From: an uncultured Geobacter sp.
GTDB lineage: Bacteria; Desulfobacterota; Desulfuromonadia; Geobacterales; DSM-12255
NCBI GenBank assembly: GCA_937871715.1
Contig: CALMOE010000264.1
Location: 1 to 43,947 of the forward strand
Length of the DNA: 43,947 bases
Reading direction: 5' to 3'
This document shows positions 1 to 43,947 of this stretch, piece by piece; positions within the stretch are counted from its first letter, which is position 1, and each line of letters opens with the position of its first letter. Below the pieces are notes generated by a model. The model made no database searches. It had not been told where the DNA came from and saw only the letters and a list, made by a program, of their open reading frames with translations. The position numbers and the translations under genes are program-made.

Positions 1-606
1 CTTTACATGGGTGAGCGGTTGCAACCCCTTGCGGGTAAGGGTGATACCGAACATGGTGGCAAGGGAGAGTCCGACCAAGAGAGCACCCCCCATTTTCATT
101 CGATAGTTGGCAATCAGGTCGATATCGTCGGTTATGTCGAGGGCGACCTGTACAAGCATGAATTGATCATCGCCCCCCCCTGCTGCCCAAGCGGCATTCA
201 GAAGGTAGTGTTTGCCGTCGCCGGTGGCAAGCTTGGTCCCCATGCCTACATCGTAACCGCTTGCGGACGGAATGGGGAACTTCTCAGGGGGGATGAGGGA
301 CGCCCCCTGGGATTCCCGGACTATCCGGCCTTGTTTGTCCTGGAGTCGCACCTGGTATCGGATGGTTTGCGTCGCATGGTCCTGGTGGAGGGAGTCGTTC
401 AGTTCGGGCATGTCATCCCAGTGGGATGTTATCATGGATCGAATGCTTGCAATCCGTTCGGAAAGAAATTCATTGTCTTCCAGCATTAGATCTTCAGTAA
501 GGGCGAGGAACTGGAAAGATGTGGTGCAGATGAGGATGAGCAGGGTGCTCGTCAGGTAGAAGAGCGTCAGGCGTGTTGTCAGTGAGGTTTTATTCAGAAG
601 CTTCAT
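1..606 (-). CDS. CusS-like sensor histidine kinase, N-terminal part (cut by window edge)
   Basis: The reverse strand is open from an ATG at 606 to base 1, giving 202 residues and no stop. The protein starts MKLLNKTSLTTRL, has a first membrane helix at about residues 14-34, a periplasmic sensor region of about 140 residues, and a second helix at about 172-190 (GALLVGLSLATMFGITL) running into the start of a HAMP linker (TRKGLQPL). This is the architecture of heavy-metal sensor kinases (CusS/CopS/IrlS). The catalytic half lies outside the window. The start overlaps the end of the response-regulator gene by 17 bases, as is usual for translationally coupled kinase pairs. The ligand cannot be told from the sequence; copper or silver is only suggested by the family. 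Confidence 0.85.
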   Translation of the reverse strand, partial: MKLLNKTSLTTRLTLFYLTSTLLILICTTSFQFLALTEDLMLEDNEFLSERIASIRSMITSHWDDMPELNDSLHQDHATQTIRYQVRLQDKQGRIVRESQGASLIPPEKFPIPSASGYDVGMGTKLATGDGKHYLLNAAWAAGGGDDQFMLVQVALDITDDIDLIANYRMKMGGALLVGLSLATMFGITLTRKGLQPLTHVK

Positions 607-1267
607 CGAGCAGGTATCCTACGCCGCGTATGGTGCGAATGAGTTTACGTGGGAATGGGTCGTCAATTTTTTTGCGCAGGCGGCGAATGGCCACATCAAC
701 GATGTTGGTGTCTGTGTCGAAGTTGATCCCCCACACCTGTTCAGAAATGGTTGTGCGGGTCAGGACTTCCCCCTTGCGTCGCAGCATCAGGGCGAGCAGC
801 TGAAACTCCTTGGCAGTGAGGTCTAGTGCTACGCCGCTGCGCCATGCCTTGTGACGTGCCATATCCAGTTCCAGTTCTTCCAGGCACATCTTTTCCGGTT
901 GGAGCTGGTAGTGTCGTCGAAGAATGATCCTGATTCTTGCCAAGAGCTCCGAAAATGCGAACGGTTTCACCAGATAGTCGTCCGCTCCAAGCTCCAGGCC
1001 GTGTACCCGGTCATGCACCCCATCCCTTGCGGATAGGAAAATGACAGGAACATCGTTACCTCCTCTCCTGAGTGTTTCGATGACAGACCACCCGCTTCTT
1101 TCAGGGAGCATGACATCTAGAACTATCATGTCGTACGATTCCGTCTGTGCAAGGTGGAGGCCGTCCTCTCCGTTGATAGCGACATCAACGGTGAAACCAT
1201 GCTCAATGAGCCCTTTTTTCAGGTAGTTGGCAGTTTTTGTTTCGTCTTCAACTATCAGGATGCGCAT
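590..1267 (-). CDS. OmpR-family response regulator, CusR/CopR-like
   Basis: A 225-residue protein with an N-terminal receiver domain (acidic pair E7/D8, phospho-acceptor D51 in VLDVMLP, conserved lysine in VKPF) and a C-terminal winged-helix DNA-binding domain ending in IRTIRGVGYLLD, typical of OmpR/PhoB regulators. In the CusR/CopR/IrlR subgroup the partner kinase senses metal, and the partial kinase gene directly downstream fits. Phosphorylated regulator would activate metal-export genes, but none is visible here; they may lie to the left of the window. It is preceded on the same strand by the lipid-kinase gene with a 45-base gap. The Shine-Dalgarno before the ATG is weak. Family assignment is sure; the metal specificity is inferred. 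Confidence 0.9.
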   Translation of the reverse strand: MRILIVEDETKTANYLKKGLIEHGFTVDVAINGEDGLHLAQTESYDMIVLDVMLPERSGWSVIETLRRGGNDVPVIFLSARDGVHDRVHGLELGADDYLVKPFAFSELLARIRIILRRHYQLQPEKMCLEELELDMARHKAWRSGVALDLTAKEFQLLALMLRRKGEVLTRTTISEQVWGINFDTDTNIVDVAIRRLRKKIDDPFPRKLIRTIRGVGYLLDEASE

Positions 1268-1312
1268 AAGGTCAGCCTTGATGGCGATTGTTGTCTATTA
1301 ACGGAGTTCGAC

Positions 1313-2179
1313 CTACACAATGATCTTTGCATAAGCTGGTTCCGCCACGATCTCCACCGGTGTGTCACCCCAGTCGTCGCCGTCGGCCTGCAGGGGCTTG
1401 ACCCCTTCGATGCGTATTTTCTCCGCACTGAGGCGCAGTATGCCGGGGGCGCCGCGGCTCCCCGTAAGCGTCTCCCTTGCCAGGGCCAGGTGGGCCAGGC
1501 GCGACCCCTTGGCTATCGCCACCAGTTCCAGAACGGGGGTGAAGATGCTGGCCTCGGGGGCGAGGGTGAAGGCGCCGCCGTAGCGGGCGGAGTTGCAGAC
1601 GATCAGGGAGTGGCAGTCGAACTCCACCTTTTCCGTGGCTACCCTGAGACTGCCGGTATCCCAGCTGCAGAGCTGCTCCAGGGCGGAGAGTAGATAGGCC
1701 CCCTTGCCGAAGCGCTTTTTTCGCTCCAGGGGCACCCCCCGCACGACATGTCCGTCCAGTCCTGCGCCGGCCATGAGGAAGAAGCGGCTGCTGCGGGAGC
1801 TGCCGCGGATCAGTCCGGCGGTGAAGGGTCGGCTCACTCCGGCGACTATCCGCTCCGCTCCCTTTTCCGGTGACTCCAGCCCCAGCTCGATTGCCAGGAC
1901 ATTTGCTGTCCCCAGGGGGAGGATGGCGCAGGTTGCAGAGTTGCCGGCCAGGCCGTTGAGGACGGCGTTGATGGTGCCATCCCCGCCGGCGGCGACCACG
2001 AGGGGGGGATCCTCTGCGGCGCTGGCCCCTGCGGCGCTGGCGGTCATCTCGGCAAAGTCGCCGCAGGGGATGATCTCCACACCGACATCGGCCCCCCGGA
2101 GGATGCGGCAGGCGCTCTCCAACTTGCCGGAGGAAAAACTCCCCGCTCCCCGGTTGGCAATTATCACGGCACGGCGCAC
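1313..2179 (-). CDS. Diacylglycerol kinase catalytic-domain (YegS/LCB5-type) lipid kinase
   Basis: A GTG start at 2179 gives 288 residues beginning VRRAVIIANRGAGSFSSGK. The nucleotide-binding signature AAGGDGTINAVLNGL and the following PLGTANVLAIELG are the hallmark of the DAGK/YegS/BmrU family, which phosphorylates diacylglycerol or related lipids using ATP. Reading further upstream in this frame only gives sequence lying inside the neighbouring U32 gene, with low-complexity composition, so the GTG five bases past the U32 stop is preferred. A GAGG sequence lies about 12 bases before it. It is probably co-transcribed with the U32 gene. The exact lipid substrate is unknown. Confidence 0.85.
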   Translation of the reverse strand: MRRAVIIANRGAGSFSSGKLESACRILRGADVGVEIIPCGDFAEMTASAAGASAAEDPPLVVAAGGDGTINAVLNGLAGNSATCAILPLGTANVLAIELGLESPEKGAERIVAGVSRPFTAGLIRGSSRSSRFFLMAGAGLDGHVVRGVPLERKKRFGKGAYLLSALEQLCSWDTGSLRVATEKVEFDCHSLIVCNSARYGGAFTLAPEASIFTPVLELVAIAKGSRLAHLALARETLTGSRGAPGILRLSAEKIRIEGVKPLQADGDDWGDTPVEIVAEPAYAKIIV

Positions 2180-2183
2180 CGTC

Positions 2184-3419
2184 TCAGGCCTCGCGGCGGA
2201 GCATGTCCAGGGGGGCGGTCCCGGAGGGGAGAGCCATCCTGATCCTGCTGTTGGGGTTGGCGGCTTCCAAGGGGTTGCCGGCTTCGTCCATGATCTCATC
2301 CGCCCGCAGGGTGGCGCAGCGCATTCCCGGTCCCATCAGCTCCAGAAGGTCGCCGCGGCGGATACGGTTGCGCACCCCGACCGTGGCGCTGCCGTCCGGG
2401 TGGATCTCCTCCACCAGGCCGACGAACTGGTGGCTGCGCAGGTATGCCGAGTGGTACTCCTGCCCGACCTCCCGCGGCTGGCCGAAGAGGAAGCCGGTTG
2501 TGAACCCCCGGTGGCTGGTCTTGCACAGCTCCTCCAGCCACCCCCGGCGGAAGCGGTACTCATCCCCCTCGGCCGCCATGGTGTCCAGGGCGGTGCGGTA
2601 GGCCCGTACCACCGAGGCGACGTAGTAGATACCCTTCATCCTCCCCTCAATCTTCAGGGATGCCACGCCGCTGGCCACCATCTCCGGCAGGTGCTCGATG
2701 AGGCAGAGGTCCCTGGAGTTGAAGATGAAGGTGCCGCTTTCGTCCTCCATCACCGGGAAGTACTCTCCCGGGCGGGTCTCCTCCACCAGGGAGTAGTTCC
2801 AGCGGCAGGGGTGGGAGCACTCCCCCTGGTTGGCGTTGCGGCCGCTCATGACGCTGGAGAGGAGGCAGCGCCCGGAGTAGGAGATGCACATGGCGCCGTG
2901 GGCGAAGAGTTCCAGCTCCACCTGGGTTTTCCGGGCCGTCTCGGTGATCGCCTCCAGGGACATCTCCCGGGCAAGGTTGATCCGGCTGACACCCTGCTCC
3001 TGCCAGAAGCGGACGCTGCGCCAGTTGACCGTGTTGGCCTGGGTGGAGAGGTGGAGCACCCTTTGCGGGGCGATCTCCCTGGCAAGCTGCAGCACCCCGG
3101 GGTCGGCGACGATCCAGGCGTCGAAGGGGAGGGGGGCGACCTCCTCCAGGTAGGTTTCAAGCCCGGGGAGGTCCTGGTTGCCCGGGTAGCTGTTGACAGT
3201 CAGGTAGACCTTCACCCCGCGATGGTGGGCATGGGCGATCCCCACGGCCATCTCTTCGGGGGTGAAGTTGTCCGCCAGGTTGCGCAGGCCGTAGGCCTTA
3301 CCCCCCAGGTAGACGGCATCGGCACCGTAGTGGACGGCTATCTTCAGTTTTTCAAGGTTGCCCGCAGGGGCGAGCAGTTCCGGGAGTCGCAACCGGTTTT
3401 CCAAGGGGGGGATTTTCAA
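2184..3419 (-). CDS. U32 peptidase-family protein (TrhP/YegQ-like)
   Basis: A 411-residue protein starting MKIPPLENRLRLPELLAPAGN. It has the family opening (LLAPAGNLEKLKIAV, GADAVYLGG) and the U32 signature ELFAHGAMCISYSGRC, followed by further conserved cysteines (GECSHPCRW) that in characterised relatives bind an iron-sulphur cluster. Members of this family are now known mostly as RNA-modifying enzymes: TrhP (YegQ) is needed for 5-hydroxyuridine in the tRNA wobble position and RlhA for 23S rRNA hydroxycytidine. Length and the IKIEGRMK-like motif (SLKIEGRMKGIYY) fit the YegQ side better, but the two cannot be separated safely by eye. Not a protease in the usual sense. Confidence 0.8.
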   Translation of the reverse strand: MKIPPLENRLRLPELLAPAGNLEKLKIAVHYGADAVYLGGKAYGLRNLADNFTPEEMAVGIAHAHHRGVKVYLTVNSYPGNQDLPGLETYLEEVAPLPFDAWIVADPGVLQLAREIAPQRVLHLSTQANTVNWRSVRFWQEQGVSRINLAREMSLEAITETARKTQVELELFAHGAMCISYSGRCLLSSVMSGRNANQGECSHPCRWNYSLVEETRPGEYFPVMEDESGTFIFNSRDLCLIEHLPEMVASGVASLKIEGRMKGIYYVASVVRAYRTALDTMAAEGDEYRFRRGWLEELCKTSHRGFTTGFLFGQPREVGQEYHSAYLRSHQFVGLVEEIHPDGSATVGVRNRIRRGDLLELMGPGMRCATLRADEIMDEAGNPLEAANPNSRIRMALPSGTAPLDMLRREA

Positions 3420-3465
3420 GGGGTTAGCCTCTTTCTGCGGATTTATCGGCCGGACAACTCTCGCA

Positions 3466-3495
3466 TTGACCGGCGGCCATCATCAGCGGTATAGT
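3466..3495 (+). promoter_or_regulatory. Probable sigma-70 promoter of dnaB
   Basis: TTGACC (3466-3471), an 18-base spacer and TATAGT (3490-3495), each one mismatch from consensus. It points at dnaB, whose ATG follows after about 60 bases with an AAAGG site four bases before it. Confidence 0.55.
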
Positions 3496-3554
3496 AACAC
3501 TCTTTTGGAGAAACGGCTGCAATTTATTAGTTTCATGGAGAGAGTAAAGGTCGT

Positions 3555-4928
3555 ATGACTCAGGACATGCGCAAAGTACCCCCCCAGAGCATCGAGGCCG
3601 AGATGTCCATTCTCGGCGGAATCCTCCTGGACAACGAGGCGATCAACCGGTCCCTGGAGGTGATCCGGGCGGAGGAGTTCTATCGCGAGCCCCACCGCAA
3701 GATATTCCGGGCCATGATCGACCTCTCCAACAACGGGGAGCCGTGCGACCTGATCACCCTCACCACCATCCTTAAGAAGAAGGGGGAGTTGGAGGAGGTG
3801 GGGGGAGGGGCCTACCTGGCCACACTGGTTGACTTTGTCCCCACCGCGGCCAACATCGTCTACTACTGCCGCATCGTCAAGGAGAAGGCGGTTGCCAGGA
3901 ACCTGATCACCGCGGCCACGGAGATCGTCACCAAGAGCTTCGAGGAGCAGTCCAACGTGGACGAGCTTCTCGACCAGGCCCAGAAGACCATCTTCGAGAT
4001 CTCGGAGAACAAGCTGAAGCCCGCCTTCTTCCCGGTGAAGGATATCCTCAAGGAGACGATCCGCAACATCGAGAAGCTCTACGAGAAGAAGGACCATGTC
4101 ACCGGGGTCCCCACCGGCTTCCTCGACATGGACAGCATGACCGCCGGCTTCCAGAAGGGGGACCTGATCATCGTCGCCGGCCGCCCCTCCATGGGTAAGA
4201 CCGCCTTTGCCCTCAACCTGGGGCAGAACGCCGCCATCCATGCTGACCAGAAGACGCCGGTGGCCATCTTCTCCCTGGAGATGAGCAAGGAGCAGCTGGT
4301 TACCCGACTCCTCTGCTCCGAGTCCAAGATCGATGCCAGCCGCCTGCGCACCGGCCACCTGGTGGATTCGGACTGGAGCCGGCTGATGACCGGTGCCGGC
4401 AAGCTCCACGATGCTCCCATCTACATCGACGACACCCCATCCATCCCGGTGCTGGAGATGCGCGCCAAGTGCCGCCGCCTCAAGGCTGAGAAGGGGCTGG
4501 GGATGGTGATCGTCGACTACCTGCAGCTGATGCGGGGCGGGGCGAACTCCGAGTCGCGCCAGCAGGAGATCTCGGAGATCTCCCGATCCCTCAAGGCCCT
4601 GGCCAAGGAGCTGGACATCCCGGTGATCGCCCTCTCCCAGCTGAACCGGGGTCTGGAGAACCGCACCGACAAGCGGCCGATGATGTCGGACCTGCGTGAG
4701 TCGGGCGCCATCGAGCAGGACGCCGACGTGATCATGTTCGTCTACCGGGACGCGGTATACTGCGACGCCTGCAAGCGCCGGGACGGCTCCTGCACCACCG
4801 AGGGGCACGACCGCCAGGCGGAGATCATCATCGGCAAGCAGCGTAACGGCCCCATCGGCACGGTCAACCTGGTCTTCAACGGCGAGTACACAAAGTTCGA
4901 GAACAGAAGCAGGCGGGACGATTTTTAA
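3555..4928 (+). CDS. dnaB: Replicative DNA helicase DnaB
   Basis: A 457-residue hexameric replicative helicase. The N-terminal primase-interacting domain begins PPQSIEAEMSILGG. The RecA-like motor has Walker A GRPSMGKT (209-216), Walker B MVIVDYLQL around D321, the SQLNR motif (361-365) and the C-terminal IIIGKQRNGPIGTV. It unwinds DNA ahead of the fork and recruits DnaG primase. No intein interrupts it. One oddity: between the conserved YRDAVY and the IIIGKQRNG strand there is an extended loop containing C403, C406, C413 and H418, where E. coli and Bacillus DnaB have a short loop without cysteines (family comparison from memory). The gene is monocistronic or leads a short unit with the gene at 5040. 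Confidence 0.97.
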   Translation: MTQDMRKVPPQSIEAEMSILGGILLDNEAINRSLEVIRAEEFYREPHRKIFRAMIDLSNNGEPCDLITLTTILKKKGELEEVGGGAYLATLVDFVPTAANIVYYCRIVKEKAVARNLITAATEIVTKSFEEQSNVDELLDQAQKTIFEISENKLKPAFFPVKDILKETIRNIEKLYEKKDHVTGVPTGFLDMDSMTAGFQKGDLIIVAGRPSMGKTAFALNLGQNAAIHADQKTPVAIFSLEMSKEQLVTRLLCSESKIDASRLRTGHLVDSDWSRLMTGAGKLHDAPIYIDDTPSIPVLEMRAKCRRLKAEKGLGMVIVDYLQLMRGGANSESRQQEISEISRSLKALAKELDIPVIALSQLNRGLENRTDKRPMMSDLRESGAIEQDADVIMFVYRDAVYCDACKRRDGSCTTEGHDRQAEIIIGKQRNGPIGTVNLVFNGEYTKFENRSRRDDF

Positions 4929-4942
4929 CTGCAGTGAGAAGG

Positions 4943-5016
4943 GAGAAGTAAGAAGTAAGAAAGTTCATTTTCTTTCTGATTCTTAACTTCTTACTGTCCA
5001 CTTCTTACTTCTTACT
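4943..5016. repeat. Inverted repeat with arms built of 7-base tandem units (GAAGTAA)
   Basis: Between dnaB and the next gene, two copies plus part of a third of GAAGTAA start at 4945. A perfect 15-base arm (4947-4961) is complementary to 5002-5016, and a further partial complementary copy lies at 4983-4995. The transcript could fold into a long hairpin. There is no U-run, so simple intrinsic termination is not the obvious role. A related element with GAGGTAC units lies at 36101-36183. Confidence 0.75.
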
Positions 5017-5039
5017 GACTTATATACGGAGGCACTTAA

Positions 5040-6332
5040 ATGGAAAGATATTTCCCGATGAGAAAACTGCCGGCCAGGGCCGGTTACAAGCAGGGGGACG
5101 TGTTCGTCCTGGTGGGTGAGCTGTTCGGCCGCGGCTATGCCAACGGCATCGTCGACGAGGCAAGAAGGGCAGGGATGACCATCCTCGGCACCACCGTCGG
5201 CAGGCGCGACAGCGATGGCACCCTTCGCCCCCTCAATGCCGAGGAGTTGGCCGAGGCTGAGGCGAACCTGGGGGGGAAGATCATCAACATCCCCCTGGAG
5301 GCCGGTTTCGACATGGAGCCTGCCGCTGACGGCCAGTCGTTCGCCGACATCCTCAAAGGGGTGAAGCCCGACGCCTGGGAGGGGTTCGTTCTCGACCAGG
5401 GGCGCCTGGATGAGGTGCGCGCCAAGGGTGAGGCGCGCTTCAGGGGGAACATGGAGAAGGTCGTCGCCGAACTAAAAACCATGATACCGCAAGGGGCCAG
5501 CGTCCTCTTCTCCCACGCCATGGCTGGCGGCATACCCCGGGCCAGGCTCTTCATGCCCCTCCTCAACAAGGTTTTCAAGGGGAGTGGCGACAAGTACCTC
5601 TCCTCCGAACTGTTCTGGAACTCAGGTCTCGGCCAGCTCTGCAGCGCCAGCTTCTTTGATGTCAGCGCCGACACCTTCAAGTACCTGATAGAGGCCACCG
5701 CGCCGCTGCGGCAGAGCAACAACGTGCGCTACACCGCCTACGGCTACCACGGCTGCGAGGTGCTCATCTCCGGCAGGTATGTCTGGCAGTCCTACACCCC
5801 CTACATGCAGGGGTGGGCCAAGATCCGCCTGGAGGACCACGCCATCGCCGCGAGAAGCGAGGGTATCATCGCCACGGTCTACAACTGCCCGGAGATTCAG
5901 ACCAACTCCAGCGCTCTCTTCATGGGGGTGGAACTCTCCCTCTACCCGCTGCTCAACTCCCTGGTGGACGAGGGGGGCGGTCCTGTGGCCAGGGAGTTCA
6001 TCACCGAGTGCGAGTCGCTCCTGAACGACGGGGTAACCATCGCGGATCTCCTCGCCGCTGCCGAGAGATACCTGGCCGCGCCGCTCCTCAAGCAGTTCGA
6101 CAAGCTGGCCGAATGGCCCCACCACAGCACCAAAGAGCAGATGGAGCTGATGCTGACCGCTTCCGCCGAGCTGATCGCCATGAACAAGAGCCCCAAGGAG
6201 ATCGTCTGCGCCCCCCTCTCCAGGGCGGTATTCTCCACCACCGGCTACCTCATGTTCCACGACTCGTGGGCGCCGGAGAAGCCGGTGGCCTGGCTCAACC
6301 ACGACATCATCGCCCGGCAGCTGAACAGCTGA
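5040..6332 (+). CDS. Conserved protein with Rossmann-like N terminus, possibly FabMG-type enoyl-ACP reductase family
   Basis: A 430-residue soluble protein without signal peptide or membrane helices. The N terminus (QGDVFVLVGELFGRGYANGIVDEARRAGMTILGTT) reads as a beta-strand, glycine-rich turn and helix like an NAD(P)-binding fold, and the next lines (VGRRDSDGTLRPLNAEEL) continue a dehydrogenase-like pattern. I recall a group annotated as enoyl-ACP reductase FabMG family with this general look and size, but cannot confirm it here. The start ATG has GGAGG nine bases upstream. It is followed at once by a strong terminator, so it is either monocistronic or the end of a dnaB transcript. Function should be regarded as unknown; a fatty-acid or polyketide reductase is the working guess. 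Confidence 0.45.
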   Translation: MERYFPMRKLPARAGYKQGDVFVLVGELFGRGYANGIVDEARRAGMTILGTTVGRRDSDGTLRPLNAEELAEAEANLGGKIINIPLEAGFDMEPAADGQSFADILKGVKPDAWEGFVLDQGRLDEVRAKGEARFRGNMEKVVAELKTMIPQGASVLFSHAMAGGIPRARLFMPLLNKVFKGSGDKYLSSELFWNSGLGQLCSASFFDVSADTFKYLIEATAPLRQSNNVRYTAYGYHGCEVLISGRYVWQSYTPYMQGWAKIRLEDHAIAARSEGIIATVYNCPEIQTNSSALFMGVELSLYPLLNSLVDEGGGPVAREFITECESLLNDGVTIADLLAAAERYLAAPLLKQFDKLAEWPHHSTKEQMELMLTASAELIAMNKSPKEIVCAPLSRAVFSTTGYLMFHDSWAPEKPVAWLNHDIIARQLNS

Positions 6333-6360
6333 AGGCAGGCATGCGATAGCTGAGCAATGC

Positions 6361-6393
6361 GGGCGGCGCCATCTGGCGTCGCCCGTTTTTTTT
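6361..6393 (+). terminator. Rho-independent terminator
   Basis: GGGCGGCGCCA (6361-6371) pairs with TGGCGTCGCCC (6374-6384), with one G-U pair, and is followed by eight T residues (6386-6393). It ends the gene at 5040-6332 and faces the end of the hda gene on the other strand. Confidence 0.9.
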
Positions 6394-6408
6394 GTGAGGC
6401 GATGGTGG

Positions 6409-7122
6409 CTAGATAAGGTCGCTGCTTCGGGAGAGAGCTTCCCGGGTAAGTTTCAGGGTGATTTTGCGCTGGGTGGCGAAGGAGAGTCGCTTGATCTGCT
6501 CCAGGGCTGCGGTGAGTGAGGGGATGTCCCGCTGCACGTGGAGGAGGAGGTGGTCGATGACCTCGGCTGGGAGGAGTATCTGCCGGTCGGCGGCCAGTTT
6601 CCCCATGATCATGCGGCGTGAGTCGTCATCGGAGATGTCCATCCTGGCCACCAGTCCCCAGAGGAGGCGGGATACCAGGTGGCCGTCTATGTTGGGGAGC
6701 TCCTTTGGGGGGGCGTCGGCGCTGACGACGATCTTCCTCCCAGAGGCGTAGAAGTCGTTGAACAGCTGCCAGATGGCGGTCCTCACCCGGTCGTCGTCCC
6801 GGATCATGTGCAGGTCGTCCAGGAGGAGGAGAGGGAGCCTTTCCGTCTCCTCGGCAATCTCCCCAAGCCTCTCGCAGCTCAGGCTCTGCACGGGGAAGAC
6901 GGGGATGCGGATCCCTTCCCTCTCACCCATGGCGTGACCCAGGGCGGTGATGAGGTGGGTCTTCCCCGAGCCTTGCGGGCCGTGGAGAAAGAGGATGTTC
7001 TCCCCGGAAACCGGCTCCAGGAGGCGCTTGGCGAAGTTGATGGCCACCTCGTTGCCGCGGCAGGTGACGAAGTTGGCGAAGGTGTAGTTGGCCCTGACCG
7101 GGAAGTCGAAGATGAGCTGCAT
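6409..7122 (-). CDS. DnaA-like AAA+ protein of the Hda type
   Basis: A 237-residue AAA+ protein resembling DnaA domain III but lacking the DnaA DNA-binding domain IV. It starts MQLIFDFPVRANYTFANFV, has Walker A GPQGSGKT (48-55), Walker B LLLLDD (98-103) and sensor-type sequences (VVSADAPPKEL; SRLLWGLVARMD). E. coli Hda works with the sliding clamp to stimulate ATP hydrolysis by DnaA and so limit re-initiation; the N-terminal QLIFDF segment resembles the clamp-binding QL-LPL-type motif seen in Hda proteins. It begins two bases after ruvB ends and is the last gene of the yebC-ruvCAB unit. The role in initiation control is inferred from the family. Confidence 0.8.
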   Translation of the reverse strand: MQLIFDFPVRANYTFANFVTCRGNEVAINFAKRLLEPVSGENILFLHGPQGSGKTHLITALGHAMGEREGIRIPVFPVQSLSCERLGEIAEETERLPLLLLDDLHMIRDDDRVRTAIWQLFNDFYASGRKIVVSADAPPKELPNIDGHLVSRLLWGLVARMDISDDDSRRMIMGKLAADRQILLPAEVIDHLLLHVQRDIPSLTAALEQIKRLSFATQRKITLKLTREALSRSSDLI

Positions 7123-7124
7123 GG

Positions 7125-8141
7125 TCAGAAGAGGCTCCCCTGGGGGGAGTCGGGTGGGATGCGGCCGAAGTGGAGGTAGGCTGCCCGGGTGGCAACCCTC
7201 CCTCTTGGGGTTCGGTTGATGAAGCCGTGCTGAATGAGGAACGGCTCGATCACGTCCTCAATGGTGTCACTCTCCTCGCAGATGGCCGCCGCCAGGGTCT
7301 CCAGCCCCACCGGCCCGCCGGCGAACTTGTCGATTATGGTGAGGAGCACGGTCCGGTCCATGTTGTCGAACCCCATGCCGTCCACCTCCAGGAGGCGCAG
7401 GGATTCGTCGACGATTTTGCCGGTGATGGCGCCGTCCCCCAGCACCTGGGCGAAATCCCTGACGCGGCGAAGGAGGCGGTTGGCGATGCGCGGCGTCCCC
7501 CGGCTGCGCCGGGCCAGCTCAAGGGATGCGTCCGTGGCTATCTCCATCCCCAGGATGCGGGAGGAGCGGCGGACGATGAAGGCGAGCTCGTCGTCGGTGT
7601 AGAACTCCAGGCGGGATATCACCCCGAATCGGTCCCGCAGGGGGGAGGAGAGGAGCCCCGCCCTTGTGGTGGCCCCCACCAGGGTGAACTTGGGGAGGTC
7701 GAGCTTGATGGTGCGGGCGCTCGGTCCCTGGCCGATGATGATGTCCAGCTGGAAGTCCTCCATTGCCGGGTAGAGGATCTCCTCCACGACATGGGAGAGC
7801 CGGTGTATCTCGTCGATGAAGAGAACGTCCCCCGCCTCCAGGTTGGTGAGAATGGCCGCCAGGTCGCCGGGCCTCTCGATGACCGGGCCTGAGGTTGACT
7901 TGATGTTCACCCCCATCTCGCAGGCGATGATGTTGGAGAGAGTGGTCTTTCCCAGCCCCGGCGGGCCGTAGAGGAGGACGTGGTCAAGCGCCTCCCCCCT
8001 CTTTTTCGCGGCATCGATGAAGACGCGCAGGTTCCCCTTGGCCTTCTCCTGCCCCACGTACTCCTCCAGGGAGCGGGGGCGCAGGGAGCTCTCCATGAAA
8101 AGCTCTTCGTCTGTGGCGTTGGGTTCAATGAGTCGTGACAT
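7125..8141 (-). CDS. ruvB: Holliday junction branch-migration ATPase RuvB
   Basis: A 338-residue AAA+ motor. It begins [13 protein letters not shown] and contains [12 protein letters not shown], Walker A GPPGLGKT (59-66), Walker [10 protein letters not shown] (D110, E111), the sensor region [20 protein letters not shown] and the C-terminal winged helix ([16 protein letters not shown]). RuvB hexamers flank a RuvA tetramer and pull DNA through the junction. It follows ruvA by one base and precedes hda by two bases on the minus strand, so translation is probably coupled. Length and motifs are normal for the family. Confidence 0.97.
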
Positions 8142-8142
8142 G

Positions 8143-8742
8143 CTATTTCATCAGCCTCTTCAGGGCCAGCTTGAGGATCTCCTCCATGGTGGCGCCGCTC
8201 TCGGTGTCCAGTTCGTCCAGGACCTTGGCGACCAACCCCTCCTTGTACCCCAGGTTGACCAGGGCGGAGGCGACATCGTCCCTGACCGAGGCGGGGGCGG
8301 ACTCCCTTGGTTTGCTCTCCCCGCGTGTGGCCAGCCCTAGCTTGACCACCTTCTCCTTCAGCTCAAGCACCAGCCGCTCGGCGCTCTTCTTGCCGATTCC
8401 GGGGATGGCGGAGAGGCGCCCAAGATCACCGCGGGCCAGGGCGGCGGAGAGTTCGTCTGGGTGGATGTTGGAGAGGATATCCCGGGCCAGCTTGGGGCCG
8501 ATGCCGGTCACGCCGATGAGGAGCTGGAAGAACTGCTTCTCACGGTTGGTGAGGAAGCCGTAGAGGTGGATGGCGTCCTCTTTGACGTTGGTGTGGATGT
8601 GCAGGGAGAGGCGTTCCCCCTCTTCCGGGAGGGCGTAGTAGGTGGAGAAGGGGATCTGTACCCGGTAGCCGACGCCGTTCACGTCGAGGATGACGGCTTC
8701 CGGTGATTTCATGGCAATCGTGCCGCTTAAAAGGGCAATCAT
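8143..8742 (-). CDS. ruvA: Holliday junction-binding protein RuvA
   Basis: A 199-residue protein with the N-terminal OB fold ([31 protein letters not shown]), central helix-hairpin-helix motifs ([17 protein letters not shown] and [20 protein letters not shown]) and a C-terminal UBA-like domain ([21 protein letters not shown]) that contacts RuvB. RuvA tetramers hold the four-way junction square planar. The start overlaps the ruvC stop by four bases and the stop lies one base before ruvB. Confidence 0.97.
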
Positions 8743-9254
8743 CGGCGTGGCCTCCGCTTGGTGGGGGTGGGTGGTGCGAGCCCTTTAAGCCCGGCCGAGT
8801 TGGCATGGCAGATGGCCACCGCCAGGGCGTCGGAGGCGTCGGCCTGGGCGATCTCCGGCAGGCCGAGGAGGATCCTGACCATCTGCTGCACCTGCTCCTT
8901 GGCGGCCCTGCCGTGGCCGACAACGGCCTGCTTCACCTGCAGGGCGGTGTACTCGTGCACCGTGAGGCCGGCATTTACCCCGGCGACGATGGCTGCCCCC
9001 CTTGCCTGGCCGAGTTTCAGGGCGCTCTGCACGTTGTTGGCGAAGAAGATGTCCTCCACGGAGACCTCGTCCGGGGCGTAGCGGACGATGATGTCGCTGA
9101 TCCCGGCGTAGATCCGCTGCAGCCTGCCGGGAAAATCGGCCGCGCTGTCGGTGAATATTGCGCCGTTGTCCACGTGGAGGAGGCGGTTCCCCTCCTTGCG
9201 AATGACTCCGTAGCCGGTAATGCGCGAGCCGGGATCAATTCCAAGAATTATCAT
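8739..9254 (-). CDS. ruvC: Holliday junction resolvase RuvC
   Basis: A 171-residue RNase-H-fold endonuclease. The catalytic acidic residues sit in the usual places: D7 in [16 protein letters not shown], the glutamate in [12 protein letters not shown], and the C-terminal pair in [13 protein letters not shown]. It cuts junctions held by RuvAB. It overlaps ruvA by four bases and lies 37 bases downstream of yebC. The C-terminal tail is rich in proline and arginine. Confidence 0.97.
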
Positions 9255-9291
9255 CGTCGGATATCTCCCGGGGGCGGGCAGCCGGCCGCTG

Positions 9292-10035
9292 CTACATCAG
9301 CTTTTCCATCTCCTCGGTGGAGATGTCGAAGTTGGCGTAGACATTCTGCACGTCGTCGTTGTCCTCAAGGCGGTCGACCATCTTCAGCATGCTCTCCGCC
9401 TGCTTCCCCTCCAGTTTTACCATGGTCTGGGGGATCATGGTAAGTTCGGCATTATCGTACTTGAAGCCGGCTGCATCCAGTGCATCGCGTACCTCGATGA
9501 AGGCCGAAGGCTCGGTGGTCACCTCGAACTGCTCCTCCTGGTCCGCCACGTCCTCGGCGCCGGCCTCGATGGCCGCCTCGAACAGCTTGTCGAAGTCGAC
9601 GGACTTGGGATAGACGATCAGCCCCTTCTTGTCGAACATCCAGGAGACGCAACCGGTCTCGCCCATGTTGCCGTTGCACTTGGTGAATGTGCTGCGTACC
9701 TCGGAGACCGTGCGGTTGCGGTTGTCGGTCATTACCTCCACCAGCACCGCTACCCCGCCCGGACCATACCCTTCGTAGGTGATCTCCTCGTAGGTGACCC
9801 CCTCCATCTCTCCCGTACCCTTCTTGATGGCCCGTTCGATGTTGTCCTTGGGCATGTTCTCGGCCTTGGCCTTGTCCACGGCCGTTCTAAGGCGTGGATT
9901 GCCATTCGGGTCTCCTCCGCCGAGCTTGGCGGCAACGGATATCTCCTTGATGAGCTTGGTGAAGATCTTCCCCCGCTTGGCGTCGGCGGCCCCCTTCTTG
10001 TGCTTGATGGTGCTCCATTTATTATGGCCTGACAT
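9292..10035 (-). CDS. yebC: YebC/TACO1-family protein
   Basis: A 247-residue protein with the invariant start [32 protein letters not shown] and the family motifs [50 protein letters not shown] and [13 protein letters not shown]. YebC was long called a transcriptional regulator. More recent work on the family (from memory) places it on the ribosome, helping translation of proline-rich stretches, like mitochondrial TACO1. It leads the ruvCAB-hda cluster, a common arrangement. A clear AGGAG site lies nine bases before the ATG. Confidence 0.95.
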
Positions 10036-10123
10036 CTCTTTGTGCTCCTGTTTCTATATGGTCTTCGCTGCTGCGATAGCTCTGCCAGTCGAACCGAACC
10101 GTTCCCGGCCGGTAAAGTTTGCA

Positions 10124-10153
10124 ATAATATCACGCCAAAATCTTCCTTGTAAA
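10124..10153 (-). promoter_or_regulatory. Probable sigma-70 promoter of the yebC-ruvCAB-hda unit
   Basis: Read on the minus strand: TTTACA (10153-10148), an 18-base spacer and TATTAT (10129-10124), each one mismatch from consensus. A start near 10117 would leave a leader of about 80 bases before yebC. Confidence 0.55.
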
Positions 10154-10289
10154 GGGTGAATGCATCCATTGATGCAGCGGTTGGGCGTTGTCTCCGGCAT
10201 GAGTCAAACCCCTGTTTGCCTTCATTGAAAACCATGCGACAGCAAATATTGATTTTTTGAAAAATAGTTGTAACATTTGGAAAACACAG

Positions 10290-10357
10290 TACAATACAGT
10301 TTTGTATACATGTAAATAAACATTTATATTGACACTAATAAAACGACGTGCTAAAAA
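10290..10357 (+). promoter_or_regulatory. Possible promoter and operator of the IclR gene in an AT-rich gap
   Basis: The 390-base gap 10036-10425 holds the yebC promoter on its left and an AT-rich stretch (about 10230-10380) on its right. Within that are TTGACA (10329-10334) with TAAAAA 17 bases on (10352-10357), and upstream an inverted repeat TACAA-N7-TTGTA (10290-10306) next to GTATAC. The inverted repeat could be an operator for the regulator itself. The -10 match is poor. I see no RNA gene or coding sequence in the gap. Confidence 0.35.
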
Positions 10358-10425
10358 AAACGAAACAATGGGTGGGAGTTGATAAAACAGGCTTTCAAAT
10401 TAATTGAGTCGGGCGGATCGTACCT

Positions 10426-11196
10426 ATGTTCAGGAGCAAGAGCAGCTATTCCGTGCAGAGTGTTGAGAAGGCACTGGATATTCTCGAAATTCTTGCCGAC
10501 GAGTCGGGCGATACCACTCTTCCTTTTTTGGCGGAGAGACTCGGCATCAGCAGGAACAAGGCTTTCCGCCTCCTGGCAACCCTTGAGAGCAGGGGGCTGG
10601 TGCAGCGCGAGGAGCATAGCGGCGTCTACAGGGTCGGGCTGAACACCGTGGGTCTGGCCCAGAGGTTCATCAAGGGGGCCAATATCATCAAGCATGCCCA
10701 TCCGGTCATGGAGGAGCTTGCCAGGCGACACGAGGAGGCGGTCTATCTCACCGTGCTCCTCGGCGAGGAGGTGCTCTTTCTCGACATGGTGGACGGCTCC
10801 CAGGCGGTTAAGACGGTCCCTCTGGTGGGGAAGAAGTTCCCCTGTCTCTCCAACGCACCTGGGAAGCTGATCAAGGCTCTGGAATCCTCCGACCTCCTGG
10901 ACAAGTACTTCCGCAAGGGTAGGAGGAGGCTCCCCCCCGAGGAGATGCACCGCCTGGAGAGCGAGTTCGATCAGATCCGTCAGAAGAGGGTGGCTGTCGA
11001 TCACGACGGACTGGGGGAGGGGATCACTGATGTGGCTGTGGCCATCAAGGATTACGCCGGCAAGGTCGTCGGGGCAATTACCCTGCTCGGACCGGCCTTC
11101 CGGCTGTTTGCCGAGAGGATAGAGAACGAGATCGCCCCTTCGCTGCTCGAGGGGGCTGACATGCTTTCCATGAAATTCGGTTACGCGAAGTACTAA
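10426..11196 (+). CDS. IclR-family transcriptional regulator
   Basis: A 256-residue protein. Residues about 8-75 form the winged helix-turn-helix (YSVQSVEKALDILEIL, LPFLAERLGISRNKAFRLLATL, SRGLVQRE). The rest is the IclR effector-binding domain (VGLAQRF, DMVDGSQAVKTVPLVGKKFPCLSNAPGKLIKAL, DHDGLGEGITDVAVAIKD). IclR proteins bind small carbon acids and usually control neighbouring catabolic or transport genes. The DUF485 and symporter genes follow after 118 bases on the same strand, so control of solute uptake, perhaps acetate, is the natural guess. No ligand residues were assigned. Confidence 0.9.
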   Translation: MFRSKSSYSVQSVEKALDILEILADESGDTTLPFLAERLGISRNKAFRLLATLESRGLVQREEHSGVYRVGLNTVGLAQRFIKGANIIKHAHPVMEELARRHEEAVYLTVLLGEEVLFLDMVDGSQAVKTVPLVGKKFPCLSNAPGKLIKALESSDLLDKYFRKGRRRLPPEEMHRLESEFDQIRQKRVAVDHDGLGEGITDVAVAIKDYAGKVVGAITLLGPAFRLFAERIENEIAPSLLEGADMLSMKFGYAKY

Positions 11197-11314
11197 AAGT
11201 TGCGTTGGCTGGTTATACGTTCGCGAAAGGAGGTTGGCGGAGCAGGAAGTGCAACGGAGGGCGGGACGCCGCTCTCTCAGGCGTTTACATTTTCCAAGAA
11301 AGGAGTACCAAACC

Positions 11315-11623
11315 ATGGCAGAAAAGCAGTATGACTGGGCAGCGATTGCCAAGAACCCCAAGTTTATCGAACTGCATCACAAGAAGACAGTGTTCCTCTT
11401 CGGGTGGTGGATATTCTCCTCCATCTACTATTTCCTCCTCCCCATCGGCGCCGCTTACACTCCGGGGCTCTTCAAGATCAAGATCATCAGCAACATAAAC
11501 TTCGGCTATATCTTCGCCCTATCACAGTTCTTCGTCTCCTGGTGGCTGGCGATGTACTATGCGAAGGTGGCAAACCGTGATTTTGACCGACTGACCCGCG
11601 AACTCGTGGACGAGCTCAAGTAA
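11315..11623 (+). CDS. DUF485 small membrane protein
   Basis: A 102-residue protein starting MAEKQYDWAAIAKNPKFIELHHKK, the typical DUF485 opening, with two membrane helices (about 30-50 and 65-85). The ATG at 11315 is chosen because AAGGAG lies about ten bases before it; an upstream in-frame ATG at 11234 would add arginine-rich residues unlike the family. DUF485 proteins are encoded directly before acetate-type sodium symporters (yjcH-actP in E. coli) and are thought to assist them. The symporter gene begins 16 bases downstream, so the two are one transcription unit. Confidence 0.9.
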   Translation: MAEKQYDWAAIAKNPKFIELHHKKTVFLFGWWIFSSIYYFLLPIGAAYTPGLFKIKIISNINFGYIFALSQFFVSWWLAMYYAKVANRDFDRLTRELVDELK

Positions 11624-11638
11624 AGGAGGAGTGACCGA

Positions 11639-13651
11639 ATGAAAAAACTGTTCGTAGGACTGGCATTGGCCCTCTCGCTGGGCTCTATTGCTTTCGCTGA
11701 AGCACCCAAGGCCCCGGCCGCGGCTCCGGCAGCTCCGGCAGCAGCAGCTCCGGCAGCAACCGCCCCGGCGACCCAGGCTGCCCCGGCCGCCATGCAGGCC
11801 GTACCGGCTCCGGGAGCCCCCGCAGCCGCTGCCCCGGCAGCCAAGCCCGCTGACGACGGCAAGCTGAAGGCCAACCCGAAGGTAACGATCCCGATCTTCC
11901 TCATCATCATCGGCGCCACCATGGCGGTCGTCGTCTGGTCCGCCAAGAAGACCAAGTCCGCAGCCGACTTCTACACCGCCGGCGGCGGCATCACCGGCAC
12001 CCAGAACGGCTGGGCCATCGCCGGCGACTACATGTCCGCAGCCTCCTTCCTGGGTATTTCCGGCATGATCTCCCTCTACGGCTATGACGGCTTCATGTAC
12101 TCCGTCGGCTGGCTCGTTGCCTACATCACGGTTCTCCTCATCGTTGCCGAGCCGTGCCGCAACGCCGGCAAGTACACCCTGGGGGACATCCTGGCCTTCC
12201 GCACCGAGCCCAAGCCGGTGCGCGCCGTTGCCGCCCTCTCAGTCGTTGCCGTCTCCACCTTCTACCTAACCGCCCAGATGGTCGGTGCCGGCAAGCTGAT
12301 GCAGCTCCTCCTCGGCATAGACTACAAGGTGGCAGTCATCGGCGTCGGCATCCTCATGGTCGGCTACGTCGTCTTCGGCGGCATGACCGCCACCACCTGG
12401 GTCCAGATCATCAAGGCGGGCCTCCTCATGTCCGGCGCCGGCCTCCTCTCCCTGCTGGTCATGATGAAGGCCAACATGAACCCGATCCAGTTCTTCAACG
12501 ACATCGCTGCCAATCCGAAGATCATCGATCACGTCAAGCTCCTCCCGGTCTACATGAAGGAGGTCGAGGCGGGCAAGGCGACTGCCGAAGCCGGCCAGCG
12601 CTTCCTCGAGCCCGGCCTTTTCCTCACCAACCCGCTTGACCAGATCTCCCTCGGCATGGCCCTGGTGCTCGGCACCGCCGGCATGCCCCACATCCTGATG
12701 CGCTTCTTCACCGTGCCGACCGCCCAGGCAGCCCGCAAGTCGGTCATCGTGGCCATGTTCATCATCGGCTCCTTCTACATCCTCACCACCCTCCTCGGCT
12801 TCGGTGCAGCCATCCACCTCAGCCCGCAGGGGATCCAGAAGGTTGACAAGGGTGGCAACATGGCGGCAATGATGCTCGCCAAGGCCCTCGGCGGCGACAT
12901 CTCTCCGTTCCTCGGCGACCTGCTCCTCGCCTTCCTCTGCGCCGTCGCCTTCGCCACCATCCTGGCGGTCGTCTCCGGCCTGGTTCTGGCAGCCTCCGCG
13001 GCCATTGCCCACGACATCTACGTCAATGTAATCAAAGATGGCCATGCCGACCAGCATGAGCAGGTATTCGCCGCCCGTACCACCTCCTTCGTGGTTGGTG
13101 CAGCAGGCATCATCATCGGCATCGCCGCCGAGAAGCAGAACGTCGCCCACCTTGTGGCCCTGGCGTTCGCCGTAGCTTCCTCCGGCAACCTGCCGGTCGT
13201 CGTCCTCTCCCTCTTCTGGAGGAAGTTCAACACCGCCGGCGTCATCTGCGGCCTGGTGGTCGGTACCATTGTCTCCATCGGCCTGGTGATGATCTCCCCG
13301 AACATGACCTACCCGAACAAGGTAGCCGACGACGCCAAGAAGGCCTACACCAAGCTGGAGAAGGAGATTGCCGAAGGCAAGGTGAAGCCAGAGGCCATGG
13401 AGAAGACCATGAAGACCATCGAGACCAAGAAGGCCGAAGAGGCCAAGAACCGTGGCGGCAAGTCCATCATGGGTCTCGACAAGCCGCTCTTCACCCTGAA
13501 GAACCCTGGCATCATCTCCATCCCGGTCGGCTTCCTCGCCGCCATCCTCGGCGCCCTGGCTTTCCCGAGCAGGCGCTCGGAGGAGATGTTCGACGAGATC
13601 TACGTCCGCCAGAACACCGGCATCGGCATGGCCAAGGCCATCGACCACTAG
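11639..13651 (+). CDS. Sodium:solute symporter family protein, ActP (acetate)-like
   Basis: A 670-residue SSS-family transporter. A signal peptide (MKKLFVGLALALSLGSIAFA) is followed by an alanine/proline-rich stretch (about residues 21-75), then 13 or so membrane helices with family motifs (DFYTAGGGITGTQNGWAIAGDYMSAA is the most telling region; also AVVSGLVLAASAAIAHDIY and SSGNLPVVVLSLFWRKF). E. coli ActP is about 549 residues and also keeps a cleavable signal. The extra length is the Ala/Pro stretch and a charged segment at about 564-610 (lysine/glutamate rich) between two late helices. With DUF485 upstream, uptake of acetate or a related monocarboxylate is likely. GGAGG precedes the ATG and a strong terminator follows. 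Confidence 0.88.
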   Translation: MKKLFVGLALALSLGSIAFAEAPKAPAAAPAAPAAAAPAATAPATQAAPAAMQAVPAPGAPAAAAPAAKPADDGKLKANPKVTIPIFLIIIGATMAVVVWSAKKTKSAADFYTAGGGITGTQNGWAIAGDYMSAASFLGISGMISLYGYDGFMYSVGWLVAYITVLLIVAEPCRNAGKYTLGDILAFRTEPKPVRAVAALSVVAVSTFYLTAQMVGAGKLMQLLLGIDYKVAVIGVGILMVGYVVFGGMTATTWVQIIKAGLLMSGAGLLSLLVMMKANMNPIQFFNDIAANPKIIDHVKLLPVYMKEVEAGKATAEAGQRFLEPGLFLTNPLDQISLGMALVLGTAGMPHILMRFFTVPTAQAARKSVIVAMFIIGSFYILTTLLGFGAAIHLSPQGIQKVDKGGNMAAMMLAKALGGDISPFLGDLLLAFLCAVAFATILAVVSGLVLAASAAIAHDIYVNVIKDGHADQHEQVFAARTTSFVVGAAGIIIGIAAEKQNVAHLVALAFAVASSGNLPVVVLSLFWRKFNTAGVICGLVVGTIVSIGLVMISPNMTYPNKVADDAKKAYTKLEKEIAEGKVKPEAMEKTMKTIETKKAEEAKNRGGKSIMGLDKPLFTLKNPGIISIPVGFLAAILGALAFPSRRSEEMFDEIYVRQNTGIGMAKAIDH

Positions 13652-13674
13652 GAACTGCGCTGCTCTGCTAATGT

Positions 13675-13704
13675 GGGGGAAGGGAAACCTTCCCCCTTTT
13701 TTTT
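13675..13704 (+). terminator. Rho-independent terminator after the symporter gene
   Basis: GGGGGAAGG (13675-13683), loop GAAA, CCTTCCCCC (13688-13696), then eight T residues (13697-13704). Textbook form. Confidence 0.95.
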
Positions 13705-13713
13705 GCGCATTTC

Positions 13714-13742
13714 TTATTAAATGCCTGATTTTATGCTATAGT
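13714..13742 (+). promoter_or_regulatory. Possible extended -10 promoter of the DUF294 gene
   Basis: TGC directly before TATAGT (13737-13742) forms an extended -10; the -35 candidate TTATTA (13714-13719) is weak but 17 bases away. The same TGCTATAGT occurs at the right edge of the window (43934-43942). Confidence 0.4.
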
Positions 13743-13797
13743 CATCTAGCTTTTGCAGCCACGATTCATCGCAGTCAGGGCGGTTAGAGGAAGTTGA

Positions 13798-15027
13798 ATG
13801 CCAACTCGACAGGTTCCGGAAAAGTTATCCGAAGAGGAGTTCATCGCCAGGCTGATGGGTGAGATCCGGGAGTATCTCCCGCTGCTGAGCGGCGCCGAGA
13901 TCAACCGGCTTCTTGCCGGGGTGAGGAGTTCCCTGGAAAGGACCATATCTCTCTTCGAAGAGATGAATCTGGCCGAGGCTGCCCTACTTTCCAGGATAGC
14001 TGCCGCAGATACCTGCGGGGAGCTGGGGGGGATCCACGCCGAGCTTAACCGTATCGAAATGGAGCGGTTCCTTAGTGCCGAATCGGTGCCGGCGCTGCAT
14101 GCGAACTGCACCGAATACCGGGATATCCTTGCCGGCAGGGCTCTCGAGCTCACCATGGGGGAGATGGAGGCCAGTTCCGGGAGGGGGCCGGGTGTCCCCT
14201 ATGCCCTGATCAGCATGGGGAGCGACGGCCGGGAGGAGCAGACCCTGATCACGGACCAGGACTATCTTCTCGTTTACGCCGACGGCGGCGGGGATACTGT
14301 TGACGAGTGGTTCAGGGAGTTTTCCGACCTGCTGGTGGAGAGGATGGAGGAGGTTGGGTTCGCGAAGTGCACCGGCGACATCATGCCGAGCAACCCCACT
14401 TGGCGTGGCTCCATCAGTCAGTGGCGCAGGAAGCTTCTGGCGATCGTCCGCTATGAATATGCGGATTACGCCAAAAACCTGATGGATCTGATAGTCCTGT
14501 CAGACGCCCGCTATGTGGCGGGGGACGAGGCCCTGGCCAACGAGCTGGTCGCCATGATCCGCGGCCTGGAGCAGGATTACTTCCAGGTGCTCTGGGGGAT
14601 GGCCAAGGCCGCAACTGAGATGCGCCTGGCCCTGGGTTTCCTGAAAAGAATCTGGACCGAGGGGTCGGGGGAGCACAAGGGTGAGTTCAATCTCAAACTG
14701 CTTGCCTGGGCGCCGCTGGTGATGAACGTACGCATTCTGGCAATAAACCAGGGGATCCCCGCCACCTCGACCCTGCGGCGCATCGAGCTGCTGCAGCGGG
14801 AGGGGAGCTTCTCCAGGTCAATGGCCGCAGGGCTAAGCGACGCCTACCTGGTGCTCACCAAGCACAGGATACTGCAGCAGGTCAGGGTGGTGAAGGGGAT
14901 CCAGAAGAGCTCTTACTACCTTAACCCCTACCAGCTCCCGGGGGAGGAGAGGGAGCGGATCCGTCAGGCCCTGCTGCGGGTCGAGGAGCTGCAGAAGGTT
15001 ATTCACACCAATTTCTCCATCATGTAG
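13798..15027 (+). CDS. DUF294 putative nucleotidyltransferase-like protein
   Basis: A 409-residue soluble protein. The central motif GSDGREEQTLITDQDYLLVY (residues 141-160) is the DUF294 form of the nucleotidyltransferase active site, with the glycine-serine and the D153/D155 pair. The C-terminal half (KLLAWAPLVMNVRILAINQGI) matches the DUF294 C-terminal region. The family, often with cNMP-binding and CBS domains attached, is repeatedly encoded beside acetate-type symporters and is thought to regulate them. Here those sensor domains are missing and about 120 helical residues take their place. The gene stands behind the symporter's terminator with its own possible promoter. Its end overlaps the convergent galU gene by eight bases. 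The substrate is unknown. Confidence 0.75.
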   Translation: MPTRQVPEKLSEEEFIARLMGEIREYLPLLSGAEINRLLAGVRSSLERTISLFEEMNLAEAALLSRIAAADTCGELGGIHAELNRIEMERFLSAESVPALHANCTEYRDILAGRALELTMGEMEASSGRGPGVPYALISMGSDGREEQTLITDQDYLLVYADGGGDTVDEWFREFSDLLVERMEEVGFAKCTGDIMPSNPTWRGSISQWRRKLLAIVRYEYADYAKNLMDLIVLSDARYVAGDEALANELVAMIRGLEQDYFQVLWGMAKAATEMRLALGFLKRIWTEGSGEHKGEFNLKLLAWAPLVMNVRILAINQGIPATSTLRRIELLQREGSFSRSMAAGLSDAYLVLTKHRILQQVRVVKGIQKSSYYLNPYQLPGEERERIRQALLRVEELQKVIHTNFSIM

Positions 15028-15889
15028 CAGCCAATCTTTGGCGCAGGTAGTCGGCGAACTCGCCGTTGAACTCCGGTCTTTTCAGCGCCATGTCCACCGT
15101 TGCCTTGAGGAAGCCGAGCTTGTCTCCGCAGTCGTGGCGCTGTCCAGTGAATCTGCAGCCGTAGATGGCCTGCTCCCTGGAAAGCTTGAGGATGGCGTCG
15201 GTCAGCTGTATCTCCCCCCCCTTGCCCGGCTCCTGCTTGGCGAGTATGGGGAAGATTTCCGGGGTGAGGATGTAGCGGCCGATGATCGCCAGGTCGGATG
15301 GGGCGTCCTCCTGTTTTGGTTTCTCCACCAGGTCGGTGACTTCGTATACCTGGTCGGAGATGTGATTGGCGGCGACGCAGCCGTAGGATGAGATGTTTTC
15401 CCTTGATACCTGCTCCAGGGCGAGAACGCTCCCCCGGTACTTTCTGTAAACTTCAAGCAGTTGGCCGAGACAGGGGCGCTCGGAGTCGATGATGTCGTCC
15501 CCGAGGAGGACGGCAAAAGGCTCGTTGCCGATGAAATCCTTGGCGCAGAGTATGGCGTGGCCGAGCCCCAAAGCCTGCTTCTGGCGGACGTAGAAGATGT
15601 CCACCATTTCGGCTATTTCCCTCACCTGGGACAGCTCCGCATCCTTCCCCTTGTCGTAGAGCAGCGCCTCAAGTTCAAAGGCGATGTCGAAGTGATCCTC
15701 CAGAGCCCTTTTACCCCGGCCGGTGACGAAGAGGATCTGCTCTATGCCGGCTGCCACGGCTTCCTCCACCACGTACTGCACCAGCGGTTTGTCTATCAGG
15801 GGGAGCATCTCCTTTGGGGATGCCTTGGTGGCGGGGAGAAATCTCGTGCCGAGCCCTGCTACTGGGAAGACCGCTTTCTTTACCTGCAT
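15020..15889 (-). CDS. galU: UTP-glucose-1-phosphate uridylyltransferase
   Basis: A 289-residue nucleotidyltransferase that makes UDP-glucose for cell-envelope polysaccharides. Motifs: KKAVFPVAGLGTRFLPATKASPKEML at the N terminus (nucleotide loop), PLVQYVVEEAVAAGI, ALGLGHAILCAKDFIGNEPFAVLLGDDII, and GEIQLTDAI. It overlaps the end of metF by ten bases, so it is probably read from the metVF transcript. Its 3' end overlaps the convergent DUF294 gene by eight bases with no terminator visible between them. Confidence 0.95.
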   Translation of the reverse strand: MQVKKAVFPVAGLGTRFLPATKASPKEMLPLIDKPLVQYVVEEAVAAGIEQILFVTGRGKRALEDHFDIAFELEALLYDKGKDAELSQVREIAEMVDIFYVRQKQALGLGHAILCAKDFIGNEPFAVLLGDDIIDSERPCLGQLLEVYRKYRGSVLALEQVSRENISSYGCVAANHISDQVYEVTDLVEKPKQEDAPSDLAIIGRYILTPEIFPILAKQEPGKGGEIQLTDAILKLSREQAIYGCRFTGQRHDCGDKLGFLKATVDMALKRPEFNGEFADYLRQRLAAT

Positions 15890-16794
15890 GGGATGCTCTC
15901 CTTGTCGTCACTCGTGTTTGACAGCGCCGCAACTATCGCCCCTACACCTTCATCCACCCCCATGGGCATGACGTGGATGCCGTGGCAGAAGGGTTGAACC
16001 TCCCTTGCCAGGCGGCAGGCGAGCTCTATTCCGGTCCTCCGCGGGTCCGAGGCGCTCTCAAGCTCGGCGATTATCTCCTCCGGGATGCGCAGGCCGGGGA
16101 TGTTGGCATTTATGAACCTGGCCATGCCTGCTGACTTGAGGATGAGGATGCCGGCGATGGTTTTCACCCCTTGCGGCGCCATAACCTCCTGAAACCTCCG
16201 GTATGCGGCGGGGTTGAAAATTGCCTGGGTCTGGAAAAATCGCGCTCCAGCATGGATCTTCTTGCGCAGCTTGAAGAGGGTCAGTTCGAATGGCTCCGCC
16301 TCTGGGGCGGCTGCTGCGCCGATGAATAGGGAGGGGGGACCTTGTAGCTTTCTGCCGGCCAGGTCTTCTCCATGGCAGAGACGCGAGGCCGCATCGATGA
16401 GCTGCACCGCGTCCAGGTCGAAGACCCCCTTTGCCTCCTTGTGATCGCCGCAGGAGAGGTGATCTCCCGTGAGGAGGAGTACGTTTTTGATGCCGAGGGC
16501 CGCTGCCCCCAGAAGGTCGCTCTGCAGGGCCAGGCGGTTTCTGTCCCTGCAAGTCAGCTGGAAGATAGGCTCGATCCCATCCCGCTGCAGGAGGGAGGCT
16601 GCGGCAAGCGGGGAGATGCGCATGTGTGCCCCCTGGTTGTCGGTAACGTTGACCGCATCCACGAGAGGGGCGAGCTCTTTTGCGGAAGCAATGAATGCGG
16701 AGCAGTCGCTCCCTTTGGGGGGACAGACTTCGGCAGTGATGACGAACTTTCCACTTTCCAGTTTTTGCTGCAGGCGGGATATCTCTAGAGTCAT
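15880..16794 (-). CDS. metF: 5,10-methylenetetrahydrofolate reductase
   Basis: A 304-residue TIM-barrel flavoprotein of the MTHFR family. Recognisable blocks are FVITAEVCPPKGSD at the start, VDAVNVTDNQGAHMRISPLAAASLLQ, QLTCRDRNRLALQSDLLGAAALGIKNVLLLTGD, FFQTQAIFNPAAYRRF and GILILKSAGMARFINANIPGLRIPEEI. It reduces methylene- to methyl-tetrahydrofolate, supplying methyl groups for methionine. The start overlaps the metV stop by four bases (ATGA), and the two gene products are expected to form the MetVF complex known from acetogens and related anaerobes, where electrons may come from ferredoxin rather than directly from NAD(P)H (inference here). Confidence 0.93.
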   Translation of the reverse strand: MTLEISRLQQKLESGKFVITAEVCPPKGSDCSAFIASAKELAPLVDAVNVTDNQGAHMRISPLAAASLLQRDGIEPIFQLTCRDRNRLALQSDLLGAAALGIKNVLLLTGDHLSCGDHKEAKGVFDLDAVQLIDAASRLCHGEDLAGRKLQGPPSLFIGAAAAPEAEPFELTLFKLRKKIHAGARFFQTQAIFNPAAYRRFQEVMAPQGVKTIAGILILKSAGMARFINANIPGLRIPEEIIAELESASDPRRTGIELACRLAREVQPFCHGIHVMPMGVDEGVGAIVAALSNTSDDKESIPCR

Positions 16795-17438
16795 TTGGCG
16801 AGTTTCAGCTTTCCTGGTTTTGGTAGTTTGCCGTAATCCTTTGGGGGGGTGTAGCTTTCAAGCATGCTGCCATCCGGGTCCTCCTGCAGTTGCGTGAATA
16901 TCTCGGCCCAGGCGCAGGGGGCTTCCGGATCGGTTTCGCACTTGCCGTTATCCATGCCGCCGCAGGGTCCGTTCAAGATCCCCTTGGCGCAGGCTGTCAC
17001 TGGGCAGATCCCTCCTGTCCTGGAGAGGAGGCATTCGCCGCAGAGGGAGCACTTCTGCTCGAACTGGCCGAAGCGGCGGATGTTGCCGAGGAAGAGCGAG
17101 TCCAGGGCGGCAATCGTTTTCTTGCTGGTGGCGGCAGAGACAGATTGCACCCCGGCTCCGCAGGCCATGACGATGATTGCTCCGGCGTCAGTCACCATCT
17201 GCTGCTTGCTCCTCAGGTCGCGGCCGACCCGGAGCATATGGCAGGCTTCGTCAATGACGAGCGAGCCGGTGACTTCGAACCCAGCGGAAGAGAGGGCCTC
17301 CTGCATCTGCCAGATCTCCTCCTCCCCGCCGGACTTGCATACCGTGGCGCATTTGGTGCAGCCCACCAGGAAGACGGAGCTGCTGCCATCGATGGCATCG
17401 AGGATCTCTGCAAATGGTTTCTGTCTGCTAACTATCAT
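16791..17438 (-). CDS. metV: MetV-type iron-sulphur/zinc subunit of methylenetetrahydrofolate reductase
   Basis: A 215-residue protein of the MTHFR C-terminal domain family. The middle (VFLVGCTKCATVCKSGGEEEI, GAIIVMACGAGVQSV) and the cysteine-rich end (EQKCSLCGECLLSRTGGICPVTACAKGILNGPCGG) carry the conserved cysteines that hold iron-sulphur clusters and zinc in MetV. It pairs with MetF encoded immediately downstream (four-base overlap). The Shine-Dalgarno before the ATG at 17438 is poor, so the exact start is less sure than the family. No other Wood-Ljungdahl genes are in the window, so a biosynthetic rather than carbon-fixing role is likely. Confidence 0.88.
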   Translation of the reverse strand: MIVSRQKPFAEILDAIDGSSSVFLVGCTKCATVCKSGGEEEIWQMQEALSSAGFEVTGSLVIDEACHMLRVGRDLRSKQQMVTDAGAIIVMACGAGVQSVSAATSKKTIAALDSLFLGNIRRFGQFEQKCSLCGECLLSRTGGICPVTACAKGILNGPCGGMDNGKCETDPEAPCAWAEIFTQLQEDPDGSMLESYTPPKDYGKLPKPGKLKLAK

Positions 17439-17549
17439 AGGCCCGCCAGGAGTTGTTCTTGTTGGTGGCTGTGACGCCTGCGCCGATTTCGCCCTATGCC
17501 AGGAGACTTTCCAGTCGGCTGTCGCGGCGTCGCAAAGCGATAATACAGA

Positions 17550-17575
17550 AAATCCCCCACTGGCGTGAGGGATTT
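17550..17575 (-). terminator. Hairpin, probable terminator of the zinc-ribbon gene
   Basis: On the minus strand AAATCCCTCAC, loop GCCA, GTGGGGGATTT (17575-17550), eleven pairs with one G-U. It lies 28 bases past the stop of the FmdB-like gene; only a short U-rich tail follows, so termination is likely but not certain. Confidence 0.55.
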
Positions 17576-17603
17576 CTCATTGTTGGTGCGGAAAAATTTA
17601 AAA

Positions 17604-17858
17604 TCAGCCTGCAGAGGGGCAGCCCGCGCAGCTGCCGCCGGATGCTGCTGCGCAGGGGGGGGGGGCATCGCTCTTCTTCCCCCCGGAGTAACCCTCGGTG
17701 TACCAACCGCCACCCTTGAGGGCAAAAGCCGCACTGGAGATGAGTTTTTTCACTTCTCCGCCGCACTGGGGGCAGCTCTGGGCCGGCGGGTCGGAGAACT
17801 TCTGCCTGAGTTCAAACTGATGATTGCACGCTTCGCACTGATATTCGTAGACTGGCAT
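17604..17858 (-). CDS. FmdB-type zinc ribbon protein
   Basis: An 84-residue protein starting MPVYEYQCEACNHQFE, the invariant opening of FmdB-family zinc ribbons, with C8/C11 and C29/C32 as the metal knuckles. After the ribbon comes a short SSAAFALKGGGWY segment typical of the family, then a tail with extra cysteines (CAAASGGSCAGCPSAG). The tail is preceded by three proline codons written as a run of eleven C residues (17655-17665 on the plus strand as G), a slippage-prone tract. Function of the family is poorly defined. A strong promoter lies upstream and the gene appears monocistronic. Confidence 0.88.
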   Translation of the reverse strand: MPVYEYQCEACNHQFELRQKFSDPPAQSCPQCGGEVKKLISSAAFALKGGGWYTEGYSGGKKSDAPPPCAAASGGSCAGCPSAG

Positions 17859-17922
17859 TGATCTTTACCTCGATATGTTTGCTGGCATCACGAAGATGCC
17901 GATCTTGCAGGCATCATTTAAA

Positions 17923-17952
17923 AATATAGTGATTGCGTAACGATTTTGTCAA
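17923..17952 (-). promoter_or_regulatory. Probable sigma-70 promoter of the zinc-ribbon gene
   Basis: On the minus strand: TTGACA (17952-17947, perfect), 18-base spacer, TATATT (17928-17923, one mismatch). The leader to the ATG is about 60 bases and contains a small GGCATC/GATGCC hairpin at 17884-17900. Confidence 0.65.
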
Positions 17953-17963
17953 GCAGACGGTGT

Positions 17964-18284
17964 TTAAGTGGATTTAATCTCTAGGTTCAGAATGTCCGCG
18001 GCGGATTGCCTGCTGGCACCAGATATGTGCAGGACCTTGTGGCGGGACCGGCTTCCTGATCTGATGGTGACTTTTGACTTGGCGATGGAAAAAAGGTCGG
18101 CGAAGAATTCGATGCAGAGCCTGTTGGCCGCATCATCCACAGGCGGCGAGGTGACCCTAACCTTGAGTTCGTTCCCCTGCTGGCCGCAGAGTTCGGTGCG
18201 GCTTGCTCTTGGCTGCAGATGGATACGAAGCAGCACCCCCCCCTCCGCCTCGGTGATCAAATCTTCACTGCGCGATATGGTCAT
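17964..18284 (-). CDS. DUF167 family protein (YggU-like)
   Basis: A 106-residue protein with the DUF167 core: VLLRIHLQPRASRTELCG, ELKVRVTSPPVDDAANRLCIEFFADLF and KSKVTIRSGSRSRHKVLHISG. The family is widespread, small and of unknown biochemical role; it is commonly encoded next to yggT. Here it is the last gene of a yggT-divIVA-yggU unit, overlapping divIVA by four bases. Confidence 0.88.
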   Translation of the reverse strand: MTISRSEDLITEAEGGVLLRIHLQPRASRTELCGQQGNELKVRVTSPPVDDAANRLCIEFFADLFSIAKSKVTIRSGSRSRHKVLHISGASRQSAADILNLEIKST

Positions 18285-18730
18285 TCATCTCCCGTGGAGA
18301 GCAGCTTCAAGTGGCTCTCCAGCAGCGACTTCAGGGCGGTCTCGAACTGCAGCTTCTGCCTGCGGATTTCGTGGATGCTGTTGTTGAGCTGCACCAGCTT
18401 CTGCTCCGCTGCCGCCACGACCCTTTCCCCCTTGAGCTCCGCCTCGGAGATGATCAGGTTCGCCTCCTTCTGGGCATTGCTTTTCATCTCCTCGGAAATC
18501 TTCTGTGCCGCCAGCATGGTCTCCCGCAGGGTGACCTCCCTCTGGGCCATCTCCTCGGCCTGCTGGCTGGCCTTGCGTGCCTGTTCCCTCAGCTCATCGT
18601 TCTCCCTGATGAGGGATTCCATCTCCTGGGCTACGAACTGGAGGAAAGAATCCACATCATTGGGGTCCAGTCCTCCGAGCATCTTCCCTTTGAACTGCTG
18701 CTGCTGGATATCGAGGGGGGTTATTTTCAC
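18281..18730 (-). CDS. DivIVA-family coiled-coil protein
   Basis: A 149-residue protein. The N terminus MKITPLDIQQQQFKGKMLGGLDPNDVDSFLQFVAQEME matches the DivIVA membrane-targeting domain (the QQQF and GLDPNDVDSFL blocks), followed by a long coiled coil rich in E, K, Q and A. DivIVA proteins gather at curved membrane at poles and septa and recruit partners for division or polar growth. In proteobacteria such short homologues are often next to yggT, as here (four-base overlaps on both sides). The partner in this organism is unknown. Confidence 0.88.
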   Translation of the reverse strand: MKITPLDIQQQQFKGKMLGGLDPNDVDSFLQFVAQEMESLIRENDELREQARKASQQAEEMAQREVTLRETMLAAQKISEEMKSNAQKEANLIISEAELKGERVVAAAEQKLVQLNNSIHEIRRQKLQFETALKSLLESHLKLLSTGDE

Positions 18731-19038
18731 AGGTGGCCTCCCAGTTTCATGCGCAAACCTATTTCTAATAGGGAGTGAATAAGGAAGTTCTGCACGAATA
18801 TTATGGCGAGGATCAGGGCCATGGGGGCCAGGTCAAGCCCCCCCATGTAGGGGATGACCCTTCTCAGTCTGGCAAGCGCCGGTTCCGTGGCCCGGTAGAG
18901 GAAGCTGACTATCGGGTTGTACGGGTCCGGGTTGACCCAGGAGATGATCGCCCTGCCGATGACCATGTACATGTAGAGAGTCAGGGCAATGTCGGCCATT
19001 TTTGCAACGGATATGAGCAGGTTTGCAATAATAAACAT
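18727..19038 (-). CDS. YggT family membrane protein
   Basis: A 103-residue hydrophobic protein with two or three membrane segments and the family motif VIGRAIISWVNPDPYNPIVSFLYRATEPALARLRRVIP. YggT-type proteins (YlmG in Gram-positives and plastids) are linked with division or membrane organisation; the coupling to divIVA supports this. It leads the unit behind a strong promoter, with GGGGAG six bases before the ATG. Confidence 0.9.
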   Translation of the reverse strand: MFIIANLLISVAKMADIALTLYMYMVIGRAIISWVNPDPYNPIVSFLYRATEPALARLRRVIPYMGGLDLAPMALILAIIFVQNFLIHSLLEIGLRMKLGGHL

Positions 19039-19065
19039 GAAGCTCCCCGAAGTTAAAGATGGTTC

Positions 19066-19094
19066 TATATACAGTAGCTGTAAATGGCTGTCAA
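19066..19094 (-). promoter_or_regulatory. Probable sigma-70 promoter of yggT-divIVA-yggU
   Basis: On the minus strand: TTGACA (19094-19089, perfect), 17-base spacer, TATATA (19071-19066). The leader to yggT is short, about 25 bases. Confidence 0.65.
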
Positions 19095-19140
19095 GAAAGG
19101 TGTTTCAGCGCTGTTGGCGGACAGGGAACGGCGAGGGAGG

Positions 19141-19170
19141 GGGCTGGCGGGGAGTGCTCCCCGCCAGCCC
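19141..19170 (-). terminator. Perfect 14-base inverted repeat, probable transcription end
   Basis: GGGCTGGCGGGGAG (19141-19154) and its exact complement (19157-19170), eight bases past the stop of the cytidylate-kinase-like gene. Very stable but without a U-run, so it may need another factor or may mainly protect mRNA. Confidence 0.55.
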
Positions 19171-19177
19171 GCCCAGT

Positions 19178-19882
19178 CTAGAGATGGGATATGACGTAGG
19201 AGGCCATAGTCTGCGCCATGGTCTCATGGCTGTTTCGGTCGTTGTTGAAGAGCAGGTGGAAGAGGTGGATGTCGTTGATGTCCCTGTTGAGGAAGTCGCG
19301 GACGAATTTCTCCCTCTCCTTCTGCCTCCTCTCGATCATGGCAATCGCCTCAGCTCGGCTTACCGCTGCCCTGGCCGAGACCGATGCTGTCTTGAACTCC
19401 TTGGAGGCGAAGATGCGGAAATGGAAGCAGTTTTTCATGGACTGGGTTACAATGGCAGCTCCCAGCCCGACGATGATTACGTTACCCCCGCCTGCCAGGG
19501 CGGCGATCTGCTGGGCCAGGAGCTGGAAGTGGTCCCTTTCGTTGTGCCAGCGGGGGGAGAGGGTGGAGATCATGTCATCAAGCCACCTGGGCCTCTTCCC
19601 CAGGTTATGGAGTATGTCGGCCGTCAGGTCGTGATGCTTGGCTACCTCGTCTATGAGGGTGCGATCCACGAGGGCCCATGGCTCGCCGCTTTTTTCCTCA
19701 AGGATGGCTTTTAGCTTTTCCGCGGCAGGATACGCTTCGCAACCGAACTCTCTGGAGATGGTGACCGTTGGCTTGAAAACCTTTCTTTCCTCCATTCCTG
19801 CAGCCAGTTTCGCCCTGCGGCTCACTTCGATGAGTCCAGAGAGCCTTTTTTCGATGGATGGTACGAGGAGTCTTTCGGTCAT
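19178..19882 (-). CDS. Cytidylate kinase-like family protein
   Basis: A 234-residue protein. From about residue 38 (KPTVTISREFGCEAYPAAEKLKAIL) it follows the cytidylate-kinase-like family: a strand and ISRE motif, then a helical lid (RWLDDMISTLSPRW), GGGNVIIVGLGAAIVTQ, FRIFASKEFKTASVSARAAVSRAEAIAMIERRQKER and DFLNRDINDIHLFHLLFNND. The glycine-rich loop GCEAYP is not a standard P-loop GxxGxGK, as often in this group, so true CMP kinase activity is uncertain. It is transcribed divergently from acpS. The substrate is unknown. Confidence 0.75.
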   Translation of the reverse strand: MTERLLVPSIEKRLSGLIEVSRRAKLAAGMEERKVFKPTVTISREFGCEAYPAAEKLKAILEEKSGEPWALVDRTLIDEVAKHHDLTADILHNLGKRPRWLDDMISTLSPRWHNERDHFQLLAQQIAALAGGGNVIIVGLGAAIVTQSMKNCFHFRIFASKEFKTASVSARAAVSRAEAIAMIERRQKEREKFVRDFLNRDINDIHLFHLLFNNDRNSHETMAQTMASYVISHL

Positions 19883-19920
19883 GGCGTCTCCCCCCCTTTC
19901 AGAGTAGTTATCCTGTCTTA

Positions 19921-19948
19921 ATTATTCCTCCCCTGTTCCACTAGTCAA
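19921..19948 (-). promoter_or_regulatory. Probable promoter of the cytidylate-kinase-like gene
   Basis: On the minus strand: TTGACT (19948-19943), 16-base spacer, AATAAT (19926-19921), each one mismatch from consensus; it drives away from acpS. The start codon at 19882 has a GGGGGGAG-type site six bases before it. Confidence 0.5.
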
Positions 19949-19976
19949 GGGGGAGTGGGACAAAAGCGGTTGTGCA

Positions 19977-20004
19977 TTGCCTTTAAAGAGTAAACGGGTA
20001 TAAT
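19977..20004 (+). promoter_or_regulatory. Probable promoter of the acpS-nnr-CBS-tsaE unit
   Basis: TTGCCT (19977-19982), 16-base spacer, perfect TATAAT (19999-20004). The acpS start codon follows 33 bases later, preceded by AGGGAG. Confidence 0.55.
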
Positions 20005-20036
20005 CCACCACAAATGAAATCGTTAGGGAGCTCTGT

Positions 20037-20417
20037 TTGATAATCGGCACCGGTATTGATATTGCGGAAATCGGCCGCTTCGAGCGCTTTGTCAGCGAGA
20101 ACAATCTGCCTCTTCTGGAAAGGCTCTTCACCGTTCGGGAGAGGGAGTACTGCTCCGCCCGCAGGCTGGCTGCCCAGCACTATGCGCTCCGCTTTGCCGC
20201 CAAGGAGGCATTCCTGAAGGCGCTTGGGACGGGGCTGCGCAACGGCATCTGCTGGCTAGACATGGAGGTTGTAAATGATGAGCTGGGGAAGCCTCTGCTG
20301 GAGTTGTCCGGCCAGGCCGCGGCCCATTTCGTTGCTGCCTGTGGGGAGCGCTGCCACCTCTCCCTCTCCCACGACGCCGGTTGTGCCATAGCCATGGTTA
20401 TACTGGAGTCTAAATGA
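20037..20417 (+). CDS. acpS: Holo-[acyl-carrier-protein] synthase
   Basis: A 126-residue phosphopantetheinyl transferase. [18 protein letters not shown] carries the magnesium-binding D8; [16 protein letters not shown] carries the second acidic residue (E57); [15 protein letters not shown] is the C-terminal conserved strand. It attaches 4'-phosphopantetheine from CoA to apo-ACP. The start codon is TTG, chosen because AGGGAG sits in the correct place and the protein begins exactly at the family start. It overlaps the next gene by four bases (ATGA), a very common acpS-nnr pairing. Confidence 0.95.
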
Positions 20418-21976
20418 AGTTGGTAACCGGCCAGGCAATGCAGGAGATCGACCGCAAGGCTGTTGAGCTTTACGGTGTTACCGGCCTGGAGTTGATGGAG
20501 CGGGCCGGGCGGAACTGCGCCGAAATCATCGCCTCCCGCTATGCTTACCTGGCGGGGCGAAAGGTGGCCATCTTCGCCGGCAAGGGGAACAACGGCGGCG
20601 ACGGCTTCGTCATCGCCAGGATACTCCATGGCATGGGGTGGGATGTCACCCTGCTGCTCCACGGGGAGAGGGGGGAGGTCGGCGGGGATGCGCTGGTCAA
20701 CCTGCAGCTCCTCCCTGATGGGGTGAACCAGCTGGACGCCGCTGCCACGGGGGAGGCGGGGATAAGGGCGCTCCTGGCCGAATCGTCCCTGGTTGTCGAC
20801 GCCATGCTCGGCACCGGCTTAAAGCGCGAGGTAGCCGCTCTGTACGCCACCTCCATCGGTCTCATCAATGCCTCGGCGCTTCCTGTGGTGGCGGTGGACA
20901 TCCCCTCGGGGGTGGATGCCTCCAGCGGGAGGATCCTCGGCGTTGCGGTAAGGGCTGAGCTTACGGTGACCTTCGCCATGGCCAAGCTGGGCCATGTGCT
21001 CCATCCCGGTGCGGACTGCTGCGGCGAGCTTCTGGTCACCGACATCGGCATTCCGGAGGAGCTGGCAACTGCGGCGCCGGGTGTGGAGTTCTTCGACTGC
21101 GCAAGTGCCGCACGTATCCTGCGCCGGCGGGAGAGGGGATGCCACAAGGGGGACAACGGCCACTGCCTGATGATTGCCGGTTCCATCGGCAAGAGCGGCG
21201 CAGCTGCCATGGCTGCCAACAGCGCCATGCGCAGTGGAGCCGGTCTGGTGACCCTGGCCGCGCCTGAATCGATCCATGCCATCCTGGAGATGAAGAGCAC
21301 CGAGGCGATGACCGTCCCTTTGGATGACAATAGCAGCGGGGCGCTCTCCAAGGGGGCTTACGGGCGGATTATCGAACTCCTTGACGGCAAGGACGTGGTT
21401 GCCATCGGACCGGGACTTGGGAGCGACATGGAGACCTGGGAACTGGTGAGGAGTCTGGTTGCCGGCGTCAGTGTGCCGCTGGTCATGGACGCCGACGCCC
21501 TCAATGCCGTTGCCGGCAGGCTGGATCTGGTTAAAAGCGCATCCTCCCCGGCCATAGTCATGACACCCCATCCGGGGGAGATGTCCAGGCTTGCGGGGGT
21601 GACTGTAGGCGAAATCGAGGCGGACCGGCTGGGGGTAGCTGCCAGTTTTGCTGCCGAGAACGGCGTCTATCTAATCCTCAAGGGGGCGGGAACTGTGATA
21701 GCTGCGCCGGACGGCCGCCTGGCTCTGAACTCCAGTGGCAACCCGGGGATGGCTTCGGGTGGGATGGGGGATGTGCTCACCGGTACGGTCACGGCGCTAC
21801 TGGCCCAGGGGTATGAGCCTTTTGCCGCATGCTGTCTGGCTGTTTTCTGTCATGGGGTAGCCGGTGACCTGGTTGCCCGGGAAAAGGGGGAGATCGGCAT
21901 TGTTGCCACCGATCTGCAGGAGATGCTCCCCCATGTGTTCAAGATGATCATCGAGAGGAGGCAAGCTGATGCTTAA
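20414..21976 (+). CDS. nnr: Bifunctional NAD(P)H-hydrate epimerase / ADP-dependent NAD(P)H-hydrate dehydratase
   Basis: A 520-residue two-domain repair enzyme. The N-terminal YjeF_N domain (residues 1 to about 215) has [14 protein letters not shown] (56 on) and the catalytic aspartate in [10 protein letters not shown]; it interconverts R and S forms of hydrated NAD(P)H. The C-terminal ribokinase-like domain has [36 protein letters not shown] and [16 protein letters not shown]; it removes the water using ADP. Both halves look intact. Coupled to acpS by a four-base overlap and to the CBS gene by an eight-base overlap. Confidence 0.95.
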
Positions 21977-22418
21977 AGTTAGGGATATCATGACAAGAGA
22001 CGTGGTTACGGTAACAAGGGAGACCACGGTGGCCGAACTGGCCAGGATTTTTGCCGAGAGGCACGTGAGCAGTCTGCCGGTCCTGGATGCGGGGGGCGCC
22101 CTGGTGGGGATAGTCACTGAGACCGATCTTGTGGAGCGTGACAAGAGCCTGCATATACCTACGGTCATCTCCATCTTCGACTGGGTGATCTACCTGGAGA
22201 GTGACAAGAAGTTCGAGAAGGAGCTAAAGAAGATGAGCGGCAGAACCGTCGGAGACATCTACTCCCCAGAGGTGGTGTCGGTCTCACCGGAGGCGACAAC
22301 CGCCGAGGTGGCGGACATATTCAGCAGCAGGAAGATAAACGCCGTGCCGGTCCTGGAGGGGGGGCGCCTTGTCGGCATCGTTGCCAGAATCGACCTGATC
22401 CGTTCCATGGTGGCATAG
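21969..22418 (+). CDS. CBS-domain-pair protein
   Basis: A 149-residue protein made of two CBS repeats only: VRDIMTRDVVTVTRETTVAELARIFAERHVSSLPVLD...GIVTETDL and VGDIYSPEVVSVSPEATTAEVADIFSSRKINAVPVLEGGRLVGIVARIDL, joined by about 35 residues. CBS pairs bind adenine nucleotides and pass energy or ion signals to partners. It sits between nnr and tsaE in one unit (overlapping nnr by eight bases), a position that suggests nucleotide sensing, but no partner can be named. Confidence 0.88.
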   Translation: MLKVRDIMTRDVVTVTRETTVAELARIFAERHVSSLPVLDAGGALVGIVTETDLVERDKSLHIPTVISIFDWVIYLESDKKFEKELKKMSGRTVGDIYSPEVVSVSPEATTAEVADIFSSRKINAVPVLEGGRLVGIVARIDLIRSMVA

Positions 22419-22425
22419 TCGGGAT

Positions 22426-22902
22426 ATGGTGAGAATAGATTCAGGATCAGCCGAGGAGACGGAGAGAATCGGCGCCATCCTCGGCACCCTCCTCGGGCCG
22501 GGGGATTTCGTTGCCCTTAGGGGAGAGCTCGGTGCCGGCAAGACCATGTTTGCCAAAGGTGTGGCAAAAGGGATGGGGGTAGGTGGCGCCACGCCGGTCG
22601 TCAGCCCCACCTACACGCTGCTCAACATCCATTCGGGGCGAATCCCCCTCTATCACTTCGATCTCTATCGTCTCTGCGGCGATGACGACGTTATCGAACT
22701 CGGCTTCGTCGATTATTTCAGCGGAGATGGGGTCTCCCTGGTGGAGTGGCCGGAGCGCCTATCCAGTGAGCTTCCCGAGGGACGCCTGGAGGTCTCCTTG
22801 AGTTATCTTGGCGACACTGGGCGCAGGGTTGAGATGCAACCCATTTCGCCAAGATTCGAAAAAATAGTGACTGAATTTCTGCGCGTATACAAAAAGGGCT
22901 AA
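22426..22902 (+). CDS. tsaE: tRNA threonylcarbamoyladenosine biosynthesis ATPase TsaE
   Basis: A 158-residue P-loop protein. Walker A GELGAGKT (33-40), then TPVVSPTYTLLNIHSGRIPLYHFDLYRL and the typical ELGFVDYFSGDGVSLVEWPERL. TsaE binds the TsaB-TsaD complex and hydrolyses ATP to drive the t6A37 tRNA modification cycle. It closes the acpS-nnr-CBS-tsaE unit. Normal length. Confidence 0.95.
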   Translation: MVRIDSGSAEETERIGAILGTLLGPGDFVALRGELGAGKTMFAKGVAKGMGVGGATPVVSPTYTLLNIHSGRIPLYHFDLYRLCGDDDVIELGFVDYFSGDGVSLVEWPERLSSELPEGRLEVSLSYLGDTGRRVEMQPISPRFEKIVTEFLRVYKKG

Positions 22903-22917
22903 ACAAGTAAAATTCTT

Positions 22918-22946
22918 TTGACCATTAGACTCTTTCTTGCTAAAGA
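22918..22946 (+). promoter_or_regulatory. Possible promoter of lysC
   Basis: TTGACC (22918-22923), 17-base spacer, TAAAGA (22941-22946). The leader of about 80 bases to the lysC ATG is too short for, and shows no sign of, a lysine riboswitch. Confidence 0.45.
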
Positions 22947-23033
22947 GATCATTTGTTCAGGATAGTCACTCTCCCCACAGTAAATCGGGGCGGGGCACAA
23001 ACAATATACCAGTCAATTAGGAGGAGTAAGCTG

Positions 23034-24251
23034 ATGGCTCTGGTCGTCCAAAAGTACGGCGGTACCTCGATGGGTAGCATCGAAAGGATCAAGAATGTTG
23101 CCAAGCGGGTCGCAAAGGGCTTTGATGATGGTAACGAGATGGTTGTCGTGGTCTCGGCCATGTCCGGCGAAACAAACAAGCTCGTTGCCTTGGCGAATGA
23201 AACCTGCGAGTTCCCGGACCTGCGCGAGTACGACACCCTCGTGGCTGCCGGTGAGCAGGTCTCCATTGCCCTGCTGGCCATGACCCTGATCGGCATGGGT
23301 TACAAGGCAAAGTCCTATCATGGCTGGCAGGTGCCGATCATCACCGACAGTGTCAGCAGCAAGGCACGCATCGAGGAGATTCCTGACGAGAAAGTTCGGG
23401 CCGATCTGAAGAACGGCATCATCGTCATTGTAGCAGGCTTCCAGGGGGTCGACCGCCAGGGGAATGTGACCACCCTCGGCCGCGGCGGTTCCGACACCTC
23501 GGCGGTAGCCATGGCAGCAGCTCTCAAGGCAGATGTATGCGAAATCTACACCGACGTGGATGGTGTCTACACCACCGACCCTAACATCTGTGCCGATGCT
23601 CGCAAGGTGGATAAGGTCTCCTACGACGAGATGCTGGAGCTGGCCAGCCTGGGGGCAAAGGTGCTGCAGATCCGCTCGGTGGAGTTTGCCAAGAAATACA
23701 ACGTGGACATTCACGTCCGTTCCAGTTTCAACGACAATCAAGGGACCATGGTCACCAAGGAGGATAAGGAAATGGAAGCAGTTCTCGTCTCAGGTATTGC
23801 TTATGATAAGAATGAGGCAAAGATTGCCGTAATGCATGTTCCCGACAAGCCGGGTATCGCCGCCAAGCTGCTTACACCCCTGTCTGATGCCAATATTTCC
23901 GTGGATATGATCGTGCAGAATGTCAGCCAGTCCGGCTGCACCGACTTCACCTTCACCGTCACCAAGGCAGACTTCAAGAAGGCGCTGATGATCACCAACG
24001 AGTCCGCCAAGGTCGTGGAGGCCAAGGAGGTCATCTCCGACGAGAATATCAGCAAGATCTCCATCGTCGGCGTTGGGATGAGGAGCCATGCCGGGGTTGC
24101 CACCAAGATGTTCCAGACCCTGGCCCAGGAGGGGATAAACATCCAGATGATCTCCACCTCGGAGATCAAGGTTTCCGTGATCATCGACTCCAAGTACACC
24201 GAGTTGGCGGTCCGCGTTCTGCACGATGCCTTCGGCATGTCCGGCAAGTAG
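23034..24251 (+). CDS. lysC: Aspartate kinase
   Basis: A 405-residue aspartokinase, first enzyme of the lysine, threonine and methionine pathway. It starts [19 protein letters not shown], keeps [35 protein letters not shown], and ends in two ACT domains ([39 protein letters not shown]). GGAGGAG eight bases before 23034 fixes the start; an upstream in-frame ATG at 22953 lacks such a site and adds unlike residues. Length and layout match the alpha subunit of alpha2beta2 aspartokinases (Bacillus AKII, Corynebacterium, Thermus), and an internal start for the beta subunit is visible at codon 247. Confidence 0.96.
23757..24251 (+). promoter_or_regulatory. Internal ribosome-binding site and start for an ACT-only aspartokinase beta subunit
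   Basis: Inside lysC, AAGGAGG (23757-23763) lies eight bases before an in-frame ATG (23772-23774). Translation from there would give 159 residues ([17 protein letters not shown]...) comprising the two ACT domains. In the well-studied alpha2beta2 aspartokinases the beta subunit starts at about codon 250 from exactly such a site. The seven-base match is stronger than most gene starts in the window. Confidence 0.75.
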
Positions 24252-24274
24252 TACCTATACTCTTTGATCTGATC

Positions 24275-24310
24275 GGGAAGGGCCGGTGCCAGATGGTGCC
24301 GGCCCTTCCC
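24275..24310 (+). terminator. Terminator hairpin after lysC
   Basis: GGGAAGGGCCGG (24275-24286) pairs perfectly with CCGGCCCTTCCC (24299-24310); the 12-base loop can pair further. Followed by GTTTG, a weak U-run. It begins 24 bases after the lysC stop. Confidence 0.75.
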
Positions 24311-24454
24311 GTTTGCTCGCCCCCAAGCCCCCTTGACACGAACCCGCTTTGCTTGATTGACGATTTTCAGGTGTGCCGGGCGCTGTTTTTCTCTTCATAT
24401 GGTTGTGCATGTGCCAGCGTGATATGCAAAAAGCGTTTTACGGCCAATTTCACG

Positions 24455-24483
24455 TTGAAATGTTGGCGGAATCGTTATAAATA
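24455..24483 (+). promoter_or_regulatory. Possible promoter of cimA
   Basis: TTGAAA (24455-24460), 17-base spacer, TAAATA (24478-24483), in the 280-base gap after the lysC terminator. The remainder of the gap (24311-24454) shows no gene; TTGACA occurs at 24333-24338 without a good -10. Confidence 0.35.
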
Positions 24484-24531
24484 TACGCTCTACCCATATC
24501 CACGGGATCAATACTTGATGGAAGGTGAACC

Positions 24532-26115
24532 ATGAGTCTTGTGAAGCTTTACGATACCACTCTCCGCGACGGAACCCAGTCAGAGGACATCTCCTTTCTG
24601 CTAGAAGACAAGATCCGCATTGCCCATCGTCTTGACGAGGCCGGGATTCACTACATCGAGGGGGGGTGGCCGGGTAGCAATCCCAAGGATGTGGCGTTCT
24701 TCAAGGAGATCAAGAAAGAGAAGCTTTCCCAGGCGAAGATTGCAGCCTTCGGCTCCACCAGGCGGGCGAAGATCACCCCGGACAAGGACCAGAACATAAA
24801 GACCCTGGTACAGGCCGAGCCGGACTGCATCACCATTTTCGGCAAGACTTGGGACTTCCATGTCCACGAAGCGCTGCGCATCACTCTGGAGGAGAATCTG
24901 GAGCTGATTCACGACTCACTCGCCTTCCTCAAAGCCAGGGCTCCCGAAGTGGTCTACGACGCAGAGCACTTTTTCGACGGTTACAAGTCAAACCCCGATT
25001 ACGCCATCAAGACCCTGCAGGCTGCCGAGGCTGCCGGAGTCGACTGCATAGCCCTGTGCGACACCAATGGCGGTACCATGCCATTCGAGATTGCCGATAT
25101 CATCACCCAGGTGCAGAAGCATATCAAGACCCCCCTGGGGATCCATACCCACAACGACGGCGAGTGCGCGGTGGCCAACTCCCTGGTGGCCGTGCATCAA
25201 GGCATAGTCCATGTGCAGGGGACCATCAACGGCTTCGGAGAAAGGTGCGGCAATGCCAACCTCTGCTCCATAATCCCGGCACTTAAGCTGAAGCTGAAGC
25301 GAGAGTGCATCAGCGACGAGCAGCTGCGCAAGCTGCGCGACCTCTCCCGTTTCGTCTACGAGCTGGCCAATTTTGCGCCGCCGAAGCATCAGCCCTACGT
25401 GGGGAACGCAGCCTTTGCCCACAAGGGGGGGGTGCATGTCAGCGCCATTCAGCGCCATCCCGAGACCTACGAGCACATCAGGCCCGAACTGGTTGGCAAT
25501 ACTACCAGAGTCCTGATCTCCGACCTCTCCGGCAGGTCCAACATCCTGGCCAAGGCGGAGGAGTTCAGTATCAACCTGGACAGCAAGGACCCGGTGACCC
25601 TGGATATTCTCGACAACATCAAGGAGATGGAGAACCGCGGTTACCAGTTCGAAGGGGCCGAGGCATCCTTCGAGCTCCTTATGAAGCGGGCATTGGGAAG
25701 TCATCGCAAGTTCTTCACCGTCACCGGCTTCAGGGTTATCGATGAGATGCGTCACGAGGACAAGCAGCCCGTCTCCGAGGCGACCGTAATGGTCAGGGTG
25801 GGGGGTAAAGTCGAGCACACCGCCGCTGAGGGGCATGGTCCTGTGAATGCCCTGGACAACGCCATGCGCAAGGCTCTGGAGAAGTTCTATCCGAAGCTCA
25901 AGGACGTCAAGCTCCTCGATTACAAGGTACGGGTGCTGCCGGCAGGGCAGGGTACGGCGTCATCCATCAGGGTCCTCATAGTCTCCGGTGACAAGGAGAG
26001 CCGCTGGGGGACCGTTGGTGTTTCCGACAATATAATCGAGGCATCATACCAGGCTCTGATAGACAGCATCGAATACAAGCTGCACAAGAGCGACGAGGAG
26101 TCGGCACGCAGTTGA
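24532..26115 (+). CDS. cimA: (R)-citramalate synthase
   Basis: A 527-residue enzyme of the isopropylmalate/homocitrate synthase family. The start [18 protein letters not shown] and the metal-binding [13 protein letters not shown] are the family signatures; [23 protein letters not shown] and [23 protein letters not shown] identify the long citramalate-synthase type rather than LeuA. The C-terminal regulatory domain (about 400-520) would bind isoleucine. It condenses acetyl-CoA and pyruvate to citramalate, giving 2-oxobutyrate for isoleucine without threonine, a route established in Geobacter. GAAGGTG precedes the ATG. Confidence 0.95.
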
Positions 26116-26675
26116 GCGACTTCAGGCTCCGCTTGGGACTGTTGCTCATCTTGCTGATCCCGACGCTGCCGCTGGTAAGGAAAAGCCGCCCTGTTCCCCA
26201 TCCGGAACGGGCGGCTTTTTTGCGTTATACGGCAGGGTCAGTGCTTGTTAAGCTGCGTAATATCGGTGAGTTAGACGGAGTGTATCGGTTTCCTGACGGC
26301 TCAATGGTGAATGATGTCAAGATGTTGACGAAAGGTGTCGGGGCTGTTCGTCCAGCTGGAGCGGAGGGGGATCGCAGGGTGCTGCATAACGGCGACTGCC
26401 TGGAGCCGTTTGTGGATGGTGCTGGTAACACATCAATATCATTGACTCAAATGACAGTCCGGGAAAGAATTATGCTGTCAATCCCTCTCGATCCTGATTC
26501 ATTGTCGATTGATGAATGGGAGGCTCTTCCTGGAATAGGGGCTTCTCTGGCAAGAGCAATAGTGAATGACCGTCAAAAATATGGCGATTTTCGTGGCCTG
26601 GAAGGTTTGGCACGGGTACCCGGCATCGGCCCGGGGAAGATCGATAAAATTAGAAAATATTTCGCCGTGCTGTAA
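26112..26675 (+). CDS. ComEA-like protein (SLBB-like plus helix-hairpin-helix)
   Basis: A 187-residue frame with a TTG start overlapping the cimA stop by four bases. Residues 5-22 form a membrane anchor, 43-75 an SLBB-like region ([29 protein letters not shown]), and the end a double helix-hairpin-helix ([44 protein letters not shown]) as in ComEA DNA-uptake receptors. Codons 24-37 coincide with a complete intrinsic terminator (26181-26221). Either the gene is read only by read-through, or the true start is downstream, for example the in-frame GTG at 26241, which would lose the anchor. The 3' half is richer in A/T than its neighbours. Confidence 0.7.
26181..26221 (+). terminator. Intrinsic terminator lying inside the ComEA-like frame
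   Basis: AAAAGCCGCCCTGTTCC (26181-26197) pairs with GGAACGGGCGGCTTTT (26204-26219) with a single bulged T, and six T residues occupy 26216-26221. It starts 66 bases past the cimA stop, a usual place for a cimA terminator. Confidence 0.85.
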
Positions 26676-26814
26676 CCTGCTGAAATAACTTGAAAAACGG
26701 CTGGGGGCTGAATTTATTGAGTCGAAAGTGAACCTTTATCTGCGATTTGGCATGATCAGTGAAAAAGACTAAACCACCACATGACAATTACTATCAAATC
26801 GCAGGAGGTGCCAT

Positions 26815-26970
26815 ATGCAATGTCCAAAGTGTAAAGGAAGGATGTATTCCGAGAAGTATTATGATTTCGTCCGTTCTTTCGACGCCTGGAAGTGCACCTG
26901 CTGCGGTGAACTGCTAGATGCAATCATCATGGCCAACCGGGCAAGAAACAGGTGTGTATCACACGTATGA
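26815..26970 (+). CDS. Small zinc-ribbon protein (51 residues)
   Basis: The ATG at 26815 follows an excellent AGGAGGTG site. The product begins MQCPKCKGRMYSEKYYDF and continues VRSFDAWKCTCCGELLDAIIMANR, with C3/C6 and C27/C30 (plus C29) forming two metal knuckles. Such tiny one-ribbon proteins with a GxMxxExxYD...WxCxxCGE pattern are common in Geobacter genomes as uncharacterised proteins. A perfect terminator follows 18 bases after the stop, so it is a single-gene transcript. The 139 bases between it and the ComEA-like gene show no other gene. Confidence 0.8.
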   Translation: MQCPKCKGRMYSEKYYDFVRSFDAWKCTCCGELLDAIIMANRARNRCVSHV

Positions 26971-26988
26971 CACCCTGATAATCTGTTT

Positions 26989-27015
26989 AAAAATGGGCCG
27001 AAAGGCCCATTTTTT
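26989..27015 (+). terminator. Rho-independent terminator of the small zinc-ribbon gene
   Basis: AAAAATGGGCC (26989-26999), loop GAAA, GGCCCATTTTT (27004-27014), T-run 27009-27015. Confidence 0.95.
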
Positions 27016-27130
27016 TGTCTTTTGTCCCCATTTCCCAGGGCTTATTGATGTAAAAATTGATTTGCAGGTTGAAAAGATTTTGACGCTGCATATCAAGTGA
27101 TCCAAGTAATTAGAGCAGTAAAAGAATAAC

Positions 27131-27185
27131 GGTACAAACGAAAGCCCCGCCGGTGTCATATACCGGCGGGGCTTTCGTTTGTACC
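27131..27185 (-). terminator. Perfect 24-base inverted repeat, bidirectional terminator of the cytochrome operon
   Basis: The arms 27131-27154 and 27162-27185 are exactly complementary over 24 bases, with a seven-base loop. The core GCCCCGCCGG/CCGGCGGGGC is followed by TTTCGTTT within the arm. It lies 33 bases beyond the stop of the large cytochrome gene and probably ends that operon while also insulating it from the plus-strand gene. Confidence 0.8.
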
Positions 27186-27217
27186 ACTGTAAATATCCGC
27201 TACTGACTCAAGTGGAA

Positions 27218-30169
27218 TCACCAACTGTCATTCTGATGATTTTTCGAACTTCCTCCCGAAATATGGCAGACCCCCGAACACCGCACTGAAGTGCCGGTGC
27301 CCGTGATCACCAGTGTGCTGTCATTTGCGATGTTCCCTGTTATTGAAAACTGCAGGGTGACGTTGGCCTGGCTCTTTACTACCCTGTTACTGTTGCCGTG
27401 GGTCGAAACACCAGTCCCCCCGCCGGAGTGGCATACTGCGCAGATCACTGCATGGGCGCCGGGGCTGGCATGGCGGCGGGCGATGTTCGGGAAGACAGTG
27501 CCGTTTGGGCGTCCAGCGCCTGATGTGCTGTCGCTCGCCGAGTTGCCGTGACAATCGGAGCAGCGAGGGTCGGTAGTCGGGTTTGCATTGCGATGGCAGG
27601 AGCGGCAGTCTGGCGCTGTTCCGGATGTCGCGGGATAAGTGCTGATGACGGTGCCCATGGCATGGCAGCCGGTAGTGATGCACCCCGTACCGTTGGAGTA
27701 GGATTTGTGGGACGAACCCGGATAACCACCAGTGGAGAGCGGTATCGTGTGAGGCGCCAGTCCGCCCGAAACTTCGAGAGAGCCGTTTATGTGTTTGGTT
27801 GCATCGGTAAATCCGGTGCCACTGCTGTTTACATGGGTGTGGCAGCTGATGCATTGGCTTGGCAAGATGCTGCCATGGGAGCTGGGGGGGTAGCCGTGGC
27901 AGACTCCGCAACCGCTGATGGTCCCTCCCCAGGTGGGATTCTTGCTTGTCCCGCCTGAAAGGGTCGTCCCGTGGCAGTAGGTGTTGCTGCAGACCCCGGT
28001 GGACTGGTTGTAGGAAGGTATAACCCCGCCGGTTTTGGCCAGGGTGCCGAAGACGACCGGATTGGGCATTGGGGTGCTGCTGCGGCTGCGGGCGCGGTTC
28101 AGGTGGTCAACCGTGCCAAGGCCAAGCCCCTGATGGCATTGGTCGCACTTGGCGGTCTGGGTCGAGTTCTCCGTCACATTCAGGCTGCCGTGGGCGGTAT
28201 GGGAGAGGTTGATGTCCGGATATGCCGAGCCGCTTGGCGGCTTGTGGTGGCAGGAGACGCAGTTCACCGGATTTGCCTGGGGATCAAGAAGGTGGCAGTT
28301 CATGCACCCTGGCGGGACCGTGGCATTCTGGGGAATCTGGTGACACCCCAGACAGTAGTTCATGTTTGCCCTTGCCGTGGCATTGTGGTTGTTGTACGGC
28401 ACCGCGTGGGGGGCTACTCCCGGGCCGTTGGCATGGCAGGTGCGGGACTGGCCGAGGCTGTTGGCGAAGGTGGTGCTGAAGCAGCTTGGGGCCGAGGCAA
28501 GGGGGGGAGTCCTCCCCTGGCTTACGTCGTGGCAGAGGGAGCAGGCACTGCTCAGGCTGCCTGCTGTACGATGGGTGTATGTGCCGCTCCCCTGCCAGTC
28601 CGTGGGGTGGGCCTTGGCATAGGGGTGGCAGAGTGAAGAGGAGCAGGCAAGAGGTGCGGTGCCGCCTCCAAAGGAGGTAGATCCCGGCGTCCCGTGACAG
28701 GACTGGCAGATGCGCAGATCCTTCTTCGCCTCCCCGCCATGCACTGTCGGAGCGATAGCCGGCGGTGCGTATGGTATCTGGTGGAAGTGGCAGAGGGTGT
28801 TGTTGAAGCAACCAGCTGTGCCGCTTGCGGGGGAAGGTGGCTTGACATCGGAATTGGCCCCGCCCGTATGGCAGATGGCGCAGGTTGCCGCATTCAGGGG
28901 GTCGGTATTGGTGTGGGTCGAGGCCCCCGCTGTACTGGATGTCCAGGGCTTGGCCGGGTGGGGGGAGGATACCAGCAGCCCGTGGCAGCCGCTCATGTTG
29001 GTGCATGATGGCGGCGTGCCGTTGTTGAAGGTGGAGCCGTGGCAGAACTGGCAGGCTGAGAATCCGGTTGTTGTCGAAGGTGTGCCTTTGGCGGCCGCTC
29101 CGTGTAGGGAGGCGGCGCTCCAGCCGGCCTGGTGTCCTTCTGTGCCGTGGCAGAGGGTGTTGTTGAAGCAGCCGGTAACCCCGGTCGGGTCACCGGCACG
29201 CGGCTTGCGTGACGAGTTGGCCCCGCCTGTATGGCAGGTTGCGCACTGTCCTGCATTGTCTGTGTCCGTGTCGGTGTGGGTGACTCCGCCGCCGCTGGAG
29301 CGCCAGGGGGCAGCCGGGTGCGGTGCGGCCACATTGGTTCCGTGGCAGGCCGAGTTGTTGAGGCAGCTCTGTTCGGCACTGCCGCCGTCGTAATTTGCTC
29401 CGTGGCAGGCGGCGCAGCTGGCGAAAGAGCTGACAGGGCTTGTGCCGTACCCGCCGCTGGCAGCCTTGGCAGCGGCGCCGTGGAGCGTCGGCGCGCTCCA
29501 CCCTGTTGCATGGCCTTCAACGCCGTGGCAGAGGGTGTTGTTGAAACAGTCGGGCGGTGTGCCGGCAGGGGCGGCCGGTGACGGTTTGCGGCTTGAGTTG
29601 GCACCGTTAGCGTGGCAGACAGCGCAGGCAGCCGCATTGCTGTTGTCCGTTGACGCATGGCTACGGGCGCCGGTCTTGGCGATGTCCCGCCATGGGGCCG
29701 GGGAGTGGGCGGCCATAACGTTCACCCCGTGGCAGCCGGCGCTGTTAAGGCAGGATTTCTTGGCCATGCCACCGCTGAAATCTGTGCCGTGGCAGATCTG
29801 GCAATGGGGCATGCCGTTGACCCCTGCCAGCAGTGCCTTTGCCGCCACCCCATGGGAATCCGGGCTCGCCCATCCGGCCGGATGCCCCGATGGCCCGCCG
29901 GCGTGGCAGTTCATGCCGCTACGGGATGAGCTGAAGCAGCTGACCTTGCTGATCCCGCCGGTCAGATCCTTGCCGTGGCATTCATAGCAGGAGCTGGGTA
30001 CTGAGAGGAATGCGGCGGTGTGCTTGCCGCCGGTGTCGGCAACCGCCCATCCTGACGGGTGCTTGCCGGTGCTGGGATCGATGTTGGAGGCCCTGTCATT
30101 GGCTTTGGAGCAGGCAAAGAGGGAGATTACAAGGGTTGCTGTAAATATCCGCCTGTAGAGACATCTCAT
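27218..30169 (-). CDS. Large multihaem c-type cytochrome lipoprotein with mixed haem-motif spacing
   Basis: A 983-residue secreted protein. A lipobox LFAC puts the lipid-anchored cysteine at residue 20. By eye there are 18 CX2CH motifs (starting at 61, 123, 182, 252, 309, 373, 430, 488, 543, 606, 622, 637, 675, 754, 773, 855, 870, 910) and 12 wider ones: CX5CH at 140, 208, 269, 334, 389, 454; CX4CH at 509, 727, 830; CX3CH at 964; CX9CH at 78; CX14CH at 563. Residues about 101-600 are imperfect repeats of roughly 110-125 residues, each with CX2CH, wide, CX2CH, wide (LHGAAAK...HPAAPW...TGGANSSRKP...CFNNTLCHG). This resembles the Geobacter CxxxxCH/CXXCH cytochromes. It is expected on the outer surface, carrying electrons from the porin encoded upstream to extracellular acceptors. 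Confidence 0.93.
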   Translation of the reverse strand: MRCLYRRIFTATLVISLFACSKANDRASNIDPSTGKHPSGWAVADTGGKHTAAFLSVPSSCYECHGKDLTGGISKVSCFSSSRSGMNCHAGGPSGHPAGWASPDSHGVAAKALLAGVNGMPHCQICHGTDFSGGMAKKSCLNSAGCHGVNVMAAHSPAPWRDIAKTGARSHASTDNSNAAACAVCHANGANSSRKPSPAAPAGTPPDCFNNTLCHGVEGHATGWSAPTLHGAAAKAASGGYGTSPVSSFASCAACHGANYDGGSAEQSCLNNSACHGTNVAAPHPAAPWRSSGGGVTHTDTDTDNAGQCATCHTGGANSSRKPRAGDPTGVTGCFNNTLCHGTEGHQAGWSAASLHGAAAKGTPSTTTGFSACQFCHGSTFNNGTPPSCTNMSGCHGLLVSSPHPAKPWTSSTAGASTHTNTDPLNAATCAICHTGGANSDVKPPSPASGTAGCFNNTLCHFHQIPYAPPAIAPTVHGGEAKKDLRICQSCHGTPGSTSFGGGTAPLACSSSLCHPYAKAHPTDWQGSGTYTHRTAGSLSSACSLCHDVSQGRTPPLASAPSCFSTTFANSLGQSRTCHANGPGVAPHAVPYNNHNATARANMNYCLGCHQIPQNATVPPGCMNCHLLDPQANPVNCVSCHHKPPSGSAYPDINLSHTAHGSLNVTENSTQTAKCDQCHQGLGLGTVDHLNRARSRSSTPMPNPVVFGTLAKTGGVIPSYNQSTGVCSNTYCHGTTLSGGTSKNPTWGGTISGCGVCHGYPPSSHGSILPSQCISCHTHVNSSGTGFTDATKHINGSLEVSGGLAPHTIPLSTGGYPGSSHKSYSNGTGCITTGCHAMGTVISTYPATSGTAPDCRSCHRNANPTTDPRCSDCHGNSASDSTSGAGRPNGTVFPNIARRHASPGAHAVICAVCHSGGGTGVSTHGNSNRVVKSQANVTLQFSITGNIANDSTLVITGTGTSVRCSGVCHISGGSSKNHQNDSW

Positions 30170-30184
30170 TTGGGTTTTCCTCCT

Positions 30185-30661
30185 TTACCGATGGCAGGCC
30201 ACGCAGCGCTCGTTGTTGCTGCGTCCGTGGCAGCTGAAGCAGCTTGCCGGATCCAGCTTCCCTTCGATCTTGTGCAGCGTCATGAAGTCCCCCCTGTGGG
30301 GCATGTCACGATCTGGGCGATAGCCGTACAGGGTGGAGGGCTTAATTTCCGTCCTGCTCGCGTGGCAGTCGTTGCAGAAGGAGCTCTTGTGGCATGAAGC
30401 GCAGAGTCGATCGTCGCTGGCGGCGTACTGGCCGTGGCTCTTGACGAAGATCGGCGTGTGGTTGAATGTGTCGATTCTCTTCATGACCCCTTTCTGGGTA
30501 TCATCGTGGCATTCGCTGCAGCTCACCTGCTGGCCGGCGGTCAGGTACTCGGCATGGGAGCCGAACTCACCCGGGACTGCTTTCATGCCGCTGCAAGAGG
30601 CGAGGAAAACGATCAGACCGGCAAGGATCAAGAGAGCTGCGCTGCTGTGGAGTGATCTCAT
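30185..30661 (-). CDS. Five-haem c-type cytochrome lipoprotein
   Basis: A 158-residue protein with a lipoprotein signal (VFLASC, anchored C23) and five CX2CH motifs (48, 87, 96, 141, 153). Between the third and fourth motifs is a haem-free segment (SRTEIKPSTLYGYRPDRDMPHRGDFMTLH) with spare histidines for axial ligation. The gene overlaps the porin gene by four bases and precedes the large cytochrome by 15 bases, so all three are made together. From memory, a small five-haem lipoprotein is also part of the ExtABCD conduit of Geobacter sulfurreducens. Probably on the outer membrane. Confidence 0.93.
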   Translation of the reverse strand: MRSLHSSAALLILAGLIVFLASCSGMKAVPGEFGSHAEYLTAGQQVSCSECHDDTQKGVMKRIDTFNHTPIFVKSHGQYAASDDRLCASCHKSSFCNDCHASRTEIKPSTLYGYRPDRDMPHRGDFMTLHKIEGKLDPASCFSCHGRSNNERCVACHR

Positions 30662-31974
30662 TTCTTTTCTCCTCTGCTGGAATAGGTCGCGTTGTAAGTC
30701 AGGCGAACCAACCCTTTTGTCTCGTTCTGTAGTTGGGGGTTCCTGCCGTAGCTGATGTCGCCGGAGAGTGCCAGGCTGGGTGTCAGGTGGTAGCCAAGGG
30801 AGAGTGAAGCCTCGTAGGCGCTCTTCTCGTCGTTGATCTGCTCCTTGAAGAGCTGGCCGTTGAGCTCGAGTGAGGCGAAGTAGCTCTTGGTGTCATGCAG
30901 GGTGTATACTCTCAGGTCGTGATAGGATGCGGAAGTCGTGCCGATGATGGCAAATCCCTTGTCCGCCTGGAGGTAGTGATATCCCAGGCCGCTGCGCAGG
31001 CTGTTCCCCATGAGGGAAACTTTGATCTCCCCGCCGTAGCGGTCGGCTTTGCCAGCTTCGCGGTCGTAGTGTTTATAATCGAGGGTTACTGTCGCGGGTT
31101 TTGCCATGCCGTAGCTGATGGAGGCGCCGCTGATACGGGATTTGTCGTCCGGATTTGTCAGTGAGGAGGAGAGCATCGCCCAGGTGTAGAGTCGGCTCTG
31201 CTCCCTCTGCTCGGCGAACTCGCCGCTGATTGTCAGCTCCTTCGAAGGCCGCAGGTTGAGCCGGTAGCGGTGCTCGGCAACCTCCTTGGTCTCCGTGTTG
31301 TAGCTCGAATGCCCTGACAGCTCCACCGACCCGTGGGGGCTCAGCCAGATGTCCCCCCCCACCTTGCGGTTACTGCCATTGGCATGGCTTGCAAGTACAG
31401 GCGCCTCCTCCTCGTAAACACCCGATATCCCCAGGTCAAGCACCCCCCTGTAGCGATAGTTGAGCCTGCCGCCGGCGAGATAGTCCCCCTTGCCGTCGCT
31501 GCCTTCGCCGGGGAGATCCTTGACGTGCACGGTGGCCCCGCCGAAGGCGGAAATGGCGAAGCCCATGGGGAGGTCGGTGCGGACGCTTGCGCCGTCAAGC
31601 TGCTCGTTGACTATCCCCTCGCGGTAGAAAAACCTGCCGGCGCGGATGTCGGCATTGCTTGCGTTGAAGCGGTAGCGCAGAAAGCCGTAGGAGAGGTCTG
31701 CGGCGCTCTTGCTGTCACCGTAGCTGGTCTCCCCCAGGTCGGCCCGTCCCCAGCCGTGGATGTGCAGGGAGAGGTTGCCGTCGCCGAGTCTGGTGGCATC
31801 CAGGCCGATGAGCTCGCTGGCGGGCCTCACATCCTGCTTGTCGCCGCCGGTCACATCCCTTTGGCTGAAACGTACCATGGTCGTCGAGTCGACGGAGATT
31901 TCGGCGCTCTGGGCGACACCGCTGAGGAGAAGAAGTGAAAAGATGGGAATGGTCGGGCTCAAGGTAATTTTCAT
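30658..31974 (-). CDS. Outer-membrane beta-barrel (porin) of a putative porin-cytochrome conduit
   Basis: The ATG at 31974 is chosen because a CAGGAG site precedes it and the product then begins with a clean signal peptide (MKITLSPTIPIFSLLLLSGVAQSA) cut before E25. The mature part of about 414 residues is made of alternating aromatic/polar strands (LSYGFLRYRFNASNADIRAGRFFY, GGRLNYRYRGVLDLGISGVY, EHRYRLNLRPSKELTISGEF) and ends in a strand LVRLTYNATYSSRGEKK, as in outer-membrane barrels. No haem motif. With two cytochrome lipoproteins downstream it is likely the barrel that lets electrons cross the outer membrane, like OmbB or ExtB, but no sequence identity to those was tested. Confidence 0.8.
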   Translation of the reverse strand: MKITLSPTIPIFSLLLLSGVAQSAEISVDSTTMVRFSQRDVTGGDKQDVRPASELIGLDATRLGDGNLSLHIHGWGRADLGETSYGDSKSAADLSYGFLRYRFNASNADIRAGRFFYREGIVNEQLDGASVRTDLPMGFAISAFGGATVHVKDLPGEGSDGKGDYLAGGRLNYRYRGVLDLGISGVYEEEAPVLASHANGSNRKVGGDIWLSPHGSVELSGHSSYNTETKEVAEHRYRLNLRPSKELTISGEFAEQREQSRLYTWAMLSSSLTNPDDKSRISGASISYGMAKPATVTLDYKHYDREAGKADRYGGEIKVSLMGNSLRSGLGYHYLQADKGFAIIGTTSASYHDLRVYTLHDTKSYFASLELNGQLFKEQINDEKSAYEASLSLGYHLTPSLALSGDISYGRNPQLQNETKGLVRLTYNATYSSRGEKK

Positions 31975-32080
31975 GTCATGCTCCTGTCTGAAAGATTGAA
32001 GCACCTTGGTTAAGTTACTTGAGACTTGATATGTGGCCAGATTGTTAAGCCGGATGAAGTGGTATTTTGCTGATTGTGAA

Positions 32081-32108
32081 ATTTTATAGCGTAGCTTGAT
32101 GCTGTCAA
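32081..32108 (-). promoter_or_regulatory. Probable sigma-70 promoter of the porin-cytochrome operon
   Basis: On the minus strand: TTGACA (32108-32103, perfect), 16-base spacer, TAAAAT (32086-32081, one mismatch). The leader is about 100 bases and shows no cyclic-di-GMP (GEMM) riboswitch core. Confidence 0.65.
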
Positions 32109-32110
32109 TC

Positions 32111-32120
32111 GGGGGGGGGG
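32111..32120. repeat. Homopolymer tract of ten G (C on the minus strand) two bases upstream of the -35 box
   Basis: A run of exactly ten G residues on the plus strand. On the transcribed side this reads CCCCCCCCCC-GA-TTGACA, placing a slippage-prone tract right against the promoter. Confidence 0.9.
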
Positions 32121-32158
32121 AAATTATGGGAGGGTCTGCTGCAGTAGGCTGGTGAATT

Positions 32159-32193
32159 GCCGCCACGGCCAGGCAATGCTGCACCGTGGCGGC
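32159..32193 (-). terminator. Hairpin at the end of the liv-CBS unit
   Basis: GCCGCCACGG (32159-32168) and CCGTGGCGGC (32184-32193) are perfectly complementary with a 15-base loop, about 20 bases past the CBS gene stop. No U-run; a factor-dependent or weak terminator separating the liv unit from the cytochrome promoter. Confidence 0.5.
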
Positions 32194-32213
32194 CAGGGAT
32201 CATGGGGAGCTGC

Positions 32214-32633
32214 TCAGTCCCTTGGACAGAGGGCTATCAGTGCCTCAAGGATGTTGGTGGTTGTGAGTATGCCGACGAGATCCCCCCCTTCGTTGACGAC
32301 GCAGAGACCGTATAGCTTGTTGTCGTGTATGATGCGCGCAGCCTCTATCAGTTGGGTTTCCGGGTTCACGGTGAAAGGCTTGGGATTCATTGCATCGCTT
32401 ACCGGTGTCTTGGCCAGCAGGTAGTGCACCTCCCAGGTGTCCAGGCAGGTGGCCTTGCTGGGGGTGTACTCCATGATCATCCTGTCGGTGACGATGCCGG
32501 CGAACTTGCCATTGCGCATGACCGGGAGGCGACGGACTTTCTTCTCCTTCATGCGGTGAATGGCTTCGATGATTGAGCACCCTGCATCTACGGTAATCGG
32601 ATTCGGGGTCATCCATTCGGCTACTTTGGTCAT
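32214..32633 (-). CDS. CBS-domain-pair protein of the liv cluster
   Basis: A 139-residue protein of two CBS repeats: VAEWMTPNPITVDAGCSIIEAIHRMKEKKVRRLPVMRNGKFAGIVTDRMIM and VSDAMNPKPFTVNPETQLIEAARIIHDNKLYGLCVVNEGGDLVGILTTTNIL. It begins 53 bases after livF on the same strand with no terminator between, so it is probably the last gene of the liv transcript. Fused CBS domains gate some ABC importers (OpuA type) in response to ions or nucleotides; a separate CBS protein here might do the same in trans, but this is inference only. Confidence 0.85.
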   Translation of the reverse strand: MTKVAEWMTPNPITVDAGCSIIEAIHRMKEKKVRRLPVMRNGKFAGIVTDRMIMEYTPSKATCLDTWEVHYLLAKTPVSDAMNPKPFTVNPETQLIEAARIIHDNKLYGLCVVNEGGDLVGILTTTNILEALIALCPRD

Positions 32634-32686
32634 TTCTATTCTCCTGTCGGGCCTATCCCCACTGCCCCTTTTGGTATGGATCTCAG

Positions 32687-33391
32687 CTACATCCCGAGAA
32701 ATGCCTTTTTAACATGTTCGTTATTGAGCAGCTCCTCGCCGCTCCCCTTGAGGACCACCCGGCCGGTTTCCAGGACATAGGCCCTGTTGGCGATGCGTAG
32801 CGACTGGTAGACGTTCTGTTCCACCAGCAGGACAGTTACACCCTGACGGTTGATCTCTTGGATGATCTCGAAGATGAACTTGACCATGAGGGGGGCAAGT
32901 CCGAGGGAGGGCTCATCCAGGAGGAGGAGCTTGGGGTTGGCCATCAGGCCGCGGGCGATGGCGAGCATCTGCTGCTCGCCGCCGGACATGGTCCCCCCCA
33001 GCTGTTTCTCCCTCTCCTTGAGGCGGGGGAAGAGCTGGAAGACCCGCTCCACGTTGCTCTCCCGGTCCGGCCGGGCGCTCTTGATAAACGAGCCCATGCG
33101 CAGGTTTTCCAGGACAGTCATCTCCGGAAAGATCTTCCTCCCCTCCGGTACCTGCACTATCCCCATTTCCACTACCTCATGGGGTTCGTGTCTCGCCAGA
33201 TCTCCGCCGTTAAAGGTGATGGAGCCCGACTGCCATCTGGCCAGGCGGGAGATGTTCTTCAGGGTCGTCGACTTGCCGGCGCCGTTGGCGCCGACCACCG
33301 TGACGATCTCCCCGGCATCAACCTTCAGATCCAAGTCCCACAGCACCTGCATGTCTCCGTAGCTGAAATTGAGTTTTTCTATCTTAAGCAT
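32687..33391 (-). CDS. livF: Branched-chain amino acid-type ABC transporter ATPase LivF
   Basis: A 234-residue ABC ATPase. Walker A GANGAGKST, Q-loop region VQVPEGRKIFPEMTVLENL, signature MSGGEQQMLAIARGL, Walker B LLLLDEPSLGLAP, and the switch histidine region replaced by the LivF-typical VLLVEQNVYQSLRIANRAYVLETGRVVLKG. It pairs with LivG to power the LivHM permease. The gene overlaps livG by eight bases. Confidence 0.93.
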   Translation of the reverse strand: MLKIEKLNFSYGDMQVLWDLDLKVDAGEIVTVVGANGAGKSTTLKNISRLARWQSGSITFNGGDLARHEPHEVVEMGIVQVPEGRKIFPEMTVLENLRMGSFIKSARPDRESNVERVFQLFPRLKEREKQLGGTMSGGEQQMLAIARGLMANPKLLLLDEPSLGLAPLMVKFIFEIIQEINRQGVTVLLVEQNVYQSLRIANRAYVLETGRVVLKGSGEELLNNEHVKKAFLGM

Positions 33392-34109
33392 GGAAGTCTC
33401 CCAGGTAGGCCCGCACCACTTCGGGATTGTTGACGATCTCCTCAGGCGTCCCTTCGGCGAGCTTCTCGCCGGAGGTTAGCACTACTATCCTGTCCGAAAT
33501 GCGCATAATCGCTTTCATGTCATGTTCGATTACCATCTGGGTGATGGTTCCCCGCTGTTTGATCTCCAGAATAAGCTGGATGATCTCCTCGCTCTCCGCC
33601 GGATTGAGCCCCCCCATGACCTCGTCCAGGAGGAGGAGCTCCGGTTTGGTTGCCAGCGCCCTGGCAACCTCCAGCTTCTTCCGCTCTCCTATGGGGAGCC
33701 CTCCGGCAGTGAAATCGGCCTTTCCATCCATGCGCACCACTTGCAGCTGCTCCATGGCGATCTCCCTGGCAATCTTCAGGGAGGAGGTGCGGCAGAGGGC
33801 ACCTACCATGACGTTATCCAGAACTGAAAGCTTTGCCAGGGGGCGAACCTTCTGCCAGGTCCTGACCATGCCGAGTCTGCAGACCTTGTCCGGTTCCAGG
33901 CCGTTCATCCGCTCCCCCTTGAAGATGATTTCACCCCTGGAGGGTGGATAATAGCCGGTTATGCAGTTGAAGAGGGTGGTCTTGCCTGCTCCGTTGGGGC
34001 CTATCAGCCCCATGATCATCCCGGACTCCATGGAGAAGGAGACGTCGGAGTTGGCCGCCAGGCCACCGAAGAATTTGCTGACGTTTTTGATCTCCAGTAT
34101 GGTTGCCAT
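33384..34109 (-). CDS. livG: Branched-chain amino acid-type ABC transporter ATPase LivG
   Basis: A 241-residue ABC ATPase. Walker A GPNGAGKTT, the LivG-type long insertion (NCITGYYPPSRGEIIFKGERMNGLEPDKVCRLGMVRTWQ), Walker B LLLLDEVMGGLNPAE and VIEHDMKAIMRISDRIVVLTSGEKLAEGTPEEI. The signature region reads LPIGERKKLEVARAL in place of LSGGQ, as seen in a subgroup of LivG proteins. It lies six bases after livM and overlaps livF. Confidence 0.93.
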   Translation of the reverse strand: MATILEIKNVSKFFGGLAANSDVSFSMESGMIMGLIGPNGAGKTTLFNCITGYYPPSRGEIIFKGERMNGLEPDKVCRLGMVRTWQKVRPLAKLSVLDNVMVGALCRTSSLKIAREIAMEQLQVVRMDGKADFTAGGLPIGERKKLEVARALATKPELLLLDEVMGGLNPAESEEIIQLILEIKQRGTITQMVIEHDMKAIMRISDRIVVLTSGEKLAEGTPEEIVNNPEVVRAYLGDFHA

Positions 34110-34115
34110 ATCCCC

Positions 34116-35192
34116 TTACCCCCTCCCTTTGCCGGATGACATCTTTTTCACCCACCCAAGCACCCCGTCTGGCATGAAGAGGATGACCACAACGACCAGG
34201 ATGCCGTAGATTAGGGCGTGGGCATGGGCCAGGTGCTCCTTGAGAAAGATTCCGGTCCCCGACTCCTCGGAAGCCAGGCCGGTCTTGAAAATTGCCTGGG
34301 CAATAAGGTTGCTGCGCAGGGCCTCGGAGAGCGGCACAAGGACCAGGGCGCCGACTACCGGCCCCCAGATGGTGCCGATGCCGCCGATGATGCAGATAAG
34401 GACTATCTGCACCGAGATGTCCAGGGCAAGGACCGTCGGCGGGTCGATGAAGCCGATGTAGGCGCCGTAGAAGCTCCCTGCCAGGGAGGTGAATACCGCG
34501 GAGATTGCCAGGGCGCTGTTCTTGTAGAAGGAGAGGTTTATGCCGAGGGAGTTGGCCGCGTCCTGATCTTCGCGGATCGCCTGGAAACAGTAGCCAAGCT
34601 TGGAGTTCTGCACCAGCCAGGTGGTCAGGATTGTGATGATGGCGATGGCCAGGGCGATGTAATAAAATGGTACCTTGGTGAGGAAGTCGGTGACCACCGT
34701 CTCGCCGAGTTTCAGTGGCGGCAGCTCGGTGATGAGAATCCCCTCCGCACCGTTGGTGAGCTCTTTCAGGTTCATGGCGCAGAGGCGCATGATCTCGGCC
34801 ACGGCGATGGAGGCGAGGACGAAATAGGGGCCGCGGAGACGGAAGCAGATGCTGCCGATTATCAGTGAGACCACCAGGGCTACCATGATGCCGGCGAGCA
34901 TGCCGTACCATGGCGGGATCTGCTTGTACTGCAACAGAATCATGGTGGTGTAGGCCCCTGCGCCGAAATAGGCGGCGTGGCCAACCGAGTACTGGCCCGT
35001 ATAGCCGCCGATGATGTTCCATGCCTCTCCCTGGATGGTGGCGAGGAAGAGAAGGATCATGATGTGCAGGGCATAGGGGCTCTGCACGAAGCTAGGGAAG
35101 ATGAAGAGGCCGGTGAGAGCCAGTAGCCCCAGAACCGTTTTCAGTGGTGAAATGCCCGAGTCGTTTCTCATCGTTGCGATTATCCTGTTCAT
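34116..35192 (-). CDS. livM: Branched-chain amino acid-type ABC transporter permease LivM
   Basis: A 358-residue inner-membrane protein with about ten helices. The start at 35192 (MNRIIATMRNDSG) has GGAGGGGAG upstream; the open frame extends further but only as shadow of livH. Family motifs are GEAWNIIGGYTGQYSVGHAAYFGAGAYTT, the EAA-like coupling region QAIREDQDAANSLGINLSFYKNSALAISAVFTSLAGSFYGAYIGFIDP, and QIVLICIIGGIGTIWGPVVGALVL. It sits 14 bases after livH and six before livG. Confidence 0.93.
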   Translation of the reverse strand: MNRIIATMRNDSGISPLKTVLGLLALTGLFIFPSFVQSPYALHIMILLFLATIQGEAWNIIGGYTGQYSVGHAAYFGAGAYTTMILLQYKQIPPWYGMLAGIMVALVVSLIIGSICFRLRGPYFVLASIAVAEIMRLCAMNLKELTNGAEGILITELPPLKLGETVVTDFLTKVPFYYIALAIAIITILTTWLVQNSKLGYCFQAIREDQDAANSLGINLSFYKNSALAISAVFTSLAGSFYGAYIGFIDPPTVLALDISVQIVLICIIGGIGTIWGPVVGALVLVPLSEALRSNLIAQAIFKTGLASEESGTGIFLKEHLAHAHALIYGILVVVVILFMPDGVLGWVKKMSSGKGRG

Positions 35193-35206
35193 GGCCGTCT
35201 CCCCTC

Positions 35207-36073
35207 CTACATCCTGGATTTGCCCATCAAGCCGGCAGGCTTGAAGAGGAGAACGAGAAGGAAGAGGACGAAGACCACCACGTCTTTCCACCCCGAAGAG
35301 ATGTAGACCGCGCCGAAGGACTCGGCGATGCCGATGATGATCCCCCCCAGGGTGGCACCGATGATGCTCCCCATGCCGCCAAGCACGGTGATGACGAAGG
35401 CCTTGAGGGTGAAGGTGCCGCCGATCTGGGGGAAAATGTAGTAGGTGGGGGAGATCAGCGCCCCGGCTGTGCCGGCCAGGGAAGCACCGAGACCGAAAGC
35501 CAGGATCGACATCCACCTGACATTGATCCCCATGAGCTGGGCCGCCTCCCTGTCCTGGGCGGTGGCCCGGATGGCCTGGCCCGTGTCGGTTTTCATCAGG
35601 AACCAGTAGAGGGCGGCGGTGATGGCCGCGGTGATGAGGAAGGAGATGGCCAGGGGGGTGGAGATGGAGATTCCCGCCAGGGTGATGCTGCTGGAGGAGT
35701 ATTCGGTTGTCAGGATCTTGTAGTCAGAAGTGTAGGCCAGCATCATGGTGTTGCTCATTATCAGGCCGAGGCCGATGGTGAGCAGGATCTGGTTCTGGGG
35801 GAGTGCCCCCAGCATCCGGTTGATGAAGATCTTCTGCAGGAAGGCGCCGAAGAGGAACATCAGCGGGATGGTTATGGCGATGGAGGCGAACGGATCGATA
35901 CCCAGGATGGTGAAGAGGTTGTAGGTCAGGTACATCCCCACCATGAGGAGGTCGCCGTGGGCGAAGTTGATCACCCGCATGACACCGAAGATGATGGTCA
36001 GGCCGATGCCGATCAGTGCGTAAACTCCGCCGATGAGGATGCCGCTGATGAGTGACTGGAGGAAAACGGTCAT
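35207..36073 (-). CDS. livH: Branched-chain amino acid-type ABC transporter permease LivH
   Basis: A 288-residue inner-membrane protein with about eight helices. It starts MTVFLQSLISGILIGGVYALIGIGLTIIFGVMRVINFAHGDLLMVGMYL, the standard LivH opening; the coupling region RATAQDREAAQLMGINVRWMSILAFGLGASLAGTAGALI and VITVLGGMGSIIGATLGGIIIGIAES follow. With LivM it forms the transmembrane channel. It is separated from livK by 116 bases containing a heptamer-armed inverted repeat. Confidence 0.94.
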   Translation of the reverse strand: MTVFLQSLISGILIGGVYALIGIGLTIIFGVMRVINFAHGDLLMVGMYLTYNLFTILGIDPFASIAITIPLMFLFGAFLQKIFINRMLGALPQNQILLTIGLGLIMSNTMMLAYTSDYKILTTEYSSSSITLAGISISTPLAISFLITAAITAALYWFLMKTDTGQAIRATAQDREAAQLMGINVRWMSILAFGLGASLAGTAGALISPTYYIFPQIGGTFTLKAFVITVLGGMGSIIGATLGGIIIGIAESFGAVYISSGWKDVVVFVLFLLVLLFKPAGLMGKSRM

Positions 36074-36100
36074 AAATGGCTCCAGGATCGAGGTTAAAGT

Positions 36101-36183
36101 CAGGTACGAGGTACGAGGTACGAGTTTAAAGGCTCGTCTTTATCATGTTTGCCTTGATCCACGCACCTCGCTCCTCGTACCTG
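36101..36183. repeat. Inverted repeat with arms built of 7-base tandem units (GAGGTAC), between livK and livH
   Basis: The left arm (36101-36124) is AGGTAC plus two full GAGGTAC units and a partial one. The right arm (36161-36183) is its complement with about 20 of 23 bases matching. In the liv mRNA it forms a long hairpin just after the binding-protein gene, where such structures commonly protect the upstream message or reduce read-through. The unit differs at two of seven positions from GAAGTAA at 4945. Confidence 0.75.
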
Positions 36184-36189
36184 CTTTGA

Positions 36190-37344
36190 TTATTTCCACT
36201 TAGGGAAAGGGTATACCGGCTTCTTTGAGGCGAAGTTTGTCGGGAAGACGGTTTCGAACTGGCCGTTCTGGATCTGCATCACCAGCATCTGGTGCTTGTT
36301 CTGGTTGGTGAACCCTTCATAATCCTCGAACTTCACGTCCCCCATGATCCCCTTCCATGAGCCGCTTTTCAGAGCTGCCTTGGTCTTCTCCCTGTCTCCC
36401 CCACCTTTGGCAGCGGTCTCGCCCATGATGAGCATCGCCTGGTAGGCGCAGGCGGCGTGGTAGGTAGGCTCCTTGCCGAACTTGGACTTGTAGCGGTTGA
36501 AGAACTCCTTGGCTCCGGGCCAGCTGACGTCGTCGGTCCACTGGGTTGTGGAGAAGACATTGTTGGATATGGCCGTCTCCTTGGCGAACTGCACGGTGGT
36601 GAAGCCGGCCCCCCCGCCGAGGAAAGCCTGGGGCTGGAGCCCTATCTCCCTGGACTGGCGCATGAGGAGAATGGCGTCAGCCACGTAGGAGACCATGAAG
36701 ACCAGCTCAGGGTTCTGTGCCTTGATCTTGGTGAGAGTGGAGCGGTAGTCGGGGGAGCCCTTGGAGTAGGATTCGTCGGCGACTATCTTGATACCTTTCT
36801 TGGCGACATACTCCTTGGCGGTCTTGACGGTGGAGGTGCCGAAGTCTGTGTTCTCGTAGATGAAGGCGATGCTCTTCGGCTTGCCCATGGACAGGGCTGC
36901 ATCGATGAGGGAGGAGGCGTACTTGTCCGCCGGAGCATTGAGGCGATAGACATATTTCAGCCCCTGTCGGGTGATCTCCTCCTTGGCGGCAGCCGGAACC
37001 AGCAGCGGTACCTTGTACTTCTCCGCCAGCTTGGCCACCGCATTGGCGCATGCCGAGGTGTAGGGGCCCACGACCCCGGCCACACCCTGGCCGGCGAGCT
37101 TTTCCATTGCGCTCATGGAGATCTGGGGCTTGCCGGTGTCGTCCTCCTTGAGGAGCTGGACATCGATCCCCTTCTTCTTCAGCTCCTCGATGGCCAGGGT
37201 TACTCCGTTGGTGAGGTTCTCGCCAATGGGCGCCTCCGGGCCGGTGATGGAGTTGATGAAGCCGATTTTCACGCTGGCGGCGCTCGCCATGGCCGGTGTG
37301 GCCAGGGAGAGCATCAGAAAGGATGCGGCAATTTTACGGATCAT
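36190..37344 (-). CDS. livK: Branched-chain amino acid-type ABC transporter substrate-binding protein LivK
   Basis: A 384-residue periplasmic protein with a signal peptide MIRKIAASFLMLSLATPAMA. The mature part has the Leu/Ile/Val-binding-protein fold: VKIGFINSITGPEAPIGENLTNGVTLAIEEL, GVAGVVGPYTSACANAVAKLAEKYKVPLLVPAAA, FIYENTDFGTSTVKTAKEYV and FMVSYVADAILLMRQSREIGL. The substrate could be amino acids, but this family in Geobacter also includes binding proteins for other organic acids. First gene of the unit, preceded by a near-consensus sigma-54 promoter and AAGGGGGT before the ATG. Confidence 0.92.
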   Translation of the reverse strand: MIRKIAASFLMLSLATPAMASAASVKIGFINSITGPEAPIGENLTNGVTLAIEELKKKGIDVQLLKEDDTGKPQISMSAMEKLAGQGVAGVVGPYTSACANAVAKLAEKYKVPLLVPAAAKEEITRQGLKYVYRLNAPADKYASSLIDAALSMGKPKSIAFIYENTDFGTSTVKTAKEYVAKKGIKIVADESYSKGSPDYRSTLTKIKAQNPELVFMVSYVADAILLMRQSREIGLQPQAFLGGGAGFTTVQFAKETAISNNVFSTTQWTDDVSWPGAKEFFNRYKSKFGKEPTYHAACAYQAMLIMGETAAKGGGDREKTKAALKSGSWKGIMGDVKFEDYEGFTNQNKHQMLVMQIQNGQFETVFPTNFASKKPVYPFPKWK

Positions 37345-37410
37345 TTTTTACCCCCTTGGTATTGGTTTCAGGCAGAACCGCTCTTCAATTCTATATGTTG
37401 AAACAGCGTT

Positions 37411-37426
37411 TGCAAGCGGCGTGCCT
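37411..37426 (-). promoter_or_regulatory. Sigma-54 promoter of the liv operon
   Basis: On the minus strand AGGCACGCCGCTTGCA (37426-37411): GG at -24 (37425-37424), ten bases, GC at -12 (37413-37412). It differs from TGGCACG-N4-TTGCA only in the first base. Transcription would start near 37400, about 55 bases before livK. The NtrC-type activator gene lies directly upstream. Confidence 0.8.
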
Positions 37427-37499
37427 TCTGGGGGGTGGGTGAAAGTTGCTGATTTTAAAGGATCCATCGGTCTGATGGGGATTTTCGCTGGAGGTGGAT

Positions 37500-37537
37500 G
37501 GCTGAAATCCGCCATCGGGGGGTGGCGGATTTCAGCC
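37500..37537 (-). promoter_or_regulatory. Perfect 15-base inverted repeat, activator site or terminator
   Basis: GGCTGAAATCCGCCA (37500-37514) and its exact complement (37523-37537), eight-base spacer. It lies 23 bases past the regulator gene stop and 75-112 bases upstream of the -24 element. There is no U-run. A second small repeat CAGCCTT/AAGGCTG (37533-37547) shares part of the right arm. It could be the enhancer site for the sigma-54 activator, a terminator, or both. Confidence 0.5.
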
Positions 37538-37560
37538 TTAAAGGCTGAGATGGCCGGGGG

Positions 37561-38925
37561 TCAGAGCCCCAGCTTCTCCATCTTGTAGCGCAGGGTGCCG
37601 CGGGGAATCTTGAGCAGGTTTGCTGCCTGGAGCACGTTGCCGCGGCACTCGTTCAGGGCGGCGGAGATCATCTCCATTTCGAAGCGGCAGAGGGCCGCCT
37701 CCAACCCACCTTCGGCAACAGTACCGATGGCCATTTTCTCACTATGGATCTTTGCAGGGCCGATTTCAGCAGGCAGGTGCTCTGGGAGTAGTGCCGGGCC
37801 GCTCTGCATGATGCAGATCCGCTCGATGCTGTTCTTCAACTCGCGGATATTGCCAGGCCAGCTGTAGGCGGAAAGTAGGCGGTGGGCCCGGGGATCGATC
37901 TCCCGGAAGTTCTTGGAAAACTTGCGGCTGTATATTTCGAGGAAGAAGCTGACCAGGGCCGGTATATCCTCCCGCCGCTCCCGAAGGGGTGGGATATGGA
38001 TGGGGAAGACGTTCAGCCGGTAGTAGAGGTCCTCCCTGAACTGCCCCCGGTTTATGCTCTCCTTCAGGTTCCTGTTGGTGGCGGCGATCACCCGGACATC
38101 CACGTCGATGCTCCTGGTGCCCCCCACCCGCCTGATGCTCCTGTTCTCCAGGACGCGCAGCAGCTTGGCCTGCATGGCAGGCTCCATCTCCCCCACTTCG
38201 TCGAGGAAGATTGTCCCCTTGTTGGCGGCCTCGAAAAGTCCGGGCTTGCGGCTGGAGGCATCGGTGAATGCCCCCTTCTCGTGGCCGAAGAGCTCGCTCT
38301 CCAGCAGATTTTCCGGGATGGAGGCGCAGTTTATCTCGATGAACGGGGCTTCCCGCCTGTCCGAAAGGTGGTGGATCGTCTTGGCGATCAACTCCTTGCC
38401 CGTGCCTGACTCGCCGGTGATCAGCACCGTTGCCTCCGGGTGACGGGCCACCTCCCGGGACTGGCGGATTATCTCCTTCAAGGCGCTGCTCACCCCGACC
38501 ATGGGGATCTTTTCGAAGAACTCCAGTTCCCCCTTGCGGATGGCGCGGACCTCCCTCTTCAGGCTGTTGGTCTGAAGGGCCAGCTTGACGATGAGTTTCA
38601 GGGCGTCTGCCTTGAACGGCTTCTTCATGTAGTGGAATGCCCCCAGCTTGATTGCATCCACAGCCGTTTCCACCGAACCGTAGCCGGTTATGACGATCAG
38701 CAGCAGCTCGGGGTCGAGCTCCTTCAGGCGGCGCAGGACGTCGATGCCGTCTTCTCCCCCAAGGTTGAGATCGAGGAGCACCAGGTCGATCTCCTCGCCT
38801 GCCACCAGGTCGGCGGCGCTCCTGCCATCGGCCGCGGCCAGCACCTGGTAGCCGTCGTCCTTCAGCACCCGGGTGACGTTTTCGCGGATGAACTCCTCGT
38901 CGTCAATGATCAGTATCTTTTCCAT
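37561..38925 (-). CDS. NtrC-family sigma-54-dependent response regulator
   Basis: A 454-residue protein from the ATG at 38925, preferred over 38934 because GGAG then stands at a proper distance. Receiver domain (D8/D9, phospho-acceptor D52 in LLDLNLGGEDG, KKPF). AAA+ domain with Walker A GESGTGKE, ELFGHEKGAFTDA, Walker B GTIFLDEVGEM and R-finger regions (YRLNVFPIHIPPLRER). C-terminal Fis-type helix-turn-helix (EMEMISAALNECRGNVLQAANLLKIPRGTLRYKMEKL). The sigma-54 contact loop reads GAFTDA instead of GAFTGA. It overlaps the kinase gene by 23 bases and is likely the activator of the neighbouring livK promoter. Confidence 0.93.
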   Translation of the reverse strand: MEKILIIDDEEFIRENVTRVLKDDGYQVLAAADGRSAADLVAGEEIDLVLLDLNLGGEDGIDVLRRLKELDPELLLIVITGYGSVETAVDAIKLGAFHYMKKPFKADALKLIVKLALQTNSLKREVRAIRKGELEFFEKIPMVGVSSALKEIIRQSREVARHPEATVLITGESGTGKELIAKTIHHLSDRREAPFIEINCASIPENLLESELFGHEKGAFTDASSRKPGLFEAANKGTIFLDEVGEMEPAMQAKLLRVLENRSIRRVGGTRSIDVDVRVIAATNRNLKESINRGQFREDLYYRLNVFPIHIPPLRERREDIPALVSFFLEIYSRKFSKNFREIDPRAHRLLSAYSWPGNIRELKNSIERICIMQSGPALLPEHLPAEIGPAKIHSEKMAIGTVAEGGLEAALCRFEMEMISAALNECRGNVLQAANLLKIPRGTLRYKMEKLGL

Positions 38926-41434
38926 TATCTCCATCTCCTGCCTGTCTGGTCATGGGGAGCCGCACCGTAAAGGTCGTTCCGCTCCCCGCCTTGCTGCTCA
39001 CCTCGATGGTGCCGTGATGCTCCTCCACGATCCTCTGGGTAATGGATAGCCCGAGCCCTGTCCCCCCCTTGCTCCTGGTGAAGAACGGATCGAAGACCTG
39101 CCCCAGGTCGGCGCTATCTATCCCCTGGCCGGTGTCGCTGACTCTTATCACCGCCCAACCGCCGCTGCATTCGGCGGAGACGCTGATGCTCCCCTGGGGT
39201 GGGGTGGCGCTGAGGGCGTTGCGCAGCAGGTTGAGCATCACCTGGCGGATCTTCTCCCCGTCGAAGGCAAATGGGGGTGCCGGTTCAAGGCTGCTGGAGA
39301 GTGTTATCCCGCTGGCGCTGCAGGCCCTGCGGAAGAAGAGCAGCGTCTCCTCGATGAGAAGGTTGATATCCCCGACGCTGAAGCGGGATCGGGGGGGGGC
39401 GGCGTAGCTAAGCAGGGCATTAATCAGCCGCTCCATCCGCTCTATCTCATGGAGCGCCTTCCCCATCATCTCCTTGCTTTCCGGGTCCGTATCCGTCCGG
39501 TCGTGCAGGTCGTCCAGCAGGAGTGTTATGCCGGTCAGGGGGTTCCTGATCTCATGGGCGATGCCGGCCGACAGTTTGCCAAGGGAGGCGAAGCGGTCCA
39601 GCCTGGTCATCTCCTCCCTCATCCGCTCCTTCTCAGTCTCGTCGCGGATGGTTACCGTGATCCCCTGCTCCATCTGCTGGCCGATGGGGAAGATCCCCAC
39701 GTCGAAATGTCTCGTCAGGCTGCCGGTTTCCAGGGTGTAGGGGGAGCGTCCGAATGGCCTTGAGCCGGCGATAGTTGCCTCGATCCTTTGCGCCAGCCCC
39801 GGCCAGGCGGCGAAAACCTCGCTGAAGTGTCTTCCGGCCTTTGCCTCCTCCCCCAGGATTACCCTGCCGTTGGCGTTGATGGAGATCAGCTCCCCCTGGC
39901 GGGAGAAGGGGAGGATGGCGCTGGAGATACTGTTTACCACCCCCGCCATGAGGTTTCTCTCCTCGGTCACCTCCCGGCGGGAGTCGTCCAGCTTGCGCAG
40001 GGTCTCCATGAGGCTGCCGTTTCTCTTCTCCAGCTCGGCGGCCATGCTGTTGAAATCATTGGCCAGCTCTCCGAGCTCATCCCCCGAGTCGATCTCTACC
40101 CTGCTGCTCCCCGAACCGTTTGCCAGGGCCCGTGCCTGGGTGGTCAGCCGGGCCAGGGGGCGGGTTATCCCCCTTGATATCTTCCACGCTGCCAATAGGG
40201 CCAAGGTGGTGGTGAGTGCTAGGAGAAGGGCGCTTTCCCGCAGGTGTTTGCCCATCTGTTCCCGGATGATGGCTGACGCAGCCCTGGCGGGCTCGTGAAA
40301 CTGGTCGGTCTGGAAGCCGATGGTCACTCCGCCGAAGAGTCCGTGGCGGGAGTATGCCCCGCTGCGGTAGGGGATGGGGGCGTAGGCCATGACTTTCTTC
40401 GCCCCGCCGACGTTGGTGGTATCCAGGTAGCCGCTCTTGCCTCTTCTCACCTCTGCAGCCGCCACAGGGTAGTTCGGGTGGATGAAGCCGGCATGGTCCA
40501 GGTTGAAGGGGATCCTCCCCGCATCGATCTCCTTCTGGGCGGACTCCTTCCTGTAGGGGGGGACTAGACGGCCATCTTCATAGCTGCCGCGAATGTCCCA
40601 GAAGTTGGGGTGGGTTATGATCCACCCCTCGTCGTCGAAAATGAAGGCGTAGTTGCCGCTTTTGTAGGAGGGGAAGAGGACCTTGCCGACCCTGCCAGGC
40701 GCCTCGTGCTGGCTGAACTCCATCAGGTGTCGTTGGTCGAGGGAGAGGACTATTATCCCCTCCGGCTCACCACCCCTGCCGAAAATGGGGGTGGCAAAAC
40801 GAATCACCCCGACGTACTCCCGGCCGCCGAAGGCGCTCTCCGAGTCCGGGGCATCCCCCAACTGCTCCTTTTTCGCCACATGGAAGCCGCTCAGGTGGGA
40901 GACGAATATTTCGCCCCGCTTGAGTTTAGTCGTGTCACGGAAGTAGGTTTCACCCCTGTAGAGGGTGTTCGCCGGGTCGGATACATCCCTTAGCTCCATC
41001 CGGGGGAGAAACTTCCCGTCCCTGATGACGATGCGTTGCCTCCCCTTGCGGTCGATCAACTCCAGCATGGAGTACCTGGGGATTACCCTTCTGATCCCCA
41101 CCACGTCCCCTGGTTTCGGGCCGCGCTGCCAGATTTCGCCATGTTTGCTGTCGTAGAAGATGCGCAGGGTCTCGCCGGTCCTGGGGAGGGAGGCGAGGAG
41201 GCGCAGGTCGTTTTCGCATTCGCCGAGGAAACCGGCCAGGTCATCTGCGATCTGCCTAGCCCTGTTCTCCAGGCTCTCCGATGCCTGTTTGTCGGTGGCG
41301 GCGGCGATGCGTGCCGCCAGCTGGCTTCCGGCGCTCTTCAGGTTCAGGAATAGGGTGATCGAGTAGATGGTGATGGGAGCCAGGGTCAGGATGAAGAGTG
41401 ACAGGAAGAATTTCTTGAACAGGGTCAGTTTCAT
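38903..41434 (-). CDS. Membrane sensor histidine kinase with periplasmic Cache-type sensor, HAMP and PAS
   Basis: An 843-residue kinase. Helix one (about 10-31), a large periplasmic region of about 365 residues with Cache-like features (YAFIFDDEGWIITHPNFWDIRG; GKSGYLDTTNVGGAKKVMAYAPI), helix two (about 401-417), HAMP (SRGITRPLARLTTQARALANG), a PAS-like domain (about 491-600), the phospho-accepting H627 in SLGKLSAGIAHEIRNPLTG, then the ATPase N box NLLRNALSAT, VSDTGQGID and GGTGLGLSITQRIVEEHHG. Such sensors detect small ligands such as amino acids or carboxylates, which would suit control of the liv transporter. It precedes and overlaps the regulator gene. Confidence 0.92.
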   Translation of the reverse strand: MKLTLFKKFFLSLFILTLAPITIYSITLFLNLKSAGSQLAARIAAATDKQASESLENRARQIADDLAGFLGECENDLRLLASLPRTGETLRIFYDSKHGEIWQRGPKPGDVVGIRRVIPRYSMLELIDRKGRQRIVIRDGKFLPRMELRDVSDPANTLYRGETYFRDTTKLKRGEIFVSHLSGFHVAKKEQLGDAPDSESAFGGREYVGVIRFATPIFGRGGEPEGIIVLSLDQRHLMEFSQHEAPGRVGKVLFPSYKSGNYAFIFDDEGWIITHPNFWDIRGSYEDGRLVPPYRKESAQKEIDAGRIPFNLDHAGFIHPNYPVAAAEVRRGKSGYLDTTNVGGAKKVMAYAPIPYRSGAYSRHGLFGGVTIGFQTDQFHEPARAASAIIREQMGKHLRESALLLALTTTLALLAAWKISRGITRPLARLTTQARALANGSGSSRVEIDSGDELGELANDFNSMAAELEKRNGSLMETLRKLDDSRREVTEERNLMAGVVNSISSAILPFSRQGELISINANGRVILGEEAKAGRHFSEVFAAWPGLAQRIEATIAGSRPFGRSPYTLETGSLTRHFDVGIFPIGQQMEQGITVTIRDETEKERMREEMTRLDRFASLGKLSAGIAHEIRNPLTGITLLLDDLHDRTDTDPESKEMMGKALHEIERMERLINALLSYAAPPRSRFSVGDINLLIEETLLFFRRACSASGITLSSSLEPAPPFAFDGEKIRQVMLNLLRNALSATPPQGSISVSAECSGGWAVIRVSDTGQGIDSADLGQVFDPFFTRSKGGTGLGLSITQRIVEEHHGTIEVSSKAGSGTTFTVRLPMTRQAGDGDNGKDTDH

Positions 41435-41761
41435 TTCTGGGTCCCCAGTTTTTTGGCAGAAAAAAGAGTAGAGAGTTGTTTCGTAGCTACTCTAAAGAAG
41501 AGAGTCTTGGAATACAAGGGGTTTGCATGCCGCTTCTCCCGGGTGCAGGTGGCATTGCGGCGAAAAGCGGAGTTGCAAAAAATATATTTTGCATGCTCGC
41601 CTTGGGTAGGATATTTTACTTGCCGACCAAGGCCAACAGAGGCGGGGTGGCATTCACACTCCGTATAGTCGCTGTTGCCTATCATCTAATCCCCCCTCAC
41701 CATCTCTCCATGAATTTGGAGAGGCGCCGCTCATGGCGCAAGGCCATCTGAACCCTTTACC
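41435..41761. other. Divergent intergenic region between the kinase and the TauE/SafE gene
   Basis: These 327 bases hold no convincing gene. Visible elements are an 18-base AT-centred near-palindrome GCAAAAAATATATTTTGC (41575-41592), a small hairpin CTCTCCA/TGGAGAG (41704-41723) and a GAGTAG/CTACTC pair near 41466-41492. No good sigma-70 or sigma-54 promoter was found on either strand by eye. Confidence 0.6.
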
Positions 41762-42517
41762 ATGGATGATACCCTGATTTTCCCCCTGCTCTTTGCCGTC
41801 GCCTTCGTTGCCGGGGTGATCGATGCCATTGCCGGTGGCGGCGGGCTGATCACCGTCCCTGTCCTGCTCGGTATCGGCCTCCCACCCCAGGTCGCCCTGG
41901 GGACCAACAAGCTGCAGGCATCCTTCGGTTCCGGGAGTGCAATGCTCCATTTCATCCGCAGCGGTACGGTCAGCCTCGGGGAGATGTCCCGCGGCATGCT
42001 CTTCACCGCCGTTGGGGCGGCTGCCGGAGCAGTCGCCATACGCCACATGGACCCGGCCATCCTCCGCTACGTGGTCCCCTGGCTCCTCCTGGCAATCGCC
42101 CTCTATACCCTCGTATCCCCGGAGCTGGGGAGCGGCGACATCCGTGCCCGCATGCCGGAGGGGCTCTTCTACCCCCTCTTCGGCCTGGGCATAGGCTTCT
42201 ACGACGGTTTCTTCGGCCCGGGGACAGGCTCCTTCTGGGCCATGGCATTCATCCTCTGTCTCGGCTGCTCCCTGGTGCGGGCCACGGCCTGCACCAAGGT
42301 GATGAACTTCACCAGCAACCTGGTCGCACTGCTTCTTTTCATGCAGGCGGGTCAGTTCCGATTTGCCGAAGGGGTTGTGATGGGGGTGGCCCAGTTTCTC
42401 GGGGCCAGGGTAGGGGCAAGGATGGTGATCCGCAAGGGGGCTAAGTTCATCCGCCCGGTGTACATCGGGGTGGTGCTGGTGATAACCGCCAGGCTCCTCT
42501 ACCAGGCGTACGGCTGA
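41762..42517 (+). CDS. TauE/SafE family membrane permease
   Basis: A 251-residue membrane protein with about eight helices. The family signature is repeated in both halves: VAFVAGVIDAIAGGGGLITVPVLLGIGLPPQVALGTNKLQASFGS and FGLGIGFYDGFFGPGTGSFWAMAFILCLG...ATACTKVMNFTSNLVALLLF. Members export or import sulphite, sulphonates and other small anions. No Shine-Dalgarno is visible before the ATG at 41762, so expression may be low or the leader structured. It ends one base before the convergent DUF4388 gene. Substrate unknown. Confidence 0.88.
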   Translation: MDDTLIFPLLFAVAFVAGVIDAIAGGGGLITVPVLLGIGLPPQVALGTNKLQASFGSGSAMLHFIRSGTVSLGEMSRGMLFTAVGAAAGAVAIRHMDPAILRYVVPWLLLAIALYTLVSPELGSGDIRARMPEGLFYPLFGLGIGFYDGFFGPGTGSFWAMAFILCLGCSLVRATACTKVMNFTSNLVALLLFMQAGQFRFAEGVVMGVAQFLGARVGARMVIRKGAKFIRPVYIGVVLVITARLLYQAYG

Positions 42518-42518
42518 A

Positions 42519-43727
42519 TCAGCACTGCAGGATGTAGGCGGGCAGGATCTCCGCCAGGGAGATGAATTCGTCGGCGAACGCTGCCGAGCTGCCGTCCATC
42601 CGGGGGCGGGGGATTACCGCCCTGGCGCCCGACCTGTAGGCCCGCAGCGTCAGGGGGGTGTCTTCTGGGTGGGCCAGCTGGATAATCGGAATTGAGGGGA
42701 ACTTCCCCTTGAAGATGGCGCATACCGTCTCCTCCCGGCTGCCGCCACCTTCTGCCGTTATGTTTGCGTCCACTGCCAAGCATGGGCGGCGGCCGGCCCC
42801 CATCGCCCTCGCCATCGACTCCTCCGCCTCTGCCCGGCTCTGTATCGTGGTCACCGTGATGCCACTATCGGCACAGAGCGTCTCCAGGGCATGGGCGAGG
42901 AGCCTGTCACTGCTGAGGAGGACCAGCTCCCTCTCTGCCTCGTCTTTCCCCGCCATCGACTCCCCATCGCGGTTAGCCAAGAAATCGGCTATTTTTTCCT
43001 GGTCAGCCGGAGGAAGGTGCGGTGCGAGCTCAGCGATCACCCTCCTCCCCCTTACGATGGGATCGTCCGGAGAGAGGCCGGTGAAAGCCTTCGGCAGCTC
43101 CGCCGAGATTTTGTCCATCTCATCCAGGCCGAGGAGGTCCTCGGATAGCAGTTCGCCGAAAGCCTCGTCGAAGCCATCAGCCTGCTCATCCTCATCCCCG
43201 ATCAAACCGTCGCGCACCTTCTCGTCGTAGAGTCTCAGGGCCTCCATGAGGATGTTCTGGGTATTCAGGTTCACCTCGTGGTTCATCTTCTCCGGGTAGT
43301 AGCGGAAATTGCAGACGATGTCGCCGCTTAGGGGGTGCAGGGTGAACTTGCCGCTCTTCCAGGTGAGGATCTCCACCAGGGTGGTTTCGATGAGCTTCTG
43401 CAGCCCCCTGTGGGCGTCCTCCCCCCTCACCAGCCCCATCTCGATCAGAGTTATGACCAGCGGCCTGCGGCCTGGGCCGTCGCTCTGCTGCTTTGCCAGC
43501 GCCTGATCCAGCTGGTCGTTGCTGATCAGCCCCATGCCGATAAGTATCTGCCCTATCCGCACGCTGTTGTTCAGGTGGCTGGCGCTTACCATGAAGCCGT
43601 CCTTGAACACCAGCTGGCTCTCCCCCCTCTTCCCGATGACGCTGAGGATTCCAGACTTGCGGGTGGAGTTGAGCAGCTGGATCACGTCAACTATTGGCAG
43701 ATGCTCCAGATCGCCGGTGAAAGACAT
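42519..43727 (-). CDS. DUF4388 protein with C-terminal pseudo-receiver domain
   Basis: The start at 43727 gives 402 residues beginning MSFTGDLEHLPIVDVIQLLNSTRKSGILSV, the standard DUF4388 opening; longer readings add residues unlike the family. Residues 1 to about 110 are DUF4388, the next part (LVRGEDAHRGLQKLIETTLVEILTWKSGKFTLHP) is the accompanying domain often seen in delta-proteobacteria, then a linker of about 100 residues and a receiver-like domain (ELVLLSSDRLLAHALETL, CLAVDANI, IPIIQLAHPED, ARAVIPRP). The acidic pair is reduced to SD and the conserved lysine is replaced by arginine, so phosphorylation is doubtful. These proteins are linked with gliding or polarity signalling in relatives. 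Confidence 0.82.
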   Translation of the reverse strand: MSFTGDLEHLPIVDVIQLLNSTRKSGILSVIGKRGESQLVFKDGFMVSASHLNNSVRIGQILIGMGLISNDQLDQALAKQQSDGPGRRPLVITLIEMGLVRGEDAHRGLQKLIETTLVEILTWKSGKFTLHPLSGDIVCNFRYYPEKMNHEVNLNTQNILMEALRLYDEKVRDGLIGDEDEQADGFDEAFGELLSEDLLGLDEMDKISAELPKAFTGLSPDDPIVRGRRVIAELAPHLPPADQEKIADFLANRDGESMAGKDEAERELVLLSSDRLLAHALETLCADSGITVTTIQSRAEAEESMARAMGAGRRPCLAVDANITAEGGGSREETVCAIFKGKFPSIPIIQLAHPEDTPLTLRAYRSGARAVIPRPRMDGSSAAFADEFISLAEILPAYILQC

Positions 43728-43786
43728 TGGCTCCGTATCCTCCTGGGATGGGGTTTGGGTTGTTGCATGACAACAGTACGGCGGCA

Positions 43787-43816
43787 ATTATAGCAGCATG
43801 GCTGGAACGGAGTCAC
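43787..43816 (-). promoter_or_regulatory. Possible promoter of the DUF4388 gene
   Basis: On the minus strand: GTGACT (43816-43811), 18-base spacer, perfect TATAAT (43792-43787), about 60 bases before the start codon. Confidence 0.5.
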
Positions 43817-43913
43817 CATAGATTTTTTTCAGGTATTGATGGCGGCAGAATCAGTTGAAATGTGAAATGTTTTCAATTTCGACTGCACAACGAAACTGGC
43901 AGGCCCCGATTCC

Positions 43914-43942
43914 TTCCCATCCACGAGTGGTTGTGCTATAGT
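43914..43942 (+). promoter_or_regulatory. Possible promoter reading out of the right edge
   Basis: TTCCCA (43914-43919), 17-base spacer, extended -10 TGCTATAGT (TATAGT at 43937-43942). It would drive a plus-strand gene beyond the window. Nothing else is seen between 43817 and the edge. Confidence 0.4.
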
Positions 43943-43947
43943 TTCCC

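Follow-up and report, generated by a model that had tools for sequence, protein, structure and literature searches.

An operon-encoded Geobacter cytochrome with 18 CX2CH and 12 wider candidate haem sites and a repeated dihaem module

Organisation of the cytochrome operon

The window, i.e. the whole stretch of 43,947 nucleotides that was analysed (contig CALMOE010000264.1 of assembly GCA_937871715.1, uncultured Geobacter sp.), contains an operon with the conserved order porin-like protein, pentahaem lipoprotein and, as the last gene, a large multihaem cytochrome; its genes, their segments and the putative promoter are all on the minus strand. The first gene (30658..31977, ATG at about 31977 and AGGAG before it) encodes a porin-like protein of about 439 aa, predicted to be an outer-membrane beta-barrel from its signal peptide and composition; it returned no Pfam match and a weak Opr-porin match. 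The second gene (30185..30661) encodes a small cytochrome of 158 aa with five CX2CH motifs and the lipobox LASC. The third gene (27218..30169), in which a Shine-Dalgarno sequence (AAAGGAGG) precedes the ATG, encodes a cytochrome lipoprotein of 983 aa with a signal peptide and the lipobox LFAC, and with lipidation predicted at Cys20 the mature chain comprises 964 aa (96.9 kDa as the apoprotein). A putative sigma-70-like promoter, TTGACA-16-TAAAAT, agreeing with the consensus at 11/12 positions, is located upstream of the operon (32081..32108), and a perfect long inverted repeat downstream (27131..27185) is the likely terminator.

Among the homologous loci that were listed, a pentahaem gene directly precedes the gene of the large cytochrome, and homologues of the porin gene adjoin that of the large cytochrome in relatives. 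Both cytochromes carry lipoboxes, in keeping with the outer-membrane redox lipoproteins of porin-cytochrome conduits; no further (periplasmic) cytochrome gene was identified within the operon. The conduits of Geobacter sulfurreducens (extABCD, extEFG and omcBC) consist of an integral outer-membrane protein, of which the porin-like protein would be the counterpart, and cytochromes, and a pentahaem lipoprotein is common to ExtC, ExtF and the operon described here, whereas a large component with 30 sites has not been described for those three systems (PMC6148476).

Of 94 related genomes, 68 had the porin family, in many cases with other cytochromes that resemble the large cytochrome in their N-terminal part. 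Elsewhere in the window, genes for a branched-chain amino acid type ABC transporter are located on the same strand (32687-37344); the genes that come next (37561-41434) encode a regulator of the AtoC type and a sensor kinase.

Haem-binding motifs and module architecture

In the large cytochrome, 30 C...CH pairs were identified, of which 18 are CX2CH and 12 are wide, with spacers of three (one site), four (three sites), five (six sites), nine (one site) and 14 residues (one site), in agreement with the 18 CX2CH motifs and up to 30 sites reported in the earlier note. These pairs account for 60/60 Cys of the mature chain. Outside the 18 CX2CH motifs there are 24 Cys, 12 of them bare and 12 followed by His, and the two kinds alternate perfectly along the chain. 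When the 18 CX2CH motifs were kept fixed and the remaining residues were shuffled 20,000 times, Cys-His occurred on average 1.2 times and at most eight times, so that the observed 12 were never reached, and the perfect alternation by itself has a probability of about 4e-7; the wide pairs are thus not a product of chance. Across 21 homologues only nine of 1125 Cys were unpaired, and four of these nine were in a wrongly trimmed leader. The large cytochrome would contain 3.2 kDa of polypeptide per haem with 30 haems and 5.4 kDa with 18. Electron-transfer multihaem cytochromes that belong to the peptide-minimised group have <5 kDa per haem (PMC7096707), which favours the higher number.

The basic repeat is a dihaem module of about 60 aa, nine of which follow one another at residues 61-605, each combining a CX2CH with a second CXnCH, in most cases a wide one, and generally with two further His. 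Module 1 (residues 61-122, 29804..29989) has CX2CH, CX9CH and three other His. Modules 2-3 (residues 123-251, 29417..29803) have the order CX2CH, CX5CH (CLNSAGCH), CX2CH and CX5CH (CFNNTLCH) with four other His, and the same layout and number of His recur in modules 4-5 (residues 252-372, 29054..29416) and modules 6-7 (residues 373-487, 28709..29053). In modules 8-9 (residues 488-605, 28355..28708), also with four other His, the order is CX2CH, CX4CH (C509/C514), CX2CH and CX14CH. Two types of module are discerned: type A with a CLNSAGCH-like motif followed by APH...PW...H, and type B with CFNNTLCH followed by GH..GW...HG. The residues previously assigned to CFNNTLCH (C208/C214, C334/C340 and C454/C460) and to CX14CH (C563, C578 and H579) were all correct. 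The four-motif units of the earlier note do exist as an order of motifs, but the true repeat is the dihaem module, one such unit being two modules.

The C-terminal part (residues 606-983, 27221..28354) has 12 further predicted haem sites, among them three wide ones with spacers X4 (727-733), X4 (830-836) and X3 (964-969), and it carries the matches to TIGR01904/PF09698 and Cytochrom_c3_2. The TIGR01904 match (52.2 bits against a cut-off of 27) covers residues 713-766, a CX4CH followed by a CX2CH, and the PF09698 match was slightly under its cut-off (20.7 against 21.7). Likeness to the 'CxxxxCH/CxxCH domain' cytochromes of Geobacter is limited to this single stretch; none of the nine N-terminal modules matched either family, from which they differ in their X5, X9 and X14 spacers, in the order of motifs and in the two further His. 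No convincing relative of the large cytochrome emerged when solved structures were searched by sequence and by profile.

In the orthologues L008 and L009, 37 sites were counted, with seven more in the C-terminal part and the same number of N-terminal modules, nine.

Conservation of the wide sites

An alignment of homologues, which the earlier note had proposed as a check on the Cys and His of the wide motifs, was made of 12 sequences, the large cytochrome and 11 orthologues that share about 57-67% identity with it across the region matched. Conservation at the wide sites came close to that at the CX2CH sites: the first Cys at 0.92 against 0.98, the second at 1.00 against 0.99, and the His at 0.99 in both, when the mean over all positions was 0.63. 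Of the other His, 28/34 were at least 90% conserved. The second motif of module 1 had the X9 spacer in 13/13 aligned orthologues.

Haem might instead be bound at the 18 CX2CH sites only, in which case the wide Cys pairs would form module-stiffening disulphides and the His next to them would be spare or serve as distal ligands, but we regard this as very improbable. Disulphides are frequent in extracellular proteins, motif-based haem counts usually take in CX2CH alone, and AlphaFold2 models made with 20-21 homologues give no argument against 18 haems, their mean pLDDT (35.8 at full length, 39.5 for residues 21-610) being too low for haem geometry to be checked. On the other side, the His directly after the second Cys is kept in 98.6% of the wide sites.

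Interchange of spacer lengths

Also against a restriction to 18 haems, several positions equivalent to wide sites are CX2CH in homologues. For one type of site, spacers of 2, 3, 4, 5, 9, 12 and 17 residues were found at equivalent positions. Site 16 (28625..28645) is CX4CH (CSSSLCH) in the large cytochrome and CX2CH (CSSCH) in 13/13 orthologues, ACSSSLCH differing from ACSSCH by a private in-frame insertion of 6 bp. At site 4, orthologues have X5 and most paralogues X2, but L020 has X12 and L028 has X17, with constant flanks; L019 and L021, the relatives of L020, have X2 there. Site 26 has X4 in the large cytochrome, X6 in most orthologues and X2 in three, and site 30 has X3 here and X7 or X9 in others. 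Compared in this way, the sequences clearly indicate that spacers were lengthened by insertion at site 16 (X2 to X4) and, in L020, at site 4 (X2 to X12). The CFNNTLCH type had X5 in all 54 modules and a CX2CH form in none, and module 1 had X9 or X10, never CX2CH, as its second motif in the homologues compared, so that interchange with CX2CH applies to the other types of site.

The CX14CH site

Site 18 (28433..28483, CFSTTFANSLGQSRTCH) is the CX14CH motif of module 9, and its Cys, Cys and His are invariant in homologues, in which the spacer ranges from 8 to 19 residues (8, 9, 13, 14, 16 and 19), with one weak match of X2 in a similar context. The X14 loop itself is conserved with the pattern CF...F.N...Q...CH, so that a role beyond that of a mere filler is possible; deletion of the comparable loop of OmcZ was reported to suppress the reduction of soluble acceptors (PMC11208441). 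No match to the loop pattern was found in viral contigs, and the plasmid search gave none.

An origin of this site by insertion into a CX5CH site, as had been suggested, is only indirectly supported. The module resembles the CFNNTLCH profile weakly (mean 6.7 bits, vs 3.3 to the other type of module), X5 was not found at this position in any homologue, and it is at other sites that gain by insertion is clear.

The parallel with OmcZ, the octahaem nanowire cytochrome of G. sulfurreducens, is borne out as far as the motif goes: in the solved structure, haem 1 is bound at a C(X14)CH site, of which the extra residues form a loop (PMC9473688). OmcZ also has bis-His haems in a largely irregular chain, a ligation that would hold for the large cytochrome as well. 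OmcZ differs, however, in that it has eight haems and a single wide motif, is processed by OzpA and polymerises. The large cytochrome has 12 wide motifs and is predicted to be a lipoprotein, and no OmcZ chain was among the PDB matches of the protein, of its profile or of the profile of the CX14CH module. The sulphite reductases MccA and SirA similarly bind haem at a very wide motif, but theirs is a single site, which activity requires and for which there is a dedicated haem lyase, and not one of many repeated sites (PMC12285233, PMC6976685).

An occupancy between 18 and 30 haems, with the X3 to X5 sites always loaded and X9 and X14 only by a dedicated haem lyase, is unlikely, though less so than haem at the CX2CH sites alone. 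The CX15CH of MccA requires CcsA1 and SirA requires SirEFG (PMC12285233, PMC6976685), and the host encodes several ResB and CcsA-like proteins: ResB/Cytochrom_C_asm proteins were found in its own genome on contigs C31, C114, C132, C36, C170, C192 and C237, and may represent several System II haem lyases. Partial loading agrees poorly, however, with X9 and X14 sites that are invariant or nearly so among orthologues. It agrees poorly also with a distant 28-site relative, the 798-aa frame L064 (G154:C32) from another family of the same phylum, in which the tetrahaem unit of modules 8-9, there in the form CX2CH-CX2CH-CX2CH-CX14CH, occurs four times in tandem, each copy with exactly four other His for its three CX2CH and one CX14CH. 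This four-fold tandem is, as read from its sequence, a duplication of the unit. Two apparent X13 sites in L064 were rejected as an artefact of counting CHLCH/CHNCH twice.

Histidines outside the motifs

A bis-His haem requires one His beyond that of the motif. Modules with a wide second motif had on average 2.09 other His (n=155) and those with a CX2CH second motif 2.08 (n=36), with a variance of 0.28, when about 2.1 would be expected of a random scatter; no other His was present in six wide modules of paralogues. In 21 trimmed proteins of the module family, which have 16-37 sites each, there were 1.0-1.2 other His per site, and the number of other His was fitted as -0.6 + 1.07 (0.10) per CX2CH + 1.26 (0.13) per wide site; a model with CX2CH only was poorer by 36 to 37 AIC units. 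The standard errors are optimistic because the sequences are related and not independent; for ten spread-out members, the slopes were 1.04 per CX2CH and 1.33 per wide site. A cruder and wider set of 35 proteins, among them untrimmed frames and cytochromes of other types, yielded 1.57 (0.09) per CX2CH and 0.57 (0.13) per wide site; the fit thus depends on the set of proteins, and that of the 21 was made with a better motif parser.

That the other His scale with wide sites as they do with CX2CH sites is a further argument against haem at CX2CH alone, which would moreover leave three conserved His per module, besides that of the CX2CH, for one haem.

Haem number and spacer evolution

The complete accounting of Cys, the near-complete conservation, the equal His economy and the interchange with CX2CH at several positions all argue for the suggestion of the earlier note that the wide sites are functional, and for a 30-haem rather than an 18-haem cytochrome. 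The large cytochrome is thus very probably the outer lipoprotein of a porin-cytochrome conduit that binds 30 haems c, with n = 3 to 14 at the 12 wide sites. Judged by the homologues, the gap between the haem-holding Cys could range from two to about 19 residues at sites that are still conserved, and for this reason 30 haems are preferred to 18. At the wide sites, both Cys and the adjacent His would act as in CX2CH, the Cys through two thioether bonds and the His as the proximal ligand of the iron, and the additional spacer residues would loop out. The two further His per module would serve as distal ligands, making the haems bis-His, and the dense array of haems would take electrons from the small pentahaem cytochrome and the porin to extracellular acceptors, presumably at the cell surface.

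At many sites the length of the spacer would be nearly free provided that Cys, Cys and His stay, so that spacers may grow and shrink in evolution. A more general reading, for which the odds are slightly better than even, is that in this family the gap between the Cys is a freely evolving loop, anywhere from two to about 19 residues long, at many sites within a single protein, and that all these sites are loaded by the haem lyases of the host.

Wide motifs occurring singly are already known (CX14CH of OmcZ, CX15CH of MccA, and SirA), and so is CX4CH in TIGR01904. The dihaem repeat, with a fixed CX2CH and a second site whose length varies freely, and the natural series from X2 to X19 appear to be little described; in the literature searched, CX5CH was not found with cytochrome, nor, as judged by titles, CX9CH in the haem sense.

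Genome surveys usually derive their haem counts from CXXCH. If the wide sites are loaded, these counts are too low for the family of the large cytochrome (18 counted, 30 likely), and models of the electron path through surface conduits would be affected too. If the gap is a freely evolving loop, many surface cytochromes are undercounted in haem, the large cytochrome by two fifths. Among the homologues, spacers of graded length occur naturally within one constant context, and the loop tolerance of haem lyases is directly testable on this series.

At site 30 of L006 and L007, both Cys were kept and the His was gone, which may represent a haem site in the course of being lost.
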